DNA of 64,000 nucleotides from Parapontixanthobacter aurantiacus (GTDB taxonomy: Bacteria > Pseudomonadota > Alphaproteobacteria > Sphingomonadales > Sphingomonadaceae), in contig NZ_WTYW01000001.1 in the NCBI RefSeq assembly GCF_009827635.1, forward strand, positions 762,001 through 826,000. Direction: 5' to 3'. The translations under genes and the position numbers were made by a program. How positions within the stretch are numbered: position 1 is the first letter of the stretch; each line of letters starts with the position of its first letter. Under the pieces are notes generated by a model. The model had not been told where the DNA came from. It ran no database searches and saw only the letters and a list, made by a program, of their open reading frames with translations. Below, piece after piece: positions 1 through 64,000 of the stretch.

Positions 1-1392
1 GCCTTGCTGCTGGTGCGCGCCGACAATCGCCGCCGGAAGGGAAGGGCGCTGGCCGGCGACGGGTCGCTTCGAGAAAAGCTGGCTTTGCCCTTTGCGCTGA
101 CCGGAGCGCAGGCGCGCAGCATTCGGGAAATCGAAGGCGATCTTCAGCAGGAAGCACCGATGCTGCGACTGTTGCAGGGCGATGTCGGTGCTGGAAAGAC
201 GGTCGTGGCTCTGAGTGCCATGCTGATCGCTGCCGAAGCCGGTGCGCAATCGGCCATGCTCGCACCGACCGAGATCCTCGCACGCCAGCATTTTGAGACA
301 TTGCGCAGGATGGCTGCTCCCACCGGCGTCCGCATGGCGCTGCTGACCGGACGCGACAAGGGCAGGGCGCGCGAGGCCACTCTGATGGGTCTTATGGATG
401 GCAGCATCGACATCGTTGTGGGCACTCATGCCATCTTCCAGGACACTGTCGCTTACCGCGATCTCGCTCTCGTCGTGATCGATGAACAGCACCGTTTCGG
501 CGTTGCCCAACGCCTGATGCTCGCCAGCAAGGGCCGCCGCGCGCCGCACACGCTGGCGATGACGGCCACGCCCATTCCGCGTACCCTGACCCTCGCGCAA
601 TATGGCGAACTCGATGTAAGCAAGCTCGACGAATTGCCGCCGGGCCGGCAGGCGATCGATACCCGCGTCGCCGGACTGGACCGGATGAGCGAGATCGTCG
701 ACGGAGTTGCGCGTCATGTCGAGAAGGGCGGGCAGGCCTATTGGGTCTGTCCGATGGTCCGGGACAATGATGCAGTTGGCGACGACATTGCGGCAGCAGA
801 AGCGCGCTATGCCGCCTTGCGCGAACGCTTCGGCGACGACGTTGCCCTCGTCCACGGCCAACTCGCCCCCGAAGTGAAGGATGCGGCGATGGAACGGTTC
901 GTCGCGAACGAGGCAAAGATACTCGTCGCCACCACCGTCATCGAAGTGGGTGTGGACGTGCCCAATGCCACCCTCATGATAATCGAGCAGGCTGAGCGGT
1001 TCGGGCTTGCCCAGTTGCACCAGCTTCGCGGGAGGGTGGGACGTGGTGCCGCCAAATCCGTGTGCATGCTGCTGCGCGGCGAGACGCTGTCCGAGACAGC
1101 GCGCGAACGGCTCGCCCTGATGCGCGAGACGCAGGACGGTTTCCGGCTCGCTGAGGAGGACCTACGCCTTCGCGGTGGCGGCGAGTTGCTTGGCACGCGG
1201 CAATCGGGCGACAACGCCTTTCGGATTGCCAGCCTGGATCAGATTACGCGCTTGCTGCCAAAGGCGCATGACGATGCGCGACTTCTAATTGAACGCGATG
1301 GCGGTCTCACCGGCGAGCGAGGGGAAGCGGCGCGCATCCTTCTCTACCTGTTCGAGCGCGATTACGGCGTCCAGTTGCTGCGAGGCGGTTAG
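1..1392 (+). CDS. recG: ATP-dependent DNA helicase RecG, C-terminal part (5' end outside window)
   Basis: RecG remodels stalled replication forks and branched DNA with ATP-driven translocation. The window opens inside the gene, so the N-terminal wedge domain is missing and the true start is not visible. What remains contains helicase domain 1, with Walker A GDVGAGKT (about nt 178-201) and the DEQH box followed by RFG (about nt 480-495), then SF2 motif III (TATPIPRT), the C-terminal helicase domain with the QLRGRVGRG motif, and the RecG tail with the GGGELLGTRQSG signature. GDVGAGKT plus DEQHRFG is typical of RecG and Mfd; the tail after RGRVGRG favours RecG. Its stop overlaps the stop of the convergent phosphatase gene by a few bases. 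Confidence 0.95.
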   Translation, partial: ALLLVRADNRRRKGRALAGDGSLREKLALPFALTGAQARSIREIEGDLQQEAPMLRLLQGDVGAGKTVVALSAMLIAAEAGAQSAMLAPTEILARQHFETLRRMAAPTGVRMALLTGRDKGRAREATLMGLMDGSIDIVVGTHAIFQDTVAYRDLALVVIDEQHRFGVAQRLMLASKGRRAPHTLAMTATPIPRTLTLAQYGELDVSKLDELPPGRQAIDTRVAGLDRMSEIVDGVARHVEKGGQAYWVCPMVRDNDAVGDDIAAAEARYAALRERFGDDVALVHGQLAPEVKDAAMERFVANEAKILVATTVIEVGVDVPNATLMIIEQAERFGLAQLHQLRGRVGRGAAKSVCMLLRGETLSETARERLALMRETQDGFRLAEEDLRLRGGGELLGTRQSGDNAFRIASLDQITRLLPKAHDDARLLIERDGGLTGERGEAARILLYLFERDYGVQLLRGG

Positions 1393-1862
1393 GACTGCGT
1401 GGAAAAGCGGGCGACGAGCGCCTCGGCGGCAGCTGCGACATCCTCCCATGTATCGCTCAGGTGCTCTTCTCCGTCATAATAGGGGTCCGCGACGTCCGCG
1501 CCCTCGCGACCGGGAACCGCATCGAGCAACAGGCCGATACGCGCCGTCCCGTCGGTAACGTTGCGCGCCTTGACGTCCTCCAGGTTCTGCCTGTCCATCG
1601 CAAAGATATGCGTGAAGCGAGCGAAGTCCCGCGTGTGTAACTGGCGGGCGCGAAGGTTCGATATGTCGATACCGTGCTTCTGCGCTTCGGCAATGGCTCG
1701 CGGGTTGGGTGGTTTTCCGATGTGGTAGTCCGCCGTTCCCGCCGAATCGACCTCGACATCGAGGCCCGCCCGCTGGGCTGCCGCGCGAAAGGCACCTTCG
1801 GCAAGCGGAGAGCGACAGACATTGCCAAGGCATACGAACAGGACTGAATGACGATCGCTCAT
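1389..1862 (-). CDS. low-molecular-weight protein-tyrosine phosphatase
   Basis: A 157-residue cytosolic phosphatase of the LMW-PTP/arsenate-reductase fold. It carries the P-loop CLGNVCRS (C-X5-R-S) near the N-terminus (VLFVCLGNVCRSPLAEG) and the general-acid loop DPYYDG in the C-terminal third, as LMW-PTPs do. I chose the ATG at 1862 because it begins the conserved first strand right before the P-loop and gives the usual family length; the longer upstream extension in this frame is not conserved-looking. Substrate unknown: LMW-PTPs act on tyrosine kinases of capsule synthesis or other phosphoproteins, and no such kinase lies nearby. Convergent with recG and divergent from the DUF885 gene. Confidence 0.88.
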   Translation of the reverse strand: MSDRHSVLFVCLGNVCRSPLAEGAFRAAAQRAGLDVEVDSAGTADYHIGKPPNPRAIAEAQKHGIDISNLRARQLHTRDFARFTHIFAMDRQNLEDVKARNVTDGTARIGLLLDAVPGREGADVADPYYDGEEHLSDTWEDVAAAAEALVARFSTQS

Positions 1863-1931
1863 GTCCGGCGGCTTACTGGACCAAACCGCCCCACCGCAAT
1901 AGAACACGCGAAGAAACACGGAGCCCGCAGT

Positions 1932-3731
1932 ATGAGAACCATCCTTTCCGCCGTCCTCTTGTCGTCCGCCTGCCTGGCTTCGGTTCTTGCACCCGGTTCG
2001 GCTCAAGCGCAGCAGCAGACGAACGCTTCTACAAGTGAAGAGGTGCAACGCTACGAGGCTCTGCGCGAAGAAATTTGGCAATGGGTGCTCGACAATTCTC
2101 CGGGCACGGCCACCAGCGTCGGTGATCGTCGCGGCGACGGCAAGCTGGGCGATCTGTCGCTTGACGGATACGAGCGCAACATCGCGGAAGCCCGGGGGTT
2201 TGTCGATCGGCTCGACGCGATCGAAGAGAGCGCGCTGCCCGACGACCTCCGGGTCGATCTGGCGATCGCGCGTCGGGGCTTGGCGGACGAGATTGCCTTC
2301 GCCGAGTTCGACCAGTCGCGCTACGTCATCTTCACCAATCGCGGAGGCTGGTTCCAGGCGCTTTCCGCGCTCCCCTATAGCTCACCGTTCTTCACGAAAG
2401 CGGATTACGAAAGCTACGTCGCCCGGCTCGAGGCGTACCCGGCCTATAACGAGGACGGAATTGCACGCTCGCGCGAAGCGGTGGCGCGCGGCCTGACGCA
2501 ACCTTGCGGCCCGATGGAAGGATTCGCGGACCGGATCGAAGCGCAGATTACCGACGATCCGACCCAATCCGCCCTGTGGCAGCCATTCGCAGAGCGTCCC
2601 TCGACCATTTCGGAGAGCGATTGGGAGGCGCTGAAGGAACGCGGCAGGACCGCCATCGTCGATGATGTCTTCCCAGCCTATCGCGCCTTCGTCTCATTCT
2701 ATGAAGACGAATATGCCCCGAACTGCCGGACGGGCGCTCCGGGCATTCTCGAAACGCCTGGCGGGGCGGACTATTATGCCTATCGCGTGAGGAGCTTCAC
2801 CACGACGGACATGACGCCTGACGAGATACATCAGCTCGGCCTGTCCGAAGTCGCGCGAATTCGCGCGGAGATGGAGGAGGTCGCCGCCGATGCGGGCTTC
2901 GCATCGCGTGAGGCGTTCATCGAGCATCTGCGCACCGATCCGCAATATTATGCCGAAACGCCGGAAGAACTGATGGAGGCGGCCAGCGCGCTTGCCAAGC
3001 AGATCGACGGGTTCATGCCGAAGCTGTTCGGAATGCTGCCGCGCCAGCCCTATACCGTCTTGCCCATCCCGGCGGCCACCGCCCCCGGCAACACGACGGC
3101 CTATTACGAGATTGGCTCTCTGGAAACCGGTCAGGCCGGTATCTATCGCGTAAATACGACGGAGCTCGATCAGCGTCCCTTGTGGGAATTGCCGGCGCTT
3201 GGTGTGCACGAAGCGGTTCCCGGTCATCATCATCAGATCGCCCTGCAGCAGGAACTCGACCTGCATCCGCTCCGTCGCAACGGCACCTTCTTCACCGCAT
3301 TCGTCGAGGGATGGGGCCTTTACAGCGAGCGGCTGGGTATCGAAATGGGGCTTTACGACACGCCCGCGAAAGAGATGGGACGCCTGTCCTACGAGATGTG
3401 GCGAGCGGCGCGGCTCGTCGTGGATACGGGCATTCATTCGAAAGGCTGGTCGAAAGAACGCGCGGTCGAGTTCATGCTCGACAATACGGCGCTGTCGCCG
3501 GCGAATATTGATGCCGAAGTCAATCGCTACATTACCTGGCCGGGTCAGGCGCTTGCCTACAAGATCGGCGAACTGAAAATTCGGGAGTTGCGGGAAAGAG
3601 CCAGCGAAGCGCTCGGCACAGAATTTTCGCTCCGCGATTTTCACGATGCGGTTCTCGAGAACGGCGCCGTGCCGCTTGATGTTCTCGACGCGCATATCGA
3701 CCGCTGGATCGAAGAACAATTGGTCAACTGA
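1932..3731 (+). CDS. secreted DUF885-family metallopeptidase-like protein
   Basis: A 599-residue protein of the DUF885 family, predicted zinc-dependent peptidases found in the periplasm of many Sphingomonadales. The ATG at 1932 starts a clear signal peptide (MRTILSAVLLSSACLASVLA, cleavage near SAQAQ); the frame is open further upstream but those codons overlap the divergent phosphatase start and are not signal-like. The family signature HEAVPGHH sits at about residue 425, followed by the FVEGWGLYSERLG block, which together supply the predicted metal ligands and catalytic Glu. No gene partner indicates a substrate. Standalone transcription unit; the next gene starts 169 bp downstream. Confidence 0.85.
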   Translation: MRTILSAVLLSSACLASVLAPGSAQAQQQTNASTSEEVQRYEALREEIWQWVLDNSPGTATSVGDRRGDGKLGDLSLDGYERNIAEARGFVDRLDAIEESALPDDLRVDLAIARRGLADEIAFAEFDQSRYVIFTNRGGWFQALSALPYSSPFFTKADYESYVARLEAYPAYNEDGIARSREAVARGLTQPCGPMEGFADRIEAQITDDPTQSALWQPFAERPSTISESDWEALKERGRTAIVDDVFPAYRAFVSFYEDEYAPNCRTGAPGILETPGGADYYAYRVRSFTTTDMTPDEIHQLGLSEVARIRAEMEEVAADAGFASREAFIEHLRTDPQYYAETPEELMEAASALAKQIDGFMPKLFGMLPRQPYTVLPIPAATAPGNTTAYYEIGSLETGQAGIYRVNTTELDQRPLWELPALGVHEAVPGHHHQIALQQELDLHPLRRNGTFFTAFVEGWGLYSERLGIEMGLYDTPAKEMGRLSYEMWRAARLVVDTGIHSKGWSKERAVEFMLDNTALSPANIDAEVNRYITWPGQALAYKIGELKIRELRERASEALGTEFSLRDFHDAVLENGAVPLDVLDAHIDRWIEEQLVN

Positions 3732-3900
3732 CAAAGCCTTTGTGCCAATCCTGAACAACTCCGGACATATTTGTTAATTTTTTGGTAAGGTCCCTTTCAA
3801 TGGGGGGCTCTCTTGGTATCGTCCTTGCATCGGACGAACAGCGAATCGCCGGTATGAGGATCGGCGGGCTTTCGTTCAAACGACAGTCAGGGGTCCCTTC

Positions 3901-6900
3901 ATGACAAAATCCTTACATTTCCGCCATTCTCTCGTCGCGGCTACGTCGGTCGCTGCGCTTGCAGCTGCTTTCCCGGCATCCGCTCAGGACAACGACGTCA
4001 GTCTCGCTACGGCCGGCATGTCGAATGCACCGATGGCCGGTTCGATCGACGTGAGCATCGGCGACGATCCATATTCACCCGGCATCATTACGCGCGACGA
4101 CATCGATCCGAATGCGGATAATCCCGATGGCAGCCTCGACATCGACGGGGTCAATGGCATCGGTCAGATGATTGTCTGGAACGGCGGAGGTTCGGTCGGC
4201 CTGTGTACCGGAACGCTGATCAATCCGCGCACGGTTCTCCTAGCCGCGCACTGCGTCAATTCTCGTCCTCAGGAGGCCTATGGAGCCGATACGGGGGGCA
4301 CACCGATCGGTTTCGGATTTGAGCAGAACGCACGTCCGGGCGCCATTTCATGGATTAATAGCGGGTTCGACACGGTCGAGGGCCGCTCATTCTACAATGT
4401 CGACTACCTCTGGTACGACGAACGTTCGCTTGAATTCGGCTTCCTCGAAGCGGACATCGCGCTTGCCACGCTCGATACTCCGGCTTTCGACGTTCCCACT
4501 TGGGCAATGCTGTTCACTCCGCTCGATCAGCAAGAGCATGTCACGATTTCGGGCTATGGCGGTGCCGGAACGAACGCTCTCGGCAATCAGGGCATCGACT
4601 TCCGCCGCCGGTCTGCGGAAAACTTCGTATCGTTCCTCGGCTCGCTCGACGATTATGACGAGGGCATTTTCGGTTCGCGCAGCGGCCTCGAGCAGAATCT
4701 TTACTGGACGTCGTTCACCGATCCTGACGGCATTTACGACGTTTCGCAGCTTCGGCTCGATTTCGGCGTATTCGGGACCGACGACGTATCCCTCCCCCGT
4801 GAAGGCACGACTGCCGGAGGCGACAGCGGCGGTCCGCTGATCCTCGACGAGAAATACGATCTCGATCTCGTTCTGGGCGTGCTGTCCGGTGGCGGTAGCA
4901 TCTTCGGTTCGACCGCATTCGGCGATGCATATGGCTCCTACAGCTTCTACCAGCCGCTCCATGCGTTCTGGCAGGTCATCGTCGCAAACAATCCTTACGT
5001 CTATGCAACGACCAAGGGCGGAAACGGCGAGTGGACCGATCCCGGTCACTGGGTTCAAGCGATGGACCCGAATTACTACGTCGCACTCGATGGCGAACTC
5101 ATCAATCGCCTCCCCGACGCGCCCGGTGCCGAACTGAGCGGCGAAGGCGCCAAATACGGCCAGATCTGCGGCATCGAACTGAACTTCCCGTTCCTCCAGA
5201 CCGGCGAATGTCAGGAGTTCGACCAGGATCCGATCGTCGGCGCGACAGGCGATCAGTATTTCGTCGAAGGCGGACCGGGCTCGGAGAATTTCGTACCCGA
5301 CAACTACTCCGGCGATGTCGTCAACCGGATCAAGCCGCGTTACTACGACGTGACCCTTTACGAGGGCATCACGACGCTGTCTGATGCGGAGATTACGATC
5401 GACCGGCTGACGATGGAAGGCGGTGTTCTCGACATCGAAGAGAGCGGTTCGCTGACAACGCTCGGCGATTGGACGCAGATCACCGGCTGGACGAATGTCG
5501 ACGGCACGCTGAGCACCGGCGAGGCGTTCCTGCTGACCGGATTGCTGTCAGGCACCGGAACGTTCGAAACGCCCTTCTTTACGTCGGTAGCGGGCATCGT
5601 TGCGCCCGGTGGCGCCGACCGGATCGGAACCCTGACGATCGACGGCAACGCGATCCTCGCATCGGGCTCCGCGCTTTATATCGATGCCGATCGTTCCGGC
5701 GCTGATACGCTGGCCGTCACGGGTGTCTTGTCCCTGTCGGACCCGAACGATCCGGATGCGCCGGGTGCGTCCGTCGTCTTCAACAAGCCCATCGGCGGCA
5801 AGGCGCCCAAGCCGCGCGACGGCGATGCATTCGTCATCGCCACGGCGGATGGAGGTGTTCAGGGCACGTTCGGACAAGTCTACTCGTTCCAAGGCGTCCT
5901 TCGTCCCGAACTGAGCTACACGGACACGAGCGTCATTGCAGAACTGCGCGCTGGCAAGTTCGTGGAGATCATCGGTCGTAACAACCCGACTGCGAGGGCA
6001 TTTGCCTCCGCGCTCGATCAGCTTCGCTCCTCGTCCTACAACGATCTGTACAACCTCTACGGCACGTTCGACCTTCTGGAAGGGGCCAATCTGACCAATG
6101 CGCTGGCTTCGCTGGCGCCGCGGATCAACGACGATGCCTCTCTCCTGCAGGAACAGCAGGCCAGCATGCTGTTCGACAACGTCACCGACCGCCTCTCGCT
6201 GATGGGGTCGCAGGATACGGGCACGCTCAGTGTAGCTGGCTCGCTGCGGGGCCTGGTCGGCTCGGACCGCGAAACTTCGCCTGCCGTGCGCAACGGCTTT
6301 GCGAACCTTGCACCGGACCGGCAGCAGGAACTGGCGCTTCCCGAGGGCTTCACCGGCTTCGTATCGAGCGGCACCTTCGCCTCGCACAATAGCGGCGGCG
6401 CGACGGGCAATCTCGACGACCGCCAGCAGGGCCGCTACGTCGGTATGGGCATCGAGCACGAAGTTGCCGAGCGCCTGACCGTGGGCGTCGGCTACGGCTA
6501 TGCCAGCGGACTTGCCAATAGCGGTTTCGACACGGCCGAAAGCGAAGTGAACCAGGTCGCCGCCTACGGCTCCTATCGCCTCGACGACGGCGCCTATGTC
6601 GGTCTTGCAGCCAACTACCAGATGGCCCGGACGCAAACGCTGCGGTTCGGCTCGGACGGCTTCGGCGAATACAATCTCGAAGGCGACCGGTCGAGCGAGC
6701 GCATGTCCGCGGTTGCGGAAACCGGCATTAACGTGCCCGTGTCGGACGGACTGACCCTGACGCCGCGCGCTCAGCTTGCCTATAACCGCACGTCGCTCGA
6801 CGGGTTTGCGGAAACGGGCGGAGAAACGGCGCTCGCGATCGACGATTTCGCGACGAGCGAAGTGCAGGCCCGCCTCGGTGCGAAGCTCGCGGGCTCGCAG

Positions 6901-7179
6901 GATCTGGGCAATGGCTGGACCTTCGTTCCGCAGATGCAGGCGAATTACGTCCGTATCCTCGACGGGGCACAGGACGGCATGACGGTGCGCTTCGCCGCGG
7001 CGAGCGACGTTCCCATCCTGCTGCCGCTCGCCAATGGCGACAGCAACTGGGCCGAAGTGAAGGGCGGCGTTTCGGTCACTCGCGGGCTCGTCCGGTTCGG
7101 AGCCGGGTTCGAAACGGATATCGGCCGCGATGCGGTCCGCAACGACCGGGCGGTCGCGGATATCAATATCCGCTTCTGA
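3901..7179 (+). CDS. autotransporter trypsin-like serine protease (type Va secretion)
   Basis: A 1,092-residue surface or secreted protease. Order: signal peptide (about 1-28, ending ASA-Q), chymotrypsin-fold protease domain with the triad His117 (LLAAHC), Asp185 (ADIAL) and Ser309 (GGDSGGPL), then a passenger stem of autotransporter-associated beta-repeats (about 370-700), then a C-terminal beta-barrel from about residue 820 ending in INIRF with the terminal Phe needed for BAM recognition. All three catalytic residues are present, so it should be active. It is followed by a clean intrinsic-terminator hairpin and then a convergent I78 inhibitor lipoprotein. The physiological substrate is unknown. 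The 169 bp upstream hold the promoter presumably, but I cannot assign -35/-10 boxes there. Confidence 0.9.
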   Translation: MTKSLHFRHSLVAATSVAALAAAFPASAQDNDVSLATAGMSNAPMAGSIDVSIGDDPYSPGIITRDDIDPNADNPDGSLDIDGVNGIGQMIVWNGGGSVGLCTGTLINPRTVLLAAHCVNSRPQEAYGADTGGTPIGFGFEQNARPGAISWINSGFDTVEGRSFYNVDYLWYDERSLEFGFLEADIALATLDTPAFDVPTWAMLFTPLDQQEHVTISGYGGAGTNALGNQGIDFRRRSAENFVSFLGSLDDYDEGIFGSRSGLEQNLYWTSFTDPDGIYDVSQLRLDFGVFGTDDVSLPREGTTAGGDSGGPLILDEKYDLDLVLGVLSGGGSIFGSTAFGDAYGSYSFYQPLHAFWQVIVANNPYVYATTKGGNGEWTDPGHWVQAMDPNYYVALDGELINRLPDAPGAELSGEGAKYGQICGIELNFPFLQTGECQEFDQDPIVGATGDQYFVEGGPGSENFVPDNYSGDVVNRIKPRYYDVTLYEGITTLSDAEITIDRLTMEGGVLDIEESGSLTTLGDWTQITGWTNVDGTLSTGEAFLLTGLLSGTGTFETPFFTSVAGIVAPGGADRIGTLTIDGNAILASGSALYIDADRSGADTLAVTGVLSLSDPNDPDAPGASVVFNKPIGGKAPKPRDGDAFVIATADGGVQGTFGQVYSFQGVLRPELSYTDTSVIAELRAGKFVEIIGRNNPTARAFASALDQLRSSSYNDLYNLYGTFDLLEGANLTNALASLAPRINDDASLLQEQQASMLFDNVTDRLSLMGSQDTGTLSVAGSLRGLVGSDRETSPAVRNGFANLAPDRQQELALPEGFTGFVSSGTFASHNSGGATGNLDDRQQGRYVGMGIEHEVAERLTVGVGYGYASGLANSGFDTAESEVNQVAAYGSYRLDDGAYVGLAANYQMARTQTLRFGSDGFGEYNLEGDRSSERMSAVAETGINVPVSDGLTLTPRAQLAYNRTSLDGFAETGGETALAIDDFATSEVQARLGAKLAGSQDLGNGWTFVPQMQANYVRILDGAQDGMTVRFAAASDVPILLPLANGDSNWAEVKGGVSVTRGLVRFGAGFETDIGRDAVRNDRAVADINIRF

Positions 7180-7203
7180 TCCCGCTCGTTTCGCTGATCA
7201 AGG

Positions 7204-7238
7204 GAAGGGCTGCGCTGCGAGGCGCGGCCCTTTCTCTT
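7204..7238 (+). terminator. intrinsic terminator after the autotransporter protease
   Basis: An 11-bp stem (7205-7215 pairing with 7222-7232, one G-U pair) around a 6-base loop, ending in a pyrimidine-rich CCCTTTCTCTT tract. It sits 25 bp past the protease stop and just before the convergent lipoprotein stop, so it may serve both directions. Confidence 0.8.
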
Positions 7239-7244
7239 GCGCGA

Positions 7245-7601
7245 TCAGCCGCAACGAAAGCCGGTGATGGCACCTTCTTCATCGGTCATGACGTTCAGGC
7301 GGTCGGTGCGATAATCCATCGTTACGACGGTTCCAGGCGCAATGACGCGCAGCATCTCGGCACCCGCCAAAGCCAGCGCACGCTCGCGAAGTTCGTCGGT
7401 GAGTTGCATTCCGATGAGTTCCGAAGCCGCCGACGCATCGCAGCTTTCGAGCGCTTCCTTGAACCGTTCGACGTTGCGTTCGTTCTCGTTCGCGGCTTGC
7501 GCATTGTCGTCCGTGACGCCGGTATCCTCGGGAGTGGATTGCGGTGCGCAGGCGGTCATGGCGAGGCCGGCAGCCATCGCTAGAAGTGTCAGGGTATTCA
7601 T
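7245..7601 (-). CDS. I78-family protease inhibitor-like lipoprotein
   Basis: A 118-residue lipoprotein. The N-terminus is a lipoprotein signal with the lipobox ending at Cys18 (LAMTAC). The mature part carries the hallmarks of peptidase inhibitor I78 proteins: CDASAASELIG in the middle and a C-terminal TMDYRTDRLNVMTDEEG...RCG, in which the DxRxxRLN and final CG are conserved. I78 members inhibit serine peptidases of the subtilisin/trypsin type. The ATG overlaps the TGA of the upstream ABC1 kinase gene (ATGA), so it is the second gene of that operon. It also lies convergent with the autotransporter serine protease, which makes self-protection of the periplasm an attractive but unproven idea. 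Confidence 0.8.
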   Translation of the reverse strand: MNTLTLLAMAAGLAMTACAPQSTPEDTGVTDDNAQAANENERNVERFKEALESCDASAASELIGMQLTDELRERALALAGAEMLRVIAPGTVVTMDYRTDRLNVMTDEEGAITGFRCG

Positions 7602-8950
7602 TGGTCGGCTCCTGTAACGGGGTTGGCGGCGAGCGTTTCAGATACGATGCCACGCACGTCGACGACCGCTTTCAGGCGGGCGCCGAGCAAGGCCGTCCCG
7701 CTCACCTTGCGCTGAACGAAAAGCGTTTCGGCGGGCGGAATGTGCCAGCTCTTGCGGTCCTGCGCGATCGCCATGCCCTCGTCGCGCAGCAGGGGCACGA
7801 AGGCGCGGTTGCCGAAGTCGAAGGGCTTGTCCGCCGCCATCTCGCCGACGATGATGTCGATCATGCGTTCGACGCGCGGGCGGTGGCGTTCGATCGTGGC
7901 CGGCGAGACGAACCCGGCCGCGACGGCTTCGGTCATAAGTCGCTCGCTGTCCTGCGCGAGGCCTGCTTCGATCAACCGCCTGTAATTGCCCCTGATCGTA
8001 TCGGACAGGTCACGGGTCGCGCCGAAGTCGAGAAGGACGATCCGGCCCGTCTCGGGATTGTAGCGATAATTCGCGAAGTTCGGATCAGTCTGCATGACGC
8101 CGAATTCGAACAACTCTTTCGAGACAAGCTCGATGAACTTGCCGAAAACGCGGTCGCGCACGTCCTGCGCTTCCCCGGCAAGCTGTTCGATGGGGATGCC
8201 TTCCTCGAAGGACATTGCAAGGATCTGCGGCCGGGTGAGTTCTTCATACAGGCGCGGGACGGTGAAATCAGGATTGCCGGTCAACCGCTCGGCGAAGTGG
8301 CGCATCTGCTCTCCCTCCCGCAGGTAATCCGCTTCTTCGTGCAACTGTTCCTTGGCAGCCGTGAGCAAGGGATCGATGTCGAGTTCCTTCGGCAACAAGC
8401 CCGACAAGCGAAGCAGGCTCGCGACATTGTCCACGTCGCTATCGATGCTGCGCGCGACACCGGGATACTGGACCTTTATTGCAAGGCTTTTGTCATCGCG
8501 GGTAACGGCGCGGTGAACCTGCCCGATGGAGGCCGCCGCGATGGGCCGCGGCTCGAACCGGCGGAATTGCTTGCGCCAGTCTTTGCCCCATTGCGCCGCC
8601 AGAACCGTGTCGAGCTGCTTCGGCGGCATGAAATTGGCGTTGTCGCGTAGCGAGGCGAGAATGTCGGCGAGTTCGGGCGGCAGGACGTCGCCCGCATCCA
8701 TCGAGATCATCTGACCGAGTTTCATTGCCGCTCCGCGCAAATGGGAAAGTCGCTCCGTCAGCCGCTTCGCATTGCCGGGCGTCAGCAGCATCTCGTTGAC
8801 GCGCGGTCGTTCGCCTGCCGCGAGCCGTCGTGCGCCTTCGGCCATCATTCCTCCCGCAACACCTCCGGCAAGCCGCGTGAAGCCGGAAAGGCGGGAAAGG
8901 CGACCCGAGGGAACCGCGCGGTGGCGGCCCGGATTGTCGTTATCGGACAT
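7598..8950 (-). CDS. ABC1/AarF/UbiB-family atypical protein kinase-like protein
   Basis: A 450-residue member of the ABC1/ADCK/UbiB family, atypical kinase-fold ATPases linked to ubiquinone biosynthesis and lipid homeostasis. Visible motifs: the KxGQ signature KLGQMISMD, the alanine-rich loop AAASIGQVH in place of a glycine loop, the ATP lysine in LAIKVQYPGV, the catalytic-loop QTDPNFANY and the metal-binding LLDFGA. The ATG at 8950 begins a plausible polar N-terminus; the reading frame stays open upstream but without family features. There is no obvious C-terminal transmembrane pair as in UbiB proper, so this looks like the soluble ABC1 group and not UbiB itself. Operonic with the I78 lipoprotein downstream. 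Confidence 0.85.
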   Translation of the reverse strand: MSDNDNPGRHRAVPSGRLSRLSGFTRLAGGVAGGMMAEGARRLAAGERPRVNEMLLTPGNAKRLTERLSHLRGAAMKLGQMISMDAGDVLPPELADILASLRDNANFMPPKQLDTVLAAQWGKDWRKQFRRFEPRPIAAASIGQVHRAVTRDDKSLAIKVQYPGVARSIDSDVDNVASLLRLSGLLPKELDIDPLLTAAKEQLHEEADYLREGEQMRHFAERLTGNPDFTVPRLYEELTRPQILAMSFEEGIPIEQLAGEAQDVRDRVFGKFIELVSKELFEFGVMQTDPNFANYRYNPETGRIVLLDFGATRDLSDTIRGNYRRLIEAGLAQDSERLMTEAVAAGFVSPATIERHRPRVERMIDIIVGEMAADKPFDFGNRAFVPLLRDEGMAIAQDRKSWHIPPAETLFVQRKVSGTALLGARLKAVVDVRGIVSETLAANPVTGADQ

Positions 8951-8997
8951 AGACAGGATATGCGGTTCGCACATCCACCTTACAAGCAGGAGAAAGC

Positions 8998-9465
8998 ATG
9001 AACCCCGAAAGCGGACGCACCGGGCCGGACACTTCGTCGTATCTGTGGCTCGGCTATGCGGGGCTACTGCCTCAGTTGCTCGCCGTACTGCTGGTGCTTC
9101 GCGGAGGGGAATGGGGCTTCGTCGCGCTGGCCGGAGGGTTCGCCTATGCGGCGCTGATCTTCTCATTTCTCGGCGGGGTGTGGTGGGGACAGGCCATGCA
9201 AAGCGGGGGGAAGCCGCGCTGGGCGTTCGCCGTTGCCGTCCTGCCAAGCCTCCTATCGCTCGCGCTGTACCTGCCTTGGACGCTGGGATGGCGCTGGCCC
9301 GATCCCTCGCTCATCTGGCTGGGCATCTTCCTGACGCTGTCGCCCTTCGTCGACCGCGCGCTCGGCCTGGCGCCGCCAGCGTTCCTGCGGTTGCGCTGGC
9401 ATCTTTCGCTTGGACTGGGAGCGCTGACGCTGCTGCTCGGCATTCTGGTCGTTCGCGTCGCGTAA
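8998..9465 (+). CDS. DUF3429 integral membrane protein
   Basis: A 155-residue inner-membrane protein with about five hydrophobic segments (YLWLGYAGLLPQLLAVLLVL; the segment leading to FLGGVWWGQAM; AFAVAVLPSLLSLAL; a Trp/Leu-rich segment; LGALTLLLGILVV). The FLGGVWWG motif after the second helix is typical of DUF3429 proteins, whose function is unknown. A good AGGAG sits 8 bases before the ATG. It is divergent from the ABC1 kinase gene with only 47 bp between the two starts. Confidence 0.8.
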   Translation: MNPESGRTGPDTSSYLWLGYAGLLPQLLAVLLVLRGGEWGFVALAGGFAYAALIFSFLGGVWWGQAMQSGGKPRWAFAVAVLPSLLSLALYLPWTLGWRWPDPSLIWLGIFLTLSPFVDRALGLAPPAFLRLRWHLSLGLGALTLLLGILVVRVA

Positions 9466-9473
9466 GAAAGACC

Positions 9474-9550
9474 TGGTCGGGAAGAGAGGATTCGAACCTC
9501 CGGCCCCCGCCTCCCGAAGACGGTGCTCTACCAGGCTGAGCTACTTCCCG
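9474..9550 (-). tRNA. tRNA-Pro (CGG anticodon), CCA encoded
   Basis: Read on the minus strand the 77-base cloverleaf has a perfect 7-bp acceptor stem (CGGGAAG/CTTCCCG), a D-arm with AGCTCAGCCTGGTAGAGC, an anticodon stem with loop TTCGGGA (anticodon CGG), and a T-arm with GGTTCGAATCC. The 3' CCA is encoded (9474-9476). Confidence 0.95.
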
Positions 9551-9665
9551 ACCGATCGTGCCGCAGGCTCGCTTCCCGGGTGAGGGTCCGGACCTGCAGA
9601 AGGCGGCGCTATAAAGCCGGCAGGCGAGGGTGGCAAGCGCGCTTTTCGCGGTCTAAGGTCGCGCG

Positions 9666-10616
9666 ATGGCGACCCGTCCGATTCCCGCTGCCGAGACCGC
9701 GCATCCAGAGCAGCAATATCTCGATCTGATGCAGGATATCTGGAAGAACGGGAACGAGCGCAGCGACAGAACGGGCGTCGGCACTCGCTCGATCTTCGGC
9801 GCGACGTTGCGGTACGATCTGTCGGGCGGAGCCATGCCGCTCGTCACGACCAAGCGGGTCTATTGGAAGACGGCGACGCGCGAACTTCTCTGGTTCCTGA
9901 CGGGCAGCACCAATATCCGGCCGCTCGTCTTGCAGGGCGTCAAGATCTGGAACGAGTGGCCTCACGCGCGTTATGTCCGCGATACGGGAGATGACCTCTC
10001 ATTGGAGGCATTCGTCGCGCGGATCGCCGACGATCCCGTCTTCGCCGAGGAATGGGGCGATCTCGGGCCGGTTTACGGGAAGCAATGGGTCGACTGGCCG
10101 ACCTATGAACAGACGGGCAACGGAAATTACCGCAAGGGTGAGGGCATCAACCAGGTCGCTCAGACCGTCGATTCGCTCATCAATAATCCGGGCAGCAGGC
10201 GCCATATCATAGAAGGCTGGAACGTCGCCGAACTGGACTCGATGGCTCTTCCGCCATGCCACAAGACCTACCAGTTCCATGTCGCCGGCGACCGGCTGAA
10301 CTGCATCCTTTACCAGCGCAGCTGCGACGTGGCGCTCGGTCTGCCGTTCAACCTCTGGTCCGCGGCACTGCTCGCGCAGATGATGGCTCAGCAAACCGGG
10401 CTCGCGCCGGGCGAACTCGTCTGGATGGGCGGCGACGTCCACCTCTATCTCAATCACGCGCATCTCGTCACCGAGCAAGTCGAGCGGGAACCGCGCGGCC
10501 ATCCGACGCTTGAGATCAAGAGAAAACCGGACAGCATCTTCGGTTACGCGATCGAGGATTTCGAGGTTCACGGCTACGATCCGCATCCCCCGATCTCCGC
10601 TCCGGTCGCGGTCTGA
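9666..10616 (+). CDS. thyA: thymidylate synthase
   Basis: A 316-residue ThyA, which methylates dUMP to dTMP with 5,10-methylene-THF as carbon donor and reductant. Recognisable features are the N-terminal RSDRTGVGTRSIFG phosphate-binding loop, RELLWFLTGSTNI, the catalytic nucleophile Cys198 in LPPCHKTYQF, the dUMP-binding QRSCDVALGLPFN and the C-terminal HLYLNH. The classical folA partner is not next to it. The 5-formyl-THF cyclo-ligase 6 kb away is another folate gene, but on the other strand. A promoter for the next operon starts right after this gene. Confidence 0.97.
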   Translation: MATRPIPAAETAHPEQQYLDLMQDIWKNGNERSDRTGVGTRSIFGATLRYDLSGGAMPLVTTKRVYWKTATRELLWFLTGSTNIRPLVLQGVKIWNEWPHARYVRDTGDDLSLEAFVARIADDPVFAEEWGDLGPVYGKQWVDWPTYEQTGNGNYRKGEGINQVAQTVDSLINNPGSRRHIIEGWNVAELDSMALPPCHKTYQFHVAGDRLNCILYQRSCDVALGLPFNLWSAALLAQMMAQQTGLAPGELVWMGGDVHLYLNHAHLVTEQVEREPRGHPTLEIKRKPDSIFGYAIEDFEVHGYDPHPPISAPVAV

Positions 10617-10624
10617 GACGCGGC

Positions 10625-10653
10625 TTGACCCGGACTAGCGGCTGAAATAAAAT
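10625..10653 (+). promoter_or_regulatory. sigma70-type promoter for the bkd operon
   Basis: TTGACC (10625-10630), a 17-base spacer and TAAAAT (10648-10653) form a near-consensus housekeeping promoter between thyA and the E1alpha gene. It would start transcription near 10660, about 56 bases before the preferred TTG start. Confidence 0.6.
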
Positions 10654-10715
10654 AACACGAAGCTGCAAGATTGCTACATCGAGAGAGCGAGCCTTACGCG
10701 GCGGAGGAGAGACAT

Positions 10716-12011
10716 TTGACGAGCGCATCCGACGAGCCGGCGGCTTCCAACAAACCGCAACTGTCGCTGCACGTGCCGGAGCCGAAATACCGGCCCGGCG
10801 ATCAGGTGGACTTCTCGCATCTGTCGATCCCGCCAGCGGGCGAGCAGCCGCGCCCCGACGAAGCATGCGAGGCGAAGGAAACTGCGCCGCTTTGCCATGA
10901 CCTCATTCGTGTGCTGGGCGACGACAACCGGGCGCACGGTCCGTGGGACCCGAAGCTCGATCCGGAAACGCTGCGGACGATGCTGCGCCATTTCGCCCTC
11001 GTGCGCGCCTTTGACGAGCGGATGTTTCGGGGACAGCGGCAGGGCAAGACCAGCTTCTACATGAAATGCACCGGCGAAGAGGCGACCAGCGTCTCGGCGG
11101 CGATGGCGCTGGCCTCGGACGACATGGTGTTTCCCTCCTACCGGCAGCAGGGCGTCCTCATCGCACGCGGTTATCCCCTCATCGAGATGATCAACCAGAT
11201 CTATTCGAACAAGGGCGACAAGCTGAAGGGGCGGCAACTGCCCATCATGTATTCGAGCCGCGAACATTCGTTCTTCTCGATCTCCGGCAATCTGGCGACG
11301 CAGACGCCGCAGGCGGTTGGCTGGGCGATGGCGAGCGCGATCAAGAACGACAGCCGGATCGCGGCGACCTGGGTCGGGGAGGGCTCGACTGCGGAGGGTG
11401 ACTTCCACTCGGCCTGCACCTTCGCGACGGTCTATAATGCACCGGTTATCATCAATGTTATCAACAACCAGTGGGCGATCTCGAGCTTTTCCGGATTTGC
11501 CGGGGCGGAGCGGACGACCTTCGCCGCGCGGGCGCTCGGCTACGGACTGGCGGGTCTGCGCGTCGACGGCAACGATCCGCTCGCCGTCTATGCCAGCCAG
11601 AAATGGGCGGCCGACCGGGCGCGGGCGAATGGCGGGCCGACGCTGATCGAGTATTTCACCTATCGCGCAGAGGGTCATTCGACCTCCGACGATCCGTCCG
11701 GCTATCGCAGTGCGCAGGAGCGGGAGGAATGGCCGCTCGGCGATCCGGTCATGCGCCTCAAGCGTCACCTCATCGCGCTCGGCGAATGGGACGAGGAGCG
11801 GCAGGAGGAAATGGACCGCGAGGCCGCCGAGGAAGTGAAGCGCACGACCAAGGAAGCCGAGAAGAACGGCATTCTCGGCCATGGTCTCCACCATCCGTTC
11901 CGCACCATGTTCGAGGACGTCTTCGAGGAGTTGCCCTGGCACCTCAAGGAGCAGGCGGAACAGGCCATTCACGAACGCAAGACGAAATTTCCCGAAGGAC
12001 TCCCGGAATGA
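10716..12011 (+). CDS. bkdA1: branched-chain 2-oxoacid dehydrogenase E1 alpha subunit
   Basis: The thiamine-diphosphate alpha subunit that decarboxylates the 2-oxoacids from Val, Leu and Ile. Core features are MKCTGEEATSVSAAMAL, the FPSYRQQGVLIARGY block, the TDP/Mg motif GEGSTAEGDFH...NNQW, and the phosphorylation-loop-like YRAEGHSTSDDPSGYR. The long N-terminal extension (FSHLSIPPAG region) is characteristic of BCKDH and not of PDH E1alpha. I prefer the TTG at 10716 (431 residues) because GGAGGAGA lies 6-8 bases upstream; an in-frame ATG at 10671 lies only about 10 bases after the predicted transcription start and lacks a ribosome site. Its TGA overlaps the next ATG. Confidence 0.9.
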   Translation: MTSASDEPAASNKPQLSLHVPEPKYRPGDQVDFSHLSIPPAGEQPRPDEACEAKETAPLCHDLIRVLGDDNRAHGPWDPKLDPETLRTMLRHFALVRAFDERMFRGQRQGKTSFYMKCTGEEATSVSAAMALASDDMVFPSYRQQGVLIARGYPLIEMINQIYSNKGDKLKGRQLPIMYSSREHSFFSISGNLATQTPQAVGWAMASAIKNDSRIAATWVGEGSTAEGDFHSACTFATVYNAPVIINVINNQWAISSFSGFAGAERTTFAARALGYGLAGLRVDGNDPLAVYASQKWAADRARANGGPTLIEYFTYRAEGHSTSDDPSGYRSAQEREEWPLGDPVMRLKRHLIALGEWDEERQEEMDREAAEEVKRTTKEAEKNGILGHGLHHPFRTMFEDVFEELPWHLKEQAEQAIHERKTKFPEGLPE

Positions 12012-13087
12012 GCGACGTGGCCGACAAGCAGCAAGGCGCGAAGAGCCGGAAGGGCACGAAGGATGCGGACGGCGACCGCCGCCTCAACATGATCGAGGCG
12101 ATCAACGATGCGCTCGACATCATGCTGGAACGCGATCCCGACGTCATCATCATGGGCGAGGATGTCGGCTATTTCGGCGGCGTCTTTCGGGCGACCGCGC
12201 ATCTTCAGGAAAAGCACGGCAAGACGCGCGTGTTCGACACGCCGATCTCGGAATGCGGCATCATCGGCGTCGCTGTAGGCATGGGCGCATACGGCCTGCG
12301 GCCCGTCCCGGAAATCCAGTTCGCCGATTACATCTATCCCGGCCTCGACCAGCTCATCAGCGAGGCGGCGCGGCTGCGCTACCGCTCTGCTGCGGAGTAT
12401 ATCGCACCGCTGACCGTGCGCTCTCCCTTCGGCGGGGGCATCTTCGGCGGACAGACGCACAGCCAGTCGCCCGAATCCATCTTCACCCACGTCGCTGGCC
12501 TCAAGACGGTCATCCCCTCCACGCCGCACGATGCAAAGGGGCTTCTGATCGCAGCGATCGAGGATAACGACCCCGTCATCTTCTTCGAACCCAAGCGCAT
12601 CTATAACGGCCCGTTCTCGGGCTATTACGACCGTCCTGTCCAGAGCTGGGCGAAGCACGCGGACAGCGTCGTGCCGGAAGGCTATTACCGCATCCCGCTC
12701 GGCAAGGCGCGCACGGTGCGCGAGGGCACGCAGATGACCGTCCTCGCCTATGGCACGATGGTTCACGTGGCAGAGGCTGTCGCGCGCGAGAAGAACATCG
12801 ACGCGGAAATTCTCGACCTTCGCACACTCGTTCCGCTCGACATCAAGGCTGTGGAAAAGTCGGTGGAAAAAACCGGTAAATGCATGATCGTGCACGAGGC
12901 GACGCGCACTTCCGGCTTCGGCGCCGAACTGTCCGCGCTGGTTCAGGAACGCTGTTTCTACCATCTCGAAGCCCCGATCGAGCGCGTGACCGGCTTCGAC
13001 ACTCCCTATCCGCACAGCCTGGAATGGGCTTACTTTCCCGGCCCGATCCGTATCGGCGAGGCCATGGACAAACTTCTGGAAGGCTAG
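12008..13087 (+). CDS. bkdA2: branched-chain 2-oxoacid dehydrogenase E1 beta subunit
   Basis: A 359-residue transketolase-fold beta subunit that completes the E1 heterotetramer. It begins at the ATG overlapping the E1alpha stop (ATGA). Motifs: VIIMGEDVGYFGGVFRAT, RVFDTPISECGIIGVAVGMG, the EIQFADYIYPGLDQLISEAARLRYRS block and the C-terminal transketolase domain DLRTLVPLD...HEATRTSGFGAE. The sequence between YFGGVF and DTPISE is of the BCKDH type. Basic N-terminal tail (KQQGAKSRKGTK) is low-complexity and probably disordered. Confidence 0.92.
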   Translation: MSDVADKQQGAKSRKGTKDADGDRRLNMIEAINDALDIMLERDPDVIIMGEDVGYFGGVFRATAHLQEKHGKTRVFDTPISECGIIGVAVGMGAYGLRPVPEIQFADYIYPGLDQLISEAARLRYRSAAEYIAPLTVRSPFGGGIFGGQTHSQSPESIFTHVAGLKTVIPSTPHDAKGLLIAAIEDNDPVIFFEPKRIYNGPFSGYYDRPVQSWAKHADSVVPEGYYRIPLGKARTVREGTQMTVLAYGTMVHVAEAVAREKNIDAEILDLRTLVPLDIKAVEKSVEKTGKCMIVHEATRTSGFGAELSALVQERCFYHLEAPIERVTGFDTPYPHSLEWAYFPGPIRIGEAMDKLLEG

Positions 13088-13093
13088 AGCCCG

Positions 13094-14479
13094 ATGACGA
13101 AATTCACATTCAATATGCCCGACATCGGGGAAGGCATTGCCGAGGCGGAGATCGTCGCCTGGCACGTCAAGATTGGCGACAAGGTCGAGGAAGACCAGGA
13201 AATCGTCGACATGATGACCGACAAGGCGACGGTCCCGATGGAAAGCCCCGTCACGGGCAAGGTGCTCGAAGTCGCCGGCGAGGAAGGGGACATGGTCTCC
13301 ATCGGCTCGATGCTGGTGGTGATCGAGGTCGAAGGCGAAGTTCCGGACGAGGTGCTGGAAGAGAACGAGGCCGTGGCGGACCATGCGCCAGGCTCCGGCG
13401 CGGGCACGGCCCCGGCGCCGACTTCTGCTCCGACGCCTTCACAATCGCCTGAACCCGCGCCGGCGCCTGCTCCTTCGCCGAAGGATAGCACGGTCGAGGA
13501 GCGGATCGGGGTCGAGAACCCTGACCCGTCCGATGCGAACGATGCCATTGCCCGCGGGCAGGACACAAGCAAGCCGACCGACACCGCTGCTTCTTCATCA
13601 ACCAGCGACCGCAAGGTTCTTGCGTCGCCCGCAGTCCGCAAGCGTGCCAAGGATCTCGGCATCGATCTGGCCGAAGTGAAGCCAGCCGAAGGCGGGCGCC
13701 TGAGACACGGCGATCTCGACCAGTTCCTGTCCTATAATTCGGGCTTCACCGGTGCCGCGCAGACCCGCTCGGACGAAGAACGCAAGGTTATCGGGATGCG
13801 CCGGCGCATTGCCGAGAATATGGCGGCTTCCAAGCGCAACATCCCCCATTTCAGCTATGTCGAGGAAGTGGACGTCACCGCGCTCGAAGCGATGCGCAGC
13901 GAACTCAACGCCAATCGCGGTGAGAAGCCGAAGCTGACCATTCTGCCGTTGCTGATTACCGCGATCTGCAAGACACTGCCCGACTATCCTATGATCAACG
14001 CGCGCTACGACGATGAGGCAGGCATCGTCACACGTCACGGCGCGGTCCACCTCGGCATGGCAACGCAGACCGATGCCGGGCTGATGGTGCCCGTCATCCG
14101 CGATGCACAGGCGAAGAACCCGTGGCAGCTTGCACGTGAAATCCTTCGGCTCGCTGATGCCGCGCGCGAAGGCACAGCCAAGTCCGAAGAAATGCAGGGC
14201 GGAACGCTGACCGTTACCTCTCTCGGCCCGCTCGGCGGGGTCGCGACGACCCCGGTCATCAATCGCCCGGAAGTCGCGATCATCGGCCCCAACCGCATCA
14301 TCGAACGACCAATGTTCGTTCCCGATGGCATGGGCGGCGAGCGGATCGAGAAGCGCAAGCTGATGAACATCTCGATCAGTTGCGATCATCGCGTCGTCGA
14401 TGGTTACGATGCGGCGAGCTTCGTGCAGGCGCTGAAGAAACTCATCGAAACGCCGGTACTACTGCTCAGCCAGCCGTAG
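13094..14479 (+). CDS. bkdB: dihydrolipoamide acyltransferase (E2) of the branched-chain 2-oxoacid dehydrogenase complex
   Basis: A 461-residue E2. N-terminal lipoyl domain (about 1-80) with the lipoylated Lys44 in MTDKATVPM, then an Ala/Pro/Ser-rich flexible linker (about 95-170), a peripheral-subunit-binding domain (about 175-215, SPAVRKRAKDLGIDL...GRLRHGDL), and the catalytic CAT domain with His432 and Asp436 in DHRVVDG. One lipoyl domain, as is usual for BCKDH E2. It follows E1beta by 6 bases. No E3 (lpd) gene follows; the next element is a hairpin and tRNA-Asp, so E3 must be encoded elsewhere. Confidence 0.93.
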   Translation: MTKFTFNMPDIGEGIAEAEIVAWHVKIGDKVEEDQEIVDMMTDKATVPMESPVTGKVLEVAGEEGDMVSIGSMLVVIEVEGEVPDEVLEENEAVADHAPGSGAGTAPAPTSAPTPSQSPEPAPAPAPSPKDSTVEERIGVENPDPSDANDAIARGQDTSKPTDTAASSSTSDRKVLASPAVRKRAKDLGIDLAEVKPAEGGRLRHGDLDQFLSYNSGFTGAAQTRSDEERKVIGMRRRIAENMAASKRNIPHFSYVEEVDVTALEAMRSELNANRGEKPKLTILPLLITAICKTLPDYPMINARYDDEAGIVTRHGAVHLGMATQTDAGLMVPVIRDAQAKNPWQLAREILRLADAAREGTAKSEEMQGGTLTVTSLGPLGGVATTPVINRPEVAIIGPNRIIERPMFVPDGMGGERIEKRKLMNISISCDHRVVDGYDAASFVQALKKLIETPVLLLSQP

Positions 14480-14492
14480 AATTTTCGCCGCG

Positions 14493-14531
14493 TTCGCAGG
14501 GGTTTTCGGGCGGTTTTCCCCCCTTTGCGAA
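14493..14531 (+). repeat. inverted repeat after the bkd operon, possible weak terminator
   Basis: TTCGCA (14493-14498) and TGCGAA (14526-14531) flank a G-run and a C-run that can extend the stem. No T-tract follows, so it is at best a Rho-assisted or weak terminator ahead of the tRNA-Asp promoter. Confidence 0.3.
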
Positions 14532-14560
14532 AAAGCGGCAAAATAAGCCTCGCGCCAGTA

Positions 14561-14588
14561 TTGACACTCCTCCGGGTCTGTCTTAGTG
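14561..14588 (+). promoter_or_regulatory. promoter of tRNA-Asp
   Basis: A consensus TTGACA (14561-14566) is followed after 16 bases by TTAGTG (14583-14588), a poor -10 match. The predicted start is about 30 bases before the tRNA 5' end. Confidence 0.45.
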
Positions 14589-14624
14589 GCGCGTCTCCCA
14601 AGGGGCGCTGCAAGCGTTTAATGC

Positions 14625-14701
14625 GCGGGTGTAGCTCAGTTGGTTAGAGTATCGGCCTGTCACGCCGAGGGTCGCGGGTTCAAGTCCCGTCACTCGCGCC
14701 A
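14625..14701 (+). tRNA. tRNA-Asp (GTC anticodon), CCA encoded
   Basis: 77 bases: acceptor stem GCGGGTG/CACTCGC (one G-U), D-arm TAGCTCAGTTGGTTAGAGTA, anticodon loop CTGTCAC giving GTC, T-arm GGGTTCAAGTCCC, and encoded CCA at 14699-14701. Confidence 0.96.
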
Positions 14702-14716
14702 CTTGGGACTTTAACC

Positions 14717-15499
14717 TCATTCCTGATGTTTATCGCAAAAGTAGGCGGTGCGTCCGCCGACTTTCGCGGTGACGATCGTCCCGTCGCAGCGCGGACAATC
14801 GCTGCCTTCATCGCGGCCGCGCACCAGCCAGTCATCGGGAAGCTTCTCATAATCGGCATCCTTCGAAACGACGGTTTCGAGGATCGACTGCATCGCATCG
14901 TAGAGTTCGCCGAGCGTGTCCTTCGACAATTCGTTTGCGCGGCATTGCGGGTTCAGGCCGGTCTCGAACAGGATTTCGTCGGACCAGAGATTGCCGATCC
15001 CTGCTAACTTCTCCTGACTCATCAGCGCAGCCTTGATCGCGCTTTTCGTCTTGCCGAAGGTTTCCAAGAAAGTGTCGCGGTCGATGGCAAGGGCATCCGG
15101 TCCCAAGCCTTCCTTCGCGATATATTCGTCAGGGTCGTCGATCACGCGCACATGGCCGAGCTTTCGCGGACAGCGAAAGGCAAGGGCGCGGTTCCCTTCG
15201 AACCGGATCAGCAGCTTCGTATAGTCCGGCGGATCGGCGGGTTCGTCGAACGGGATCAGTTGCCCGGTCATGCCGAGATGCACCGTCATCCACGGCCCGG
15301 TCTTGCTGCCCGCGAACACGTTTTTGCCATGCCGCCGCGTTTCGGTGAATTGCCGCCCGACAAGGCGTTTGCGTTCGTTGTCACCGGGGAGTTCGATGTA
15401 GCTCGTGTCGTCGCCGAGTTCGACGCTTTCGATCGTGCGGTTGAGGCATTCGCGCTCGAGCAGGCGGCGTTGCGCCTCGTTTTCTGGAAGTTCGGGCAT
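14717..15499 (-). CDS. Fpg/Nei-family DNA glycosylase (non-canonical zinc finger)
   Basis: A 260-residue base-excision repair glycosylase/AP lyase. The N-terminus MPELPE supplies the catalytic Pro (residue 2) and Glu (residue 3); RRHGKNVF supplies the conserved Lys of the beta-strand loop; LGMTGQL and GIGNLWSDEILFETGLNP are the family core and H2TH region. The C-terminal zinc finger is C235-x2-C238-x16-C255-x2-H258, i.e. CCCH, not the usual four cysteines, while the Arg of the finger (GGRTAYFC) is kept. Position 7 is Asn where MutM normally has Val (MPELPEVE). It therefore belongs to an Fpg-like side branch and may have a different damage preference from MutM. Lies 60 bp downstream of DUF2842 on the same strand. 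Confidence 0.85.
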   Translation of the reverse strand: MPELPENEAQRRLLERECLNRTIESVELGDDTSYIELPGDNERKRLVGRQFTETRRHGKNVFAGSKTGPWMTVHLGMTGQLIPFDEPADPPDYTKLLIRFEGNRALAFRCPRKLGHVRVIDDPDEYIAKEGLGPDALAIDRDTFLETFGKTKSAIKAALMSQEKLAGIGNLWSDEILFETGLNPQCRANELSKDTLGELYDAMQSILETVVSKDADYEKLPDDWLVRGRDEGSDCPRCDGTIVTAKVGGRTAYFCDKHQE

Positions 15500-15559
15500 A
15501 GGAAGGAAACGGGGCTTGTGCGCCGCCGTTCCGCTACGAAACCGGGCCCGCTTTCACGC

Positions 15560-15790
15560 TCAGGCGTCGGGCGGAGGGCTCCAGCGGCCCGTCTCCATCC
15601 AGATGAGGAACCGGCGCAGCGGCAGAAGCCAAAGGACGCCGAGCACGATATAGACCAGCGTCTGTGCCAGCGTCGGCCAGTCGCCGATCAGGTCGGGCGC
15701 ATAGCGGGCGATGACGATGCCGTAGATGGCCAGCCCCAGCAGCAGGCCGAGAATTCCGATCGGGATGCGCCAGGTCGGCTCCTGCCTCAT
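15560..15790 (-). CDS. DUF2842 small membrane protein
   Basis: A 76-residue protein with two transmembrane helices (IPIGILGLLLGLAIYGIVIA and TLVYIVLGVLWLLPL) and the C-terminal RRFLIWMETGRW, which matches the DUF2842 family seen across alphaproteobacteria. Function unknown. Its ATG overlaps the stop of the 5-FCL gene (ATGA), so the two are translationally coupled. Confidence 0.82.
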   Translation of the reverse strand: MRQEPTWRIPIGILGLLLGLAIYGIVIARYAPDLIGDWPTLAQTLVYIVLGVLWLLPLRRFLIWMETGRWSPPPDA

Positions 15791-16392
15791 CGCGCCGCTC
15801 GCTTTTCGAACGGACCGAACAGGCGGGTCGGCGTCACGATCATGTCGAGCGGCTCGTCATGCTGTTCGACGGGCATTTCAGCAACGAGCTGCGCGTCCCA
15901 GGCAAGGCCGATGCGCTGCCGCACGAGGTTCGCGCCGAGGAAGCGATCGTAATGCCCCTTGCCCTGTCCGAGGCGGTGGCCTTCTTCGGTAAATCCGATC
16001 AGGGGCACGAACAGGATGTCCGGGTCGAGCAGCGGCGCCTCGCTGCGCGGTTGCGGAATGTCGAACGGACCGCTTTCTAGATCGTCGTCCGCGAACGGAT
16101 CGGTATATTCGCGAAACTCCATCGCCGCATTTTCTTCTGCGAAATAAGGGAGGGCGATGCGATAGCCGTTTTCCTGAAAATGTTTAGCATAGGCGCGGGT
16201 CGGCGCCTCGTCGCCCATCGCATGATAGAGGCCGATGACGTCGTCCGCTTCGAGCAGATCGGTGACTGCGGCGGGCGGACGCATTAAGAGAAGCGCGCGC
16301 ACCTTGTCGTCGATGGCCGCGACATGGTCCTTTCGCTTCGCTCTCAGACTGCGGCGCAGATCGGCCTTGTCGGTGACTATTTGCTCGGTCAC
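15787..16392 (-). CDS. 5-formyltetrahydrofolate cyclo-ligase
   Basis: A 201-residue MTHFS that converts 5-formyl-THF to 5,10-methenyl-THF using ATP. Motifs: DKADLRRSLRAKRK at the N-terminus, the substrate loop PFDIPQPR, and the ATP/Mg loop GHRLGQGKGHYDRFL followed by GLAWDAQLV. I chose the GTG at 16392 because AAGGAAA lies just upstream; a longer frame to 16425 would run into the 6S RNA 3' end. Location directly downstream of 6S RNA matches the conserved ssrS-ygfA linkage of proteobacteria. Confidence 0.9.
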   Translation of the reverse strand: MTEQIVTDKADLRRSLRAKRKDHVAAIDDKVRALLLMRPPAAVTDLLEADDVIGLYHAMGDEAPTRAYAKHFQENGYRIALPYFAEENAAMEFREYTDPFADDDLESGPFDIPQPRSEAPLLDPDILFVPLIGFTEEGHRLGQGKGHYDRFLGANLVRQRIGLAWDAQLVAEMPVEQHDEPLDMIVTPTRLFGPFEKRAAR

Positions 16393-16433
16393 GTGTTTCC
16401 TTCGCGCCTGAATGCGGCGATGCATCGAGAAGT

Positions 16434-16619
16434 GGCGGGACCACCATGGGTCGTTGCCTCGAGATCCACTGACGCGAGAACGTCAGGTGGGCGCCGTATA
16501 CCCCGAACCCCGGGGTTCCTCAGTTGAGGAAGGGGCCCATGATCCGGGACAGGGACAGCTCCCTTGGATGTGCTTATAGCCTCAGGGATGTTCAATGGCT
16601 CGTACCGGGCAGCCCCGCC
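16434..16619 (-). ncRNA. ssrS: 6S RNA
   Basis: The gap between zapA and the 5-FCL gene is where alphaproteobacterial 6S RNA lies. Here a 186-base segment on the minus strand is closed by a 12-bp terminal stem (16608-16619 with 16434-16445, with several G-U pairs). Extra pairing outside (GAAG/CTTC) suggests the mature ends may be a few bases further out. Inside it is a long imperfect hairpin with the purine/pyrimidine bulge pattern of 6S. 6S binds the housekeeping RNA polymerase holoenzyme and damps transcription in stationary phase. Called from synteny and fold; exact ends are estimates. Confidence 0.82.
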
Positions 16620-16679
16620 GCCTTCCATGTAGGGGTGCGCCGTGCCGCGCTCAAGGGGAAAGCCGGGCTCGGCGAATTA

Positions 16680-17153
16680 TCAGGCGAGGCTGTTCTCAAT
16701 CGTGTCGGCGGACTTCTCCAGCGCATCGGCCAATGCTTCGAGCTGGTCGGCCAGCTGGCGGTTCTGCCGTTCGAGTTCGCGATTGGCGGCCACCCCGAAG
16801 GTCAGGGTCTGCGGCGGCTCCTCGTCGCGCGCGGCGAGTTCCGCGGTCAGCCGGTCGCGATCCTTGCGCAGGCTATCGCGCTCGGTCTGAGCCTGTTCGA
16901 GTTCTTCTTTCAGCGATGCGAGCGAGCCGGAACCGGTTGCATCGGGATGCGCGGCCGAGTGCTCCTGCATCTCGTCGGCCAAGACAAGCGCGGCAAGCAA
17001 CAGGTGCTTGGCATCGTTCTGGGCCAGCGACAGGCCGAGCATCTTCAGCTTGTCGTCGATGACCTGGCCCAGTTCGCGGATGCGCGGTTCCTGCCCTTCC
17101 GCACAGGCGACGCGGTAGCGCCTGCCGCCGACTTCGAGATCGAGCTGCTTCAT
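16680..17153 (-). CDS. zapA: cell division protein ZapA
   Basis: A 157-residue ZapA, which bundles FtsZ at the Z-ring. The N-terminal ZapA domain shows the beta-strand VGGRRYRVACAEGQEPRIRELGQVIDDK and the helix DAKHLLLAALVLADEMQE. The C-terminal half (about 75-157) is a predicted coiled coil rich in Glu, Arg and Leu, longer than in E. coli ZapA, as is common in sphingomonads. Its ATG overlaps the stop of the upstream small coiled-coil gene, and the 6S RNA follows. Confidence 0.88.
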   Translation of the reverse strand: MKQLDLEVGGRRYRVACAEGQEPRIRELGQVIDDKLKMLGLSLAQNDAKHLLLAALVLADEMQEHSAAHPDATGSGSLASLKEELEQAQTERDSLRKDRDRLTAELAARDEEPPQTLTFGVAANRELERQNRQLADQLEALADALEKSADTIENSLA

Positions 17154-17353
17154 GCCTCCAGCCGCCCAATCAGGTCGTCGAGCCGGGTGAGGTTGTCGGC
17201 AACCGCCCGCTTCATCGCCGCATGACGTTCCGCAAGGTCGCTATCGGCGCCATCGTCGGCTTCGCGCGACGCCAGCTTTTCGGCCGCAGCTACGAGCCGC
17301 AGGCGCGCCGCTTCGATACGCTCGATGGCGGTTTCGATCCGGTCCTCGTCCAT
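17150..17353 (-). CDS. small coiled-coil protein upstream of zapA
   Basis: A 67-residue, highly charged, almost entirely helical protein (DEDRIETAIERIEAARLRL, later MKRAVADNLTRLDDLIGRLE) with heptad-like spacing. I recognise no named domain. Translational coupling to zapA (ATGA overlap) suggests a division-related role, perhaps comparable to ZapB, but that is inference. Start uncertain: the ATG at 17353 begins the charged helix; an ATG at 17389 would add 12 residues. Neither has a strong ribosome site. Confidence 0.65.
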   Translation of the reverse strand: MDEDRIETAIERIEAARLRLVAAAEKLASREADDGADSDLAERHAAMKRAVADNLTRLDDLIGRLEA

Positions 17354-17572
17354 AGCGCGGTTTATCGCGCCAAAACGCTTGGATGGCAACGGTTTGCGTC
17401 ACGCGCTTGAGAGCTTTTGCACAAACGGTGCGCTCCGTGCGGCAGGGCGTTTCGTCCGGGAACGGAAGGGGGCGCGCGCCTTGACCTTGCCAGCACGCTC
17501 GGCAAAGGCAGTCGCACGATGGCGACTCGGCGCGCCTAACCCCCCTTTCCGGCCGATGGAGGCACGACCAGC

Positions 17573-19558
17573 ATGAGTTCGCACGAAGTGAGTTTCGCGG
17601 ATATGGCGGGCGCCATCCGCGCATTGGCGATGGACGCGGTCGAGGCGGCGAATTCGGGCCATCCAGGGATGCCGATGGGCATGGCGGACGTCGCCACCGT
17701 CCTCTTCTCTGACTTCCTGAAATTCGATCCCAGCGCACCCGACTGGTCCGATCGCGACCGCTTCGTCCTGTCGGCGGGCCACGGTTCGATGCTGATCTAT
17801 GCCCTCCTGAATCTAACCGGCTATGCCCGGCCGACGATCGAGGACATTCGCAATTTCCGCCAGTGGAAGGGGCCGTGCGCCGGGCATCCGGAAAACTTCC
17901 TCCTCGACGGCGTAGAGGCGACCACCGGCCCGCTGGGGCAGGGGCTCGCGATGGCGGTCGGCATGGCCATGGCGGAGCGACACCTCAATTCCGCGTTCGG
18001 CGACGAGCTCGTCGATCACCGGACCTGGGTCGTGGCGGGCGACGGCTGCCTGATGGAAGGCATCAACCACGAAGCGATCGGGCTGGCAGGTCATCTGAAG
18101 CTCGGCCATCTCAATGTCCTGTGGGACGACAACAACATCACCATCGACGGCTCGACGGAATTGTCGACCAGCGAGAACATCGCCGCGCGTTACGAAGCGA
18201 CGGGCTGGCACGTAACGAGCTGCGACGGGCATGACCCCGAAGACATCCGCCGCGCATTGCAGGAAGCGCAGGAAAGCGAACTCCCTTCGCTCGTCGCCTG
18301 TCGCACGGTCATCGGTAAGGGTGCGCCCACGAAGCAGGGCACGGCGGCCGCGCATGGCGCTCCGCTCGGCGAGGACGAGATTAAAGGCGCGCGCGAAGCG
18401 ATTGGCTGGCAGTACGAACCCTTCGTCATTCCCGATCCCATCCGCGACGCGTGGAAGGCGACCGCCAGCCGGGGCCGCGACGCGCATCGCGACTGGCTCA
18501 ACCGGCTGAAGGAAGCGGACCAGCGCGAGGAGTTCGAGCGCCGCATGGATGGCGACCTGCCCGACCTCGGGCCGATCGACGATTACATTGCCGATCTGGT
18601 GTCGAAAGAACAGAAGGTCGCGACCCGCAAGGCGAGCGAGATGGCACTTGGAGTCATCAATGATGCCATCCCAGAGACCATCGGCGGTTCAGCCGACCTG
18701 ACAGGCTCCAACAATACCAAGGCGGGCGGCATCGGGGCGTTCTCCGCCGACGATTATTCCGGGCGCTACGTCTATTTCGGCATTCGCGAGTTCGGCATGG
18801 CGGCAGCGATGAACGGCATGGCGCTGCATGGCGGCGTGATCCCCTATGGCGGCACGTTCCTCATCTTCAGCGACTATGCACGCAACGCCATTCGACTGTC
18901 GGCCTTGCAGCAGGTTCGCGCGATCTACGTCATGACGCATGATTCCATCGGGCTGGGCGAGGACGGCCCGACGCACCAGCCGATCGAGCAGATCATGTCG
19001 CTGCGCCTCATCCCCAATCTCAAGGTCTATCGCCCGGCCGACATCGTCGAAACGGCGGAGTGCTGGAAGCTGGCGCTGATGGATCGCGACACGCCGTCCG
19101 TCCTGTGCCTGTCGCGCCAGGGGTTGCCGCAGGTTCGCCGCGAGGGCGGGATGCTGTCCGCCAAGGGTGCCTATCGCCTGAAGTCTGCCGAGGCGGAGCG
19201 CAAGGTCATCCTGATCGCCACCGGCAGTGAGGTCCAGGTGGCACTTGCCACCGCGCAGCAGCTGGAAAGCAAGGGCGTCGGCGCCGACGTCATCTCGATG
19301 CCGTGCATGGAAACCTTTGCCGAGCAGGACGAGGCCTATCGCGAGGACCTGCTGCCCAATGTCAATCCGGACACGATCCTTCGCGTCTCGATCGAGGCGG
19401 GCGCGACGCTGGGCTGGGAACGCTATACCATGGCGAATGGTCTCAATATCGGGCTCGACAGGTTTGGCGCTTCCGCACCCGGCAATGTCCTGTTCGAGCA
19501 ATTCGGTTTCACTGCGGACGCCATCGTCCCGCAGATCATGGACAAGTTGAAAAGATAA
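17573..19558 (+). CDS. tkt: transketolase
   Basis: A 661-residue TDP enzyme that moves two-carbon units between sugar phosphates in the pentose phosphate pathway. Motifs: [11 protein letters not shown], the TDP/Mg block [20 protein letters not shown]...[10 protein letters not shown], the pyrimidine-domain [19 protein letters not shown] and [15 protein letters not shown]. Normal family length. The ATG at 17573 has GGAGG 8-12 bases upstream. It heads tkt-gap-pgk, with gap starting 16 bases after its stop. Confidence 0.96.
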
Positions 19559-19574
19559 GCAGGAGATACACTCA

Positions 19575-20585
19575 ATGGCGACCAAAGTAGCAATCAACGG
19601 TTTCGGACGGATCGGGCGGCTCGTCGCACGCGCTTTGCTGGAGCGCGACGATCACGACCTCGAACTGGTCGCGATCAACGACCTTGCCGATGCGAAGGCC
19701 AATGCGCTGCTGTTCGCCCATGATTCGACGCATGGCCGCTTTCCCGGCGAAGTCACGTCCGACGGCGACAGCATCACCGTCAATGGCAAGAAAATCGCCG
19801 TAACGTCGGAGCGCAATCCCGGCGACCTGCCGCACAAGGACATGGGCGTCGACATCGTCATGGAATGCACCGGCTTCTTCCAGTCGGACGAGGCCGCACG
19901 GCCTCACATTACGGCAGGTGCGAAGCGCGTCGTCATCTCCGCCCCGGCCAAGGGCGTTTCCAAGACCATCGTCTACGGCGTCAATCACGACACGCTGACG
20001 GCCGATGACGACATCATTTCCAATGCGAGCTGCACGACCAACTGCCTCGCCCCGATCGCCAAGGTATTGAACGATACCGTCGGCATCGAGCGCGGGTTCA
20101 TGACGACGATCCACAGCTACACCAACGACCAGCGGATGCTCGACCAGATGCATTCCGATATGCGCAGGGCGCGGGCCGGGGCGCAGAACATGATTCCGAC
20201 GACGACCGGTGCGGCGCGGGCCGTCGGCCTCGTCCTGCCGGAACTGAACGGCAAGCTCGACGGCTCGAGCGTGCGCGTGCCGACGCCCAATGTCAGCCTC
20301 GTCGATCTCGTATTCGTACCGGGTCGCGACACCACGGCAGAGGAGCTGAACGAGGCGCTCAAGGCGGCTGCGGAAGGCAAGATGAAGGGCGTGCTTGACT
20401 TTACCGACCAGCCGCTCGTCTCCAGCGACTTCAACCACTATCCGGCCAGCTCGACCGTCGACAGCCTGGAAACCAGCGTCATGGAAGGAAAGCTCGCCCG
20501 CGTCGTATCGTGGTACGACAATGAATGGGGCTTCTCCAACCGCATGATCGACACGAGCGGCGTCGTCGCCGGTCTGATCGGCTAG
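19575..20585 (+). CDS. gap: type I glyceraldehyde-3-phosphate dehydrogenase
   Basis: A 336-residue GAPDH. NAD-binding GFGRIGR at the N-terminus, catalytic Cys153 in [12 protein letters not shown], then [12 protein letters not shown] (with the paired catalytic His) and [13 protein letters not shown] at the C-terminus. AGGAG lies upstream of the ATG. Second gene of tkt-gap-pgk; a strong 13-bp hairpin separates it from pgk. Confidence 0.97.
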
Positions 20586-20596
20586 GTCGTTTTGCT

Positions 20597-20627
20597 GCGG
20601 CCTGCCCGGAACGACCGGGCGGGCCGC
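20597..20627 (+). repeat. strong GC hairpin between gap and pgk
   Basis: A 13-bp stem (20597-20609 with 20615-20627, one T-G wobble) with a 5-base AACGA loop. No T-tract follows, so it is not a standard intrinsic terminator. It probably stabilises the gap 3' end or sets differential expression of gap and pgk. Confidence 0.7.
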
Positions 20628-20669
20628 GCCACCTTCCTCGATCAAAGCGGGGCGGGCAAAGGAGCATAT

Positions 20670-21872
20670 ATGGCGAATTTCAAGACGCTGGACGATTTGC
20701 CCGACGATCTCACCGGTAAGGTCGCACTGGTCCGGGTCGATCTCAACCTACCCATGCAGGACGGTTCGGCAACCGATGTGACGCGGGTCGAGGCGGTGAA
20801 GCCGACGATCCTCGAACTGGCGGACAGGGGCGCGAAAGTCCTGCTGCTTGCACATTTCGGTCGGCCCAAGGGCCAGCGACACTCGACCATGAGCACCAGC
20901 TTCGTGCAGGGCGATGTCGAGAAGGTCCTGGATCGGGAGATCATGTTCATTCCCGAAGTCATGGGGCCGGTGGTCGCGCAGTCGCTCGACATTCTGGACC
21001 GCGGCGACATCGGCTTGCTCGACAATGTGCGCTTCTGGCCGGGCGAAGAAGCGAACGATGCGGAATTCGCCGCCGGGATTGCCGCTCATGGCGACTTTTA
21101 CGTCAACGATGCCTTTTCCGCGTCGCACCGCGCCCATGCCTCGACCGTCGGGCTGGCGCGGATCCTGCCGGCCTATTCCGGGCGGGCGATGGAAGCGGAA
21201 CTGAAGGCGCTCGACGCGGCGCTCGGCTCGCCCGAACAGCCGGTGGCCGCGGTCGTCGGCGGGGCCAAGGTCTCGACGAAGCTCGACGTGCTCGAACACC
21301 TGGTGATCAAGGTTCAGCACCTCATCATCGGCGGGGGCATGGCGAACACCTTTCTCGCGGCGCAGGGCGTCGATGTCGGAAAGTCGCTGTGCGAACACGA
21401 TCTGACGGACACCGCTTCGTCCATCCTCGACGCCGCAGACCGGGCAGGCTGCACCGTGCATTTGCCCTATGACGTCGTCGTGGCGCAGGAATTTGCGGCG
21501 AACCCGCCATCCCTGCGCACCTGCAACGTGCATGAGGTCGGGAAGGGGGAAATGATCCTCGACATCGGCCCGCAAGCCGTCGAAGCGCTGGCCGACGTCC
21601 TCAAGACCTGCCGGACGCTCGTGTGGAACGGCCCACTCGGCGCGTTCGAAACCGAGCCCTTCGATGCGGCGACGGTCTCGCTCGCCCGCACGGCCGCCGC
21701 GCTGACGAAGGAAGGCTCGCTCGTTTCGGTCGCCGGCGGAGGCGATACGGTCGCAGCGCTCGCCGCTGCCGGAGTGGCCGGAGACTTCACCTACATTTCG
21801 ACGGCGGGCGGTGCCTTCCTCGAATGGATGGAAGGCAAGGAATTGCCGGGCGTCGCGGCGTTGCAGAATTGA
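20670..21872 (+). CDS. pgk: phosphoglycerate kinase
   Basis: A 400-residue PGK catalysing ATP formation from 1,3-bisphosphoglycerate. Start ATG at 20670, with AGGAG close upstream. Motifs: [13 protein letters not shown] (usually VRVDFNVP), AHFGRPKG, the hinge region [22 protein letters not shown], and the C-terminal nucleotide-binding [12 protein letters not shown]...[14 protein letters not shown]. Complete. Third gene of the tkt-gap-pgk run; 310 bases follow before fba. Confidence 0.96.
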
Positions 21873-22182
21873 TGCGTAGCCAAGCCTGTCTCGACCACGT
21901 TTGCACGGCGTCAGGTGCTGCTAGACCCCTTCTCGACATCATTGTGATCTCTGCGGAACCGAGCGGCGGGTCGCGCCTTTCATAAGGGGAAAAGGCAAGG
22001 ATATTGAAGCACTTGGGCCAAGCGCGTCGAAGCGACAACGACACCCAAGTGTGACTTTTGCAAATTGTCCGCTGCTTGTCCCGGTAACGGACATCGGACC
22101 GGGCGAAGCTTGATGGATGAGCGGCGCAGGACTACCCGCCCGGCCAGGATGAAACGGTTTTGAACAGTTACGCGAGGAACGC
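21873..22182 (+). other. 310-bp intergenic region between pgk and fba, with a hairpin
   Basis: I see no convincing gene here. Within it CACTTGGG (22010-22017) and CCCAAGTG (22044-22051) form an 8-bp stem around a 26-base loop that can fold further, followed by TGACTTTTGC. It could be a terminator for the tkt-gap-pgk unit or part of an fba leader. Confidence 0.45.
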
Positions 22183-23079
22183 ATGAATACGCAGGAAATG
22201 ACTGAAAAGATGGCAAAAGGCGAGGGCTTCATTGCCGCTCTCGACCAGTCCGGCGGATCGACGCCCAAGGCGCTCGCGGCCTATGGCGTCAGCGAGGACG
22301 AATGGTCGGGCGAGGATGAGATGTTCGCCCGCATTCACCAGATGCGCTGCCGGATTGTGACTTCACCCAGTTTCGGAAATGGCAAAGTTATCGGCGCGAT
22401 TTTGTTCGAGAAAACCATGGAGGGCTGCACCGATGACGGCTCGCCGATTCCCGAATTGCTGTCGCGCCGGGGCATCGTGCCGTTCCTCAAAGTCGACAAG
22501 GGAATGCACGATCAGGAGAACGGCGTGCAGCTCATGAAGCCGATCCCCCAGCTTGAAGAAATGTGCCAAAAAGCAAAGGGTTATGGCGTTTTCGGGACGA
22601 AGATGCGCTCCGTCATCCACGAAGCGAACGACGAAGGCATCAAGGCGAATGTCGCGCAGCAGATGGATTACGGCCTCCGAATCCTGGACAATGGTCTCGT
22701 TCCCATTCTCGAACCCGAAGTCTCGCTGAAAAGCAACAGCCGGGCTCAAGCCGAAGCGCTTCTACTGACGCACATGCTCGACGAATTGAACCGCGTGCCG
22801 GACGGCAAGCATGTCATGCTGAAGCTGACGATCCCGAGCGAAGCCAATCTTTACAAGCCTTTGGTCGATCATCCTAAAGTACTCCGCGTGGTGGCGCTGT
22901 CGGGTGGCTACAGCCGTGACGAAGCGTGCCGGGAGCTGAGCAAGAACGAAGGCGTCATCGCCAGCTTCAGCCGGGCTCTGCTTGAAGTGCTCGAGGCTCA
23001 CATGGACGATGAGCAGTTCGATCAGGCATTGGGCAATGCAATCGACGAGATTCAGTGCGCCTCGATGGAGCCCGCCTGA
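22183..23079 (+). CDS. fba: class I fructose-bisphosphate aldolase
   Basis: A 298-residue Schiff-base aldolase that interconverts fructose-1,6-bisphosphate with the two triose phosphates. It shows the bacterial class I pattern: GFIAALDQSGGSTPKAL, FEKTMEG, VPFLKVDKGM, FGTKMRSVI and MLKLTIPSE (candidate Schiff-base lysine region), ending with ALSGGYSRDEAC and FSRALLE. It lacks the His-rich metal sites of class II enzymes. It continues the glycolytic cluster after a 310-bp gap and its end overlaps the thiE frame. Confidence 0.93.
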   Translation: MNTQEMTEKMAKGEGFIAALDQSGGSTPKALAAYGVSEDEWSGEDEMFARIHQMRCRIVTSPSFGNGKVIGAILFEKTMEGCTDDGSPIPELLSRRGIVPFLKVDKGMHDQENGVQLMKPIPQLEEMCQKAKGYGVFGTKMRSVIHEANDEGIKANVAQQMDYGLRILDNGLVPILEPEVSLKSNSRAQAEALLLTHMLDELNRVPDGKHVMLKLTIPSEANLYKPLVDHPKVLRVVALSGGYSRDEACRELSKNEGVIASFSRALLEVLEAHMDDEQFDQALGNAIDEIQCASMEPA

Positions 23080-23708
23080 CCTTGCCGAGGGAGCTTCCCT
23101 GCCAGTTATACTTGATATCGCCGCTGGAAACCGGCGGCGATTTTCCCGCCCGGCTCGAACGTGCGCTCGATGCCGGGCCGGTGGCTGCGTTCCAGTTTCG
23201 CGTCAAGGGCATCGATCAGCACGAGGCCGCTCGACTGGCCGAACCGCTGCAAGAGATTTGCGCCGCTCGCGACGTTGCCTTCATCGTCAATGACAGCATT
23301 GCGCTCGCCAAACGGCTGTCCGCCGACGGTGTGCATCTGGGGCAAGGGGACGGCACCGTGGCCGACGCGCGAGAGGCGCTGGGAAAGCAGGCGCAGATCG
23401 GCGTCACCTGCAAGGATAGCAGGCACCTTGCCATGGAGGCTGGCGAGGCCGGCGCCGATTATGTCGCTTTCGGCTCCTTCTTCGCGAGCGACACGAAGAA
23501 AAGTGACGCGCGACCGGAACCCCAGATTCTCGCGTGGTGGCAATCGCTGTTTGAATTGCCCTGCGTCGCAATCGGCGGGATAACACCAGAGAATTGCAAG
23601 CCGCTCGTTGAGGCAGGTGCCGATTTCCTGGCGGTAAGCGGAGGCGTCTGGAACACGGACGAAAAACGCGCTGTTGCTGCTTTTGCGGATATTTTCGCTT
23701 CTTCCTAG
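23055..23708 (+). CDS. thiE: thiamine phosphate synthase
   Basis: A TIM-barrel ThiE that joins HMP-PP and HET-P to make thiamine phosphate. Motifs: QFRVKGID (usually QLRxK), FIVNDSIALAKRLSADGVHLGQGD, IGVTCKD (usually GVSxH), DYVAFGSFFASDTK and VAIGGITPEN. Start uncertain: the GTG at 23055 overlaps fba by 25 bases; a TTG at 23082, 3 bases after the fba stop with GGAG upstream, would give 208 residues and is at least as plausible. No TPP riboswitch precedes it, consistent with expression from the fba message. Supplying TDP fits a region rich in TDP enzymes (tkt, Bkd E1), but that may be chance. Confidence 0.85.
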   Translation: MRLDGARLTLPRELPCQLYLISPLETGGDFPARLERALDAGPVAAFQFRVKGIDQHEAARLAEPLQEICAARDVAFIVNDSIALAKRLSADGVHLGQGDGTVADAREALGKQAQIGVTCKDSRHLAMEAGEAGADYVAFGSFFASDTKKSDARPEPQILAWWQSLFELPCVAIGGITPENCKPLVEAGADFLAVSGGVWNTDEKRAVAAFADIFASS

Positions 23709-23747
23709 GTTTACGCTCCAAAGGCCTGTCAGCTTTTGGAGAATTCG

Positions 23748-24965
23748 ATGCGTACCCTCTTTGCTGCAATATCCGTTCTCGCGCTCGCGGCGTGCGACCT
23801 GAACGGTACCGACCGTTACAAGGAAGAAGAGCAGGATACCGCGCCAACCGAACAGGCCGAGGCGGATAATCTCGCGGATTCGATGGCGTCGAACGATACG
23901 CGCAATGGACAGTCTGCAACCGAAGTTACCATACCCGACAGCGAGGAACGCCCGATGATGCAGGCGCAGGTCGTCCTCGATCGAAGAGGTTTCGGGCCCG
24001 GCGTAATCGACGGCAAGATGGGTCAGTCGACCGAAAACGCCTTGCGCGGCTTTCAGGAGGCGAATGACCTGACCGTGACGGGGGAGTTGGACGAGCCTAC
24101 GAAACAGGCGCTTGCCCGATGGGATAACATTCCTGCCACACGTGTCGTCACCATACCGGCAAACTGGGGCCGCATCTCCTACACCGACATTCCCGATGAG
24201 CCTGCAGAGCAGGCGAAGCTCGACCGACTGGGCTACGAGAGCCTGGACGAGAAACTGGCCGAACGGTTTCACACGACGGTCGATGTTCTGAAGCGCCTCA
24301 ACCCGAACGGTCGCCCGGCAGGGATGACTGTCGCCAATCAGGGTGAAAATGGTGCCCAATCAGAGACCGACGGAAGCGCGTCTTCGCGGACGAGTTCGCA
24401 AGGCAATGGAAGCAAGACCGATAGCTACTTTACGGCCGGTCAGCAGATCAGGGTACCCAATATTGGCGCAGATCGCATCGCGCCGGGTGCGGTATCGGAC
24501 AAGGGGTGGCAACAGACGCTTGCCGCACTCGGCGTCGGCACCGAGCAACCCGACGTCGCGCGGATCGTGGTCAGCGAAAGCGCGGGGACTTTGCGAGCCT
24601 TCGATGCGCAGGACAATCTTGTCGCCCTGTTCACCGTTACGACTGGAAGCACCAATGATCCGCTTCCGATAGGCGAGTGGAAGATTAACGGGGTCGGTCA
24701 TAATCCCGAGTTCTCCTACGATCCCGACCTCTTCTGGGATGTCCCGGATAGCGAGGAAGATCAGCAGCTGCCGCCGGGGCCCAATGGACCGGTCGGTGTG
24801 GTCTGGATCGACTTGACGAAGGAGCATTACGGCATCCATGGTACGCCGGAGCCGCAGACCATCGGTCGTACGCAAAGCCACGGTTGCGTGCGCCTGACGA
24901 ACTGGGATGCGGCAAGACTAGCGGAAATGGTGTCGAACGATACGCAGGTGATTTTCGAAAGCTGA
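23748..24965 (+). CDS. L,D-transpeptidase lipoprotein with peptidoglycan-binding domain
   Basis: A 405-residue periplasmic lipoprotein. Lipobox ends at Cys16 (LALAAC). An acidic linker leads to a PG_binding_1 domain (about 65-125, with GFGPGVIDGKMGQSTENALRGFQ), a middle region with a Ser/Gly/Asn-rich stretch, and a C-terminal YkuD catalytic domain with GIHGTPEP and the active-site motif SHGCVRL (Cys380). YkuD enzymes make 3-3 peptidoglycan crosslinks or attach proteins to peptidoglycan. GGAG precedes the ATG by 6 bases. The M23 peptidase gene starts 1 base after its stop, so the two are an operon. Confidence 0.92.
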   Translation: MRTLFAAISVLALAACDLNGTDRYKEEEQDTAPTEQAEADNLADSMASNDTRNGQSATEVTIPDSEERPMMQAQVVLDRRGFGPGVIDGKMGQSTENALRGFQEANDLTVTGELDEPTKQALARWDNIPATRVVTIPANWGRISYTDIPDEPAEQAKLDRLGYESLDEKLAERFHTTVDVLKRLNPNGRPAGMTVANQGENGAQSETDGSASSRTSSQGNGSKTDSYFTAGQQIRVPNIGADRIAPGAVSDKGWQQTLAALGVGTEQPDVARIVVSESAGTLRAFDAQDNLVALFTVTTGSTNDPLPIGEWKINGVGHNPEFSYDPDLFWDVPDSEEDQQLPPGPNGPVGVVWIDLTKEHYGIHGTPEPQTIGRTQSHGCVRLTNWDAARLAEMVSNDTQVIFES

Positions 24966-24966
24966 C

Positions 24967-25659
24967 ATGGCGTTACCGATTGTAGACCGGATGCTGACGA
25001 TCGTTGCCACGGCAACGCTCACTTCGGCTGTCTGGATCATTTTTGGCGGCACGCTCATGGAAAACGCTTCGGGCGAAAGCCAGCGCGATAAGACCCGCCC
25101 CGCAGAAGCGGTTGGACAATCGCCGCCAGCAGCGCAACTGACGGAGGCCGCGATTTTATCCGGGAGTGCGCCCAATCCGGTCCTCGACCGAGAAGCGCCG
25201 GTCGCACCTTCGGCGGACGAGACTCGTAACCTGCTCGTGCCGGTATTGAACATCAGGCGCAGCGATCTGGTCGACACCTACGAACACTCCCGCGGCGAAG
25301 GCGAACGTCTGCATGAAGCGATCGATATTATGGCCCCGAAGGGCACGAGCGTCGTCGCTGCCGGGCCGGGCACGATCGAGCGACTGTTCTTCTCCGATCG
25401 CGGCGGGAATACGATCTACGTTCGCTCGCTCGACGGTCGAACCATTCACTATTACGCCCATCTCGACGATTATGCGCGGGGACTTCGCGAAGGACAGCGA
25501 ATAACGCGAGGTCAGCGGCTCGGAACGGTCGGCAGCAGCGGCAATGCTGAGGCGGACGCACCTCATCTGCATTTCCAGATCTTGCGGACGACGCCAGAAA
25601 GCGAATGGTGGGAACCGGCGTCTCCGATCAATCCCTATCCCTTGCTGAGCGGGTCCTGA
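24967..25659 (+). CDS. M23-family peptidase (membrane-anchored)
   Basis: A 230-residue protein with an N-terminal signal anchor (about 8-30), a Pro/Ala-rich linker and a C-terminal LytM/M23 domain. The zinc ligands are visible as HEAIDIMAP (HxxxD), YYAHL and HLHFQI (HxH), so the enzyme should be a working endopeptidase and not a degenerate activator. M23 enzymes cut peptidoglycan crossbridges. Its pairing with an L,D-transpeptidase suggests combined cutting and re-crosslinking of the wall. Confidence 0.88.
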   Translation: MALPIVDRMLTIVATATLTSAVWIIFGGTLMENASGESQRDKTRPAEAVGQSPPAAQLTEAAILSGSAPNPVLDREAPVAPSADETRNLLVPVLNIRRSDLVDTYEHSRGEGERLHEAIDIMAPKGTSVVAAGPGTIERLFFSDRGGNTIYVRSLDGRTIHYYAHLDDYARGLREGQRITRGQRLGTVGSSGNAEADAPHLHFQILRTTPESEWWEPASPINPYPLLSGS

Positions 25660-25667
25660 AAGCCCTC

Positions 25668-26060
25668 TTACCGCGAGTTTACCCGACGGCTGCAGCGCAT
25701 TCTGCCAAGTTCGCCGTCATTGCCGATTTCGCGCAGGCGGTTCATCGTTTCCCTTAAAAACGTTCGTCCCTTCATGGGTCCTCGCGTGAAACGGACGTTG
25801 TCTCCGGCGAGTAAATAGGTCCCGCGACCTTCGGGTGTGCGATAGCTGGACCCGTTCACGATCCGGAAGTTTGCTTCGTCGCGCTCGATCCAGGCCTTGC
25901 CGCCCGCATATCCCGGGACGCCGCAGACGTAATCGCCGCGCGGGAGCGTTCCGAGGGAACCGCCGGGCGCAGCATGGAGCGGCGCGTATGCAAGACTGGC
26001 GCTCGCCACGACGGCTGCGGCAAGCGCCGGCGCGCTTCGAATGCTACTTGCTCGCGCCAT
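25668..26060 (-). CDS. small secreted protein of unknown function
   Basis: A 130-residue protein with a signal peptide (about 1-32, [11 protein letters not shown]). The mature part contains [22 protein letters not shown], an [19 protein letters not shown] block and a basic C-terminus with one Cys ([10 protein letters not shown]), giving two cysteines that could pair. I do not recognise the family. The ATG at 26060 has GGGAG 6 bases upstream; another ATG at 26066 overlaps that site. Convergent with the M23 peptidase gene and divergent from efp. Confidence 0.65.
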
Positions 26061-26162
26061 ACTCATCTCCCGGCCGCTTGCTCCTGTCTGACCGAGCGGC
26101 TAAGGCGCGCTCGTGCTCACCGCCGATATAACGTTCGGCAGCGTCTTTATGAAGGTTTTTCC

Positions 26163-26726
26163 ATGAAAATTAGCGGCGTGGACATTCGTCCCGGCAACAT
26201 CATCGAATACGAAAACGGCATCTGGAAGGTTGCCAAAATACAGCATACGCAGCCTGGCAAGGGCGGCGCCTACATGCAGGTCGAGATGAAGAACCTCGTT
26301 GACGGGCGCAAAACCAATGTGCGCTATCGCAGTGCCGATACGGTTGAGAAGGTGCGTCTCGACACGAAAGAGTTCCAATATCTTTACGCCGAGGGCGACA
26401 TGCTCGTCTTCATGGACCAGGAAACCTACGAGCAGATCGAACTCCCCTCCGATCTGTTGGGCGATGCCGCCGCATTCCTCGATGACGGAATGCAGGTCAC
26501 GCTCGAAATGCACGAGGAAAAACCGATCAGCGTCGCCTTGCCCGAACAGGTCGAGGCCACCATCGTCGAGGCCGACGCCGTCGTGAAAGGCCAGACCGCC
26601 TCGTCCAGTTACAAGCCCGCCGTTCTCGAGAACGGGGTGCGCGTTATGGTTCCGCCGCATATCGAAAGCGGCACGCGCATTGTCGTCGATGTTTATGAGC
26701 GCACCTATGTCGGGAAGGCAGGCTGA
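26163..26726 (+). CDS. efp: elongation factor P
   Basis: A 187-residue EF-P that rescues ribosomes stalled on polyproline. Domain I starts [14 protein letters not shown] and carries the modification loop [10 protein letters not shown] with Lys33 at the tip. The loop Pro-Gly-Lys is the type beta-lysylated by EpmA in other bacteria. OB domains II and III follow, with the family end [18 protein letters not shown]. suhB-like gene follows after 6 bases. Confidence 0.96.
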
Positions 26727-26732
26727 TCCGTC

Positions 26733-27548
26733 ATGGCAATGCCAGGCCTCGTCAAAGTCATGGAGCGCGCCGCGCGCAAGGCGGGCCATCGCCTGCGTCG
26801 CGATTTCGGCGAAGTGGAACATCTTCAGGTAAGCCGTAAAGGTCCCGCTGATTTCGTTTCGAAAGCCGACCAGCGTTCGGAGCGGACCTTGTACGACGAA
26901 CTGCTTCACGCGCGCCCCGACTGGGGGTTCGTGCTGGAGGAAGCCGGGACGATCGAGGGCGATCCGTCCAGCCCCCGCTGGATCGTCGATCCGCTCGATG
27001 GTACGAGCAACTTTCTGCACGGCATTCCACATTTTGCGATATCGATTGCCGTTCAGGAGCCCCGCCCGGGCGGCGGAGGTTGGGGCGATCTCGTTGCGGG
27101 CGTCATATATAACCCGGTCACGGACGAGACCTTCTGGGCAGAAAAATCGCGCGGCGCATGGCTGCATGACGGGCGACTGCGCGTCTCTTCGCGCAAGCAA
27201 TTGTCCGAGGCGCTCATTTCGACTGGGATGCCCTTTTCGGGTCACGGCGATTTCAGCGAATGGAGCCGTATCTTCGGCGCCATCGGGCCGAATGTAGCTG
27301 GCATTCGCCGCTACGGCGCTGCGTCCCTCGACCTCGCATGGCTTGCGGCAGGCCGGTATGACGGGTTCTGGGAAAGCGGTCTCAATGACTGGGATACTGC
27401 GGCAGGGTGCCTGATCGTGAGAGAAGCTGGCGGCTTCGTATCCGATTTTCGGGGCCGATCGCAGCCGATCCATTCAGCGCAGATACTGGCAGCGAACGAT
27501 GTCCTGCACAGCCGCCTGCACAAATTGCTCGCGAACGCGCTGAAGTAG
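26733..27548 (+). CDS. suhB: inositol monophosphatase family protein
   Basis: A 271-residue Mg-dependent phosphatase of the IMPase/SuhB fold. The metal sites are visible: the EE pair in FVLEEAG, the motif WIVDPLDGTSNFLHG and the C-terminal LNDWDTAAGCLIVREAGG. In bacteria such proteins hydrolyse inositol-1-phosphate, and SuhB also acts with NusA in rRNA antitermination. The efp neighbour is consistent with a translation or housekeeping context. Starts 6 bases after efp, so likely co-transcribed. Confidence 0.88.
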   Translation: MAMPGLVKVMERAARKAGHRLRRDFGEVEHLQVSRKGPADFVSKADQRSERTLYDELLHARPDWGFVLEEAGTIEGDPSSPRWIVDPLDGTSNFLHGIPHFAISIAVQEPRPGGGGWGDLVAGVIYNPVTDETFWAEKSRGAWLHDGRLRVSSRKQLSEALISTGMPFSGHGDFSEWSRIFGAIGPNVAGIRRYGAASLDLAWLAAGRYDGFWESGLNDWDTAAGCLIVREAGGFVSDFRGRSQPIHSAQILAANDVLHSRLHKLLANALK

Positions 27549-27627
27549 TCTCTCTCCTCGCCTCTTGCGGCAAGATCGCACTTGCCTGAGGTTGCCGGGC
27601 AGGCTACCTCGCCCGCGTTCCATGGGA

Positions 27628-27712
27628 GCCCCTGTGGTGGAATTGGTAGACGCGCTCGACTCAAAATCGAGTTCCTAACGGAGTGCCCGTTCGAGTCGGG
27701 CCAGGGGCACCA
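27628..27712 (+). tRNA. tRNA-Leu (CAA anticodon), CCA encoded
   Basis: 85 bases, class II with a long variable arm. Acceptor GCCCCTG/CAGGGGC, D-arm ending TTGGTAGACGCG, anticodon loop CTCAAAA (anticodon CAA), variable arm TTCCTAACGGAGT, T-arm CGTTCGAGTCGGG, CCA at 27710-27712. Confidence 0.95.
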
Positions 27713-27807
27713 TCTCCCGTTCATTGCGCGCGATACCGCTCCAATCCTGCCTTGTTGGCAAGGAGATCGCCTGATAATGACAGGCTGAAATGGTATGGAA
27801 TTAAACG

Positions 27808-29613
27808 ATGCTGCTGCCTGGTCTCCCATCGTTCCATGCTCTTGCGGCGATGATCCTGACGATCGCCATGTTCATCGGGTTTGCACGCGGTAAGCTATCC
27901 GTCGAAATCGTATCGCTCATGACGATCGCGGTCATCGCGGTCGGGCTATACTTCTTTCCGCTTGAGGGGATGGGCCCCGCGGATGGCCTCCAACTCGCCT
28001 TTTCCGGTTTCGGTCACTACGCGCTGATCACCATCTGTGCGCTCATGATCATGGGCCGCGGACTGGTCGTGACCGGTGCGCTCGAGCCGGCAGCAAGGTT
28101 TCTGGAGCGCGTCTTCAAGATTAACCTGCAACTCGGCTTGCTGGTCTCGCTTATCATCGCGTTCACCCTGTCCATGGGCGTCAACGACACCCCGGTGCTG
28201 GTCCTGCTACTGCCAATTTTCGTAAGCCTCGCTGCACGCGGCGCAATGCCGGCATCCAAGACGCTCATTCCGCTCAATGCTGCCGTGCTGATCGGCGGGA
28301 TGGCGACGACTATCGGCACCTCGACGAACATTCTCGTAGTCTCCATCGCCCGCGACCTCGGAATGCCGTCGATGCCGGTATTCCACTTCACACCCATCGT
28401 TCTCTTCGCCTCGATGTTCGCGCTTCCCTACCTGTGGCTGGTGATGCCGCGGCTCCTCAAAGACAACCGCGTCGATGTGAGCGGTCAGCAGCGACGCTTC
28501 CACGCGCGGCTCCGCGTCGGCGATGACGGGTTTCTCGAAGGTAAGCAGATGGACGAGATACTGGCCCGCTTGCCGAAGGAGATTGAGTTCCACAACGCGC
28601 CGAAGGGCGAGATACAGGCGCTCGACCGGCTGCATGTTTCCGGTCCCCACGAAGCCATCGAAGCCGCCTCGCGCGAATTGCGCGGCGAGGTTGCGCCGTC
28701 CTGGGTGCTCGACCGCATCAAGCGTCAGGCCAATGCGCTCGGGCAAGACATTTCGGTGGTCGAAATGACCGTCACCGGGGACTCGCGCCTTATCTCGCGA
28801 ACCCTTCCAACGTCAGGCATCGCCGACCTTTATGGCGTTGCCGTTCTCGGCATCCATCGCCCCAACCGGTTGATCGGGCAGAAAGACGAATACAGCGATG
28901 GTGGCGACATGCGGATCGGGGAGGGCGACGTCCTCCTGGTCATGGGGTTGCCGGAGAACCTCTCGGAATTCGCGCGTTCGGACAGTCTTTTGATACTGGA
29001 AGGCGTGCGGGAACTACCGCGGCGTTCCAAGGCAGTGCTGTCAGCCGTCATCATGACGGGTTCCGTGGGCACGGCTTCGATCGGATTGCTGCCAATCGCT
29101 ATATCCGCGCTGGCCGGCGCGATCCTCATGTTCGTGACCGGCTGCGTGAAGTTCGATCGCGTCGGACGGGCCCTTTCGGCAAAGGTCATCGTGCTGGTGG
29201 CCGCCAGCATCGCGATCGGTCGCATTATCCTCGAAAGCGGAGCTGCGGGGTGGCTGGGGCAGGTCTTGTCGATCGGCCTGCAATTTCTGTCGCCCGCAGC
29301 GGTTCTCGCCTGCATCATGCTGTTCGTCACGCTCCTGACGAACTTCGCCTCGAACGCGACAGCTGCAACTGTCGGAACGCCGATCGCTTTCAACATCGCC
29401 TCGCAACTCGGCCTTCCGCCCGAACCGCTGATCTTGGCCGTGCTGTTCGGCTGCAACCTTTGCTATGCGACACCGATCGCCTATCAGACGAACATGCTGA
29501 TTATGGCCGAGGGAAGCTACGAGTTCAAAGACTACATCCGTACCGGCGTCCCGCTCGTCGTGCTGATGGTTGCCGTGCTGTCCTTTGCACTCGTCACGAC
29601 ATACGAAATGTAG
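27808..29613 (+). CDS. SLC13-type permease with TrkA-C (RCK_C) regulatory domains
   Basis: A 601-residue membrane transporter of the ion-transporter/DASS superfamily. The N-terminal half has about five helices and the motif MGVNDTPVLVLLLPI followed by GGMATTIGTSTNILV, the SNT-type substrate/sodium-binding hairpin. A central cytosolic part (about 225-400) contains two RCK_C-like modules. The second membrane half repeats the motif as TNFASNATAATVGTPIA. Possible substrates are dicarboxylates, sulfate or other anions. The M20 amidohydrolase that starts 15 bases later suggests uptake of an organic anion linked to a hydrolysed conjugate, but this is inference. Confidence 0.85.
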   Translation: MLLPGLPSFHALAAMILTIAMFIGFARGKLSVEIVSLMTIAVIAVGLYFFPLEGMGPADGLQLAFSGFGHYALITICALMIMGRGLVVTGALEPAARFLERVFKINLQLGLLVSLIIAFTLSMGVNDTPVLVLLLPIFVSLAARGAMPASKTLIPLNAAVLIGGMATTIGTSTNILVVSIARDLGMPSMPVFHFTPIVLFASMFALPYLWLVMPRLLKDNRVDVSGQQRRFHARLRVGDDGFLEGKQMDEILARLPKEIEFHNAPKGEIQALDRLHVSGPHEAIEAASRELRGEVAPSWVLDRIKRQANALGQDISVVEMTVTGDSRLISRTLPTSGIADLYGVAVLGIHRPNRLIGQKDEYSDGGDMRIGEGDVLLVMGLPENLSEFARSDSLLILEGVRELPRRSKAVLSAVIMTGSVGTASIGLLPIAISALAGAILMFVTGCVKFDRVGRALSAKVIVLVAASIAIGRIILESGAAGWLGQVLSIGLQFLSPAAVLACIMLFVTLLTNFASNATAATVGTPIAFNIASQLGLPPEPLILAVLFGCNLCYATPIAYQTNMLIMAEGSYEFKDYIRTGVPLVVLMVAVLSFALVTTYEM

Positions 29614-29628
29614 GAAGGGATTTCGCCG

Positions 29629-30960
29629 ATGTTCTCGAAAACGGTTCTGACATTGCTCGGTTCGGTCGCCCTTGCCGCACCGCTTCAGGCGAACGAATTG
29701 CGCGAGGCGGTGGCTGACGACATGCCCGCCTTGATGGAGCTCTATCGCGACCTTCACGCAAACCCCGAACTGAGCATGCAGGAGTTCGAAACATCGGCCA
29801 AACTGGCTGATCGCATGCGAGCGATGGGCTTCGAAGTGACCGAGAAAGTGGGCAAGACCGGCGTAGTCTCCGTACTGAAAAACGGCGAAGGACCAACCGT
29901 GATGCTGCGCGCCGACATGGACGGTCTGCCGGTGACGGAACAGACAGGTCTGCCTTTTGCCTCGACGAAGCGAGGCACGCCCGTCTCCGGGGTCGAAAGC
30001 GGGATCATGCACGCCTGCGGACATGATACGCACATGACCGCATTTATCGGCACGGCGCAGCAACTGGTCGAACGCAAGGACGACTGGTCCGGGACGCTGG
30101 TGATGATTCTCCAACCCGCCGAGGAGACTGGCGAAGGAGCGAAGGCCATGCTCGAAGACGGGCTCTATACGCGTTTTCCGAAACCCGATTACGCGATCGC
30201 CTTTCACGACGCGGCGCAGTTTCCTGCGGGAATGATCGGATACTCGCCAGGCTATGCTCTTGCCAATGTCGATAGCGTCGACATTCTCGTGAAAGGCGTC
30301 GGCGGCCACGGGGCCTATCCCCATACGACGAAGGACCCCATCGTTCTCGGCAGCGCCATCGTCATGAAGCTGCAGACATTGGTCAGCCGCGAGAGTTCGC
30401 CGCTGGACCCTGCCGTGGTCACGGTCGGGAGCTTTAACGCCGGAACGAAGCACAATATCATTTCCGACGAGGCGAAACTGCAATTGACGGTCCGCTCCTA
30501 CAGCGATGAAAGCCGCGAACTGCTGCGGAACGGAATTGCCCGTATTGCTGAGGGTGAAGCAATCGCTGCCGGTATGCCGGAGGATCGGATGCCGCTGGTA
30601 ACGTTTCGCGATGACGAATTCACGCCGTCCACCTTCAACAGCGTCGATTTCACCGAAGAAATGATGGCCAAAATGAGGGCAAATTTCGGCGAAGAGCGCG
30701 TCATGCAGGTTCCCTCCGTCATGGGTGGCGAGGATTTCGGTCGTTTCAGGCGCGAAGACCCCGACGCCATCGAATCGCTGATCTTCTGGGTCGGTGGTGT
30801 TCCCGAAGATCGGTTCGCCGCGGCGCAAAGAGGCGAAGCGCAACTGCCTTCGCTGCACTCACCGTTCTGGGCACCGGACGCGGAGAAAGTGATTTCAACC
30901 GCAGCCGAAGCGATGACACGCATGACGCTCGACATCATGACGCCCGCAAACGGAGGCTGA
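29629..30960 (+). CDS. periplasmic M20-family amidohydrolase
   Basis: A 443-residue dinuclear-metal hydrolase of the M20D (aminoacylase/IAA-amino-acid hydrolase-like) group. It begins with a signal peptide (MFSKTVLTLLGSVALAAPLQA). Metal ligands are recognisable: LRADMDGLPV, HACGHDTHM, QPAEETGEGA, the dimerisation domain VGGHGAYPHTTKDP and the late VMGGEDFGRF. Export to the periplasm is unusual for classical aminoacylases but common in sphingomonads. Likely co-transcribed with the SLC13-type permease. Substrate unknown. Confidence 0.9.
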   Translation: MFSKTVLTLLGSVALAAPLQANELREAVADDMPALMELYRDLHANPELSMQEFETSAKLADRMRAMGFEVTEKVGKTGVVSVLKNGEGPTVMLRADMDGLPVTEQTGLPFASTKRGTPVSGVESGIMHACGHDTHMTAFIGTAQQLVERKDDWSGTLVMILQPAEETGEGAKAMLEDGLYTRFPKPDYAIAFHDAAQFPAGMIGYSPGYALANVDSVDILVKGVGGHGAYPHTTKDPIVLGSAIVMKLQTLVSRESSPLDPAVVTVGSFNAGTKHNIISDEAKLQLTVRSYSDESRELLRNGIARIAEGEAIAAGMPEDRMPLVTFRDDEFTPSTFNSVDFTEEMMAKMRANFGEERVMQVPSVMGGEDFGRFRREDPDAIESLIFWVGGVPEDRFAAAQRGEAQLPSLHSPFWAPDAEKVISTAAEAMTRMTLDIMTPANGG

Positions 30961-30968
30961 AAAGAAAA

Positions 30969-30998
30969 TGGCCGCGGCAGTCAAACTGCTCGCGGCCA
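30969..30998 (-). terminator. intrinsic terminator, mainly for the aceA transcript
   Basis: A stem of 8 plus 4 bp (TGGCCGCG-GCAG with CTGC-T-CGCGGCCA) around TCAAA. Read on the minus strand the hairpin is followed by TTTTCTTTT, giving a good terminator for the aceA/small-ORF message; on the plus strand it follows the amidohydrolase stop and may act in both directions. Confidence 0.75.
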
Positions 30999-31022
30999 GT
31001 CATCCTCTCCAAAAGGAATGCG

Positions 31023-31196
31023 TTAAGTATAATTACCTAGACGGTGATGCAAAGCATTAATTTTAGCCAGCTGCTCGCGATCGTCGATCGTTCGTGCATG
31101 GCTGGTCAAGGCTTCACGCAACAATCGGAAATCCGATGTCGAAAGCAGGGCGCGGGCACGCCCCGGTTCCGGCTTTTTCGTTTCTTCCTCGCTCAT
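31023..31196 (-). CDS. 57-residue protein downstream of aceA
   Basis: A short ORF: start ATG at 31196 with AGGAA 6 bases upstream, stop TAA at 31023. It reads MSEEETKKPEPGRARALLST and continues with a helical segment (LLREALTSHARTIDDREQLAKINALHHRL) to NYT. It is charged, soluble and lacks a signal or membrane segment. It begins 22 bases after the aceA stop and ends before the shared terminator, so it is almost certainly the second gene of the aceA operon. I do not recognise a family; the compact operon position, ribosome site and coding-like composition argue that it is real. Confidence 0.68.
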   Translation of the reverse strand: MSEEETKKPEPGRARALLSTSDFRLLREALTSHARTIDDREQLAKINALHHRLGNYT

Positions 31197-31218
31197 CGTC
31201 ATTTCCTCTCTGACTTCG

Positions 31219-32817
31219 TTATCCGGCGGCGAACTGGTTCATCGTATTATGAGCGCCGCCCGCCTTCAAGGCCGCATCGCCGGCGAAGCTTTCCTTGTGG
31301 TCGTCGCCAATATCCGAGCCAGCCATGTTCTGGTGCTTGACGCAAGCGATGCCTTCGCGAATTTCCTTTCGCTGCACGCCCTTGACGTAGCCCAGCATAC
31401 CGGCCTCGCCAAAATATTCCTTGGCGAGATTGTCGGTGCTGAGTGCCGCCGTGTGATAGGTCGGCAAAGTGATGAGATGATGGAAAATTCCGGCCTGCGC
31501 CGCCGCATCCTTCTGGAAGGTCCGGATACGCTCGTCGGCTTCGGCTGCTAGTTCCGTGTCGTCGTATTTCTCGTTCATCAGACGCTCGCGCTCGTAATTG
31601 CTGACATCGCGGCCTTCTTCCTGCCATGCATCGTAAACCTGCTGGCGAAAATTCAGCGTCCAATTGAAGCTCGGCGAATTATTGTAGACGAGTTTTGCAT
31701 TAGGGACGACTTCGCGAATGCGGTCGACCATGCCACCGATTTGACCGATATGCGGCTTCTCGGTTTCGATCCACAAGAGGTCGGCGCCGTTCTGCAGGGA
31801 TGTGATGCAGTCGAGGACGCAGCGGTCTTCACCGGTTCCCGGGCGGAACTGATAAAGGTTTGATGGCAGGCGCTTGGGTCGCAACAGTTTGCCCTCGCGA
31901 CTGATGAAGACCTCTCCGTTCTTGACGTCGGCCGCGTCAACTTCATCGCAATCAAGAAAAGAATTGTACTGGTCGCCCAGGTCGCCGGCCTCTTCGACAT
32001 AGGCGATCTGCTTCGTCAGTCCCGCGCCGAGCGAATCGGTCCGAGCAACGATAACCCCGTCTTCGACGCCCAGTTCCAGGAAAGCGTAGCGAATTGCCCG
32101 GATCTTCTGCAAAAAGTCCTCGTGCGGAACCGTTACCTTGCCGTCCTGGTGGCCGCACTGCTTCTCATCGGAGACCTGATTCTCGATCTGGAGCGCGCAG
32201 GCGCCTGCTTCAATCATCTTCTTCGCGAGCAGGTATGTCGCTTCCGCATTGCCGAAGCCGGCATCGATATCGGCAATAATCGGAACGACATGCGTTTCGT
32301 AATTGTCGATAGCGTTTTCGATCCGCTTGGCTTCCATTTCGTCGCCCTTCTCCCGTGCGGCGTCGAGATCACGGAACATACCTCCAAGCTCGCGGGCGTC
32401 AGCTTGCTTGAGGAAGGTGTAGAGCTCACCGATCAGGCTCGGAACGCTCGTTTTCTCATGCATCGATTGGTCGGGCAGGGGGCCGAACTCGCTGCGCAAG
32501 GCCGCGACCATCCAGCCAGAAAGGTAGAGGTAACGGCGCTCGGTCGATCCGAAATGCTTCTTGATGCTGATCAGCTTCTGTTGGCCGATGAACCCGTGCC
32601 AGCATCCTAGCGACTGAGTGTATTGCGCCGGATCGGCATCGTATGCCGCCATGTCCTCGCGCATGATCTTCGCGGTGTAGCGCGCGATGTCGAGCCCGGT
32701 ACGAAAACGGTTTTGCAACTGCATCCGTGCAGCCGCTTCCGCATCGATTGCGCTCCAGGAACTGCCCTCCTTGGAGATCAGGCTTTCGAGATGGCTTGCT
32801 GTGTTTTGGTAGGTCAT
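31219..32817 (-). CDS. aceA: isocitrate lyase (large, about 530-residue form)
   Basis: A 532-residue isocitrate lyase that splits isocitrate to succinate and glyoxylate in the glyoxylate shunt. Catalytic region DEKQCGHQDGK contains the active-site Cys in KQCGH, the variant of KKCGH used by the longer AceA isoforms. Other features: PIIADIDAGFGN, ALQIENQ, VARTDSLGA and LVYNNSPSFNW. GAGGGAA precedes the ATG by 5 bases. Malate synthase is not in the window. It is divergent from the ScfR-type regulator gene, with 156 bp between the starts. Confidence 0.95.
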   Translation of the reverse strand: MTYQNTASHLESLISKEGSSWSAIDAEAAARMQLQNRFRTGLDIARYTAKIMREDMAAYDADPAQYTQSLGCWHGFIGQQKLISIKKHFGSTERRYLYLSGWMVAALRSEFGPLPDQSMHEKTSVPSLIGELYTFLKQADARELGGMFRDLDAAREKGDEMEAKRIENAIDNYETHVVPIIADIDAGFGNAEATYLLAKKMIEAGACALQIENQVSDEKQCGHQDGKVTVPHEDFLQKIRAIRYAFLELGVEDGVIVARTDSLGAGLTKQIAYVEEAGDLGDQYNSFLDCDEVDAADVKNGEVFISREGKLLRPKRLPSNLYQFRPGTGEDRCVLDCITSLQNGADLLWIETEKPHIGQIGGMVDRIREVVPNAKLVYNNSPSFNWTLNFRQQVYDAWQEEGRDVSNYERERLMNEKYDDTELAAEADERIRTFQKDAAAQAGIFHHLITLPTYHTAALSTDNLAKEYFGEAGMLGYVKGVQRKEIREGIACVKHQNMAGSDIGDDHKESFAGDAALKAGGAHNTMNQFAAG

Positions 32818-32893
32818 AGTGTTCCCTCAAGAATCTTAGTGACTGGGTTGACCGTTGCTTAATCTGCCGGGGTGTCAGAACCGAAGGAAATTT

Positions 32894-32931
32894 ACATAAA
32901 AGCTGTGCTAACTATGGTTCAAACGATAGTT
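32894..32931 (-). promoter_or_regulatory. aceA promoter with overlapping palindrome
   Basis: On the minus strand TTGAAC (32917-32922), a 17-base spacer and TTATGT (32894-32899) form a promoter about 75 bases before aceA. A perfect inverted repeat AACTAT-N10-ATAGTT (32910-32931) covers the -35 box and is a candidate operator for the divergent regulator. Confidence 0.5.
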
Positions 32932-32973
32932 TTCTTGTAAGTCTGTAAATATCTTGACACTATCAGGTTCGTT

Positions 32974-34329
32974 ATGAGCACGCAGCCTATTTATGCTGGC
33001 CACGCCTTGCGAAGATTGAGGCGCAAGGCGAACCTTACGCAAGCTGCCATGGCTTCGCGTCTCGACATTTCCGCGAGCTACCTGAATCTGCTCGAGCGGA
33101 ACCAGAGGCCGTTGTCTGCGCGGGTAATGATGCAATTGGTAGGCGGCTTCGACTTCGACCCGAAGCAGCTGAGCGCGGATGAGACTGTCGGCGGCATCGA
33201 CGGTCTGTCGCGGCGTCTTGCGGACGAACGGTTCACCGATCTGTCGCTTGATCGTGAAGATATAGACGAGTTGCTCGCGGTCGCTCCCCAATTCGCAAGC
33301 GCCTTCGCGCGGCTTTATGACACGGCGAGCATGAGAGACACTTCAATTACGGACCCGCTGACGGCATGCCGGAAAGAGATCGAACGCTGGCAAAATTATT
33401 TCGGAAATATCGACGAAGCGGCAGAACGCTTGGCGGACGAGCTTCGGCTTTCGCGCGCCGATGTCGGGGCAGCCATTGCCGAGCGGCTGCGCGAGCGTCA
33501 TCAGTTATCGGTTCGTATTCTTCCCGATGAAGTCATGCTGGGCAAGCGGCGGAGGCTCGATCTGCACGCACGCCAGGTTCAACTATCCGAAATGCACAGT
33601 GTCTATTCGCGCAATTTCTCGCTCGCCGCGCAGCTAGCCGAGCTGGAATTACGACAATTGCTGGCCGAAGCGAGAAGCGGTTTCGATGCCGACGACACAA
33701 GCGCAGCGGATCTGTTTGCGCGCTACCTCGTTTCATACGCCGCGGCGGCAATTCTGATGCCCTACAGCCGCTTTCTACGCGCCTGTCGCCAGACGAATTA
33801 CGACCTCGCTATTCTTCCGCGTCGTTTCAGCGTCAATTTTGAGCAGCTCTCCCACCGCTTGACGACCCTGCAGCGCGTTGGGGATCGCGGTTTGCCCTTT
33901 TTTCTGATTAGGGTCGATCGAGCCGGTCAGATATCGAAGCAACTTCTCGGGGCCAGTGGAGCGGCAATGTTCGAAAGCGGTCAGCTATGTCCGCTCTGGC
34001 GCGTATTCGACAGCTTCGCAGGCATTGCCGGAATGCACCGACATCTCGTTACCTTTGCCGATACTAAACAAGGTAGCTGGTTTTCCGTGGCGCAATCTGT
34101 CGAGCGCGCGGAGGGTAGCGGCATCGGCCAGTTTGCAATCTTGCTTGGCATTAAGTCTGATTATGCCGATGAACTGGCGCAGTCGCGCGGGTTCATGCTT
34201 GCTCCTGAAAGTGCTGAACCGATCGGGCCGGGCTGCCGGTATTGCTTTAGACGAAATTGCGCGCAGCGAGCATTTCCGCCGCAGGGGAGCACAATTGAAT
34301 GGAGCGAGGGACGGCGCACTTCCATTTAG
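32974..34329 (+). CDS. ScfR/RamB-type short-chain fatty-acid metabolism regulator
   Basis: A 451-residue transcription factor. N-terminal XRE helix-turn-helix (about 8-65: LRRLRRKANLTQAAMASRLDISASYLNLLERNQRP), then a helical linker, an IrrE/DUF955-like central part (about 200-270) and a C-terminal DUF2083 domain with Cys pairs near the end (GPGCRYCFRRNCAQR). This architecture is that of RamB of Corynebacterium and ScfR of alphaproteobacteria, which control the glyoxylate shunt and acetate or propionate metabolism. Its divergent position to aceA fits that job. The central domain lacks a clear HExxH, as usual for this group. Confidence 0.88.
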   Translation: MSTQPIYAGHALRRLRRKANLTQAAMASRLDISASYLNLLERNQRPLSARVMMQLVGGFDFDPKQLSADETVGGIDGLSRRLADERFTDLSLDREDIDELLAVAPQFASAFARLYDTASMRDTSITDPLTACRKEIERWQNYFGNIDEAAERLADELRLSRADVGAAIAERLRERHQLSVRILPDEVMLGKRRRLDLHARQVQLSEMHSVYSRNFSLAAQLAELELRQLLAEARSGFDADDTSAADLFARYLVSYAAAAILMPYSRFLRACRQTNYDLAILPRRFSVNFEQLSHRLTTLQRVGDRGLPFFLIRVDRAGQISKQLLGASGAAMFESGQLCPLWRVFDSFAGIAGMHRHLVTFADTKQGSWFSVAQSVERAEGSGIGQFAILLGIKSDYADELAQSRGFMLAPESAEPIGPGCRYCFRRNCAQRAFPPQGSTIEWSEGRRTSI

Positions 34330-34462
34330 ACAAGAAGCCCCGTTCGGTTACAGCAAATTTACCAAATTTTTCTAGGTGTTCGCAGGATGTTGTGACCGGG
34401 CGGGCAATTTTGGTGTCGATGCAAATTTTGATCTCTGTCACCTCTCATGTGAGCGTCGCGTG

Positions 34463-36553
34463 ATGCAGGCGGATCTTTCACAAATCGCTGATGCTGCCTT
34501 CCTGATGGGGCAGTTGCTCGCGGCAGCAGCGTCGTTCTTTTGCGCCATTTGGTTGTTTCGCACGGGTGATCGGGCGCGACGAGACCGCATGCTGTCGGTT
34601 GCCGCGCTCATCTCGGTCGGAATATGGTGCATCGCGCTCGTCGGGTCAGGTTACGACAGCATATTTTCCGAGCTTGCGTCTGTTTGCCGTAATCTTTTCT
34701 GGATTAGCCTAATTTTCGTTCTTTTCCGGTCGCTTATGGGCGATACGCTGTTCCGGCAGGTCAAATGGCTGAACCTCGTACTTCTGGCGGCTGAAGCCGT
34801 TCAGCTCCTCCTTGTTGCGGCTTCGATTGCCTTGTCCGATAACGAAGAGGCGCGTCAGTTGATCGATGATGCCTCGATCCTCCTACGTATGCTCGTTAGC
34901 GTAGGAGCCTTGATCCTCACCCATAATCTCTTCGTAGAAGCAAACCAACGAAGATCCGTTCTGCGTTGGGCTGCTGTCGCCATGGCGAGCTTCTGGGGCA
35001 TCGAACTGGGTGCCTATGTCGGGCTTTTCGCGCTCGATCCATCGGAAGACGGATTATGGTCGGCAATTCATTACGGGCGAAGCATCGGGCCGATCTTCTT
35101 TGCAGTCCCTTTGTGTGTCGCAGCCAAAGCTGCAAACGCGCAAATACGCATCGCTCCGTCCCGTTCGGTCACTTTCAGAAGCCTGTCGGTGCTTTTGATC
35201 GCGGCGTATGCCGTTGCGGTCGGCACGCTTGCGCGTTCGTTCGGCGAGGCGTCCACGGGGATCGACCAGTGGATCGTATCCTTCTTGCTGGTAGCGACGC
35301 TGGTTACCGGATTTCTCTGGCTTCCAAGCAAGCAGTTTCGCGAAGGCGCGAGGGAGTTGGCGGCCCGACATTTGTTCAAGCATCGTTACGATTTTCGTCG
35401 TTCCTGGCTCCAATTTTCTGAAACCATTGGACAGCGAACCGGTCGCGTGGAAAATATCGAAGCACGGTGCCTCAGGACAATGTGCGACCTGTTAGAAACG
35501 AGTGGAGGACATCTTTTCACGGTCGATGATGTCGATGGCTTTCAGCACGGAGCGAGTTACCCTCTCTCAAAACCTGACCTGCATATCTCGCGGCTTCCCA
35601 CGCCAATCGCCCATAAGTTGACGCTAAATAGGCAAATCGTTGCGATCGATGGCGGTCTTGAGGAAGAGAAGGCCGAGCTCCATGAATGGCTTGGCGACGT
35701 CGCAAAATGGTGGGCCTTGGTGCCCATGTTTCACTTCAATAAACTCGTGGGGGTTGCCCTTCTGCAAGCGCCGTCATTCAGACGAAAGCTCGATTGGGAA
35801 GACATCGAACTCATGCAGGTTCTAGGCTCTCAAATCGGCAGTTACCTAGCCGAACATAGCGCGCAGAAAAGTCTGATGGATGCCGAGAAGTTCGACGAGT
35901 TTAACAAGCGAATGGCTTTTCTGATGCACGACATAAAGAACCTGTCGAGCCAACTGTCCCTCCTCGTGCGAAACGCGGCAACACATCTCGATAACCCGGA
36001 ATTTCGTGCTGATATGTTGACGACGCTCGAGAATAGCAGTCGCAAGATGCGCGGGCTCGTCTCCAAGCTCGGTAATTACGACGATATGGGTGAAGAGGCG
36101 TCCAGGACTATAAATTTGGAGGATTCATTAAGAGCGCTGGTCCGCAAACTGGGGACGCAAGACAGTATCAGGGTCGGAATGACCGAATCATGCTATGTCG
36201 AGGTCTTCCCGGACAAACTCGTGCAAGCTTTGTCTCACCTGATGCAAAACGCACTGGATGCTACCGAGAACCCGACACCGGTGGTCGTCGATTGCAAGTT
36301 GGTCGATGGGCAGGTGCAGGTGACGATTGCCGATAGCGGTTGTGGAATGTCGCCGGAGTTCGTTCGAAACGACCTCTTCAAGCCGTTTGTTTCGACCAAA
36401 ACGAATGGATTTGGCATTGGAGCGTTTGAAGCCCGAAAGCTTATCCGGGAATGCGGAGGCGAGATCGCCGTCGTCTCTGAGAAAGGTATCGGGACAATCG
36501 CCACAGTGATCCTGCCTGCTGTCGGCGCTAACAAGATAACGAAGGTTGCTTAG
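34463..36553 (+). CDS. prsK: PEP-CTERM/XrtA-system sensor histidine kinase PrsK
   Basis: A 696-residue membrane kinase. The first 300 residues hold about eight to nine transmembrane helices, followed by a GAF-like domain (about 320-470) and a transmitter with the phospho-acceptor His489 in FLMHDIKNLSSQ, the N-box LMQNALDAT, the G1 box DSGCGM and the G2 box NGFGIGAFEA. The multi-TM plus GAF plus HDIKN layout is that of PrsK of exosortase (XrtA)/EPS systems. I chose the ATG at 34463, which gives the usual length; the frame continues to 34376 without TM features. It ends directly at the start of prsR. No exosortase or EPS genes lie in this window. Confidence 0.85.
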   Translation: MQADLSQIADAAFLMGQLLAAAASFFCAIWLFRTGDRARRDRMLSVAALISVGIWCIALVGSGYDSIFSELASVCRNLFWISLIFVLFRSLMGDTLFRQVKWLNLVLLAAEAVQLLLVAASIALSDNEEARQLIDDASILLRMLVSVGALILTHNLFVEANQRRSVLRWAAVAMASFWGIELGAYVGLFALDPSEDGLWSAIHYGRSIGPIFFAVPLCVAAKAANAQIRIAPSRSVTFRSLSVLLIAAYAVAVGTLARSFGEASTGIDQWIVSFLLVATLVTGFLWLPSKQFREGARELAARHLFKHRYDFRRSWLQFSETIGQRTGRVENIEARCLRTMCDLLETSGGHLFTVDDVDGFQHGASYPLSKPDLHISRLPTPIAHKLTLNRQIVAIDGGLEEEKAELHEWLGDVAKWWALVPMFHFNKLVGVALLQAPSFRRKLDWEDIELMQVLGSQIGSYLAEHSAQKSLMDAEKFDEFNKRMAFLMHDIKNLSSQLSLLVRNAATHLDNPEFRADMLTTLENSSRKMRGLVSKLGNYDDMGEEASRTINLEDSLRALVRKLGTQDSIRVGMTESCYVEVFPDKLVQALSHLMQNALDATENPTPVVVDCKLVDGQVQVTIADSGCGMSPEFVRNDLFKPFVSTKTNGFGIGAFEARKLIRECGGEIAVVSEKGIGTIATVILPAVGANKITKVA

Positions 36554-37921
36554 ATGAACGAACAGCGACCGGAACTGCTGGTGATCGAGGATGATGAGGG
36601 GCTCCAGGCGCAGTTAAAATGGGCGTATGAGAAATACGCCGTGTCGATTGTCGGCGACAGGGAAGCTGCACTTTCGCGATTTCGTGAAATCAAGCCTGCT
36701 GTAGTCACTCTGGACCTCGGCCTTCCTCCCGATCCAGATGGAACAAGCGAAGGTTTCGCGATCCTCGACCAGATCATGCAGGAAGCATCGCAGACGAAGG
36801 TTATCGTGGCGTCGGGGCACGGAGAACGGGAAAGCGCGCTCCACGCAATCGCACGAGGCGCATATGATTTTTATCAAAAGCCGATCGATATTGACGCACT
36901 CGGAATGATCGTCGACCGGGCTTTTCACCTTTTTGCGATCGAGGAAGAGAATAGGCGACTACTGCTCAAATCGCAAGATGGGCAGACGATACTTGGCGGG
37001 ATGATTACGGGCGCGCCCGAGATGATCAAGGTCGCGCGTACGATTGAACGCGTTGCTGTTACCGACGTATCGGTCGTCATCCTGGGTGCTAGCGGAACCG
37101 GGAAAGAGTTGGTTGCGAAAGCGCTGCACGAGCAGAGCCCGAGAAGGCATGGTCCTTTTGTCGCTATTAATTGCGCTGCAATCCCCGAGACACTCCTAGA
37201 AAGCGAATTGTTCGGTCATGAGAAAGGGGCCTTCACAGGAGCAGTCAAGCTGAGGGAAGGAAAGATCGAACTTGCTGCCGGCGGTACGCTCTTTCTCGAC
37301 GAAGTTGGGGACATCCCCTTGCAGCTCCAGGTGAAGCTCCTCCGGTTCCTGCAGGAGCGCACGATCGAACGGATTGGCGGCCGTTCGTCCATCTCGGTCG
37401 ATACCCGGATCGTTTGCGCAACACACCGAGACCTTGAATCGATGATCGAGGATAAGCTCTTTCGCGAAGACCTCTTCTACCGCCTCACAGAAGTGGTGAT
37501 ACGGGTCCCCCCGCTCGCCGAACGATCCGGGGATCCGATCTTGCTCGCGAAAGCCTTTCTCGCGAAATTCGGGTCAGAAATGAACCCGGCGATTAAGGGA
37601 TTTACAACCGAAGCGCTGGCCGCGATCGCGGAATGGCACTGGCCGGGCAACGTCCGCGAGCTCGAAAATCGAGTGAAACGCGCCGTTATCATGACCGACG
37701 AGAAATTTATCAGTGTAAGCGATCTTGATTTCGACGACGAGGCACAAGGCGAGGCGACAGCGCTTCTCGAATTGAAAGCCGCGCGCGAACAGTCGGATCG
37801 GCGAATGGTGATCGAGGCTCTCTCGCGGTCGGAGAACAACATCAGTAAGGCCGCAAAACTTTTAGGCATAAGCCGTCCGACGCTTTATGATCTGATGAAG
37901 CATCATTCGCTTCAGCCTTAA
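36554..37921 (+). CDS. prsR: PEP-CTERM-box sigma54-dependent response regulator PrsR
   Basis: A 455-residue NtrC-type activator. The receiver domain (1-125) has the acceptor Asp54 in VTLDLGLPP; the AAA+ sigma54-interaction domain (about 150-375) shows Walker A GASGTGKE, the GAFTGA loop (about residue 225) and Walker B GGTLFLDEVGD; the C-terminal Fis-type HTH (about 415-452) reads NISKAAKLLGISRPTLYDLM. It directly follows prsK (stop TAG, then ATG). PrsR activates sigma54 promoters of PEP-CTERM and exopolysaccharide genes in other bacteria; I found no such target here. Confidence 0.88.
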   Translation: MNEQRPELLVIEDDEGLQAQLKWAYEKYAVSIVGDREAALSRFREIKPAVVTLDLGLPPDPDGTSEGFAILDQIMQEASQTKVIVASGHGERESALHAIARGAYDFYQKPIDIDALGMIVDRAFHLFAIEEENRRLLLKSQDGQTILGGMITGAPEMIKVARTIERVAVTDVSVVILGASGTGKELVAKALHEQSPRRHGPFVAINCAAIPETLLESELFGHEKGAFTGAVKLREGKIELAAGGTLFLDEVGDIPLQLQVKLLRFLQERTIERIGGRSSISVDTRIVCATHRDLESMIEDKLFREDLFYRLTEVVIRVPPLAERSGDPILLAKAFLAKFGSEMNPAIKGFTTEALAAIAEWHWPGNVRELENRVKRAVIMTDEKFISVSDLDFDDEAQGEATALLELKAAREQSDRRMVIEALSRSENNISKAAKLLGISRPTLYDLMKHHSLQP

Positions 37922-37982
37922 GGCTGCTTCGCCGAAAACGGAGATCACCATAGGTCAGTTTGCACGACTAGCAGCAGATCCA

Positions 37983-38915
37983 ATGCTGCGACTGCTGACG
38001 TTCGCAATCGTGCTGGCGGCTGTCTTTCCGGCGGCAGGATCGTGGCGAAGTATCGCAAGCGACGTCTCGTCAGTTGCCATATTCCTGCTCTTCTTCCTGA
38101 ACGGGATACGGATCACCCGAGAGGAACTCTGGCGAGGAACTCTGAATTGGCGATTCCTGCTTCCGCTCGTTCTTTGGACCTTTCTCGTAATGGGTTGCAT
38201 CGGACTATTGGCGAGCAAGCTGACGCTTCACATCCTTCCGGCAACCCTCTCCGTAGGTTTTCTATTCCTAGGCGTGCTACCTTCTACGGTGCAGTCTGCG
38301 ACTTCCTATTCGATGATTGCGGGCGGCAATGGCGCTTTATCGGTCGTCAGCGCAGCTATACTTTCAGTCGTCGGCATATTCGCAAGCGCCCCGCTGTTCC
38401 TCCTTTTCGGGGGTGACGAGAGCGGGGCGGTGGGCCTCGATGCGGTCACCAAGATCGTAGTCATTTTGATCTTACCGCTCTTGCTCGGACTGATCGTTCA
38501 ACCACTATTGCGGACGGTAGTGATGAAGCGAGCCCATCTGGCGAGTTGGGCGGATCGGTTCGTCATAGCGATCGCGGTGTATGTCGCCCTGTCCGGCGCG
38601 GTCGAGCAAGGCCTTTGGCAACGTGTCTCGCTCGCGGACTGGGCCATTATTCTCGCTATCACCGCCGTGCTGCTGACAATCGCTCATGCGGGCGCATGGT
38701 GGTTGGCTGGGTGTCTGCAACAGCCGCGAAAGGACAGGATCTCCTTCATGTTCGCTGGAGCTCAGAAAAGCGCCGCAATCGGTGCGCCGTTAGCGGCAAT
38801 CATGTTCGAGCCCGATATCGCCGGCTTCGTGATCGTTCCGCTACTGCTTTATCACCTGTTGCAACTCGTCGTGGCAGCCCCAATCGCCGCGAGGCTCAAC
38901 ATCAGGTCGGGTTAG
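37983..38915 (+). CDS. bile acid:sodium symporter (SBF)-like transporter
   Basis: A 310-residue inner-membrane protein with nine to ten hydrophobic helices. The pattern FLNGIRITREELWRGTLNWR after helix 2, GVLPSTVQSATSYSMIAGGNGALSVVSAA and the late FAGAQKSAAIGAPLA match the SBF-like (YfeH/DUF4137) branch of the bile acid:sodium symporter superfamily. The substrate is not known for this branch and is unlikely to be a bile acid. The 3' end overlaps that of the convergent DUF475 gene by 14 bases. Confidence 0.82.
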   Translation: MLRLLTFAIVLAAVFPAAGSWRSIASDVSSVAIFLLFFLNGIRITREELWRGTLNWRFLLPLVLWTFLVMGCIGLLASKLTLHILPATLSVGFLFLGVLPSTVQSATSYSMIAGGNGALSVVSAAILSVVGIFASAPLFLLFGGDESGAVGLDAVTKIVVILILPLLLGLIVQPLLRTVVMKRAHLASWADRFVIAIAVYVALSGAVEQGLWQRVSLADWAIILAITAVLLTIAHAGAWWLAGCLQQPRKDRISFMFAGAQKSAAIGAPLAAIMFEPDIAGFVIVPLLLYHLLQLVVAAPIAARLNIRSG

Positions 38916-39960
38916 CGACCGCTGCCATCTTTCGCTTGTGGCGTACAGACCACCATAGGGAAAGACCGATCAGAACCGCCCCGATGAGGCCGGTAATCGT
39001 TTCGGGAATGTGAAATTCGGCAGAGAACAGCATGATCGTACCCAGTGCGATGATAGCCCAGAAAGCACCGTGTTCGAGGTAGCGGAATTGAGCCAGGGTT
39101 CCCGCACGCACGAGATGAATGGTCATCGACCGTACAAACATCGCACCGATTGACAGTCCGATTGCGATAATCAGCATGTTATTCGTTAGAGCAAACGCAC
39201 CGATCACACCGTCGAACGAAAAACTCGCATCAAGCACCTCGAGATAAAGAAACCCGCCGAGACCGGATCGCACGGCGCCTTCGGCGAGGTTCTTCTTCTC
39301 AGTCATGTCGAGAATGGTCCCGATCCCGTCGACTACGATATACGTGACCAGTCCAAGCACGCCGGACACGATGAAGGTGAGCGCTTCTGCTGCTTCGAGC
39401 CAGAGAGAAATACCGTAAAGGAGTAGAAGGACGATGGCGATTTCGGCGGCCTTGATGTTGGAAACCTTAGTCACGAATTTCTCGATCGCGACGATCCAAT
39501 GGACGTCCTTCTCTCCGTCGAAAAAGAAATTGAGACCGACCATCATCAGGAACGCGCCTCCGAACCCAGCGATGCCGACATGCGCACTGGATACGATGGC
39601 CTCATAGGTTTCAGGTTCGTTCAACGACAATCTGATGGCGTCGACGGGGCCAATGCCCGCTGCAATTGCGACAATCGCAAGCGGAAAAATGATCCGCATT
39701 CCGAAGACGGCAATTAGAATGCCCCAAGTGAGAAAGCGCCGCTGCCATTTCTCGCTCATGTCCCTTAAAACGGTCGCATTTACGACGGCGTTATCGAAGC
39801 TCAGCGATACTTCGAGGATGGTCAGAACGAAAACGATCCAAAGAATTTCTCCGGTAGCCGCAATCGATCCCGTACTCGAGTAGCCGTACCAGACCGCCAG
39901 TCCGAAACAGACTGCCATGAAGGCGAGCGAAAACTTGTAGAACTGAAGGAGTGTCGACAT
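38902..39960 (-). CDS. DUF475 (TerC-like) integral membrane protein
   Basis: A 352-residue protein with about nine helices. ILEVSLSFDNAVVNATVLRDM near the N-terminus and EVLDASFSFDGVIGAFALTNN in the second half are the paired acidic, Asn-containing motifs of the DUF475/TerC superfamily, which are suspected metal-ion transporters. Function unproven. It lies 9 bp downstream of panB on the same strand, so the two are probably co-transcribed. Confidence 0.85.
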   Translation of the reverse strand: MSTLLQFYKFSLAFMAVCFGLAVWYGYSSTGSIAATGEILWIVFVLTILEVSLSFDNAVVNATVLRDMSEKWQRRFLTWGILIAVFGMRIIFPLAIVAIAAGIGPVDAIRLSLNEPETYEAIVSSAHVGIAGFGGAFLMMVGLNFFFDGEKDVHWIVAIEKFVTKVSNIKAAEIAIVLLLLYGISLWLEAAEALTFIVSGVLGLVTYIVVDGIGTILDMTEKKNLAEGAVRSGLGGFLYLEVLDASFSFDGVIGAFALTNNMLIIAIGLSIGAMFVRSMTIHLVRAGTLAQFRYLEHGAFWAIIALGTIMLFSAEFHIPETITGLIGAVLIGLSLWWSVRHKRKMAAVANPT

Positions 39961-39969
39961 CGTTCGAGC

Positions 39970-40842
39970 CTAGGATTTCGCTTTGTAGGTCTGATCGCTG
40001 GTCGGGAAGGAGCGTTCCCTGACTTCCGTCGCATAGCGCGCGACGGTGTCTCCGATGCGTTCGGCGATGTCGTCATACTTCTTCACAAAGCGCGGAACGC
40101 GCTCGAACATGCCAAGCATATCTTCAGTGACCAGGACCTGCCCATCGCACTGCGCCGACGCGCCAATACCAATCGTCGGACAAGACACGGCCCTTGTTAC
40201 TTCGATCGCGATCGGTTCTACGACGCCTTCGACGACAATCGCGAACGCGCCGGCATCATCGAGCGCTTTCGCGTCGCTTGTGATCTTTTCCGCTTCCTTG
40301 TCGTCGCGGCCACGAGCCATGTAACCTCCGAGAACGTTGACCGCCTGCGGGGTCAGCCCGACGTGTCCCATCACTGGAATTCCTCTCGCAACAAGGAATG
40401 CAACGGTTTCCGCCATCGCTGCGCCGCCTTCCAGCTTGACCCCCGCCGCTCCGCTTTCTTTCAACAGGCGGGCTGCGCTTTCGAAAGCCTGTTCCTTGCC
40501 TGCCTCGTAGGAGCCGAAAGGCATGTCGACGATGACGACCGAATGATAAGATCCGCGCACGACAGCTGCGGCATGGTTGCTCATCATTTCGAGCGTAACG
40601 GGGATCGTAGAAGGAAGTCCGTAAATAACTTGCCCTAGAGAGTCCCCGACCAGCAGCAGATCGCAATGCGCATCGAGAAGTTGCGCCTGCCGCGCCGTAT
40701 AGGCGGTAAGCATGACGAGCGGTTTGCCCGACGAACCGTCCGTTTTCCGTGTCCTGATCTGAGGCACCGTCAGCCGTTTCATAGGGGCTGGCGTGGGATT
40801 TGCGCGACTGGTCGCGGTGTCGATCTGAAACGTCGTGCTCAT
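39970..40842 (-). CDS. panB: 3-methyl-2-oxobutanoate hydroxymethyltransferase
   Basis: A 290-residue PanB that makes ketopantoate from 2-oxoisovalerate and methylene-THF in pantothenate/CoA synthesis. Motifs: [46 protein letters not shown] and MGHVGLTPQ, with [16 protein letters not shown] near the end. I start at the ATG at 40842; a longer frame to 40884 lacks support. panC is not adjacent. Its substrate is shared with the branched-chain amino-acid pathway whose genes lie at the right end of the window. Confidence 0.94.
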
Positions 40843-40977
40843 TCGCAGCGCTCTAACCGTCCTGTTCCACAGATGCAAAGGCACTAGCCATTGCTTTTAC
40901 GCGGTGAAGCGGCAAGTTTCCGGTAGATTTGCGGTCGACAACTTCGATCGCTCGATAAAAGTCCGGGAGAGAATTGA

Positions 40978-42408
40978 ATGGTGGCCACGACCAAAACGCA
41001 GGAGGCCGCGGGACGCGACGGTTGGTCCTCGCGAAGCGGATTCATACTGGCAGCCATCGGCGCGGCAGTAGGCCTCGGTAATCTCGTGCGATTTCCCGCC
41101 GAGGCGGCTGCAAACGGCGGTGGTGCGTTCGTTCTCTTCTATATCTTTTGCATTGCGCTGATCGGACTTCCGGTTCTTCTCTCGGAGACGCTCATCGGAC
41201 GACACGGACAGGCATCAGCGACCCGCAGCGTCGAACGTATGGCGGCGGAATCAGGAGCGTCGAAAGCCTGGACCGGACTAGCGGGGCTTGGGGTTCTTTC
41301 AGCCTTCATGATTCTTGCGTTCTATTGTGTGATCGGGGGCTGGGTCCTTTATTACGTCGGAATCTTCGTCGGTGATCTGTTTACGAGCGGTGTAACCGGC
41401 GGCGCTTTGGCGGGGATGTCGGCAAGCGATATCGAAAGCATCTTTCCTACCCTGCTGGAGCAGGGCGGGATGATGTCCATTCTGGACGCAGTCTTCGTCG
41501 CGATCACCCTGTATTTCGTCGCTCGAGGTGTCTCAGGTGGCATCGAAAAGGCGTCTGTCGTGCTGATGCCAGCATTCTTCCTGCTCCTCATCGGCATAAC
41601 GGTTTACGGCGCCTTCACAGGAGCCTTCACTGAGACGCTGGCATTTCTTTTCTCGTTCGATTTCACTCGCCTCACGGGTCCCGTCATGCTGGCAGCAGTA
41701 GGTCAGGCCTTCTTCTCGCTGTCGCTGGGCGTGGCAGGCATGATAACCTATGGATCGTATGTCGCTCGCGACGTCAATCTCGCCAAGACCTCGACGACGA
41801 TTGCGCTTGCCGACACGTCCGTCGCGCTGATTGCCGGTCTTTGTATCTTTCCGATCGTCCTCGCGGCAGGCCTGAGTTCGGAAGGGGGGATGGGCCTGAT
41901 GTTCGCGACGCTGCCGCATTCTTTCCAGTCCATGCCTGCTGGTTCGGTCATCGGGTTGGCGTTCTTCGTCATGGTCGGCTTTGCCGCTTTGACCAGTTCG
42001 GTTTCATTAATGGAGGTTCCAACTGCCTGGGCGGTAGACCGTTTTGGGTTCGCTCGACCTATCGCCGCGGGAACGGTCGCTGCCCTCGCGCTCATCCTGG
42101 GCGTCGCGTCCGCATATTCGTTCAATGCCTTGAATGACTTTCATCCGCTTGGCTTCATTCCACTCTTCGCCGGAGAAAATCTCTTTACCGCCTTGGATAG
42201 CGTAACAGCGAAGCTGTTCATGCCCATTGGAGCGCTTTTGACGACGATTTTCGTTGGCTGGATCGCCGAGCGACGAATGATCGATGCCGAAAATGGTCTT
42301 CGCGGCGGACTCGACCGGTTCTGGTTCTTCCTCGTACGCTGGCTTTGCCCGGCGGCTCTTGCCGCCATTTTGATCGTTGGCATTTTCCCCGATATTCTGG
42401 GCACCTAA
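40978..42408 (+). CDS. neurotransmitter:sodium symporter (NSS/SNF) family transporter
   Basis: A 476-residue LeuT-fold transporter with 11-12 helices. The start of TM1, GFILAAIGAAVGLGNLVRFPAEAAANGGGAFVLFY, is the hallmark NSS sequence with the unwound GLGN(L/I)xRFP sodium/substrate site. A second mark is the TM6 region QAFFSLSLGVAGMITYGSY. Probable substrates are amino acids. A strong terminator follows directly, so it appears monocistronic. It is divergent from panB (135 bp between starts). Confidence 0.92.
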   Translation: MVATTKTQEAAGRDGWSSRSGFILAAIGAAVGLGNLVRFPAEAAANGGGAFVLFYIFCIALIGLPVLLSETLIGRHGQASATRSVERMAAESGASKAWTGLAGLGVLSAFMILAFYCVIGGWVLYYVGIFVGDLFTSGVTGGALAGMSASDIESIFPTLLEQGGMMSILDAVFVAITLYFVARGVSGGIEKASVVLMPAFFLLLIGITVYGAFTGAFTETLAFLFSFDFTRLTGPVMLAAVGQAFFSLSLGVAGMITYGSYVARDVNLAKTSTTIALADTSVALIAGLCIFPIVLAAGLSSEGGMGLMFATLPHSFQSMPAGSVIGLAFFVMVGFAALTSSVSLMEVPTAWAVDRFGFARPIAAGTVAALALILGVASAYSFNALNDFHPLGFIPLFAGENLFTALDSVTAKLFMPIGALLTTIFVGWIAERRMIDAENGLRGGLDRFWFFLVRWLCPAALAAILIVGIFPDILGT

Positions 42409-42410
42409 AA

Positions 42411-42442
42411 AAGGCCGGGCCCTCCGCAGAGGGACCGGCCTT
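42411..42442. terminator. bidirectional terminator after the NSS transporter
   Basis: A near-perfect stem AAGGCCGGGCCCTC (42411-42424) with GAGGGACCGGCCTT (42429-42442) around CGCA, flanked by A-rich sequence on the left and T-containing sequence on the right. It ends the NSS gene and the convergent PPOX gene. Confidence 0.85.
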
Positions 42443-42459
42443 CATTCATCACAGCAAAA

Positions 42460-42942
42460 TTAGAGTGAAGTTTCAGCGTGTTTTTCGCGTCCTTCTTCTC
42501 TCACGTCCATGCCAAGCAACATCTTCGCTGTGGTAATCGTACCTAGGTTGCTGTTCCAGATGTCCGCTTCGGCAAGCTTCATGCTCATCATCAGCAAGTT
42601 CGGGTCATCTTTACCGCCCGGGAACCACGCTTCGACAACGTTGCTCCATTGCTTTTCGAGCCGTTCGCGGCTTGTCTCTTCGCTAAGAACACCTTCGAAA
42701 CGCGCAAAGATCTCATGGTCTTCACCAGCGAAGGTGCAGACTGCAGGACCCATCTTGGCAAGATGATGGTCCCGTGTCGTGAAGAACCAAATTTCGCTGT
42801 TTGCGTCCTTGTCGAGCTGCGCCGTCATCACGACGGCTTCTCCAGGATTTTCCTTGCGTTCAAGAAACACGAACGGGGAATCGGCGAGCGCCTTCCAGAA
42901 CTTGTGCTTGAGCTTATCGGCGTCGGCGTCATCGTACTTCAT
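42460..42942 (-). CDS. pyridoxamine 5'-phosphate oxidase-like (general stress protein 26-type) protein
   Basis: A 160-residue protein with the split-barrel flavin-binding fold. The pattern FWKALADSPFVFLE, PGEAVVMTAQLDKDANSEIWFFTTRDHHLAK, VCTFAGEDHEIFARFEGVLS and NVVEAWFPGGKDDPNLLMMSMKLAEADIW is that of the COG3871 GS26-like group and not of true PdxH. Members bind FMN, F420 or heme; the ligand is not evident here. AGGAG precedes the ATG. It is divergent from the rSAM/UdgX operon with 176 bp between them. Confidence 0.82.
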   Translation of the reverse strand: MKYDDADADKLKHKFWKALADSPFVFLERKENPGEAVVMTAQLDKDANSEIWFFTTRDHHLAKMGPAVCTFAGEDHEIFARFEGVLSEETSRERLEKQWSNVVEAWFPGGKDDPNLLMMSMKLAEADIWNSNLGTITTAKMLLGMDVREEGREKHAETSL

Positions 42943-43090
42943 GGTTTTCTCCTATTTTCACAACTGAATACGATTAGCCGAAGCCTGTGGTTCCGAAGGG
43001 GCTGCTCCAGAAACTTGCGACGCAATGCCCCCTTTTATGACTTTGTTTAATGGCGAACTGCCTAGAAAAAGATGGAAATGACTTAAGTAA

Positions 43091-43105
43091 GAACATAAAT
43101 GGAAC
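43091..43105 (+). promoter_or_regulatory. LexA (SOS) box upstream of the rSAM-UdgX operon
   Basis: GAAC-ATAAATG-GAAC (43091-43105) is an exact GAAC-N7-GAAC direct repeat, the LexA-binding motif of alphaproteobacteria. It ends 13 bases before the start ATG. The right half-site is also part of an inverted repeat GGAACA-N6-TGTTCC (43101-43118), giving three half-sites in a row. A LexA dimer here would cover the likely transcription start or ribosome site. Confidence 0.72.
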
Positions 43106-43118
43106 ATTGAGGTGTTCC

Positions 43119-44363
43119 ATGAAAAATGAAACCATAATCGAGAGACTCGGAATTTTGGCCGATGCGGCGAAATATGACGCATCGTGTGCTTCTTCCGGAA
43201 CATCGAAGAAGGACAGCCGCTTGGGAAAGGGTATCGGCTCGACTGAGGGGATGGGCATCTGCCATGCCTATGCACCCGATGGACGATGCATCTCGCTTCT
43301 CAAGGTCCTTCTCACAAACCACTGCATCTTCGACTGTCATTACTGCGTCAATCGCAAGAGCAGCAACGTTCGTCGTGCGCGCTTCACGCCGCAGGAAGTT
43401 GCGGATCTGACGATCAATTTCTACCGCCGCAACTATATCGAAGGTCTTTTTCTCTCCTCGGGAATATTCAAAAGTTCCAATCATACGATGGAGCAGATGG
43501 TCGAAGTGGCTCGCATCTTGCGGGACGACTACGATTTTCGCGGTTACATCCACCTCAAGACCATTCCAGAAGCCGATCCCGAACTTGTTTATCGCGCAGG
43601 TTTGTATGCGGATCGGGTTTCGATCAACGTCGAACTGCCGACGGATAGCGGTTTGACAAGGCTAGCTCCTGACAAGAATGCCATGCAAATCGAAGGGGCG
43701 ATGGGGGGCGTGAAAAGCGCAATCACGCAGTCGAAGGATGAAATTAAGAGATTTCGCCATGCTCCGAAATTTGCACCTGCCGGACAATCCACGCAGATGA
43801 TTGTTGGGGCCGACGCCGCGACGGACTCTGATATCGTCGGTAAAGCGAGCCGTCTGTACGACTCTTTCAAACTGCGTCGGGTCTATTATTCGGCGTTCTC
43901 TCCCATACCTGATGCCAGCGCGGTGTTGCCATTGAAGAGACCGCCTTTGGTGAGGGAGCATCGCCTCTATCAGTCAGACTGGCTGATGCGTTTCTACGGA
44001 TACAAGCCGAACGAGGTCATGCAGGCAACGGAAGCTGACGGAAATCTTCCGCTGGACATCGATCCAAAGTTGGCTTGGGCTTTGAAATTTCGGGAATTCT
44101 TTCCGGTAGATGTCAATCGGGCGAGCAAGGAACGGCTTTTGCGCGTCCCAGGTCTTGGGGTAAAGGCTGTCGAGCGCATTATTACGGCGCGAAAGCACCG
44201 TTCGCTGACGCTAGACGATATCGCAAAGCTGACCGTATCGATTGCGAAAGTTCGGCCGTTTCTGATTGCGTCAAACTGGCGACCGACCACTTTGACCGAC
44301 CGTGCTGACCTGCGAACGCTGCTTGCACCTAAGTCCGAACAATTGGAACTGTTCGGCGCATGA
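43119..44363 (+). CDS. putative DNA modification/repair radical SAM protein (TIGR03916-like)
   Basis: A 414-residue radical SAM enzyme of the family genetically linked to UDG-like proteins. The cluster motif is C69-x3-C73-x2-C76 (NHCIFDCHYCVNR), preceded by YDASCASSGTS and GICHAYAPDGRCISLLKVLLT, typical of this family, and followed by FYRRNYIEGLFLSSG. The C-terminus (about 331-365) is a helix-hairpin-helix, LLRVPGLGVKAVERIITARK, expected to contact DNA. The reaction is unknown. The ATG has GAGGT 7 bases upstream, inside the region covered by the SOS half-sites. Its TGA overlaps the next ATG, so the product is made together with the UdgX fusion. Confidence 0.88.
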   Translation: MKNETIIERLGILADAAKYDASCASSGTSKKDSRLGKGIGSTEGMGICHAYAPDGRCISLLKVLLTNHCIFDCHYCVNRKSSNVRRARFTPQEVADLTINFYRRNYIEGLFLSSGIFKSSNHTMEQMVEVARILRDDYDFRGYIHLKTIPEADPELVYRAGLYADRVSINVELPTDSGLTRLAPDKNAMQIEGAMGGVKSAITQSKDEIKRFRHAPKFAPAGQSTQMIVGADAATDSDIVGKASRLYDSFKLRRVYYSAFSPIPDASAVLPLKRPPLVREHRLYQSDWLMRFYGYKPNEVMQATEADGNLPLDIDPKLAWALKFREFFPVDVNRASKERLLRVPGLGVKAVERIITARKHRSLTLDDIAKLTVSIAKVRPFLIASNWRPTTLTDRADLRTLLAPKSEQLELFGA

Positions 44364-45826
44364 CTGGGCGAGGAGAAACATGGCATCGGAGATACTATTC
44401 GATACATCTCTCCGCTCCCGACGACTTCGAAGAGTGGCGGGATAAAGCCCGCCGTCTCGTTCAATGCGGGATAAAACCGGATCAGGTCATTTGGATCGAA
44501 CCCGGCGGAAACTCGGACTTGTTTTCAGTAGCAGATGGGAAAGGCAGCACGGCGGAACTGCCAGACTTGCCTGATCATCCGTCACAAATCCGCGTCAGCA
44601 AGCGGTTCATGGCCGTGGCCAAGAACGCTTCTCTCCATTCCGATCCGGAACGCTTCGCTTTGCTTTATGGCTTGCTCTGGCGCTTGCAGACCAATGGCGG
44701 CTTGATGGAAGACAAGACGGATGACGACGTTCGCAGACTGGAGGAGATGGACAAGAACGTCCGCCGCGACAGCCACAAGATGCATGCGTTCGTTCGGTTT
44801 CGCGAAGTCGAGAGCGCCGGGTCTCCAGAGGGCAGAAACCGTTACGTCGCGTGGTTCGAGCCCGAGCACCATATCGTTCGCGCAAATGCAGGCTTTTTCG
44901 TAAGACGTTTCACGAACATGCAATGGTCTATCTTGACCCCCAAGGGATCGCTGCATTGGGATGGCGAAATTCTGAAGGCAGGGCCCGGTGCGTCGATTAC
45001 CGACGCTCCCGATGGCGATCCGGTAGAGGAGCTGTGGCGAAGATACTATGCGTCCATCTTCAATCCTGCGCGTTTGAAGGTTGGGGCCATGCTCAGCGAG
45101 ATGCCCAAGAAGTATTGGAAAAATCTGCCGGAAGCGGAGCTGATCCCTGCGCTGATTTCGGGAGCGCAGAAGCGAGAAGCTGAAATGGTTGCAACGGGTG
45201 AACGTGAAGAACTGGAAAGGCCGGACACCCTCGATCAACTAGATCGGGCCATTCACGGTTGCACGAACTGCCCAATCGGGTTGCTTGAGAACGAAGCCGT
45301 CGCCGGAGAAGGACCGGCTGATAAGGAAGCATTTTCCGGTCTCATGATCGTTGGCGAACAGCCGGGCGATCAAGAGGATCGAACGGGGAAACCCTTTGTC
45401 GGACCCGCCGGGCAGCTGCTCGATGGTCATCTCGAACGCGCGGGTATCGATCGTAAGTCGGCTTACGTCACTAATGCCGTCAAACATTTTAAATACGTTC
45501 AGCGAGGTAAGCGGAGAATTCACCAGTCGCCGGGTGCGAAGGAAATCGACACCTGCCGCTGGTGGCTTGAGAGCGAAACTGACCTAGTCGACCCCAAACT
45601 TATCCTTAGTCTTGGAGCAAGCGCGGCGCGAGCCTTTCTCGGAAAAACGGTCAGCATTACGAAGGTGCGCGGAGAGCCGATCAAGCTCGACGGCGGCAGG
45701 GAATTATGGGCGACCGTCCATCCATCCTACCTCCTGAGGCTCGATGGCGAAGCTGCAGACGCACAAGCCGAGGCATTCCAGCGCGACTTGGCCAGAGTTT
45801 CGGAGCGGCTGCGCGAACTTGCCTGA
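44360..45826 (+). CDS. udgX: DUF4130 - UdgX fusion protein (uracil-DNA-binding/crosslinking)
   Basis: A 488-residue two-domain protein. Residues about 1-260 are a DUF4130/TIGR03915-like domain (DFEEWRDKARRLV..., VSKRFMAVAKNASLHSD, MHAFVRFREV, WFEPEHHIVRANAGFFVRRF, MQWSILTPKGS), linked in other genomes to the rSAM gene. Residues about 285-488 are a UdgX-type UDG: CTNCPI cysteines for the iron-sulfur cluster, motif A GEQPGDQED (332-340), the insertion loop KRRIH (384-388) and VHPSYLLR with His454. UdgX forms a covalent bond to uracil-derived abasic DNA through the His of KRRIH, so His388 is the predicted attachment residue. Family knowledge gives this chemistry; the role of the fused N-terminal domain is not known. 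Confidence 0.88.
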   Translation: MTGRGETWHRRYYSIHLSAPDDFEEWRDKARRLVQCGIKPDQVIWIEPGGNSDLFSVADGKGSTAELPDLPDHPSQIRVSKRFMAVAKNASLHSDPERFALLYGLLWRLQTNGGLMEDKTDDDVRRLEEMDKNVRRDSHKMHAFVRFREVESAGSPEGRNRYVAWFEPEHHIVRANAGFFVRRFTNMQWSILTPKGSLHWDGEILKAGPGASITDAPDGDPVEELWRRYYASIFNPARLKVGAMLSEMPKKYWKNLPEAELIPALISGAQKREAEMVATGEREELERPDTLDQLDRAIHGCTNCPIGLLENEAVAGEGPADKEAFSGLMIVGEQPGDQEDRTGKPFVGPAGQLLDGHLERAGIDRKSAYVTNAVKHFKYVQRGKRRIHQSPGAKEIDTCRWWLESETDLVDPKLILSLGASAARAFLGKTVSITKVRGEPIKLDGGRELWATVHPSYLLRLDGEAADAQAEAFQRDLARVSERLRELA

Positions 45827-45830
45827 CGCT

Positions 45831-46556
45831 TTGTCGTTCTCCCGCCGCATCGGTCGTTTCGCCGGCGATTTGCGTACGGTCCGTTTGGTGATGGCAGTCG
45901 GAATAATTCTCATGGGCGCCGTTTGGCTGCACCAACATCCGCAACACAATCCGTGGGCTCCACTCGATCTGAGAGAACCTTACGGATTGGCGACATCCGC
46001 AAAGCTGCAGAGTCTTCGAGACGATGTGCAGACATGTCGCTCTGTGCTCGAACGCAGCGAAGTGGCTTTTCAGATTTTACCCCCCGACGAGGGACAGCAG
46101 GATCAATGCCGCAGAAGCGATAAGACGGTGCTCCCCGGTCTACCTCTTTCGCCTGACCGACCTGTCGCATCGTGTCCCGTCTTGGCCGCGTTCGAAATTT
46201 GGCTCGAGCAGACCGTCAGGCCGGCAGCGATCGAAATTTTCGAGGAGGACATCGCATCCGTCGAACATCTCGGCACCTATAGCTGCCGCAGGATTGGCAA
46301 CTCTGCAGAAGGAACGTGGAGCGAGCATGCTCAAGGCAATGCAATCGACATCGCCGCGTTCAATCTCACGAACGGCCGGCGTATCAGCGTCCTGGACGAC
46401 TGGAACGGAGAGGATCGGGAGCAGGAGTTCCTAAATGCAGTTCGCGACGGCGCATGCTCCGTATATGCCACGGTGCTGTCACCGGACTACAATGCCGCCC
46501 ATCGCGACCACTTTCATTTTGATCAGTCGAAGCGTTTTGGCGGCGTTTGCCGATGA
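45831..46556 (+). CDS. extensin-family protein (LAS-peptidase-like fold)
   Basis: A protein of about 240 residues with an N-terminal signal anchor (VRLVMAVGIILMGAVWL) and a C-terminal extensin-like domain. The end carries SEHAQGNAIDIAAF and AHRDHFHFD, the His/Asp set resembling zinc D,D-peptidases, plus several Cys (VQTCRSVL, DQCRRSD, VASCPVL, YSCRRIG, GACSVY, GGVCR) expected to form disulfides in the periplasm. Start uncertain: TTG at 45831 lies 4 bases after the udgX stop and keeps a basic segment before the helix; ATG at 45891 is the alternative. The gene is close enough to be co-transcribed with rSAM-udgX, though its function seems unrelated. Confidence 0.78.
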   Translation: MSFSRRIGRFAGDLRTVRLVMAVGIILMGAVWLHQHPQHNPWAPLDLREPYGLATSAKLQSLRDDVQTCRSVLERSEVAFQILPPDEGQQDQCRRSDKTVLPGLPLSPDRPVASCPVLAAFEIWLEQTVRPAAIEIFEEDIASVEHLGTYSCRRIGNSAEGTWSEHAQGNAIDIAAFNLTNGRRISVLDDWNGEDREQEFLNAVRDGACSVYATVLSPDYNAAHRDHFHFDQSKRFGGVCR

Positions 46557-46559
46557 AGT

Positions 46560-47249
46560 TTACACAGGCTCAAGAGCATAGCCGGCCGAACGGACCGTGC
46601 GAATAGGGTCGTTGACGTCATCGATGTGAATAGCTTTGCGAAGCCGACGAATATGAACGTCGACGGTCCTGAGTTCGATATCGCTTCCCGTCCCCCAGAC
46701 CCCGTCGAGAAGTTGTCCGCGACTGAAAACGCGCCCCGGACTTTCCATGAAGAACTTCAGCAACCGGTATTCGGTAGGCCCCAATTGCAAAGTCTGACCG
46801 CGGCGTTCGACCTTATGAGCTACGGCATCGAGACGAAGGTCACCGACTTCGATGGCTTCGCCGGCAAGGGCAGGGCGGATACGACGCATGACAGCCGATA
46901 CACGGGCGAGCAGCTCGCGCGGGCTGAACGGTTTGGTGATATAGTCGTCCGCACCCGTTTCCAGACCGCGAACGCGATCGTCCTCGCCTTCGCGGGCGGT
47001 CAGCATGATAATCGGAACGTGCGCCGTCGTTTTGTCGCGCCTCAGTCTGCGGCAGACTTCGATGCCACTCGTTCCCTCAATCATCCAATCGAGAATTACA
47101 AGATCCGGAAGGTCTTCGCTTGCCATGACGAGAGCTTCGTCGCCATCTGCCGTTACCCGGACTCGATAGCCCTCGTTGGTAAAGCGATACTCGAGAAGCT
47201 CCGACAGGGCCGGATCATCTTCGACAAGGATAAGCTTCGCGCCTTTCAT
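46560..47249 (-). CDS. phoB: phosphate regulon response regulator PhoB
   Basis: A 229-residue OmpR/PhoB-family regulator. Receiver domain with the acidic pocket VEDD and the phospho-acceptor Asp54 (VILDWMIEG), then a winged-helix DNA-binding domain with LGPTEYRLLKFFMESPGRVFSR and TVDVHIRRLRKAI. The EGTSGIEVCRRLRRDK and the pst/phoU neighbours identify it as PhoB. Start at the ATG 47249; a GTG at 47273 would add 8 residues. Last gene of the phosphate module, convergent with the extensin-family gene only 3 bases away. Confidence 0.93.
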   Translation of the reverse strand: MKGAKLILVEDDPALSELLEYRFTNEGYRVRVTADGDEALVMASEDLPDLVILDWMIEGTSGIEVCRRLRRDKTTAHVPIIMLTAREGEDDRVRGLETGADDYITKPFSPRELLARVSAVMRRIRPALAGEAIEVGDLRLDAVAHKVERRGQTLQLGPTEYRLLKFFMESPGRVFSRGQLLDGVWGTGSDIELRTVDVHIRRLRKAIHIDDVNDPIRTVRSAGYALEPV

Positions 47250-47309
47250 CCTATCGGTCTTCGTTCTTCGCACAGTTCGCCGGGATCATCTCGATTGCCT
47301 CGCCGCTGC

Positions 47310-47981
47310 TTAGAGGTCGTCGTCGATCGGATAGGTGCCGGTAGCGGCGAAGTGGACCATCTCGGCGACATTCGTAGCATGGTCTCCGATACGTTCGATA
47401 TTACGGGCAACGAAGAGCAGCTGTGCGGCGCTCGAAATCGTTGCGGGGTTTTCAACCATATGGCTGACGAGATTGCGGAAGATGCTGTCGTAGAACGCAT
47501 CGACCTTTTCATCGGCCTGGATAACGTCCAGCGCCAAATCAGGGTCACGTGCGGCATAGGCCGTCAGCACGTCATGGACCATCTCTGCTGCGACTTCGGC
47601 CATTGCGGGGATCAAAGTTAGGGGTTCGAAGCGGCTGCGTTGTTCAATCCGATCGACCCGCTTGGCAATGTTCTTTGCATAGTCGCCGATCCGCTCGACC
47701 ACACCGGCAATTTTCAGCGCCGCGATTACCTCGCGCAAGTCGTCGGCCATCGGCGCCCTTAGGGCGATGACCCGCACGGAAAGCGTGTCGACCTCTGCCT
47801 CGAGGACATCGATCTTCTTGTCGCGAGCGACCACTTTCTTGCCGAGTTCCACATCGCCCCGGACGATCGCTTCGATCGCTTCCTGAATGGAAACTTCGGC
47901 GAGGCCGCCCATCTCTGCGATGAGACCCCTCAGGCGGGTGATGTCTTCGTCGAATGCCTTGACTGTATGTTCCACCATCAT
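47310..47981 (-). CDS. phoU: phosphate signalling regulator PhoU
   Basis: A 223-residue PhoU made of two three-helix repeats. Each has the PhoU metal-binding pattern: [16 protein letters not shown] in the first and [16 protein letters not shown] in the second. PhoU links the Pst transporter to PhoR, keeping the Pho regulon off when phosphate is plentiful. Its ATG overlaps the pstB stop (ATGA). Confidence 0.95.
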
Positions 47982-48769
47982 CCGTACCTTCCGGTGATAT
48001 AGTCTTTGGTCCGAGTTTCCAGCGGGTTCGTGAAGATATCGGATGTCGGTCCGTATTCGACCATTTGCCCAAGGTGAAAGAAGGCTGTGCGCTGCGATAC
48101 GCGCGCTGCCTGCTGCATCGAATGGGTCACGATGACGATCGCGTAATTGTCAGCGAGGTCATTTATCAGCTCCTCGATCTTCGCAGTCGCAATCGGGTCG
48201 AGTGCCGAACATGGTTCGTCCATAAGGATGACTTCCGGGTCGACCGCAATCGCGCGTGCGATGCAGAGCCGCTGCTGTTGTCCGCCGGAAAGAGCGGTTC
48301 CGGAATCGCTCAGCCGATCCTTCACTTCTTCCCAAAGACCGGCGCGCTTGAGCGAATGCTCGACGACGGCATCCATGTCGTCCTTCTTTTCCGCAAAGCC
48401 ATGGATACGCGGTCCGTAAGCGACGTTTTCGTAGATCGACTTGGGGAAGGGATTGGGCTTTTGAAACACCATCCCGACACGTGCGCGTAGCTGTACGACG
48501 TCAATTTTCGGACTGTAAATATTCTCGCCGTCCAGCGTAATTTCACCGTCTACCCGGGCAGAGGGGATGGTGTCGTTCATACGGTTCAAGGTCCGCAGGA
48601 ATGTCGACTTTCCGCAGCCCGATGGTCCGATGAACGCAGTCACCAGCTTGTTCGGAATGTCGATCGATACGTTGTCGATGGCGCGCTTGCTCTCGTAATA
48701 GACCGAGACGTCGCGGGCCTGCATCTTCGCATCACGGACTTCCATGTTCTGGTGTATTCTGGTCACCAC
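47978..48769 (-). CDS. pstB: phosphate ABC transporter ATP-binding protein PstB
   Basis: A 263-residue ATPase of the high-affinity phosphate importer. Walker [10 protein letters not shown], the Q-loop [21 protein letters not shown] (distinctive for PstB), signature [14 protein letters not shown] and Walker [14 protein letters not shown] are all present. It begins with GTG GTG; its start overlaps the pstA stop, and its own stop overlaps phoU. Confidence 0.96.
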
Positions 48770-50013
48770 TTTTTCTCGAATTTATTGCGCAGGTAGATAG
48801 CTAATCCGTTCATTAGCAGGAGGAAGATCAATAGCACTATAATTGCCGCACTCGTGCGCTCGACGAAGCCGCGGTCGATCTCGTCGGACCACAGGAAAAT
48901 CTGCACGGGTAATACGGTTGCCGGGGACGTGAAGCCGTCTGGCGGACTGGCAACGAACGCACGCATGCCAATCATGAGAAGCGGAGCCGTCTCGCCGAGG
49001 GCGCGCGCCATTCCAATAATCGTGCCCGTCAGAATGCCGGGTAGGGCCAGCGGAAGGACGTGATGGAAAACCACCTGCACGCGCGATGCGCCAAGGGCTA
49101 GCCCGCCATCCCTGATCGAGGGCGGCACTGCCTTGATGGCGTTGCGACCCGAGATGACGATGACGGGCATGGTCATAAGGGCCAGCGTCATCCCGCCGAT
49201 CAGCGGTGCCGATCGCATGTTCGGAAAAATCCAGAGAAAGACAGCCAGGCCGAGAAGTCCGAAAATGATGGAAGGAACTGCGGCAAGATTGTTGATCGAT
49301 ACTTCGATTATATCGGTGAGCCGGTTCTTCGGCGCATATTCTTCAAGGTAAACCGCAGCCAGCACTCCAATGGGAAAAGCAAGTGCGAGAGTGACCAGCA
49401 TCGTCAGCATCGAACCCTTCAGAGCCCCCCAAATGCCGACCTGTTGCGGGCTCGTCGCATCCGAGCGGGTCAGAAAGCCCCAGTCGAACCGGTTTTCGAT
49501 CAGGCCCGCTTCCGACAACTCGTCAGCAAGAGCCTGCATTTCCGGCGAACCCTCGCCCGCATAACCCGATGCTAGCTTGGCATCGATGGGAAGCGAAACG
49601 ACTTCCTCGCGTTGCAAAATTCCAGGATCGTCTACAATTTGCTGGGCCACCTCTCGCCACGCCGACGAGTTGAGGATGGCAGACCCTTCCAATCCGGTCT
49701 CTGCCTCTACCGCTGCTTCCACGATCTGCGGAAGACCTTGCGCTTCAAGGGAAGAGAGGGCTCGCTCGCTTCTCAGGGTGGCCTCGTCCCCGGCAAGGCC
49801 TGAGGCTGCGAAATCTATGGGGACTTGCAGTTCCGTCCGCTGAAACCCGCCAACCGCATTGAGCGACATCGAAACGAGCAGAATCGCCAGGACAGTAATG
49901 GAAAACAGGATAGCGGCGAGGCCGAAGAACTTGAAACGTTTCTCGGCGAGATAGCGCTTGCGAAGGCGCTTGTCGAACTCGGCGGTACGTGTCGGATTGG
50001 AAAAGCTCGCCAT
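48763..50013 (-). CDS. pstA: phosphate ABC transporter permease PstA (long N-terminal extension)
   Basis: A 416-residue permease. After the first helix (about 30-55) comes an insertion of roughly 130 residues with no membrane character (DUF3333-like, periplasmic), then the usual five-helix BPD_transp_1 region starting with [22 protein letters not shown]. The EAA-type cytoplasmic loop reads [30 protein letters not shown]. coli PstA is about 300 residues, so the insertion is a feature of the alphaproteobacterial long form. Lies 2 bases after pstC. Confidence 0.92.
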
Positions 50014-50015
50014 GG

Positions 50016-51401
50016 CTATTCGTAAGCCTCACGAAATCGCTTAACGACGCGGAGAGCGATGAAGTTCAACCCGAGCGTCACGAGAAACAGGACGAAGCCG
50101 AGCGCGAATGCTGCGAGGGTCGCAGGGTGATCGAAGCTTCCTTCTCCAGTCAGCAACGCGACGATCTGGTAAGTGACAGTCGTCATGGTTTCCAGAGGAT
50201 TGGCTGTCAGGTTTGCAGCGGCACCGGCGGCCATGACGACGATCATCGTTTCTCCGATCGCGCGGCTGATGGCCAGCATGATACCGGCCACGATACCCGG
50301 CAAGGCTGCGGGTACAAGGACGCGGCGGATTGTTTCGGACGTCGTCGCACCCATGGCGAGGCTGCCATCGCGCATGGACTGCGGAACAGCGGCGATCGAA
50401 TCGTCAGCCATGGATGATACGAACGGTATAATCATCACGCCCATAACGAGACCGGCTGCGAGGGCACTCTCGCTCGACGCATTCTCGACCCCGGCAGCGC
50501 GCGCAATGTCGCGGATGAAGGGTGCGACGGTCAGCGCGGCAAAATAACCGTAAACCACGGTCGGTACGCCAGCCAGAATTTCGAGCGTCGGCTTGAGCCA
50601 GCTGCGCCATTTCGGACTGGCATATTGCGTGAGGTAGATTGCGCTCATCAAGCCCAGGGGAATGGCAACAATCATCGCAATAATCGCGCCAATATAGATC
50701 GTGCCCCAGAAAAGCGGAATTGCACCGTAGCGGCTCGGATCGGGATTGTCGGCACTCGCGATCGGGTCGGGACCCCATTCGGTTCCAAACAGGAAATCGA
50801 TCGGGCTGATCTTCTCGAAGAAGCGAAAGGTTTCGAAGACAAGGCTGACGACGATGCCAAGGGTCGTGAGAATGGCGACCAGCGATGCCAAGATCAGCAC
50901 CGACATCACGATCTTCTCGACTTTCGTCCGCGCTGCGAAGTCCGGCTTCAATCGCAAGAATGCCTGCATTCCGGCAAGCAGAGCGATAATGACGGTGAGC
51001 GCCAGACCGATGAACTGATAACGCGACAATGCATCGCGATACGGTTCGATAAGGGGCCGCGCTCCCTCGTTGAACACACCAATCGCCGAACCCTCGGCGA
51101 CGGCACGCGCTTCGTTCAGCAGTTTGGTTCGCTCGAGATCGAAATCAGGCAGGGCCTGACCAGCGGGACTTGCGAGAACGGATTGGGTGACGAGTTGGGG
51201 CGATATGACGCTCCATAAACCGATGAACAGCAGGACTGGCAGGATGATCCACAACGCGACGAACCACGCATGATATTGCGGTCGCGCGGCCAGTCTTCGC
51301 GCGCCATCAGCCTTTTGAAAGCTCCATGCACGCGCCCTTGCTGCCAGCCATCCGGCCAGTGCAAGCCCGACAGCCAGCAGCAAGAGAGTTGTTATTGTCA
51401 T
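50016..51401 (-). CDS. pstC: phosphate ABC transporter permease PstC (long form)
   Basis: A 461-residue permease partner of PstA. It starts with an extra N-terminal membrane region (about 1-190, including ITTLLLLAVGLALAGWL and a helix near residue 50), then the core permease domain with IPLFWGTIYIGAIIAMIVAIPLGLMSAIYL and the EAA loop SMRDGSLAMGATTSETIRRVLVPAALPGI. As with PstA the extension is typical of the long alphaproteobacterial form. Fifteen bases separate it from pstS. Confidence 0.92.
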   Translation of the reverse strand: MTITTLLLLAVGLALAGWLAARARAWSFQKADGARRLAARPQYHAWFVALWIILPVLLFIGLWSVISPQLVTQSVLASPAGQALPDFDLERTKLLNEARAVAEGSAIGVFNEGARPLIEPYRDALSRYQFIGLALTVIIALLAGMQAFLRLKPDFAARTKVEKIVMSVLILASLVAILTTLGIVVSLVFETFRFFEKISPIDFLFGTEWGPDPIASADNPDPSRYGAIPLFWGTIYIGAIIAMIVAIPLGLMSAIYLTQYASPKWRSWLKPTLEILAGVPTVVYGYFAALTVAPFIRDIARAAGVENASSESALAAGLVMGVMIIPFVSSMADDSIAAVPQSMRDGSLAMGATTSETIRRVLVPAALPGIVAGIMLAISRAIGETMIVVMAAGAAANLTANPLETMTTVTYQIVALLTGEGSFDHPATLAAFALGFVLFLVTLGLNFIALRVVKRFREAYE

Positions 51402-51415
51402 GAGTCAGCGGACGA

Positions 51416-52459
51416 TCAGCTCAGATCTTCGCTTGTAAGAGCCGTCAATTCGGTTGCGCGGCGCATCTGTTCGCTGCGCACGTCATTTGGTGTGGCAACC
51501 AGACCGATAGCGGCGAGGGGGCCATCTTCGTTCCAGCTCTTGGTCCACTGGTCGATGAATTCGCGCAGTCCCGGAATGTTGCCGACATGCGCTTTCTTGA
51601 CGTAGACATACAGCGGACGTGCACCGAGATAGTCGAACGATGCAATGTTCTCGTAAGTCGGTTCGACACCGTTCATTGGCAAGCCCTGAACCCGGTCGGA
51701 GTTCTCTTCGAGATAGGAATATCCGAATACGCCGACGGCCTGCGGATTGGTTTCGATCTTCTGGACGATGAGATTGTCCTGCTCGCCCTGCTGGACGTAA
51801 GCACCGTCATTGCGAACTTCGGTACAAATTGCAGTGTGCCGCTCTTCGTCCGTTTCGGCGAGCTGCTCCATTTCCGGATTGGCGTCGCATCCGACTTCGA
51901 GAACCAGTTCCTTCAACGCATCGCGCGTTCCCGAGGTGGGAGGGGGGCCATAGACCAGGATAGGCTCGTCGGGCAGTGAGGGATCGATGTCCGACCAGGT
52001 CTCAGCCGTCTGCTCTTCGCCATAGGGATTGGCGGCCAAAGCCCGGTAAACGATTTCCGGAGTGAGGTTCATCGAGATGCCGTTCTGCGCGGACGCGAAG
52101 GCAATGCCATCGAGGCCAACCTGCAATTCGACCACTTCGTCAACGCCATTGCTCTGGCATTGCGCGAACTCGGAACTCTTGATCCGGCGTGATGCCATGG
52201 TCACGTCGGGCGTATCGGCGCCGATGCCTTGGCAGAACAAGTTGAAACCAGCTCCGGTCCCGGTCGATTCGATAATCGGCGAGCCGATGCCGGGATTGTC
52301 GAGTGTCAATTGCTCGGCGACCTTCTTTGCGAACGGAAAGACCGTAGAGGATCCGACAGCGCGAACCTGGTTCCGCGAATCGGAACCGCCGGAACCTCCG
52401 CAGGATGCGAGAGCCAGAGCGCCCGCGGCGACGAAAATACTAGGAAAACTGCGATACAT
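51416..52459 (-). CDS. pstS: phosphate-binding lipoprotein PstS
   Basis: A 347-residue periplasmic phosphate receptor. The lipobox ends at Cys20 (LALASCGG), so it is membrane-tethered. Phosphate-binding elements include VGSSTVFPF, ESTGTGAGFNLFC and PPPTSGTRDALKELV. The ATG at 52459 gives the signal peptide; the frame extends further upstream to 52540 without signal features. First gene of pstSCAB-phoU-phoB, preceded by a weak Pho-box candidate. Confidence 0.93.
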   Translation of the reverse strand: MYRSFPSIFVAAGALALASCGGSGGSDSRNQVRAVGSSTVFPFAKKVAEQLTLDNPGIGSPIIESTGTGAGFNLFCQGIGADTPDVTMASRRIKSSEFAQCQSNGVDEVVELQVGLDGIAFASAQNGISMNLTPEIVYRALAANPYGEEQTAETWSDIDPSLPDEPILVYGPPPTSGTRDALKELVLEVGCDANPEMEQLAETDEERHTAICTEVRNDGAYVQQGEQDNLIVQKIETNPQAVGVFGYSYLEENSDRVQGLPMNGVEPTYENIASFDYLGARPLYVYVKKAHVGNIPGLREFIDQWTKSWNEDGPLAAIGLVATPNDVRSEQMRRATELTALTSEDLS

Positions 52460-52514
52460 GACTGCCAACCTTTGCCTGTTTGGCGGAAAGATAGCCGCGC
52501 TAGAGCGACCTAAT

Positions 52515-52532
52515 GTTACGAATTGGAGACAG
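52515..52532 (-). promoter_or_regulatory. candidate Pho box upstream of pstS
   Basis: On the minus strand CTGTCTC-CAAT-TCGTAAC resembles the PhoB motif CTGTCAT-N4-CTGTCAT. The first half agrees at 5 of 7 positions and the second only loosely. It lies about 55 bases before the pstS ATG, where a PhoB site is expected. Confidence 0.35.
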
Positions 52533-52657
52533 CGTCGCAATGCCTGTCTCCACTACCGTTCGCCCGTTGTATCTTTGGCACGACCATGCGTTAGACGACT
52601 GATTGCGGAATGAGGAGGGACGTCCGCGAGTTTAATCACAAGACAAATTTCTCGCGC

Positions 52658-53932
52658 TCATTTCTCCGGATTCTCCGAAACTTTTCCAACCCCGTTATCA
52701 TACAAGGGAAAGCGAATAGCGACCCGGGTTCCCTCGCCGATCTTGCTTTCGATGGTCATGCGTCCCCGATGGCGTTCGACGATATGCTTGACGATGGCAA
52801 GGCCGAGGCCCGTCCCTCCCGAAGCGCGGCTGCGACCTGGATCGGTGCGGTAGAAACGCCGCGTGAGATGCGGAAGGTGCTCTGCTTCGATGCCCGTTCC
52901 ACGGTCGCTCACAACCATCCTCACCTGATCATTGCGGGCAGTTTCGAGCGCAACCGTCACGCTTTCCGTCTGCGATCCGTATTTGAGCGCGTTGTCGACC
53001 AGATTGCGGACAAGCTGTTCGATCTGCTGCTCGTCCCCGCGAATTGTGAAGTTCTGTTGCATATCGAAGCGCAGCCTCGCCTCGCGATCCGGTCCCGCTC
53101 CGTCCTTCGCTGCCTGCTCAACCAATTCGTTCAACACCAGGGGCTGTGCCGGAGGATCGTGCTTTTCCGCTTCGATGCGTGACAACGACATGAGGTCGTT
53201 GACCAGCGCCAGCATTCGGTTGGCTTCGCGCAGGATGGTCTCGTGAAACCTGATCCTGTTGGCCGGCGATACCTCCTCGCCGTCCTCGACCAGCGTTTCG
53301 ACATAGCCGATGATCGAGGCGAGGGGGGTGCGCAATTCGTGACTCGCATTGGCGACAAAGTCCGAATGCGCGCGGCTGACATCTGATTCGGAGCTTTGAT
53401 CCAGTAATTCGATGACGGCATGGCGATCGCTGATAACCTGCTGCCCAATGCGCCAGATGTCGCGGCGCCTGACCAGTCCCTGCACGATTGTCGAACCGCC
53501 CTTGTCGCTGGTCAGCAATTCGATTGCTTCCGGGTTGCGAAATGCCACGCGCACGTCCTGACCGACGATATGCTCGCCCAGAAGGCGCCGCGCCTCGGCA
53601 TTGGCGATCTCGATCTTGCCCCGATTGGTCATCATCAGTGGCGATCCCGACAAGTCGAGCATTTCGCGCATCGCCTTTGCGTTGATGGACGACGATGCGG
53701 AGTTCGCCTCGACCTGAGGGGGGCGGGAGGCTGCCAGCATGAGGCTGCCGACCCACACAAGGACGACCACCCCGACGAGAATTGGATCGACGCCTGCCGC
53801 AATCATGACCACGCCGGCCAGTGCGGCGAGTGCGAACCCAGCCCAGGAAAAGTCGGAAAGACTACTCATCGAGCGCTCGACTAGCCGCTTCATCGCGCCA
53901 CGCCAAGCAGCCTTGCGCCGACGAATTGCCAT
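52658..53932 (-). CDS. phoR: phosphate regulon sensor histidine kinase PhoR
   Basis: A 424-residue sensor kinase. Two close hydrophobic segments at the N-terminus (about 30-70) form the membrane hairpin, followed by a PAS-like domain (about 85-175), the H-box FVANASHELRTPLASIIGY with His198, and the catalytic domain with LVRNLVDNALKYG, DRGTGIEAEHLPHLTRRFYR and GGTGLGLAIVKHIV. Lack of a large periplasmic domain is normal for PhoR, which receives its signal through Pst and PhoU. The 198-bp gap to pstS suggests separate promoters. Confidence 0.9.
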   Translation of the reverse strand: MAIRRRKAAWRGAMKRLVERSMSSLSDFSWAGFALAALAGVVMIAAGVDPILVGVVVLVWVGSLMLAASRPPQVEANSASSSINAKAMREMLDLSGSPLMMTNRGKIEIANAEARRLLGEHIVGQDVRVAFRNPEAIELLTSDKGGSTIVQGLVRRRDIWRIGQQVISDRHAVIELLDQSSESDVSRAHSDFVANASHELRTPLASIIGYVETLVEDGEEVSPANRIRFHETILREANRMLALVNDLMSLSRIEAEKHDPPAQPLVLNELVEQAAKDGAGPDREARLRFDMQQNFTIRGDEQQIEQLVRNLVDNALKYGSQTESVTVALETARNDQVRMVVSDRGTGIEAEHLPHLTRRFYRTDPGRSRASGGTGLGLAIVKHIVERHRGRMTIESKIGEGTRVAIRFPLYDNGVGKVSENPEK

Positions 53933-54035
53933 CTTTCGAACGCGTTTTCAAAAAATAGCGGAGCAAGGCTTGACTGTCTTGGCGATGCTACGTAATTGCG
54001 CCGCCACACCATCGGTCCGGCTCAGCCGGCCTCTT

Positions 54036-54110
54036 GGCCCCTTCGTCTAGCGGTTAGGACGCGGCCCTTTCACGGCTGAAACACGGGTTCGATTCCCGTA
54101 GGGGTCACCA
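54036..54110 (+). tRNA. tRNA-Glu (TTC anticodon), CCA encoded
   Basis: 75 bases with acceptor GGCCCCT/AGGGGTC (one G-U), D-arm CGTCTAGCGGTTAGGACG, anticodon loop CTTTCAC (TTC), T-arm CGGGTTCGATTCCCG and CCA at 54108-54110. Confidence 0.96.
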
Positions 54111-54140
54111 CCTCCACACATTGCTTCGGTAAGAGACCGG

Positions 54141-55928
54141 TCAGTCGGCCCAAGCAGCGTCTTCGAGATGCATTTCCGCTGCGGGACGCGAGCCCCAGTC
54201 ATCGATCTTCACGCGCCCGGCCAGCCACAGCTTGCGCCCCCGCGATGCGTGAAGCAGCGTCTGCCCCATGTCGCTATCCGCAATGCGGAAGGCGATTGCC
54301 TTGAAACTATGACCATCGGCGCCGCGAGCTATCAGGCGAACATGGTCGCTTCCCACGACATCGCATTTCACGAGTTCTACCGGACCAACGGCCACCCGTG
54401 GACCGGGCCAGCCGACACCGTAGGGTCCGGCCAGTTCCATGGCTTCGACCAGTGATGGACTGACACCTCCCGGCGCAAGTCCGAGGTCGAGTGCAACATC
54501 GAGGCTCTGGCGCGCTTGCGCAACCGCTCCTGCCAGGCGCTCGTCGAGCCACGCGGCCAAATCATTCAAACGGTCGGCCTCGATCGTAAGTCCGGCTGCC
54601 ATCGCGTGACCGCCCCCTGCGGCGAGCAAGCCCGCCTCTCGCGCAGCGATAATGGCTGCGCCCAGATCCACCCCCGGTATCGAGCGACCGGAGCCTTTCC
54701 CCTGTCCCGTCGAATTATCGAGCGCGACGACGATCGAGGGCTTGCCGGTCTTTTCCTTCACCCGTCCGGCGACGATCCCGATGACGCCGGGGTGCCAGCC
54801 TTCTCCGGCCAGAACATGCACGGCGTTGTCGCGCTGGCTTTCGAGAAGTTGCTCCGATGCCTCCTGAACTTCGCGTTCGATGGCGCGACGCTCCTCATTG
54901 AGGCCCGAGAGCTGTTCCGCGATGAACTGAGCTTCCTCCCGGTCTTCCGTCGTCAGCAAGCGCACGCCCAAGGTTGATTCTCCGACGCGGCCGCCAGCGT
55001 TTATTCGTGGACCGAGCGCGAAGCCAAGATCGCTGCATACTGGCGCACGCTTCAGGCGACTGGTATCGAGCAGGGCTGCCATTCCGATATTCTGACGCTT
55101 GGCCAGGACTTTGAGACCCTGCGCCACGAAGGCGCGGTTGAGACCCCTCAGTGCCGCGACGTCCGCTACTGTGCCCAACGCGACAAGGTCGAGTAGCGAC
55201 AGGAGGTTGGGCTCTTCGCGCCCATCGAAATAGTCGCGCTGGCGCAATACGCGTACGACTTCGATGGCCAGCAGGAAAGCGACGCCCACGGCTGCCAAGT
55301 GTCCGTGCGATGCCGCAAGGTCGCTTTCGTCGAGACGGTTCGGATTGACCAAGGCGGAGGCGACCGGCAGGTCCGCCGAACATTTGTGGTGATCGACGAC
55401 GATCACGTCGACTCCAGCTTCGTGGGCCATCGCTAGGGCCTCGTGCGCCATCGCCCCACAATCGACCGTAACGACGAGGCTGCTGCCTTGTCGACCCAAT
55501 TCAACCAACGCCGAGCCCGTCGGCCCGTAGCCCTCGAGCAGCCTGTCAGGGATGTAATATTCGGCTTCGACGCCGAGCATTCGCAGCAAGCGTATGAGCA
55601 AGGCTGCACTTGTTGCCCCGTCGACGTCATAATCGCCGTAGATTGTGATTTTTTCCTCGGACAGTATTGCTTGCACGATGCGGTCGGCAGCCGTCGTCAT
55701 GTCGCGAAATTCCGCCGGGTCGGGAAGGAAGCTGCGCAGGGTTGGTTGCCGCTCCCGGTCGAGATCGCTCTCGCTCACGCCACGCGCGCGGAGCAACTGC
55801 GTCACCAGATCCTGCGTCGGATCGGCGGTTCCGCTGCGCATGTCCATATTCCCTCCGCGCCAGCGCCATCGCTTGCCGGACAGCGAACGTTCGACGCCGA
55901 ATGCAGGGGGAGAAAAAGAAGTGTTCAT
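54141..55928 (-). CDS. recJ: single-stranded-DNA-specific exonuclease RecJ
   Basis: A 595-residue 5'-3' ssDNA exonuclease used in recombination and mismatch repair. DHH-domain motifs: ITIYGDYDVDGATS, VTVDCGAM, VIVVDHHK, VNPNR and LGTVADVAAL; DHHA1 region with GEGWHPGVIGIVAGRVKEKTGKP and AGGGHAMAAGLTI, then an OB-fold tail. The ATG at 55928 is used because the FGVERSLSGKRWRWRGGN segment is part of RecJ N-termini in related bacteria. Divergent from the flavodoxin-like gene. Confidence 0.94.
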   Translation of the reverse strand: MNTSFSPPAFGVERSLSGKRWRWRGGNMDMRSGTADPTQDLVTQLLRARGVSESDLDRERQPTLRSFLPDPAEFRDMTTAADRIVQAILSEEKITIYGDYDVDGATSAALLIRLLRMLGVEAEYYIPDRLLEGYGPTGSALVELGRQGSSLVVTVDCGAMAHEALAMAHEAGVDVIVVDHHKCSADLPVASALVNPNRLDESDLAASHGHLAAVGVAFLLAIEVVRVLRQRDYFDGREEPNLLSLLDLVALGTVADVAALRGLNRAFVAQGLKVLAKRQNIGMAALLDTSRLKRAPVCSDLGFALGPRINAGGRVGESTLGVRLLTTEDREEAQFIAEQLSGLNEERRAIEREVQEASEQLLESQRDNAVHVLAGEGWHPGVIGIVAGRVKEKTGKPSIVVALDNSTGQGKGSGRSIPGVDLGAAIIAAREAGLLAAGGGHAMAAGLTIEADRLNDLAAWLDERLAGAVAQARQSLDVALDLGLAPGGVSPSLVEAMELAGPYGVGWPGPRVAVGPVELVKCDVVGSDHVRLIARGADGHSFKAIAFRIADSDMGQTLLHASRGRKLWLAGRVKIDDWGSRPAAEMHLEDAAWAD

Positions 55929-56012
55929 CGGCAGATATCTAGCGCTTCGCGAACCGCAATCAAAGGCCGCGCGTTTGACTTTCCCGCAGCGATGGCGGAG
56001 GTCCGCCCAAGC

Positions 56013-56498
56013 ATGGCAAGTTCGTCACTTTTGATCATCTGGCATAGTCGGACAGGCGCATCTCAAGCGATGGCCAAAAACGCAGCCGAGGCCGCGGGCG
56101 AGGAAGCCCGGTTGCTCCCCGCCGAGAAGGTGGAACCGGCGGACCTTCTCGACGCGGGCGGCTTCCTGTTCGTCTGTCCCGAAAACCTCGCCAGCATGAG
56201 CGGCATGATGAAGGACATGTTCGACCGCTGCTATTACCCCTGCCTCGGCAAGCTCGAAGGACGCCCCTTCGCGACATTGATCGCGGCAGGATCGGACGGT
56301 GAGGGAGCCCAGCGTCAGATCGACCGCATAGCGAAAGGCTGGCGACTGAAGCGCATCGCTGAACCGGTAATCTTCAATTTCGATGCGCAGGAACCCGAGG
56401 CGATACTGGCGGAGAAAACGCTGGACGAGGAGCGACGGAAGCAATGCCGCGAACTCGGCGAAGCCATGGCCGAAGGATTGCGCGCCGGCATCTTCTGA
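56013..56498 (+). CDS. flavodoxin/NADPH-dependent FMN reductase-like protein
   Basis: A 161-residue single-domain protein with the flavodoxin-like fold. It opens with LLIIWHSRTGASQAMA, where SRTGAS is the FMN phosphate loop, and continues with GGFLFVCPENLASMSGMMKDMFDRCYYP, resembling the second flavin loop. GGAGG lies upstream of the ATG at 56013. It may be a quinone or flavin reductase; electron partner unknown. Convergent with, and touching, the nitronate-monooxygenase-like gene. Confidence 0.75.
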   Translation: MASSSLLIIWHSRTGASQAMAKNAAEAAGEEARLLPAEKVEPADLLDAGGFLFVCPENLASMSGMMKDMFDRCYYPCLGKLEGRPFATLIAAGSDGEGAQRQIDRIAKGWRLKRIAEPVIFNFDAQEPEAILAEKTLDEERRKQCRELGEAMAEGLRAGIF

Positions 56499-57482
56499 TC
56501 AGCGCCGCGGGAAGGCCTCCGACGCTTCGAAAAGTTGCTTCTTCGCTTCGTCATATTCGCGCGCCAGCCGTTCGACCTGATCAGCCACGCTTCCAACCGA
56601 CTTGATCGGTCCGTTGCCTTGCCCTGCGCCCCAGATGTCCTTCCAGGCCTTGGCCTTCGTATTTCCTCCCGATCCGAAGTTCATCTTGCTCGGATCGCTT
56701 TCGGGCAGGTCGTCCGGATCGAGCCCGGCATTCTCGATCGATTTCCGCAAGTAGTTTCCATGCACGCCGGTAAAGAGGTTGGAATAGACGATGTCGCTCG
56801 AATTGGCCTCGACGATCGCGTTCTTGTAGCCTTCGTCGGCGTTTGCTTCCTCGGTCGCGATCCAGGCCGAACCCATATAGGCTAAATCCGCGCCGAGAGC
56901 CTGGGCTGCCAGAATGGAGCGGCCATGTGCGATCGAGCCGGACAGCGCGATCGGGCCGTCGAACCACTCCCGGATGTCCTGCATCAGCGCGAAGGGCGAG
57001 ATCGTGCCTGCGTGACCTCCTGCTCCGGCAGCGACGGGAATGAGCCCGTCCGCGCCTTTCTCGATAGCCTTGCGCGCGAACCGGTCGTTGATCACGTCGT
57101 GCAGCACGATGCCGCCCCAGCGATGGGCCGCCTCGAAGATTTCCTCCCTCGCACCCAATGAGGTTATCATCATCGGCACCTGCCATTTTTCGCAGAGCGC
57201 GACGTCCTCCTCCAACCGGTTGTTCGTCTTGTGGACGATCTGGTTGACGGCGAAGGGCGCGACCGGCGCGTCGGGATTGTCGCGGCGAAAGGCGGACAGT
57301 TCTTCGGTTATCTGATGAAGCCACTCGTCGAGCATGGATGCGGGGCGCGCGTTGAGTGCGGGAAAACTGCCGACGATCCCGGCCTTGCATTGCGCGATGA
57401 CCAGTTCGGGGCCGGAGACGATAAACAGGGGCGCTCCGATGACCGGCAGGCGCATCTTGTCGAAGGGCGGCTTCGCAAACAC
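56499..57482 (-). CDS. nitronate monooxygenase-family flavoprotein
   Basis: A 327-residue TIM-barrel FMN protein of the 2-nitropropane dioxygenase/NMO family. Evidence: LPVIGAPLFIVSGPELVIA at the N-terminus, PFAVNQIVHKTN, the flavin phosphate loop GLIPVAAGAGGHAGT and ALSGSIAHGRSILAAQALGADLAYMGSAWIATEEA. The family oxidises alkyl nitronates, but many members are uncharacterised. I prefer the GTG at 57482 (GGAG 7 bases upstream) to a TTG at 57500. It is followed on the same strand side by the amidohydrolase 47 bp upstream. Confidence 0.86.
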   Translation of the reverse strand: MFAKPPFDKMRLPVIGAPLFIVSGPELVIAQCKAGIVGSFPALNARPASMLDEWLHQITEELSAFRRDNPDAPVAPFAVNQIVHKTNNRLEEDVALCEKWQVPMMITSLGAREEIFEAAHRWGGIVLHDVINDRFARKAIEKGADGLIPVAAGAGGHAGTISPFALMQDIREWFDGPIALSGSIAHGRSILAAQALGADLAYMGSAWIATEEANADEGYKNAIVEANSSDIVYSNLFTGVHGNYLRKSIENAGLDPDDLPESDPSKMNFGSGGNTKAKAWKDIWGAGQGNGPIKSVGSVADQVERLAREYDEAKKQLFEASEAFPRR

Positions 57483-57529
57483 TCTCGTTCTCCGTTTCAA
57501 ATGAAAACCGACTGGCAGGCTTTAGGCAA

Positions 57530-58579
57530 TCAGGCCGTTTCTAGCAAATGTTCGATACCGTAGAACGAAGCCGCCGAGCCGGCATAGAGTGCCGCCTTTT
57601 CATCATCGCTCGCATCGGCGGTGAGGTGCTTGAACGCGTTCCACAGCACCGGATAGGTCGCACCCCACCGATCGACGGGGAAGTTGCTTTCGAACATGGC
57701 TCTTTCGGGCCCGAAGGCTTCGATGCACGTTTCGATATAGGGACGCCATAGACGTGCGAGCGTTTCGCTTTCGCATCCGGCTTCCGGACCTTCTTCAGGC
57801 AATCCGCAGGTCGCCATGCCGAGCCCTCCCAGCTTGACGACGACATTCTCGCATTTGGCCAGTTCGCGAATGCCCGCTCGCCAGCGTTCGAAGTTCTCGT
57901 CGAGTTTGCCGCGATAGGAGGCGATACCAATGGGCGTCCCGCAATGATCGAGGCAAATCGGCTGATCGGGGAAGCTGCGCGCGAGTTCGATCACGTCGCC
58001 CAATTGCGGTTCGAGCACCCAAGCATCGAAGGTCAGACCGCGCTTGCCGAGTTCGGCGAACCCTTTGCGGAAGTCATCCTGACGCAGCAGACCCTCCGGC
58101 GCATGAAATGGCGGACCCAGAACCTCGGCGTCCGCGTCCCAAGCCGCCTGATGCCGGATACCGCGAAACCGCCCATTCCCTGCTTCGATCAAAGCGTCGA
58201 GCACTTCGCCCGCCTTTTCGCCTCGTTGCAGGTCGGCGTGACCGACAATACCGGCGCAGGGAGCGAATTGCCCATACAGTCCGCTCGCGCCCTGTGCGGC
58301 GACACCGTTCACATATTCGACTTCGCCGACGACCTTGAGCTCGGCCGGTCGGCGCGCATCGTAGAACGCGCCGCATTCCATGAAGACCGTGCCGATGATG
58401 TTGTGACCGGTCCGGGTGTCATCCAGCAGGCTGTCGAAATTGTAGTAGGGCGCGCAGCGAAGGGTCTGAATGAACGGATGATCGACCTCGGCCAATGCTG
58501 GTAGAAGGGGCCTAAGATCCCATAGGTGATGATGCGGATCGATGATCGGCAGGTCGGGCTCGAGTATCGTTTCCGTCAT
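57530..58579 (-). CDS. amidohydrolase-2 family protein (COG3618, lactonase-like)
   Basis: A 349-residue metal-dependent hydrolase with a TIM-barrel. The N-terminal metal motif IIDPHHHLWDL, then GIRHQAAWD, QPICLDHCGTPIG and a C-terminal FESNFPVDRWGATYPVLWNAF (the Asp metal ligand region) match COG3618, which includes 2-pyrone-4,6-dicarboxylate and sugar lactonases. The specific substrate is not evident; the neighbouring NMO-like gene may belong to the same operon. A short tandem repeat lies just upstream of the start. Confidence 0.84.
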   Translation of the reverse strand: MTETILEPDLPIIDPHHHLWDLRPLLPALAEVDHPFIQTLRCAPYYNFDSLLDDTRTGHNIIGTVFMECGAFYDARRPAELKVVGEVEYVNGVAAQGASGLYGQFAPCAGIVGHADLQRGEKAGEVLDALIEAGNGRFRGIRHQAAWDADAEVLGPPFHAPEGLLRQDDFRKGFAELGKRGLTFDAWVLEPQLGDVIELARSFPDQPICLDHCGTPIGIASYRGKLDENFERWRAGIRELAKCENVVVKLGGLGMATCGLPEEGPEAGCESETLARLWRPYIETCIEAFGPERAMFESNFPVDRWGATYPVLWNAFKHLTADASDDEKAALYAGSAASFYGIEHLLETA

Positions 58580-58607
58580 TCTTGTTCATCCTCCCTGCGT
58601 GTTATCT

Positions 58608-58634
58608 GAACCGATGGAACACATGGAACACTGT
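58608..58634 (+). repeat. three 9-bp tandem repeats (GAAC-n5)
   Basis: GAACCGATG, GAACACATG and GAACACTGT follow one another without gaps in the intergenic region 30 bases upstream of the amidohydrolase ATG. The GAAC spacing is 5 bases, not the 7 of a LexA box. Possible operator; function unknown. Confidence 0.4.
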
Positions 58635-58749
58635 CCTGGGGAAGGAGACCAGCTTTCTTGCCGATCCTTATTCCCGGTCATGCAGCCAATCGTTTCGCGT
58701 GCTTCATCGCGCCACCCTAGCCGAACGGTCCGCGTTAGGAAATCGAGCC

Positions 58750-60453
58750 TTAACAAGCATCCTTGCTCAGCGCTGCGGCAGCATTTGCGGCACTGAGAAC
58801 CGCTCGCACGCTGGCCGTGGCGACATCCTCGTCGATCCCGCAGCCCCATACGGTCCCACCGCCATCCATCGTGCATTCGAGATAGGCGGCGGCCTGCGCA
58901 TCGGTTCCCTTGCCGATTGCATGCTCGGAATAGTCCTGCACTTCGATCGCCACGCCGAAGCTGTCGCGCAAGGTCGCAATCACTGACGAGATAAGCCCGT
59001 TGCCGCGACCGCTGACACTTTGTTCCTTTCCGTCGACTGCAATCGTACCGCTGAAGATCCGCGTACCGTCGCCGGCCCGGCTTTCCTCGTATTCGACGAG
59101 CTGGAAGTGCTTGTCGCTCGTCTGCACGTAATATGTCCGGCGAAAGACATCCCAGATGTCCGCTGCATTGAGTTCGCGGCCCGCCTGATCCGCCAATGCC
59201 TGTACCTGACGGGAGAAGTCGGCCTGCATCCGTTTGGGCAATTTCAGTCCCTGATCCTGTTCGAGCACCCAGGCAAAGCCGCCTTTGCCGCTTTGCGAAT
59301 TGACGCGGATGACCGCCTCGTAGGTGCGTCCCAGATCGGCGGGATCGATAGGAAGATACGGTATTCGCCAGGCATCGTCGTTCTGCCGCTCGCGCGCGGC
59401 AAAGCCCTTCTTGATGGCATCCTGATGACTGCCGGAAAAAGCGGTGTAAACGAGTTCGCCGCCATAAGGATGGCGTTGATGCACCGGCAGCTGGTTGCAG
59501 TACTCCACGATCTCTATCACCCGGTCGATGTCGGAGAAATTGAGCCCAGGATCAATGCCTTGGGTATACATGTTCAGGGCGACCGTCACGAGGCAGCAAT
59601 TACCGGTCCGCTCGCCATTTCCGAATAGGCAACCCTCGATGCGGTCCGCGCCCGCCATCAGGCCAAGTTCCGCCGCCGCGACGCCGGTTCCCCGGTCGTT
59701 ATGCGTATGCAGCGAGACGACGGCGGCATCGCGGTCCGGCAGGTTGCGACAGAAATACTCGATCTGGTCGGCATAGATGTTCGGCGTCGCCGCTTCGACC
59801 GTCGCAGGAAGGTTGAGGATGATGGGCTTTTCGGACGTCGGTTTGAGCACCTCCATCACGCTGGCGCATACCTCGATCGAAAAATCGAGTTCGGCGGTGG
59901 AGAAAGTCTCGGGCGAATACTGAAAGTTCCAGTCGGTCCCGCTCCTCGCTTCGGCCTCTTCGCGCATGATGCGGGCACCATCGATCGCGATCTGGCGCAC
60001 CTGCTCCCGGCTCATCCCGAAAACGATGTCGCGCCATGCCGGGCTTACCGCGTTGTAGAGATGAACGATGGCCGAGCGCGCGCCTTCGAGGCTCGCGAAA
60101 CTCGTGCGGATCAGGTCCTCGCGACTTTGGGTGAGAACCTGCACGGTGACGTCCTCGGGTATACGCCCGGAGCGAACGAGACCCTGTATGAAATCGAACT
60201 CGGTCGTGCCGGCGCTGGGAAAGCCGACCTCGATCTCCTTCACACCGATTTCCACCAGCAGGTCGAAGAAACGGTTCTTCTTCACCGCGTCCATCGGATC
60301 GACGATGGCCTGGTTTCCGTCGCGCAGGTCGGTCGACAGCCAGCGCGGCGGGGTCGTGATCCGGCGGCTCGGCCATTGGCGGTCGGGAAGGTCGATGGGG
60401 GGGAAGGGCCGGTATTTTCGGGAAGGGTCCGGCATCAGGGATGTGCGGGGCAT
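58750..60453 (-). CDS. leuA: 2-isopropylmalate synthase (long form)
   Basis: A 567-residue LeuA, the first committed step of leucine synthesis (2-oxoisovalerate plus acetyl-CoA). Catalytic motifs: STDLRDGNQAIVDPM (LRDG), EVGFPSAGTTEFDF, the metal-binding HTHNDRGTG (HxH) and the GCLFGNGERTGN loop. The C-terminal LeuA dimer/regulatory domain (about 430-567) is present and should bind leucine. The N-terminus with KYRPFPPIDLPDRQWPSRRI is that of the long TIGR00970-type enzyme shared with actinobacteria and yeast. Start ATG 60453; an ATG at 60435 would remove six residues. The 184 bp upstream show no clear attenuator. Confidence 0.94.
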   Translation of the reverse strand: MPRTSLMPDPSRKYRPFPPIDLPDRQWPSRRITTPPRWLSTDLRDGNQAIVDPMDAVKKNRFFDLLVEIGVKEIEVGFPSAGTTEFDFIQGLVRSGRIPEDVTVQVLTQSREDLIRTSFASLEGARSAIVHLYNAVSPAWRDIVFGMSREQVRQIAIDGARIMREEAEARSGTDWNFQYSPETFSTAELDFSIEVCASVMEVLKPTSEKPIILNLPATVEAATPNIYADQIEYFCRNLPDRDAAVVSLHTHNDRGTGVAAAELGLMAGADRIEGCLFGNGERTGNCCLVTVALNMYTQGIDPGLNFSDIDRVIEIVEYCNQLPVHQRHPYGGELVYTAFSGSHQDAIKKGFAARERQNDDAWRIPYLPIDPADLGRTYEAVIRVNSQSGKGGFAWVLEQDQGLKLPKRMQADFSRQVQALADQAGRELNAADIWDVFRRTYYVQTSDKHFQLVEYEESRAGDGTRIFSGTIAVDGKEQSVSGRGNGLISSVIATLRDSFGVAIEVQDYSEHAIGKGTDAQAAAYLECTMDGGGTVWGCGIDEDVATASVRAVLSAANAAAALSKDAC

Positions 60454-60637
60454 GAATCGGCTCGAAATGGCTATTAAACGAAAGGCGGCGCTGGTCAGAC
60501 CCTTGAACGTTCCATGCCGTCCGTCCAGGAAAGCACGCTCACGCCCAAGGGCGCGTAAGTCGTAGCGTCGTGTCGTTCCGTTCGATCATTGCGCGGATCG
60601 TATGGCCGCAAGTAGCAATCTTGTCCAGACGAAACTC

Positions 60638-61021
60638 CTAACCGCAACGAACGGTCTGGATCACGCCCTCCTCGTCGAGCGAGATCGTGAGGCGTCGCGG
60701 ATTGACCTCATCATTCTCCGTTTCGTCCGGGCTTATCCAGCGAACGGTCACGAGAGGCGCGACCGCGCTCAGCAGTTCGCCGCGCGTTTCCGAGGTCGCT
60801 TCCTGTCCGACGAACGGTCGGGCGAGACCGGCATTGCAGCCGGCCTCGTCCGTAACGCCGATGGGCTCGCGATTGGGCTCTCGGCTATATTCGAACTCGG
60901 GAATATTGACTTCGGATGGCTGCGCCACCGTTTCGCCATCATCGTCGACGGGCGTGGATTCGCTACATCCGGCGAGAAGGACGGCAACGGCGGCAAGGGC
61001 GGGGGCAAAAGCAAAACGCAT
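60638..61021 (-). CDS. second I78-family inhibitor-like lipoprotein
   Basis: A 127-residue lipoprotein with lipobox Cys19 (VLLAGC). The C-terminal domain shows the I78 layout: CNAGLARPFVGQEATSE, a middle VRWI and the end NPRRLTISLDEEG...VRCG, i.e. the RRLT...D(E/N)xG and terminal CG. The acidic linker (about 20-65) holds the domain off the membrane. The ATG at 61021 is used; the preceding TTG codon is in frame. It shares the fold of the 7.2 kb lipoprotein but only modest identity. Sits between yceI-like and leuA on the same strand. Confidence 0.75.
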   Translation of the reverse strand: MRFAFAPALAAVAVLLAGCSESTPVDDDGETVAQPSEVNIPEFEYSREPNREPIGVTDEAGCNAGLARPFVGQEATSETRGELLSAVAPLVTVRWISPDETENDEVNPRRLTISLDEEGVIQTVRCG

Positions 61022-61110
61022 CAAGATTTTCTCCAGTCGATCGCTATTCCGAACGACAGGCGAGCCGAAGACGTTCCTTAAATGCGGTGCGACCCGAAGA
61101 GGACGGGCCG

Positions 61111-61767
61111 TCAGCCGTCCTTTTCGAACGCAATCGTGATGTTGAGATCGACCGTGTCACCGATGGCCTGCATCCCGTAATCGATGCCGAATTCAGAGCG
61201 ATCGATGGAGGTCTCCGCTTCGAAGCCCACGGTCTCCGCCTGGTTCATCGGGTTCGTTCCCGCCCCTGTCAGACGCGCATTGAGGGTCACCGGGCGCGTG
61301 ACGCCATTCATCGTCAGATTGCCCTCGATCATCGCGCTCCTTCTGTCGGCGGCGACATCGACCGAGGTCGATTCGAAGGTTGCCGGTTCGGGGTTCGGAC
61401 CGAAGAAATCAGGCTCGCCGCCATCTGCCCCCGGACGCAACAGGTGGTCGCGCAACTCGGAGCTCGGCACGGTTACGGCAGCAATAGGGATCGTCACGGA
61501 TACGGACGACTGGTCCGGGTTCTCCGTATCGAGCCTCAGCGTGCCCGAAACGTCGCCGAAGATGCCGAGATAGTCGTTGAAACCGAAATGAAGCACGCGC
61601 CAGCCGACCATGCTGTGCGCCGAATCCACAGAGTAGGTTCCGCCGCTAATCGTCGAGATGTCGACGGCAGCGTTCGGCTCGTTCGCAGCCATGTCCTGCG
61701 CGCTGACCGTGGCGAAGGCGAGCGTGGCGGCGGCGCCGCCGGCTAGAATATGGCGAAATGACAGCAT
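61111..61767 (-). CDS. YceI-family periplasmic protein
   Basis: A 218-residue secreted protein with a signal peptide ending near VSA-Q and a YceI lipocalin-like beta barrel. Marks are YSVDSAHSMVGWRVLHFGFNDYLGIFGDVSGTL, VTIPIAAV, FFGPNPEPATFEST, IEGNLTMNGVTRPVTLNARL and a final RSEFGIDYGM...DLNITI. YceI proteins bind isoprenoid lipids such as polyprenyl or ubiquinone precursors. It lies 48 bp downstream of ilvC on the same strand. Confidence 0.9.
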   Translation of the reverse strand: MLSFRHILAGGAAATLAFATVSAQDMAANEPNAAVDISTISGGTYSVDSAHSMVGWRVLHFGFNDYLGIFGDVSGTLRLDTENPDQSSVSVTIPIAAVTVPSSELRDHLLRPGADGGEPDFFGPNPEPATFESTSVDVAADRRSAMIEGNLTMNGVTRPVTLNARLTGAGTNPMNQAETVGFEAETSIDRSEFGIDYGMQAIGDTVDLNITIAFEKDG

Positions 61768-61814
61768 CGGGTGTTTCCTTGTCGGTTCAGGGAAGGGGGA
61801 ACGCCAAACTGGCG

Positions 61815-63413
<1,599 letters not shown>

Positions 63414-63417
<4 letters not shown>

Positions 63418-64000
63418 ACGAGCGCCTTTGCTTCATTGCCGATGACATTGTCGACCCGGTCGCCATGCAGAAGCATCTCGGTATGCGCAGCCCCGCTCGG
63501 GATCATGGGCAGGCAGTTGGCGTCCTTCGATACCTGGCAGTCGACGATGACCGGACCGTCATGCGCGATCATCGCCTCGATCCCTGCGTCGAGTTCCGCC
63601 TCTTGCGTGATGCGGATCCCCTTCCAGCCATAGGCCTCGGCCAGGCGGACGAAATCGGGCAGGCTGTCGGAATAGGAATTGGAGTAGCGCGAATCGTAGT
63701 TCAGCTCCTGCCACTGCCGGACCATTCCCATATACTCGTTGTTGAGAATGAAGATCTTGACCGGCAGGCGATACTGGCTCGCCGTGCCGAGCTCCTGGAT
63801 GTTCATCTGGATGCTTGCCTCGCCGGCAATGTCGATAACGAGCGCGCCCGGATTGCCGAGTTGCGCGCCGATCGCGGCGGGCAGGCCGTAGCCCATCGTG
63901 CCGAGGCCGCCGCTCGTCAGCCACTTGTTGGGACCGGTAAAGCCGTAATACTGGGCCGCCCACATCTGGTGCTGGCCGACCTCGGTCGTGATGATTGGAT
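63414..64000 (-). CDS. ilvB: acetolactate synthase large subunit, C-terminal part (5' end outside window)
   Basis: The last about 195 residues of IlvB/IlvI, which condenses pyruvate units to acetolactate with TDP. The visible C-terminal TDP domain has [31 protein letters not shown], the TDP/Mg region [12 protein letters not shown] and the [17 protein letters not shown] segment. The N-terminus lies beyond the right edge. It overlaps ilvN by 4 bases. Confidence 0.96.

Follow-up and report, generated by a model that had tools for sequence, protein, structure and literature searches.

A predicted SOS-controlled operon of a radical SAM protein and a DUF4130-UdgX fusion in Parapontixanthobacter aurantiacus

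A two-gene operon in the genome of Parapontixanthobacter aurantiacus encodes a radical SAM (rSAM) protein and a protein in which a DUF4130 domain is fused to a UdgX-type uracil-DNA glycosylase (UDG) domain. The question it raises is whether this is an SOS-controlled DNA-damage operon, and which of its parts form the functional unit. We analysed it within a window of 64,000 nucleotides, the whole stretch of DNA under study, to which all positions refer. All three members of the NCBIfam trio TIGR03914, TIGR03915 and TIGR03916 were matched above their curated cut-offs. The trio is catalogued as linked, as an earlier note on this DNA had stated, but its entries give no tested function. We take COG4277 to be the rSAM/helix-hairpin-helix (HhH) family TIGR03916. 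Passages of PMC8565304, which do not name radical SAM, report that a two-gene COG1573-COG4277 operon is LexA-regulated in Bacteroidetes, call it UDG base excision repair, and cite an SOS-regulated UDG system for Verrucomicrobia (Erill 2016) and Alphaproteobacteria/Caulobacter (Paes da Rocha 2008). DUF4130 has been described as a predicted enzyme with a role related to mutagenesis, and has been linked to SplB-like radical SAM proteins and UDG (PMC3765255). The earlier note had called the system probably undescribed, which does not hold in view of these two sources. Its statement that the rSAM reaction and the DUF4130 role are not established agrees with the literature searched, in which we found no biochemical study, substrate or assay for either protein.

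LexA boxes at the operon and in its relatives

A LexA (SOS) box of the form GAAC-N7-GAAC (GAACATAAATGGAAC) was read directly at positions 43091-43105 on the forward strand. Thirteen bases separate it from the ATG of the rSAM gene at 43119, just as had been claimed. An alternative in-frame ATG at 43050 would place the box inside the open reading frame; the rSAM alignments of relatives begin only from 43119 and not from 43050. The bare GAAC-N7-GAAC motif occurred 3 times in the window (2.4 expected) and 143 times in the 2.9 Mb genome, compared to 60 times in the reversed control. Because this raw count is near chance in the window and only about 2-fold above the reversed control genome-wide, it was dropped as evidence, and the A/T-flanked subset was used instead, together with conservation in relatives. 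The subset GAACAWN5GAAC, which includes the operon box, had 18 matches in the genome and 1 in the reversed control. Some of these sites lie upstream of recA, uvrA, imuA-imuB and rmuC, with the identity of imuA judged from its sequence and an imuB-like neighbour. The operon box matches the organism's own recA, uvrA, imuA and rmuC boxes, and in the same genome the lexA match, too, is preceded by a GAAC-N7-GAAC motif, at a distance of about 65 bp. A promoter scan gave nothing above chance.

Two further boxes were noted in passing. A GAACAW-N5-GAAC box adjoins a ribonucleotide reductase large-subunit gene (L043, G000:C3:212323-212337), and a LexA-type box lies upstream of a SRAP (YedK-like) gene that appears split across two reading frames (L028/L307, G000:C1:572558-573214). 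A second SRAP gene, at C1:508927-509490, has no such split.

The earlier note had also proposed a scan for the box upstream of homologous operons. This was run on 80 loci from genome contigs, nearly all of them alphaproteobacterial by title and one from a Verrucomicrobiia MAG. In 77 of the 80 loci the alpha box lies no more than 330 bp ahead of the rSAM start (73 in the same orientation, 4 inverted only), against a background of 0.014 per equal stretch. Its commonest form was GAACATATAA-N-GAAC-like, 17-53 bases ahead of the alignment start. Among full-length rSAM loci of the class sample, 16 of 17 had the box, the window's own counted. Furthermore, the alpha box was absent from 20 loci outside the class, which were taken as beta/gammaproteobacterial on the basis of the window's phylum; here the E. 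coli-type motif CTGT-N8-ACAG was found exactly in 14 loci and with one mismatch in 3 more. Such an exchange of one box for a second LexA motif that is itself known speaks strongly for SOS control under selection. Of 15 UdgX genes that stand alone in the class, 14 were without the box, and SOS control thus tracks the rSAM-DUF4130 operon rather than UdgX as such. Two loci (L285 and L296) had neither type of LexA box; both carry the same short palindrome (CTCATCCAATGAG) a short way ahead of the rSAM gene.

A lineage-type box upstream of the start codon that is conserved in relatives, the mark of a LexA/SOS regulon gene, was found for this operon. Taken together, the conserved boxes and their exchange in the beta/gamma loci support the SOS control that had been claimed. 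Judged from these sequences, the operon is very probably switched on upon DNA damage, and the box is a predicted operator to which LexA would bind.

The radical SAM protein and the DUF4130-UdgX fusion

The rSAM gene (43119-44363, forward strand) encodes 414 aa and belongs to TIGR03916 (rSAM_link_UDG), which it matched with 582.6 bits (cut-off 343.5) over nearly the full length of the profile (1-399 of 415); PF04055 was also matched. The earlier note had read it as a radical SAM enzyme with a CxxxCxxC cluster and a DNA-binding HhH. The cluster motif (C69, C73 and C76; 43323-43346, forward strand) was there and is invariant in 88 of 88 sequences. The C-terminal HhH (44106-44198, forward strand) was marginal, with PF12836 reaching 26.6 bits at a cut-off of 27, and weak profile matches to the HhH regions of ComEA and RuvA were seen at the same end. 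The protein probably acts on DNA. Three further residues, C23, C48 and C57 (43185-43289, forward strand), are cysteines in all 88 sequences, which come from alpha, beta/gamma and other sources; every one of the six cysteines in the protein is invariant. C23, C48 and C57 are candidates for a second cluster or for active-site thiols. The AF2 model of the protein is an rSAM barrel with a mean pLDDT of 84, dropping below 50 at residues 24-47 (the C23-C48 region), and its best 50 fold matches were generic rSAM enzymes.

Like this protein, spore photoproduct lyase (SplB) belongs to the radical SAM proteins and has a link to DNA damage, and the enzymes associated with DUF4130 have been termed 'SplB-like' (PMC3765255). 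In contrast to SplB, however, the protein encoded here has an HhH end and three extra invariant cysteines. No spore photoproduct lyase entry was found by the profile search at E ≤ 0.1 or among the best 50 fold matches of the model, and membership in SplB was rejected on these two grounds.

Some relatives vary at this gene. In one (G182, locus L092) the rSAM gene has a large internal deletion, with the LexA box and DUF4130 kept. In sphingomonad relatives (L081, L163, L166, L169, L171, L173, L177 and L181), a small hemerythrin-like gene lies between the rSAM and DUF4130-UdgX genes, called by PF01814 (60.8 bits) for the L081 copy and by sequence likeness for the other seven. The hemerythrin-like protein could shield an oxygen-sensitive rSAM protein.

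The fusion gene (44360-45826, forward strand) encodes 488 aa and overlaps the rSAM stop by ATGA, an overlap that had been claimed and was read directly at 44360-44363. Its DUF4130 domain (44414-45136, forward strand) is a member of its family by both TIGR03915 (229 bits, cut-off 112) and PF13566 (136.8 bits, cut-off 27). The AF2 model of the domain had a mean pLDDT of 86, and neither PDB nor viral entries matched its fold at E ≤ 0.001. The DHH-phosphoesterase/RecJ fold came up repeatedly as weak matches with TM of about 0.2-0.3 and was not trusted. The most conserved residues (R98, D121, H139, R146, E167, R183, D220, Y229, FNPAR at 234-238 and E258) would be compatible with an enzyme or with a surface that binds DNA; DUF4130 could also be purely structural.

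The UdgX domain (45140-45799, forward strand) matched TIGR03914 with 289 bits (cut-off 190), and its best PDB matches were the UdgX structures 6iod, 6ajo and 8iie. Motif A, GEQPGD (residues 332-337; 45353-45370, forward strand), is present in 68 of 68 fused relatives, as is the histidine of the R-loop KRRIH (residues 384-388; 45509-45523, forward strand), here the predicted crosslinking His388. Motif B, HPS, is present as HPSYLLR, completing the sequence features of UdgX. These results confirmed the earlier identification of a UdgX-type UDG fused to DUF4130, including the numbering of His388, and the conserved motifs support a crosslink-competent UdgX half. GEQPG motif A, the KRRIH R-loop and HPS motif B are common to this domain and the Mycobacterium smegmatis UdgX (PMC10359453, PMC10776899). 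The two differ in setting: here the domain is fused behind DUF4130 in an SOS-boxed operon, whereas the UdgX chains of solved structures, at 205-229 aa, span roughly a single domain, and alpha copies without the fusion are mostly unboxed.

Core and accessory parts

When 349 genomes of the phylum were compared, rSAM was over the cut-off in 70, and DUF4130 was found in 70 of these 70. DUF4130 was over the cut-off in 73 genomes; the three without rSAM (G468, G484 and G552) belong to one genus and have an inverted alpha box 145-201 bp upstream of the DUF4130 match. In G468 and G484, DUF4130 is fused to UdgX, giving two genomes with a boxed DUF4130-UdgX gene and no rSAM. In the 289-genome class sample, DUF4130 was present in 17 of 18 rSAM genomes, and the exception (G045) is a fragmentary assembly. 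Of the 80 loci, 68 carry UdgX as a fusion with DUF4130; the fusion, which occurs in alpha and in beta/gamma loci, depends on lineage. About 20 genomes have rSAM and DUF4130 without UdgX over the cut-off (G252, G198, G175, G162, G271, G451 and 14 outside the class), and most of the loci inspected among them carry an SOS box. UdgX over the cut-off was also found in genomes without rSAM.

Since rSAM and DUF4130 are nearly inseparable and UdgX can be missing, we regard the pair as the unit and UdgX as its accessory. Judged from this distribution, UdgX is an optional add-on of some lineages and not part of the core. The families and their damage control had already been reported; the present comparison points to an rSAM-DUF4130 core with a dispensable UdgX. 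The operon of PMC8565304 likewise has a UDG-family gene and a COG4277 gene under LexA control, but its passages treat it as UDG-based repair only, and we found no mention in them of DUF4130, of its near-obligate pairing with rSAM or of UdgX being dispensable.

Possible functions of the operon

We lean towards an SOS-induced operon for processing DNA lesions, in which rSAM and DUF4130 form the core and, in some lineages, a UdgX half caps uracil-derived abasic sites. LexA would repress the operon via the box 13 bases ahead of the start codon. The rSAM protein would bind DNA by its HhH end and act on a damaged base or adduct, reversing or converting it by SAM-derived radical chemistry. C23/C48/C57 would probably assist, either as a second metal site or as active-site thiols, and DUF4130 would be the lesion-binding or second catalytic subunit of the enzyme. 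By analogy with characterised UdgX, the UdgX half would excise uracil, stay covalently bound through His388 and cap the abasic site while SOS replication proceeds. Deamination is fast for cytosines in UV dimers. In a speculative version, reversal of UV dimers would leave uracils that are then caught by UdgX, which would explain why a lesion-reversal enzyme gained a uracil trap in some lineages. The absence of spore photoproduct lyase among the best 50 fold matches of the rSAM model counts against the explanation favoured here, and with generic rSAM matches only, a lyase-like reaction is not specifically supported.

A bolder form of the same idea, which we offer tentatively, is that rSAM and DUF4130 may be an uncharacterised two-protein, oxygen-sensitive lesion-reversal enzyme with a second metal site, SOS-controlled and widespread in Proteobacteria. 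UdgX would then have been fused to it as protection from uracils or abasic sites left by the reaction.

It is possible, if rather doubtful, that UdgX and the rSAM-DUF4130 pair are separate, co-expressed SOS tools with no chemical hand-off, UdgX capping abasic sites and the pair repairing an unrelated lesion, for instance a crosslink or an oxidised base. The occurrence of the pair without UdgX and of UdgX without the pair, and the lineage dependence of the fusion, are consistent with such independence; however, a DUF4130-UdgX fusion in both alpha and beta/gamma loci suggests functional contact.

The earlier note had proposed that UdgX traps a uracil site covalently and that rSAM modifies or releases this adduct. 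Such a hand-off would suit an operon whose fusion partner retains the crosslinking residues, GEQPGD and the loop histidine being kept in all 68 fused relatives, but it is improbable given the UdgX-less genomes whose rSAM and DUF4130, where inspected, are mostly boxed, the UdgX genomes without rSAM and the two boxed DUF4130-UdgX genes without rSAM. Because the pair is the unit and UdgX the accessory, we do not accept adduct release as the core function.

A reading in which rSAM does not repair lesions but modifies a nucleotide or undamaged DNA, be it as base hypermodification or as defence, would accord with the NCBI family name 'DNA modification/repair', but is more improbable still in view of LexA boxes across classes, no family match to the PADLOC-DB models of known anti-phage defence, PHROG matches that are remote only, and three inspected phage-record matches, of which one proved to be a bacterial contig, another a faecal scaffold that is unverified and the third a short frame at the end of a phage.

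A phage origin was rejected, as one 'Acinetobacter phage' match is a bacterial contig with glyS/glyQ and viral contigs gave 2 rSAM relatives and 0 DUF4130 relatives. The very end of the Bacteroides phage BKO1-TP1 record (L305, 45684-46202) has a 172-aa DUF4130 frame, which may be packaged host DNA; a Mor-like regulator is on the same record.

For the SOS-induced lesion-processing operon that we favour, the comparison converts the vague notion of linked families into a testable split between an rSAM-DUF4130 core and a UdgX accessory. If a radical SAM protein does work on damaged DNA outside spores, ordinary bacteria would have one more kind of DNA repair chemistry.
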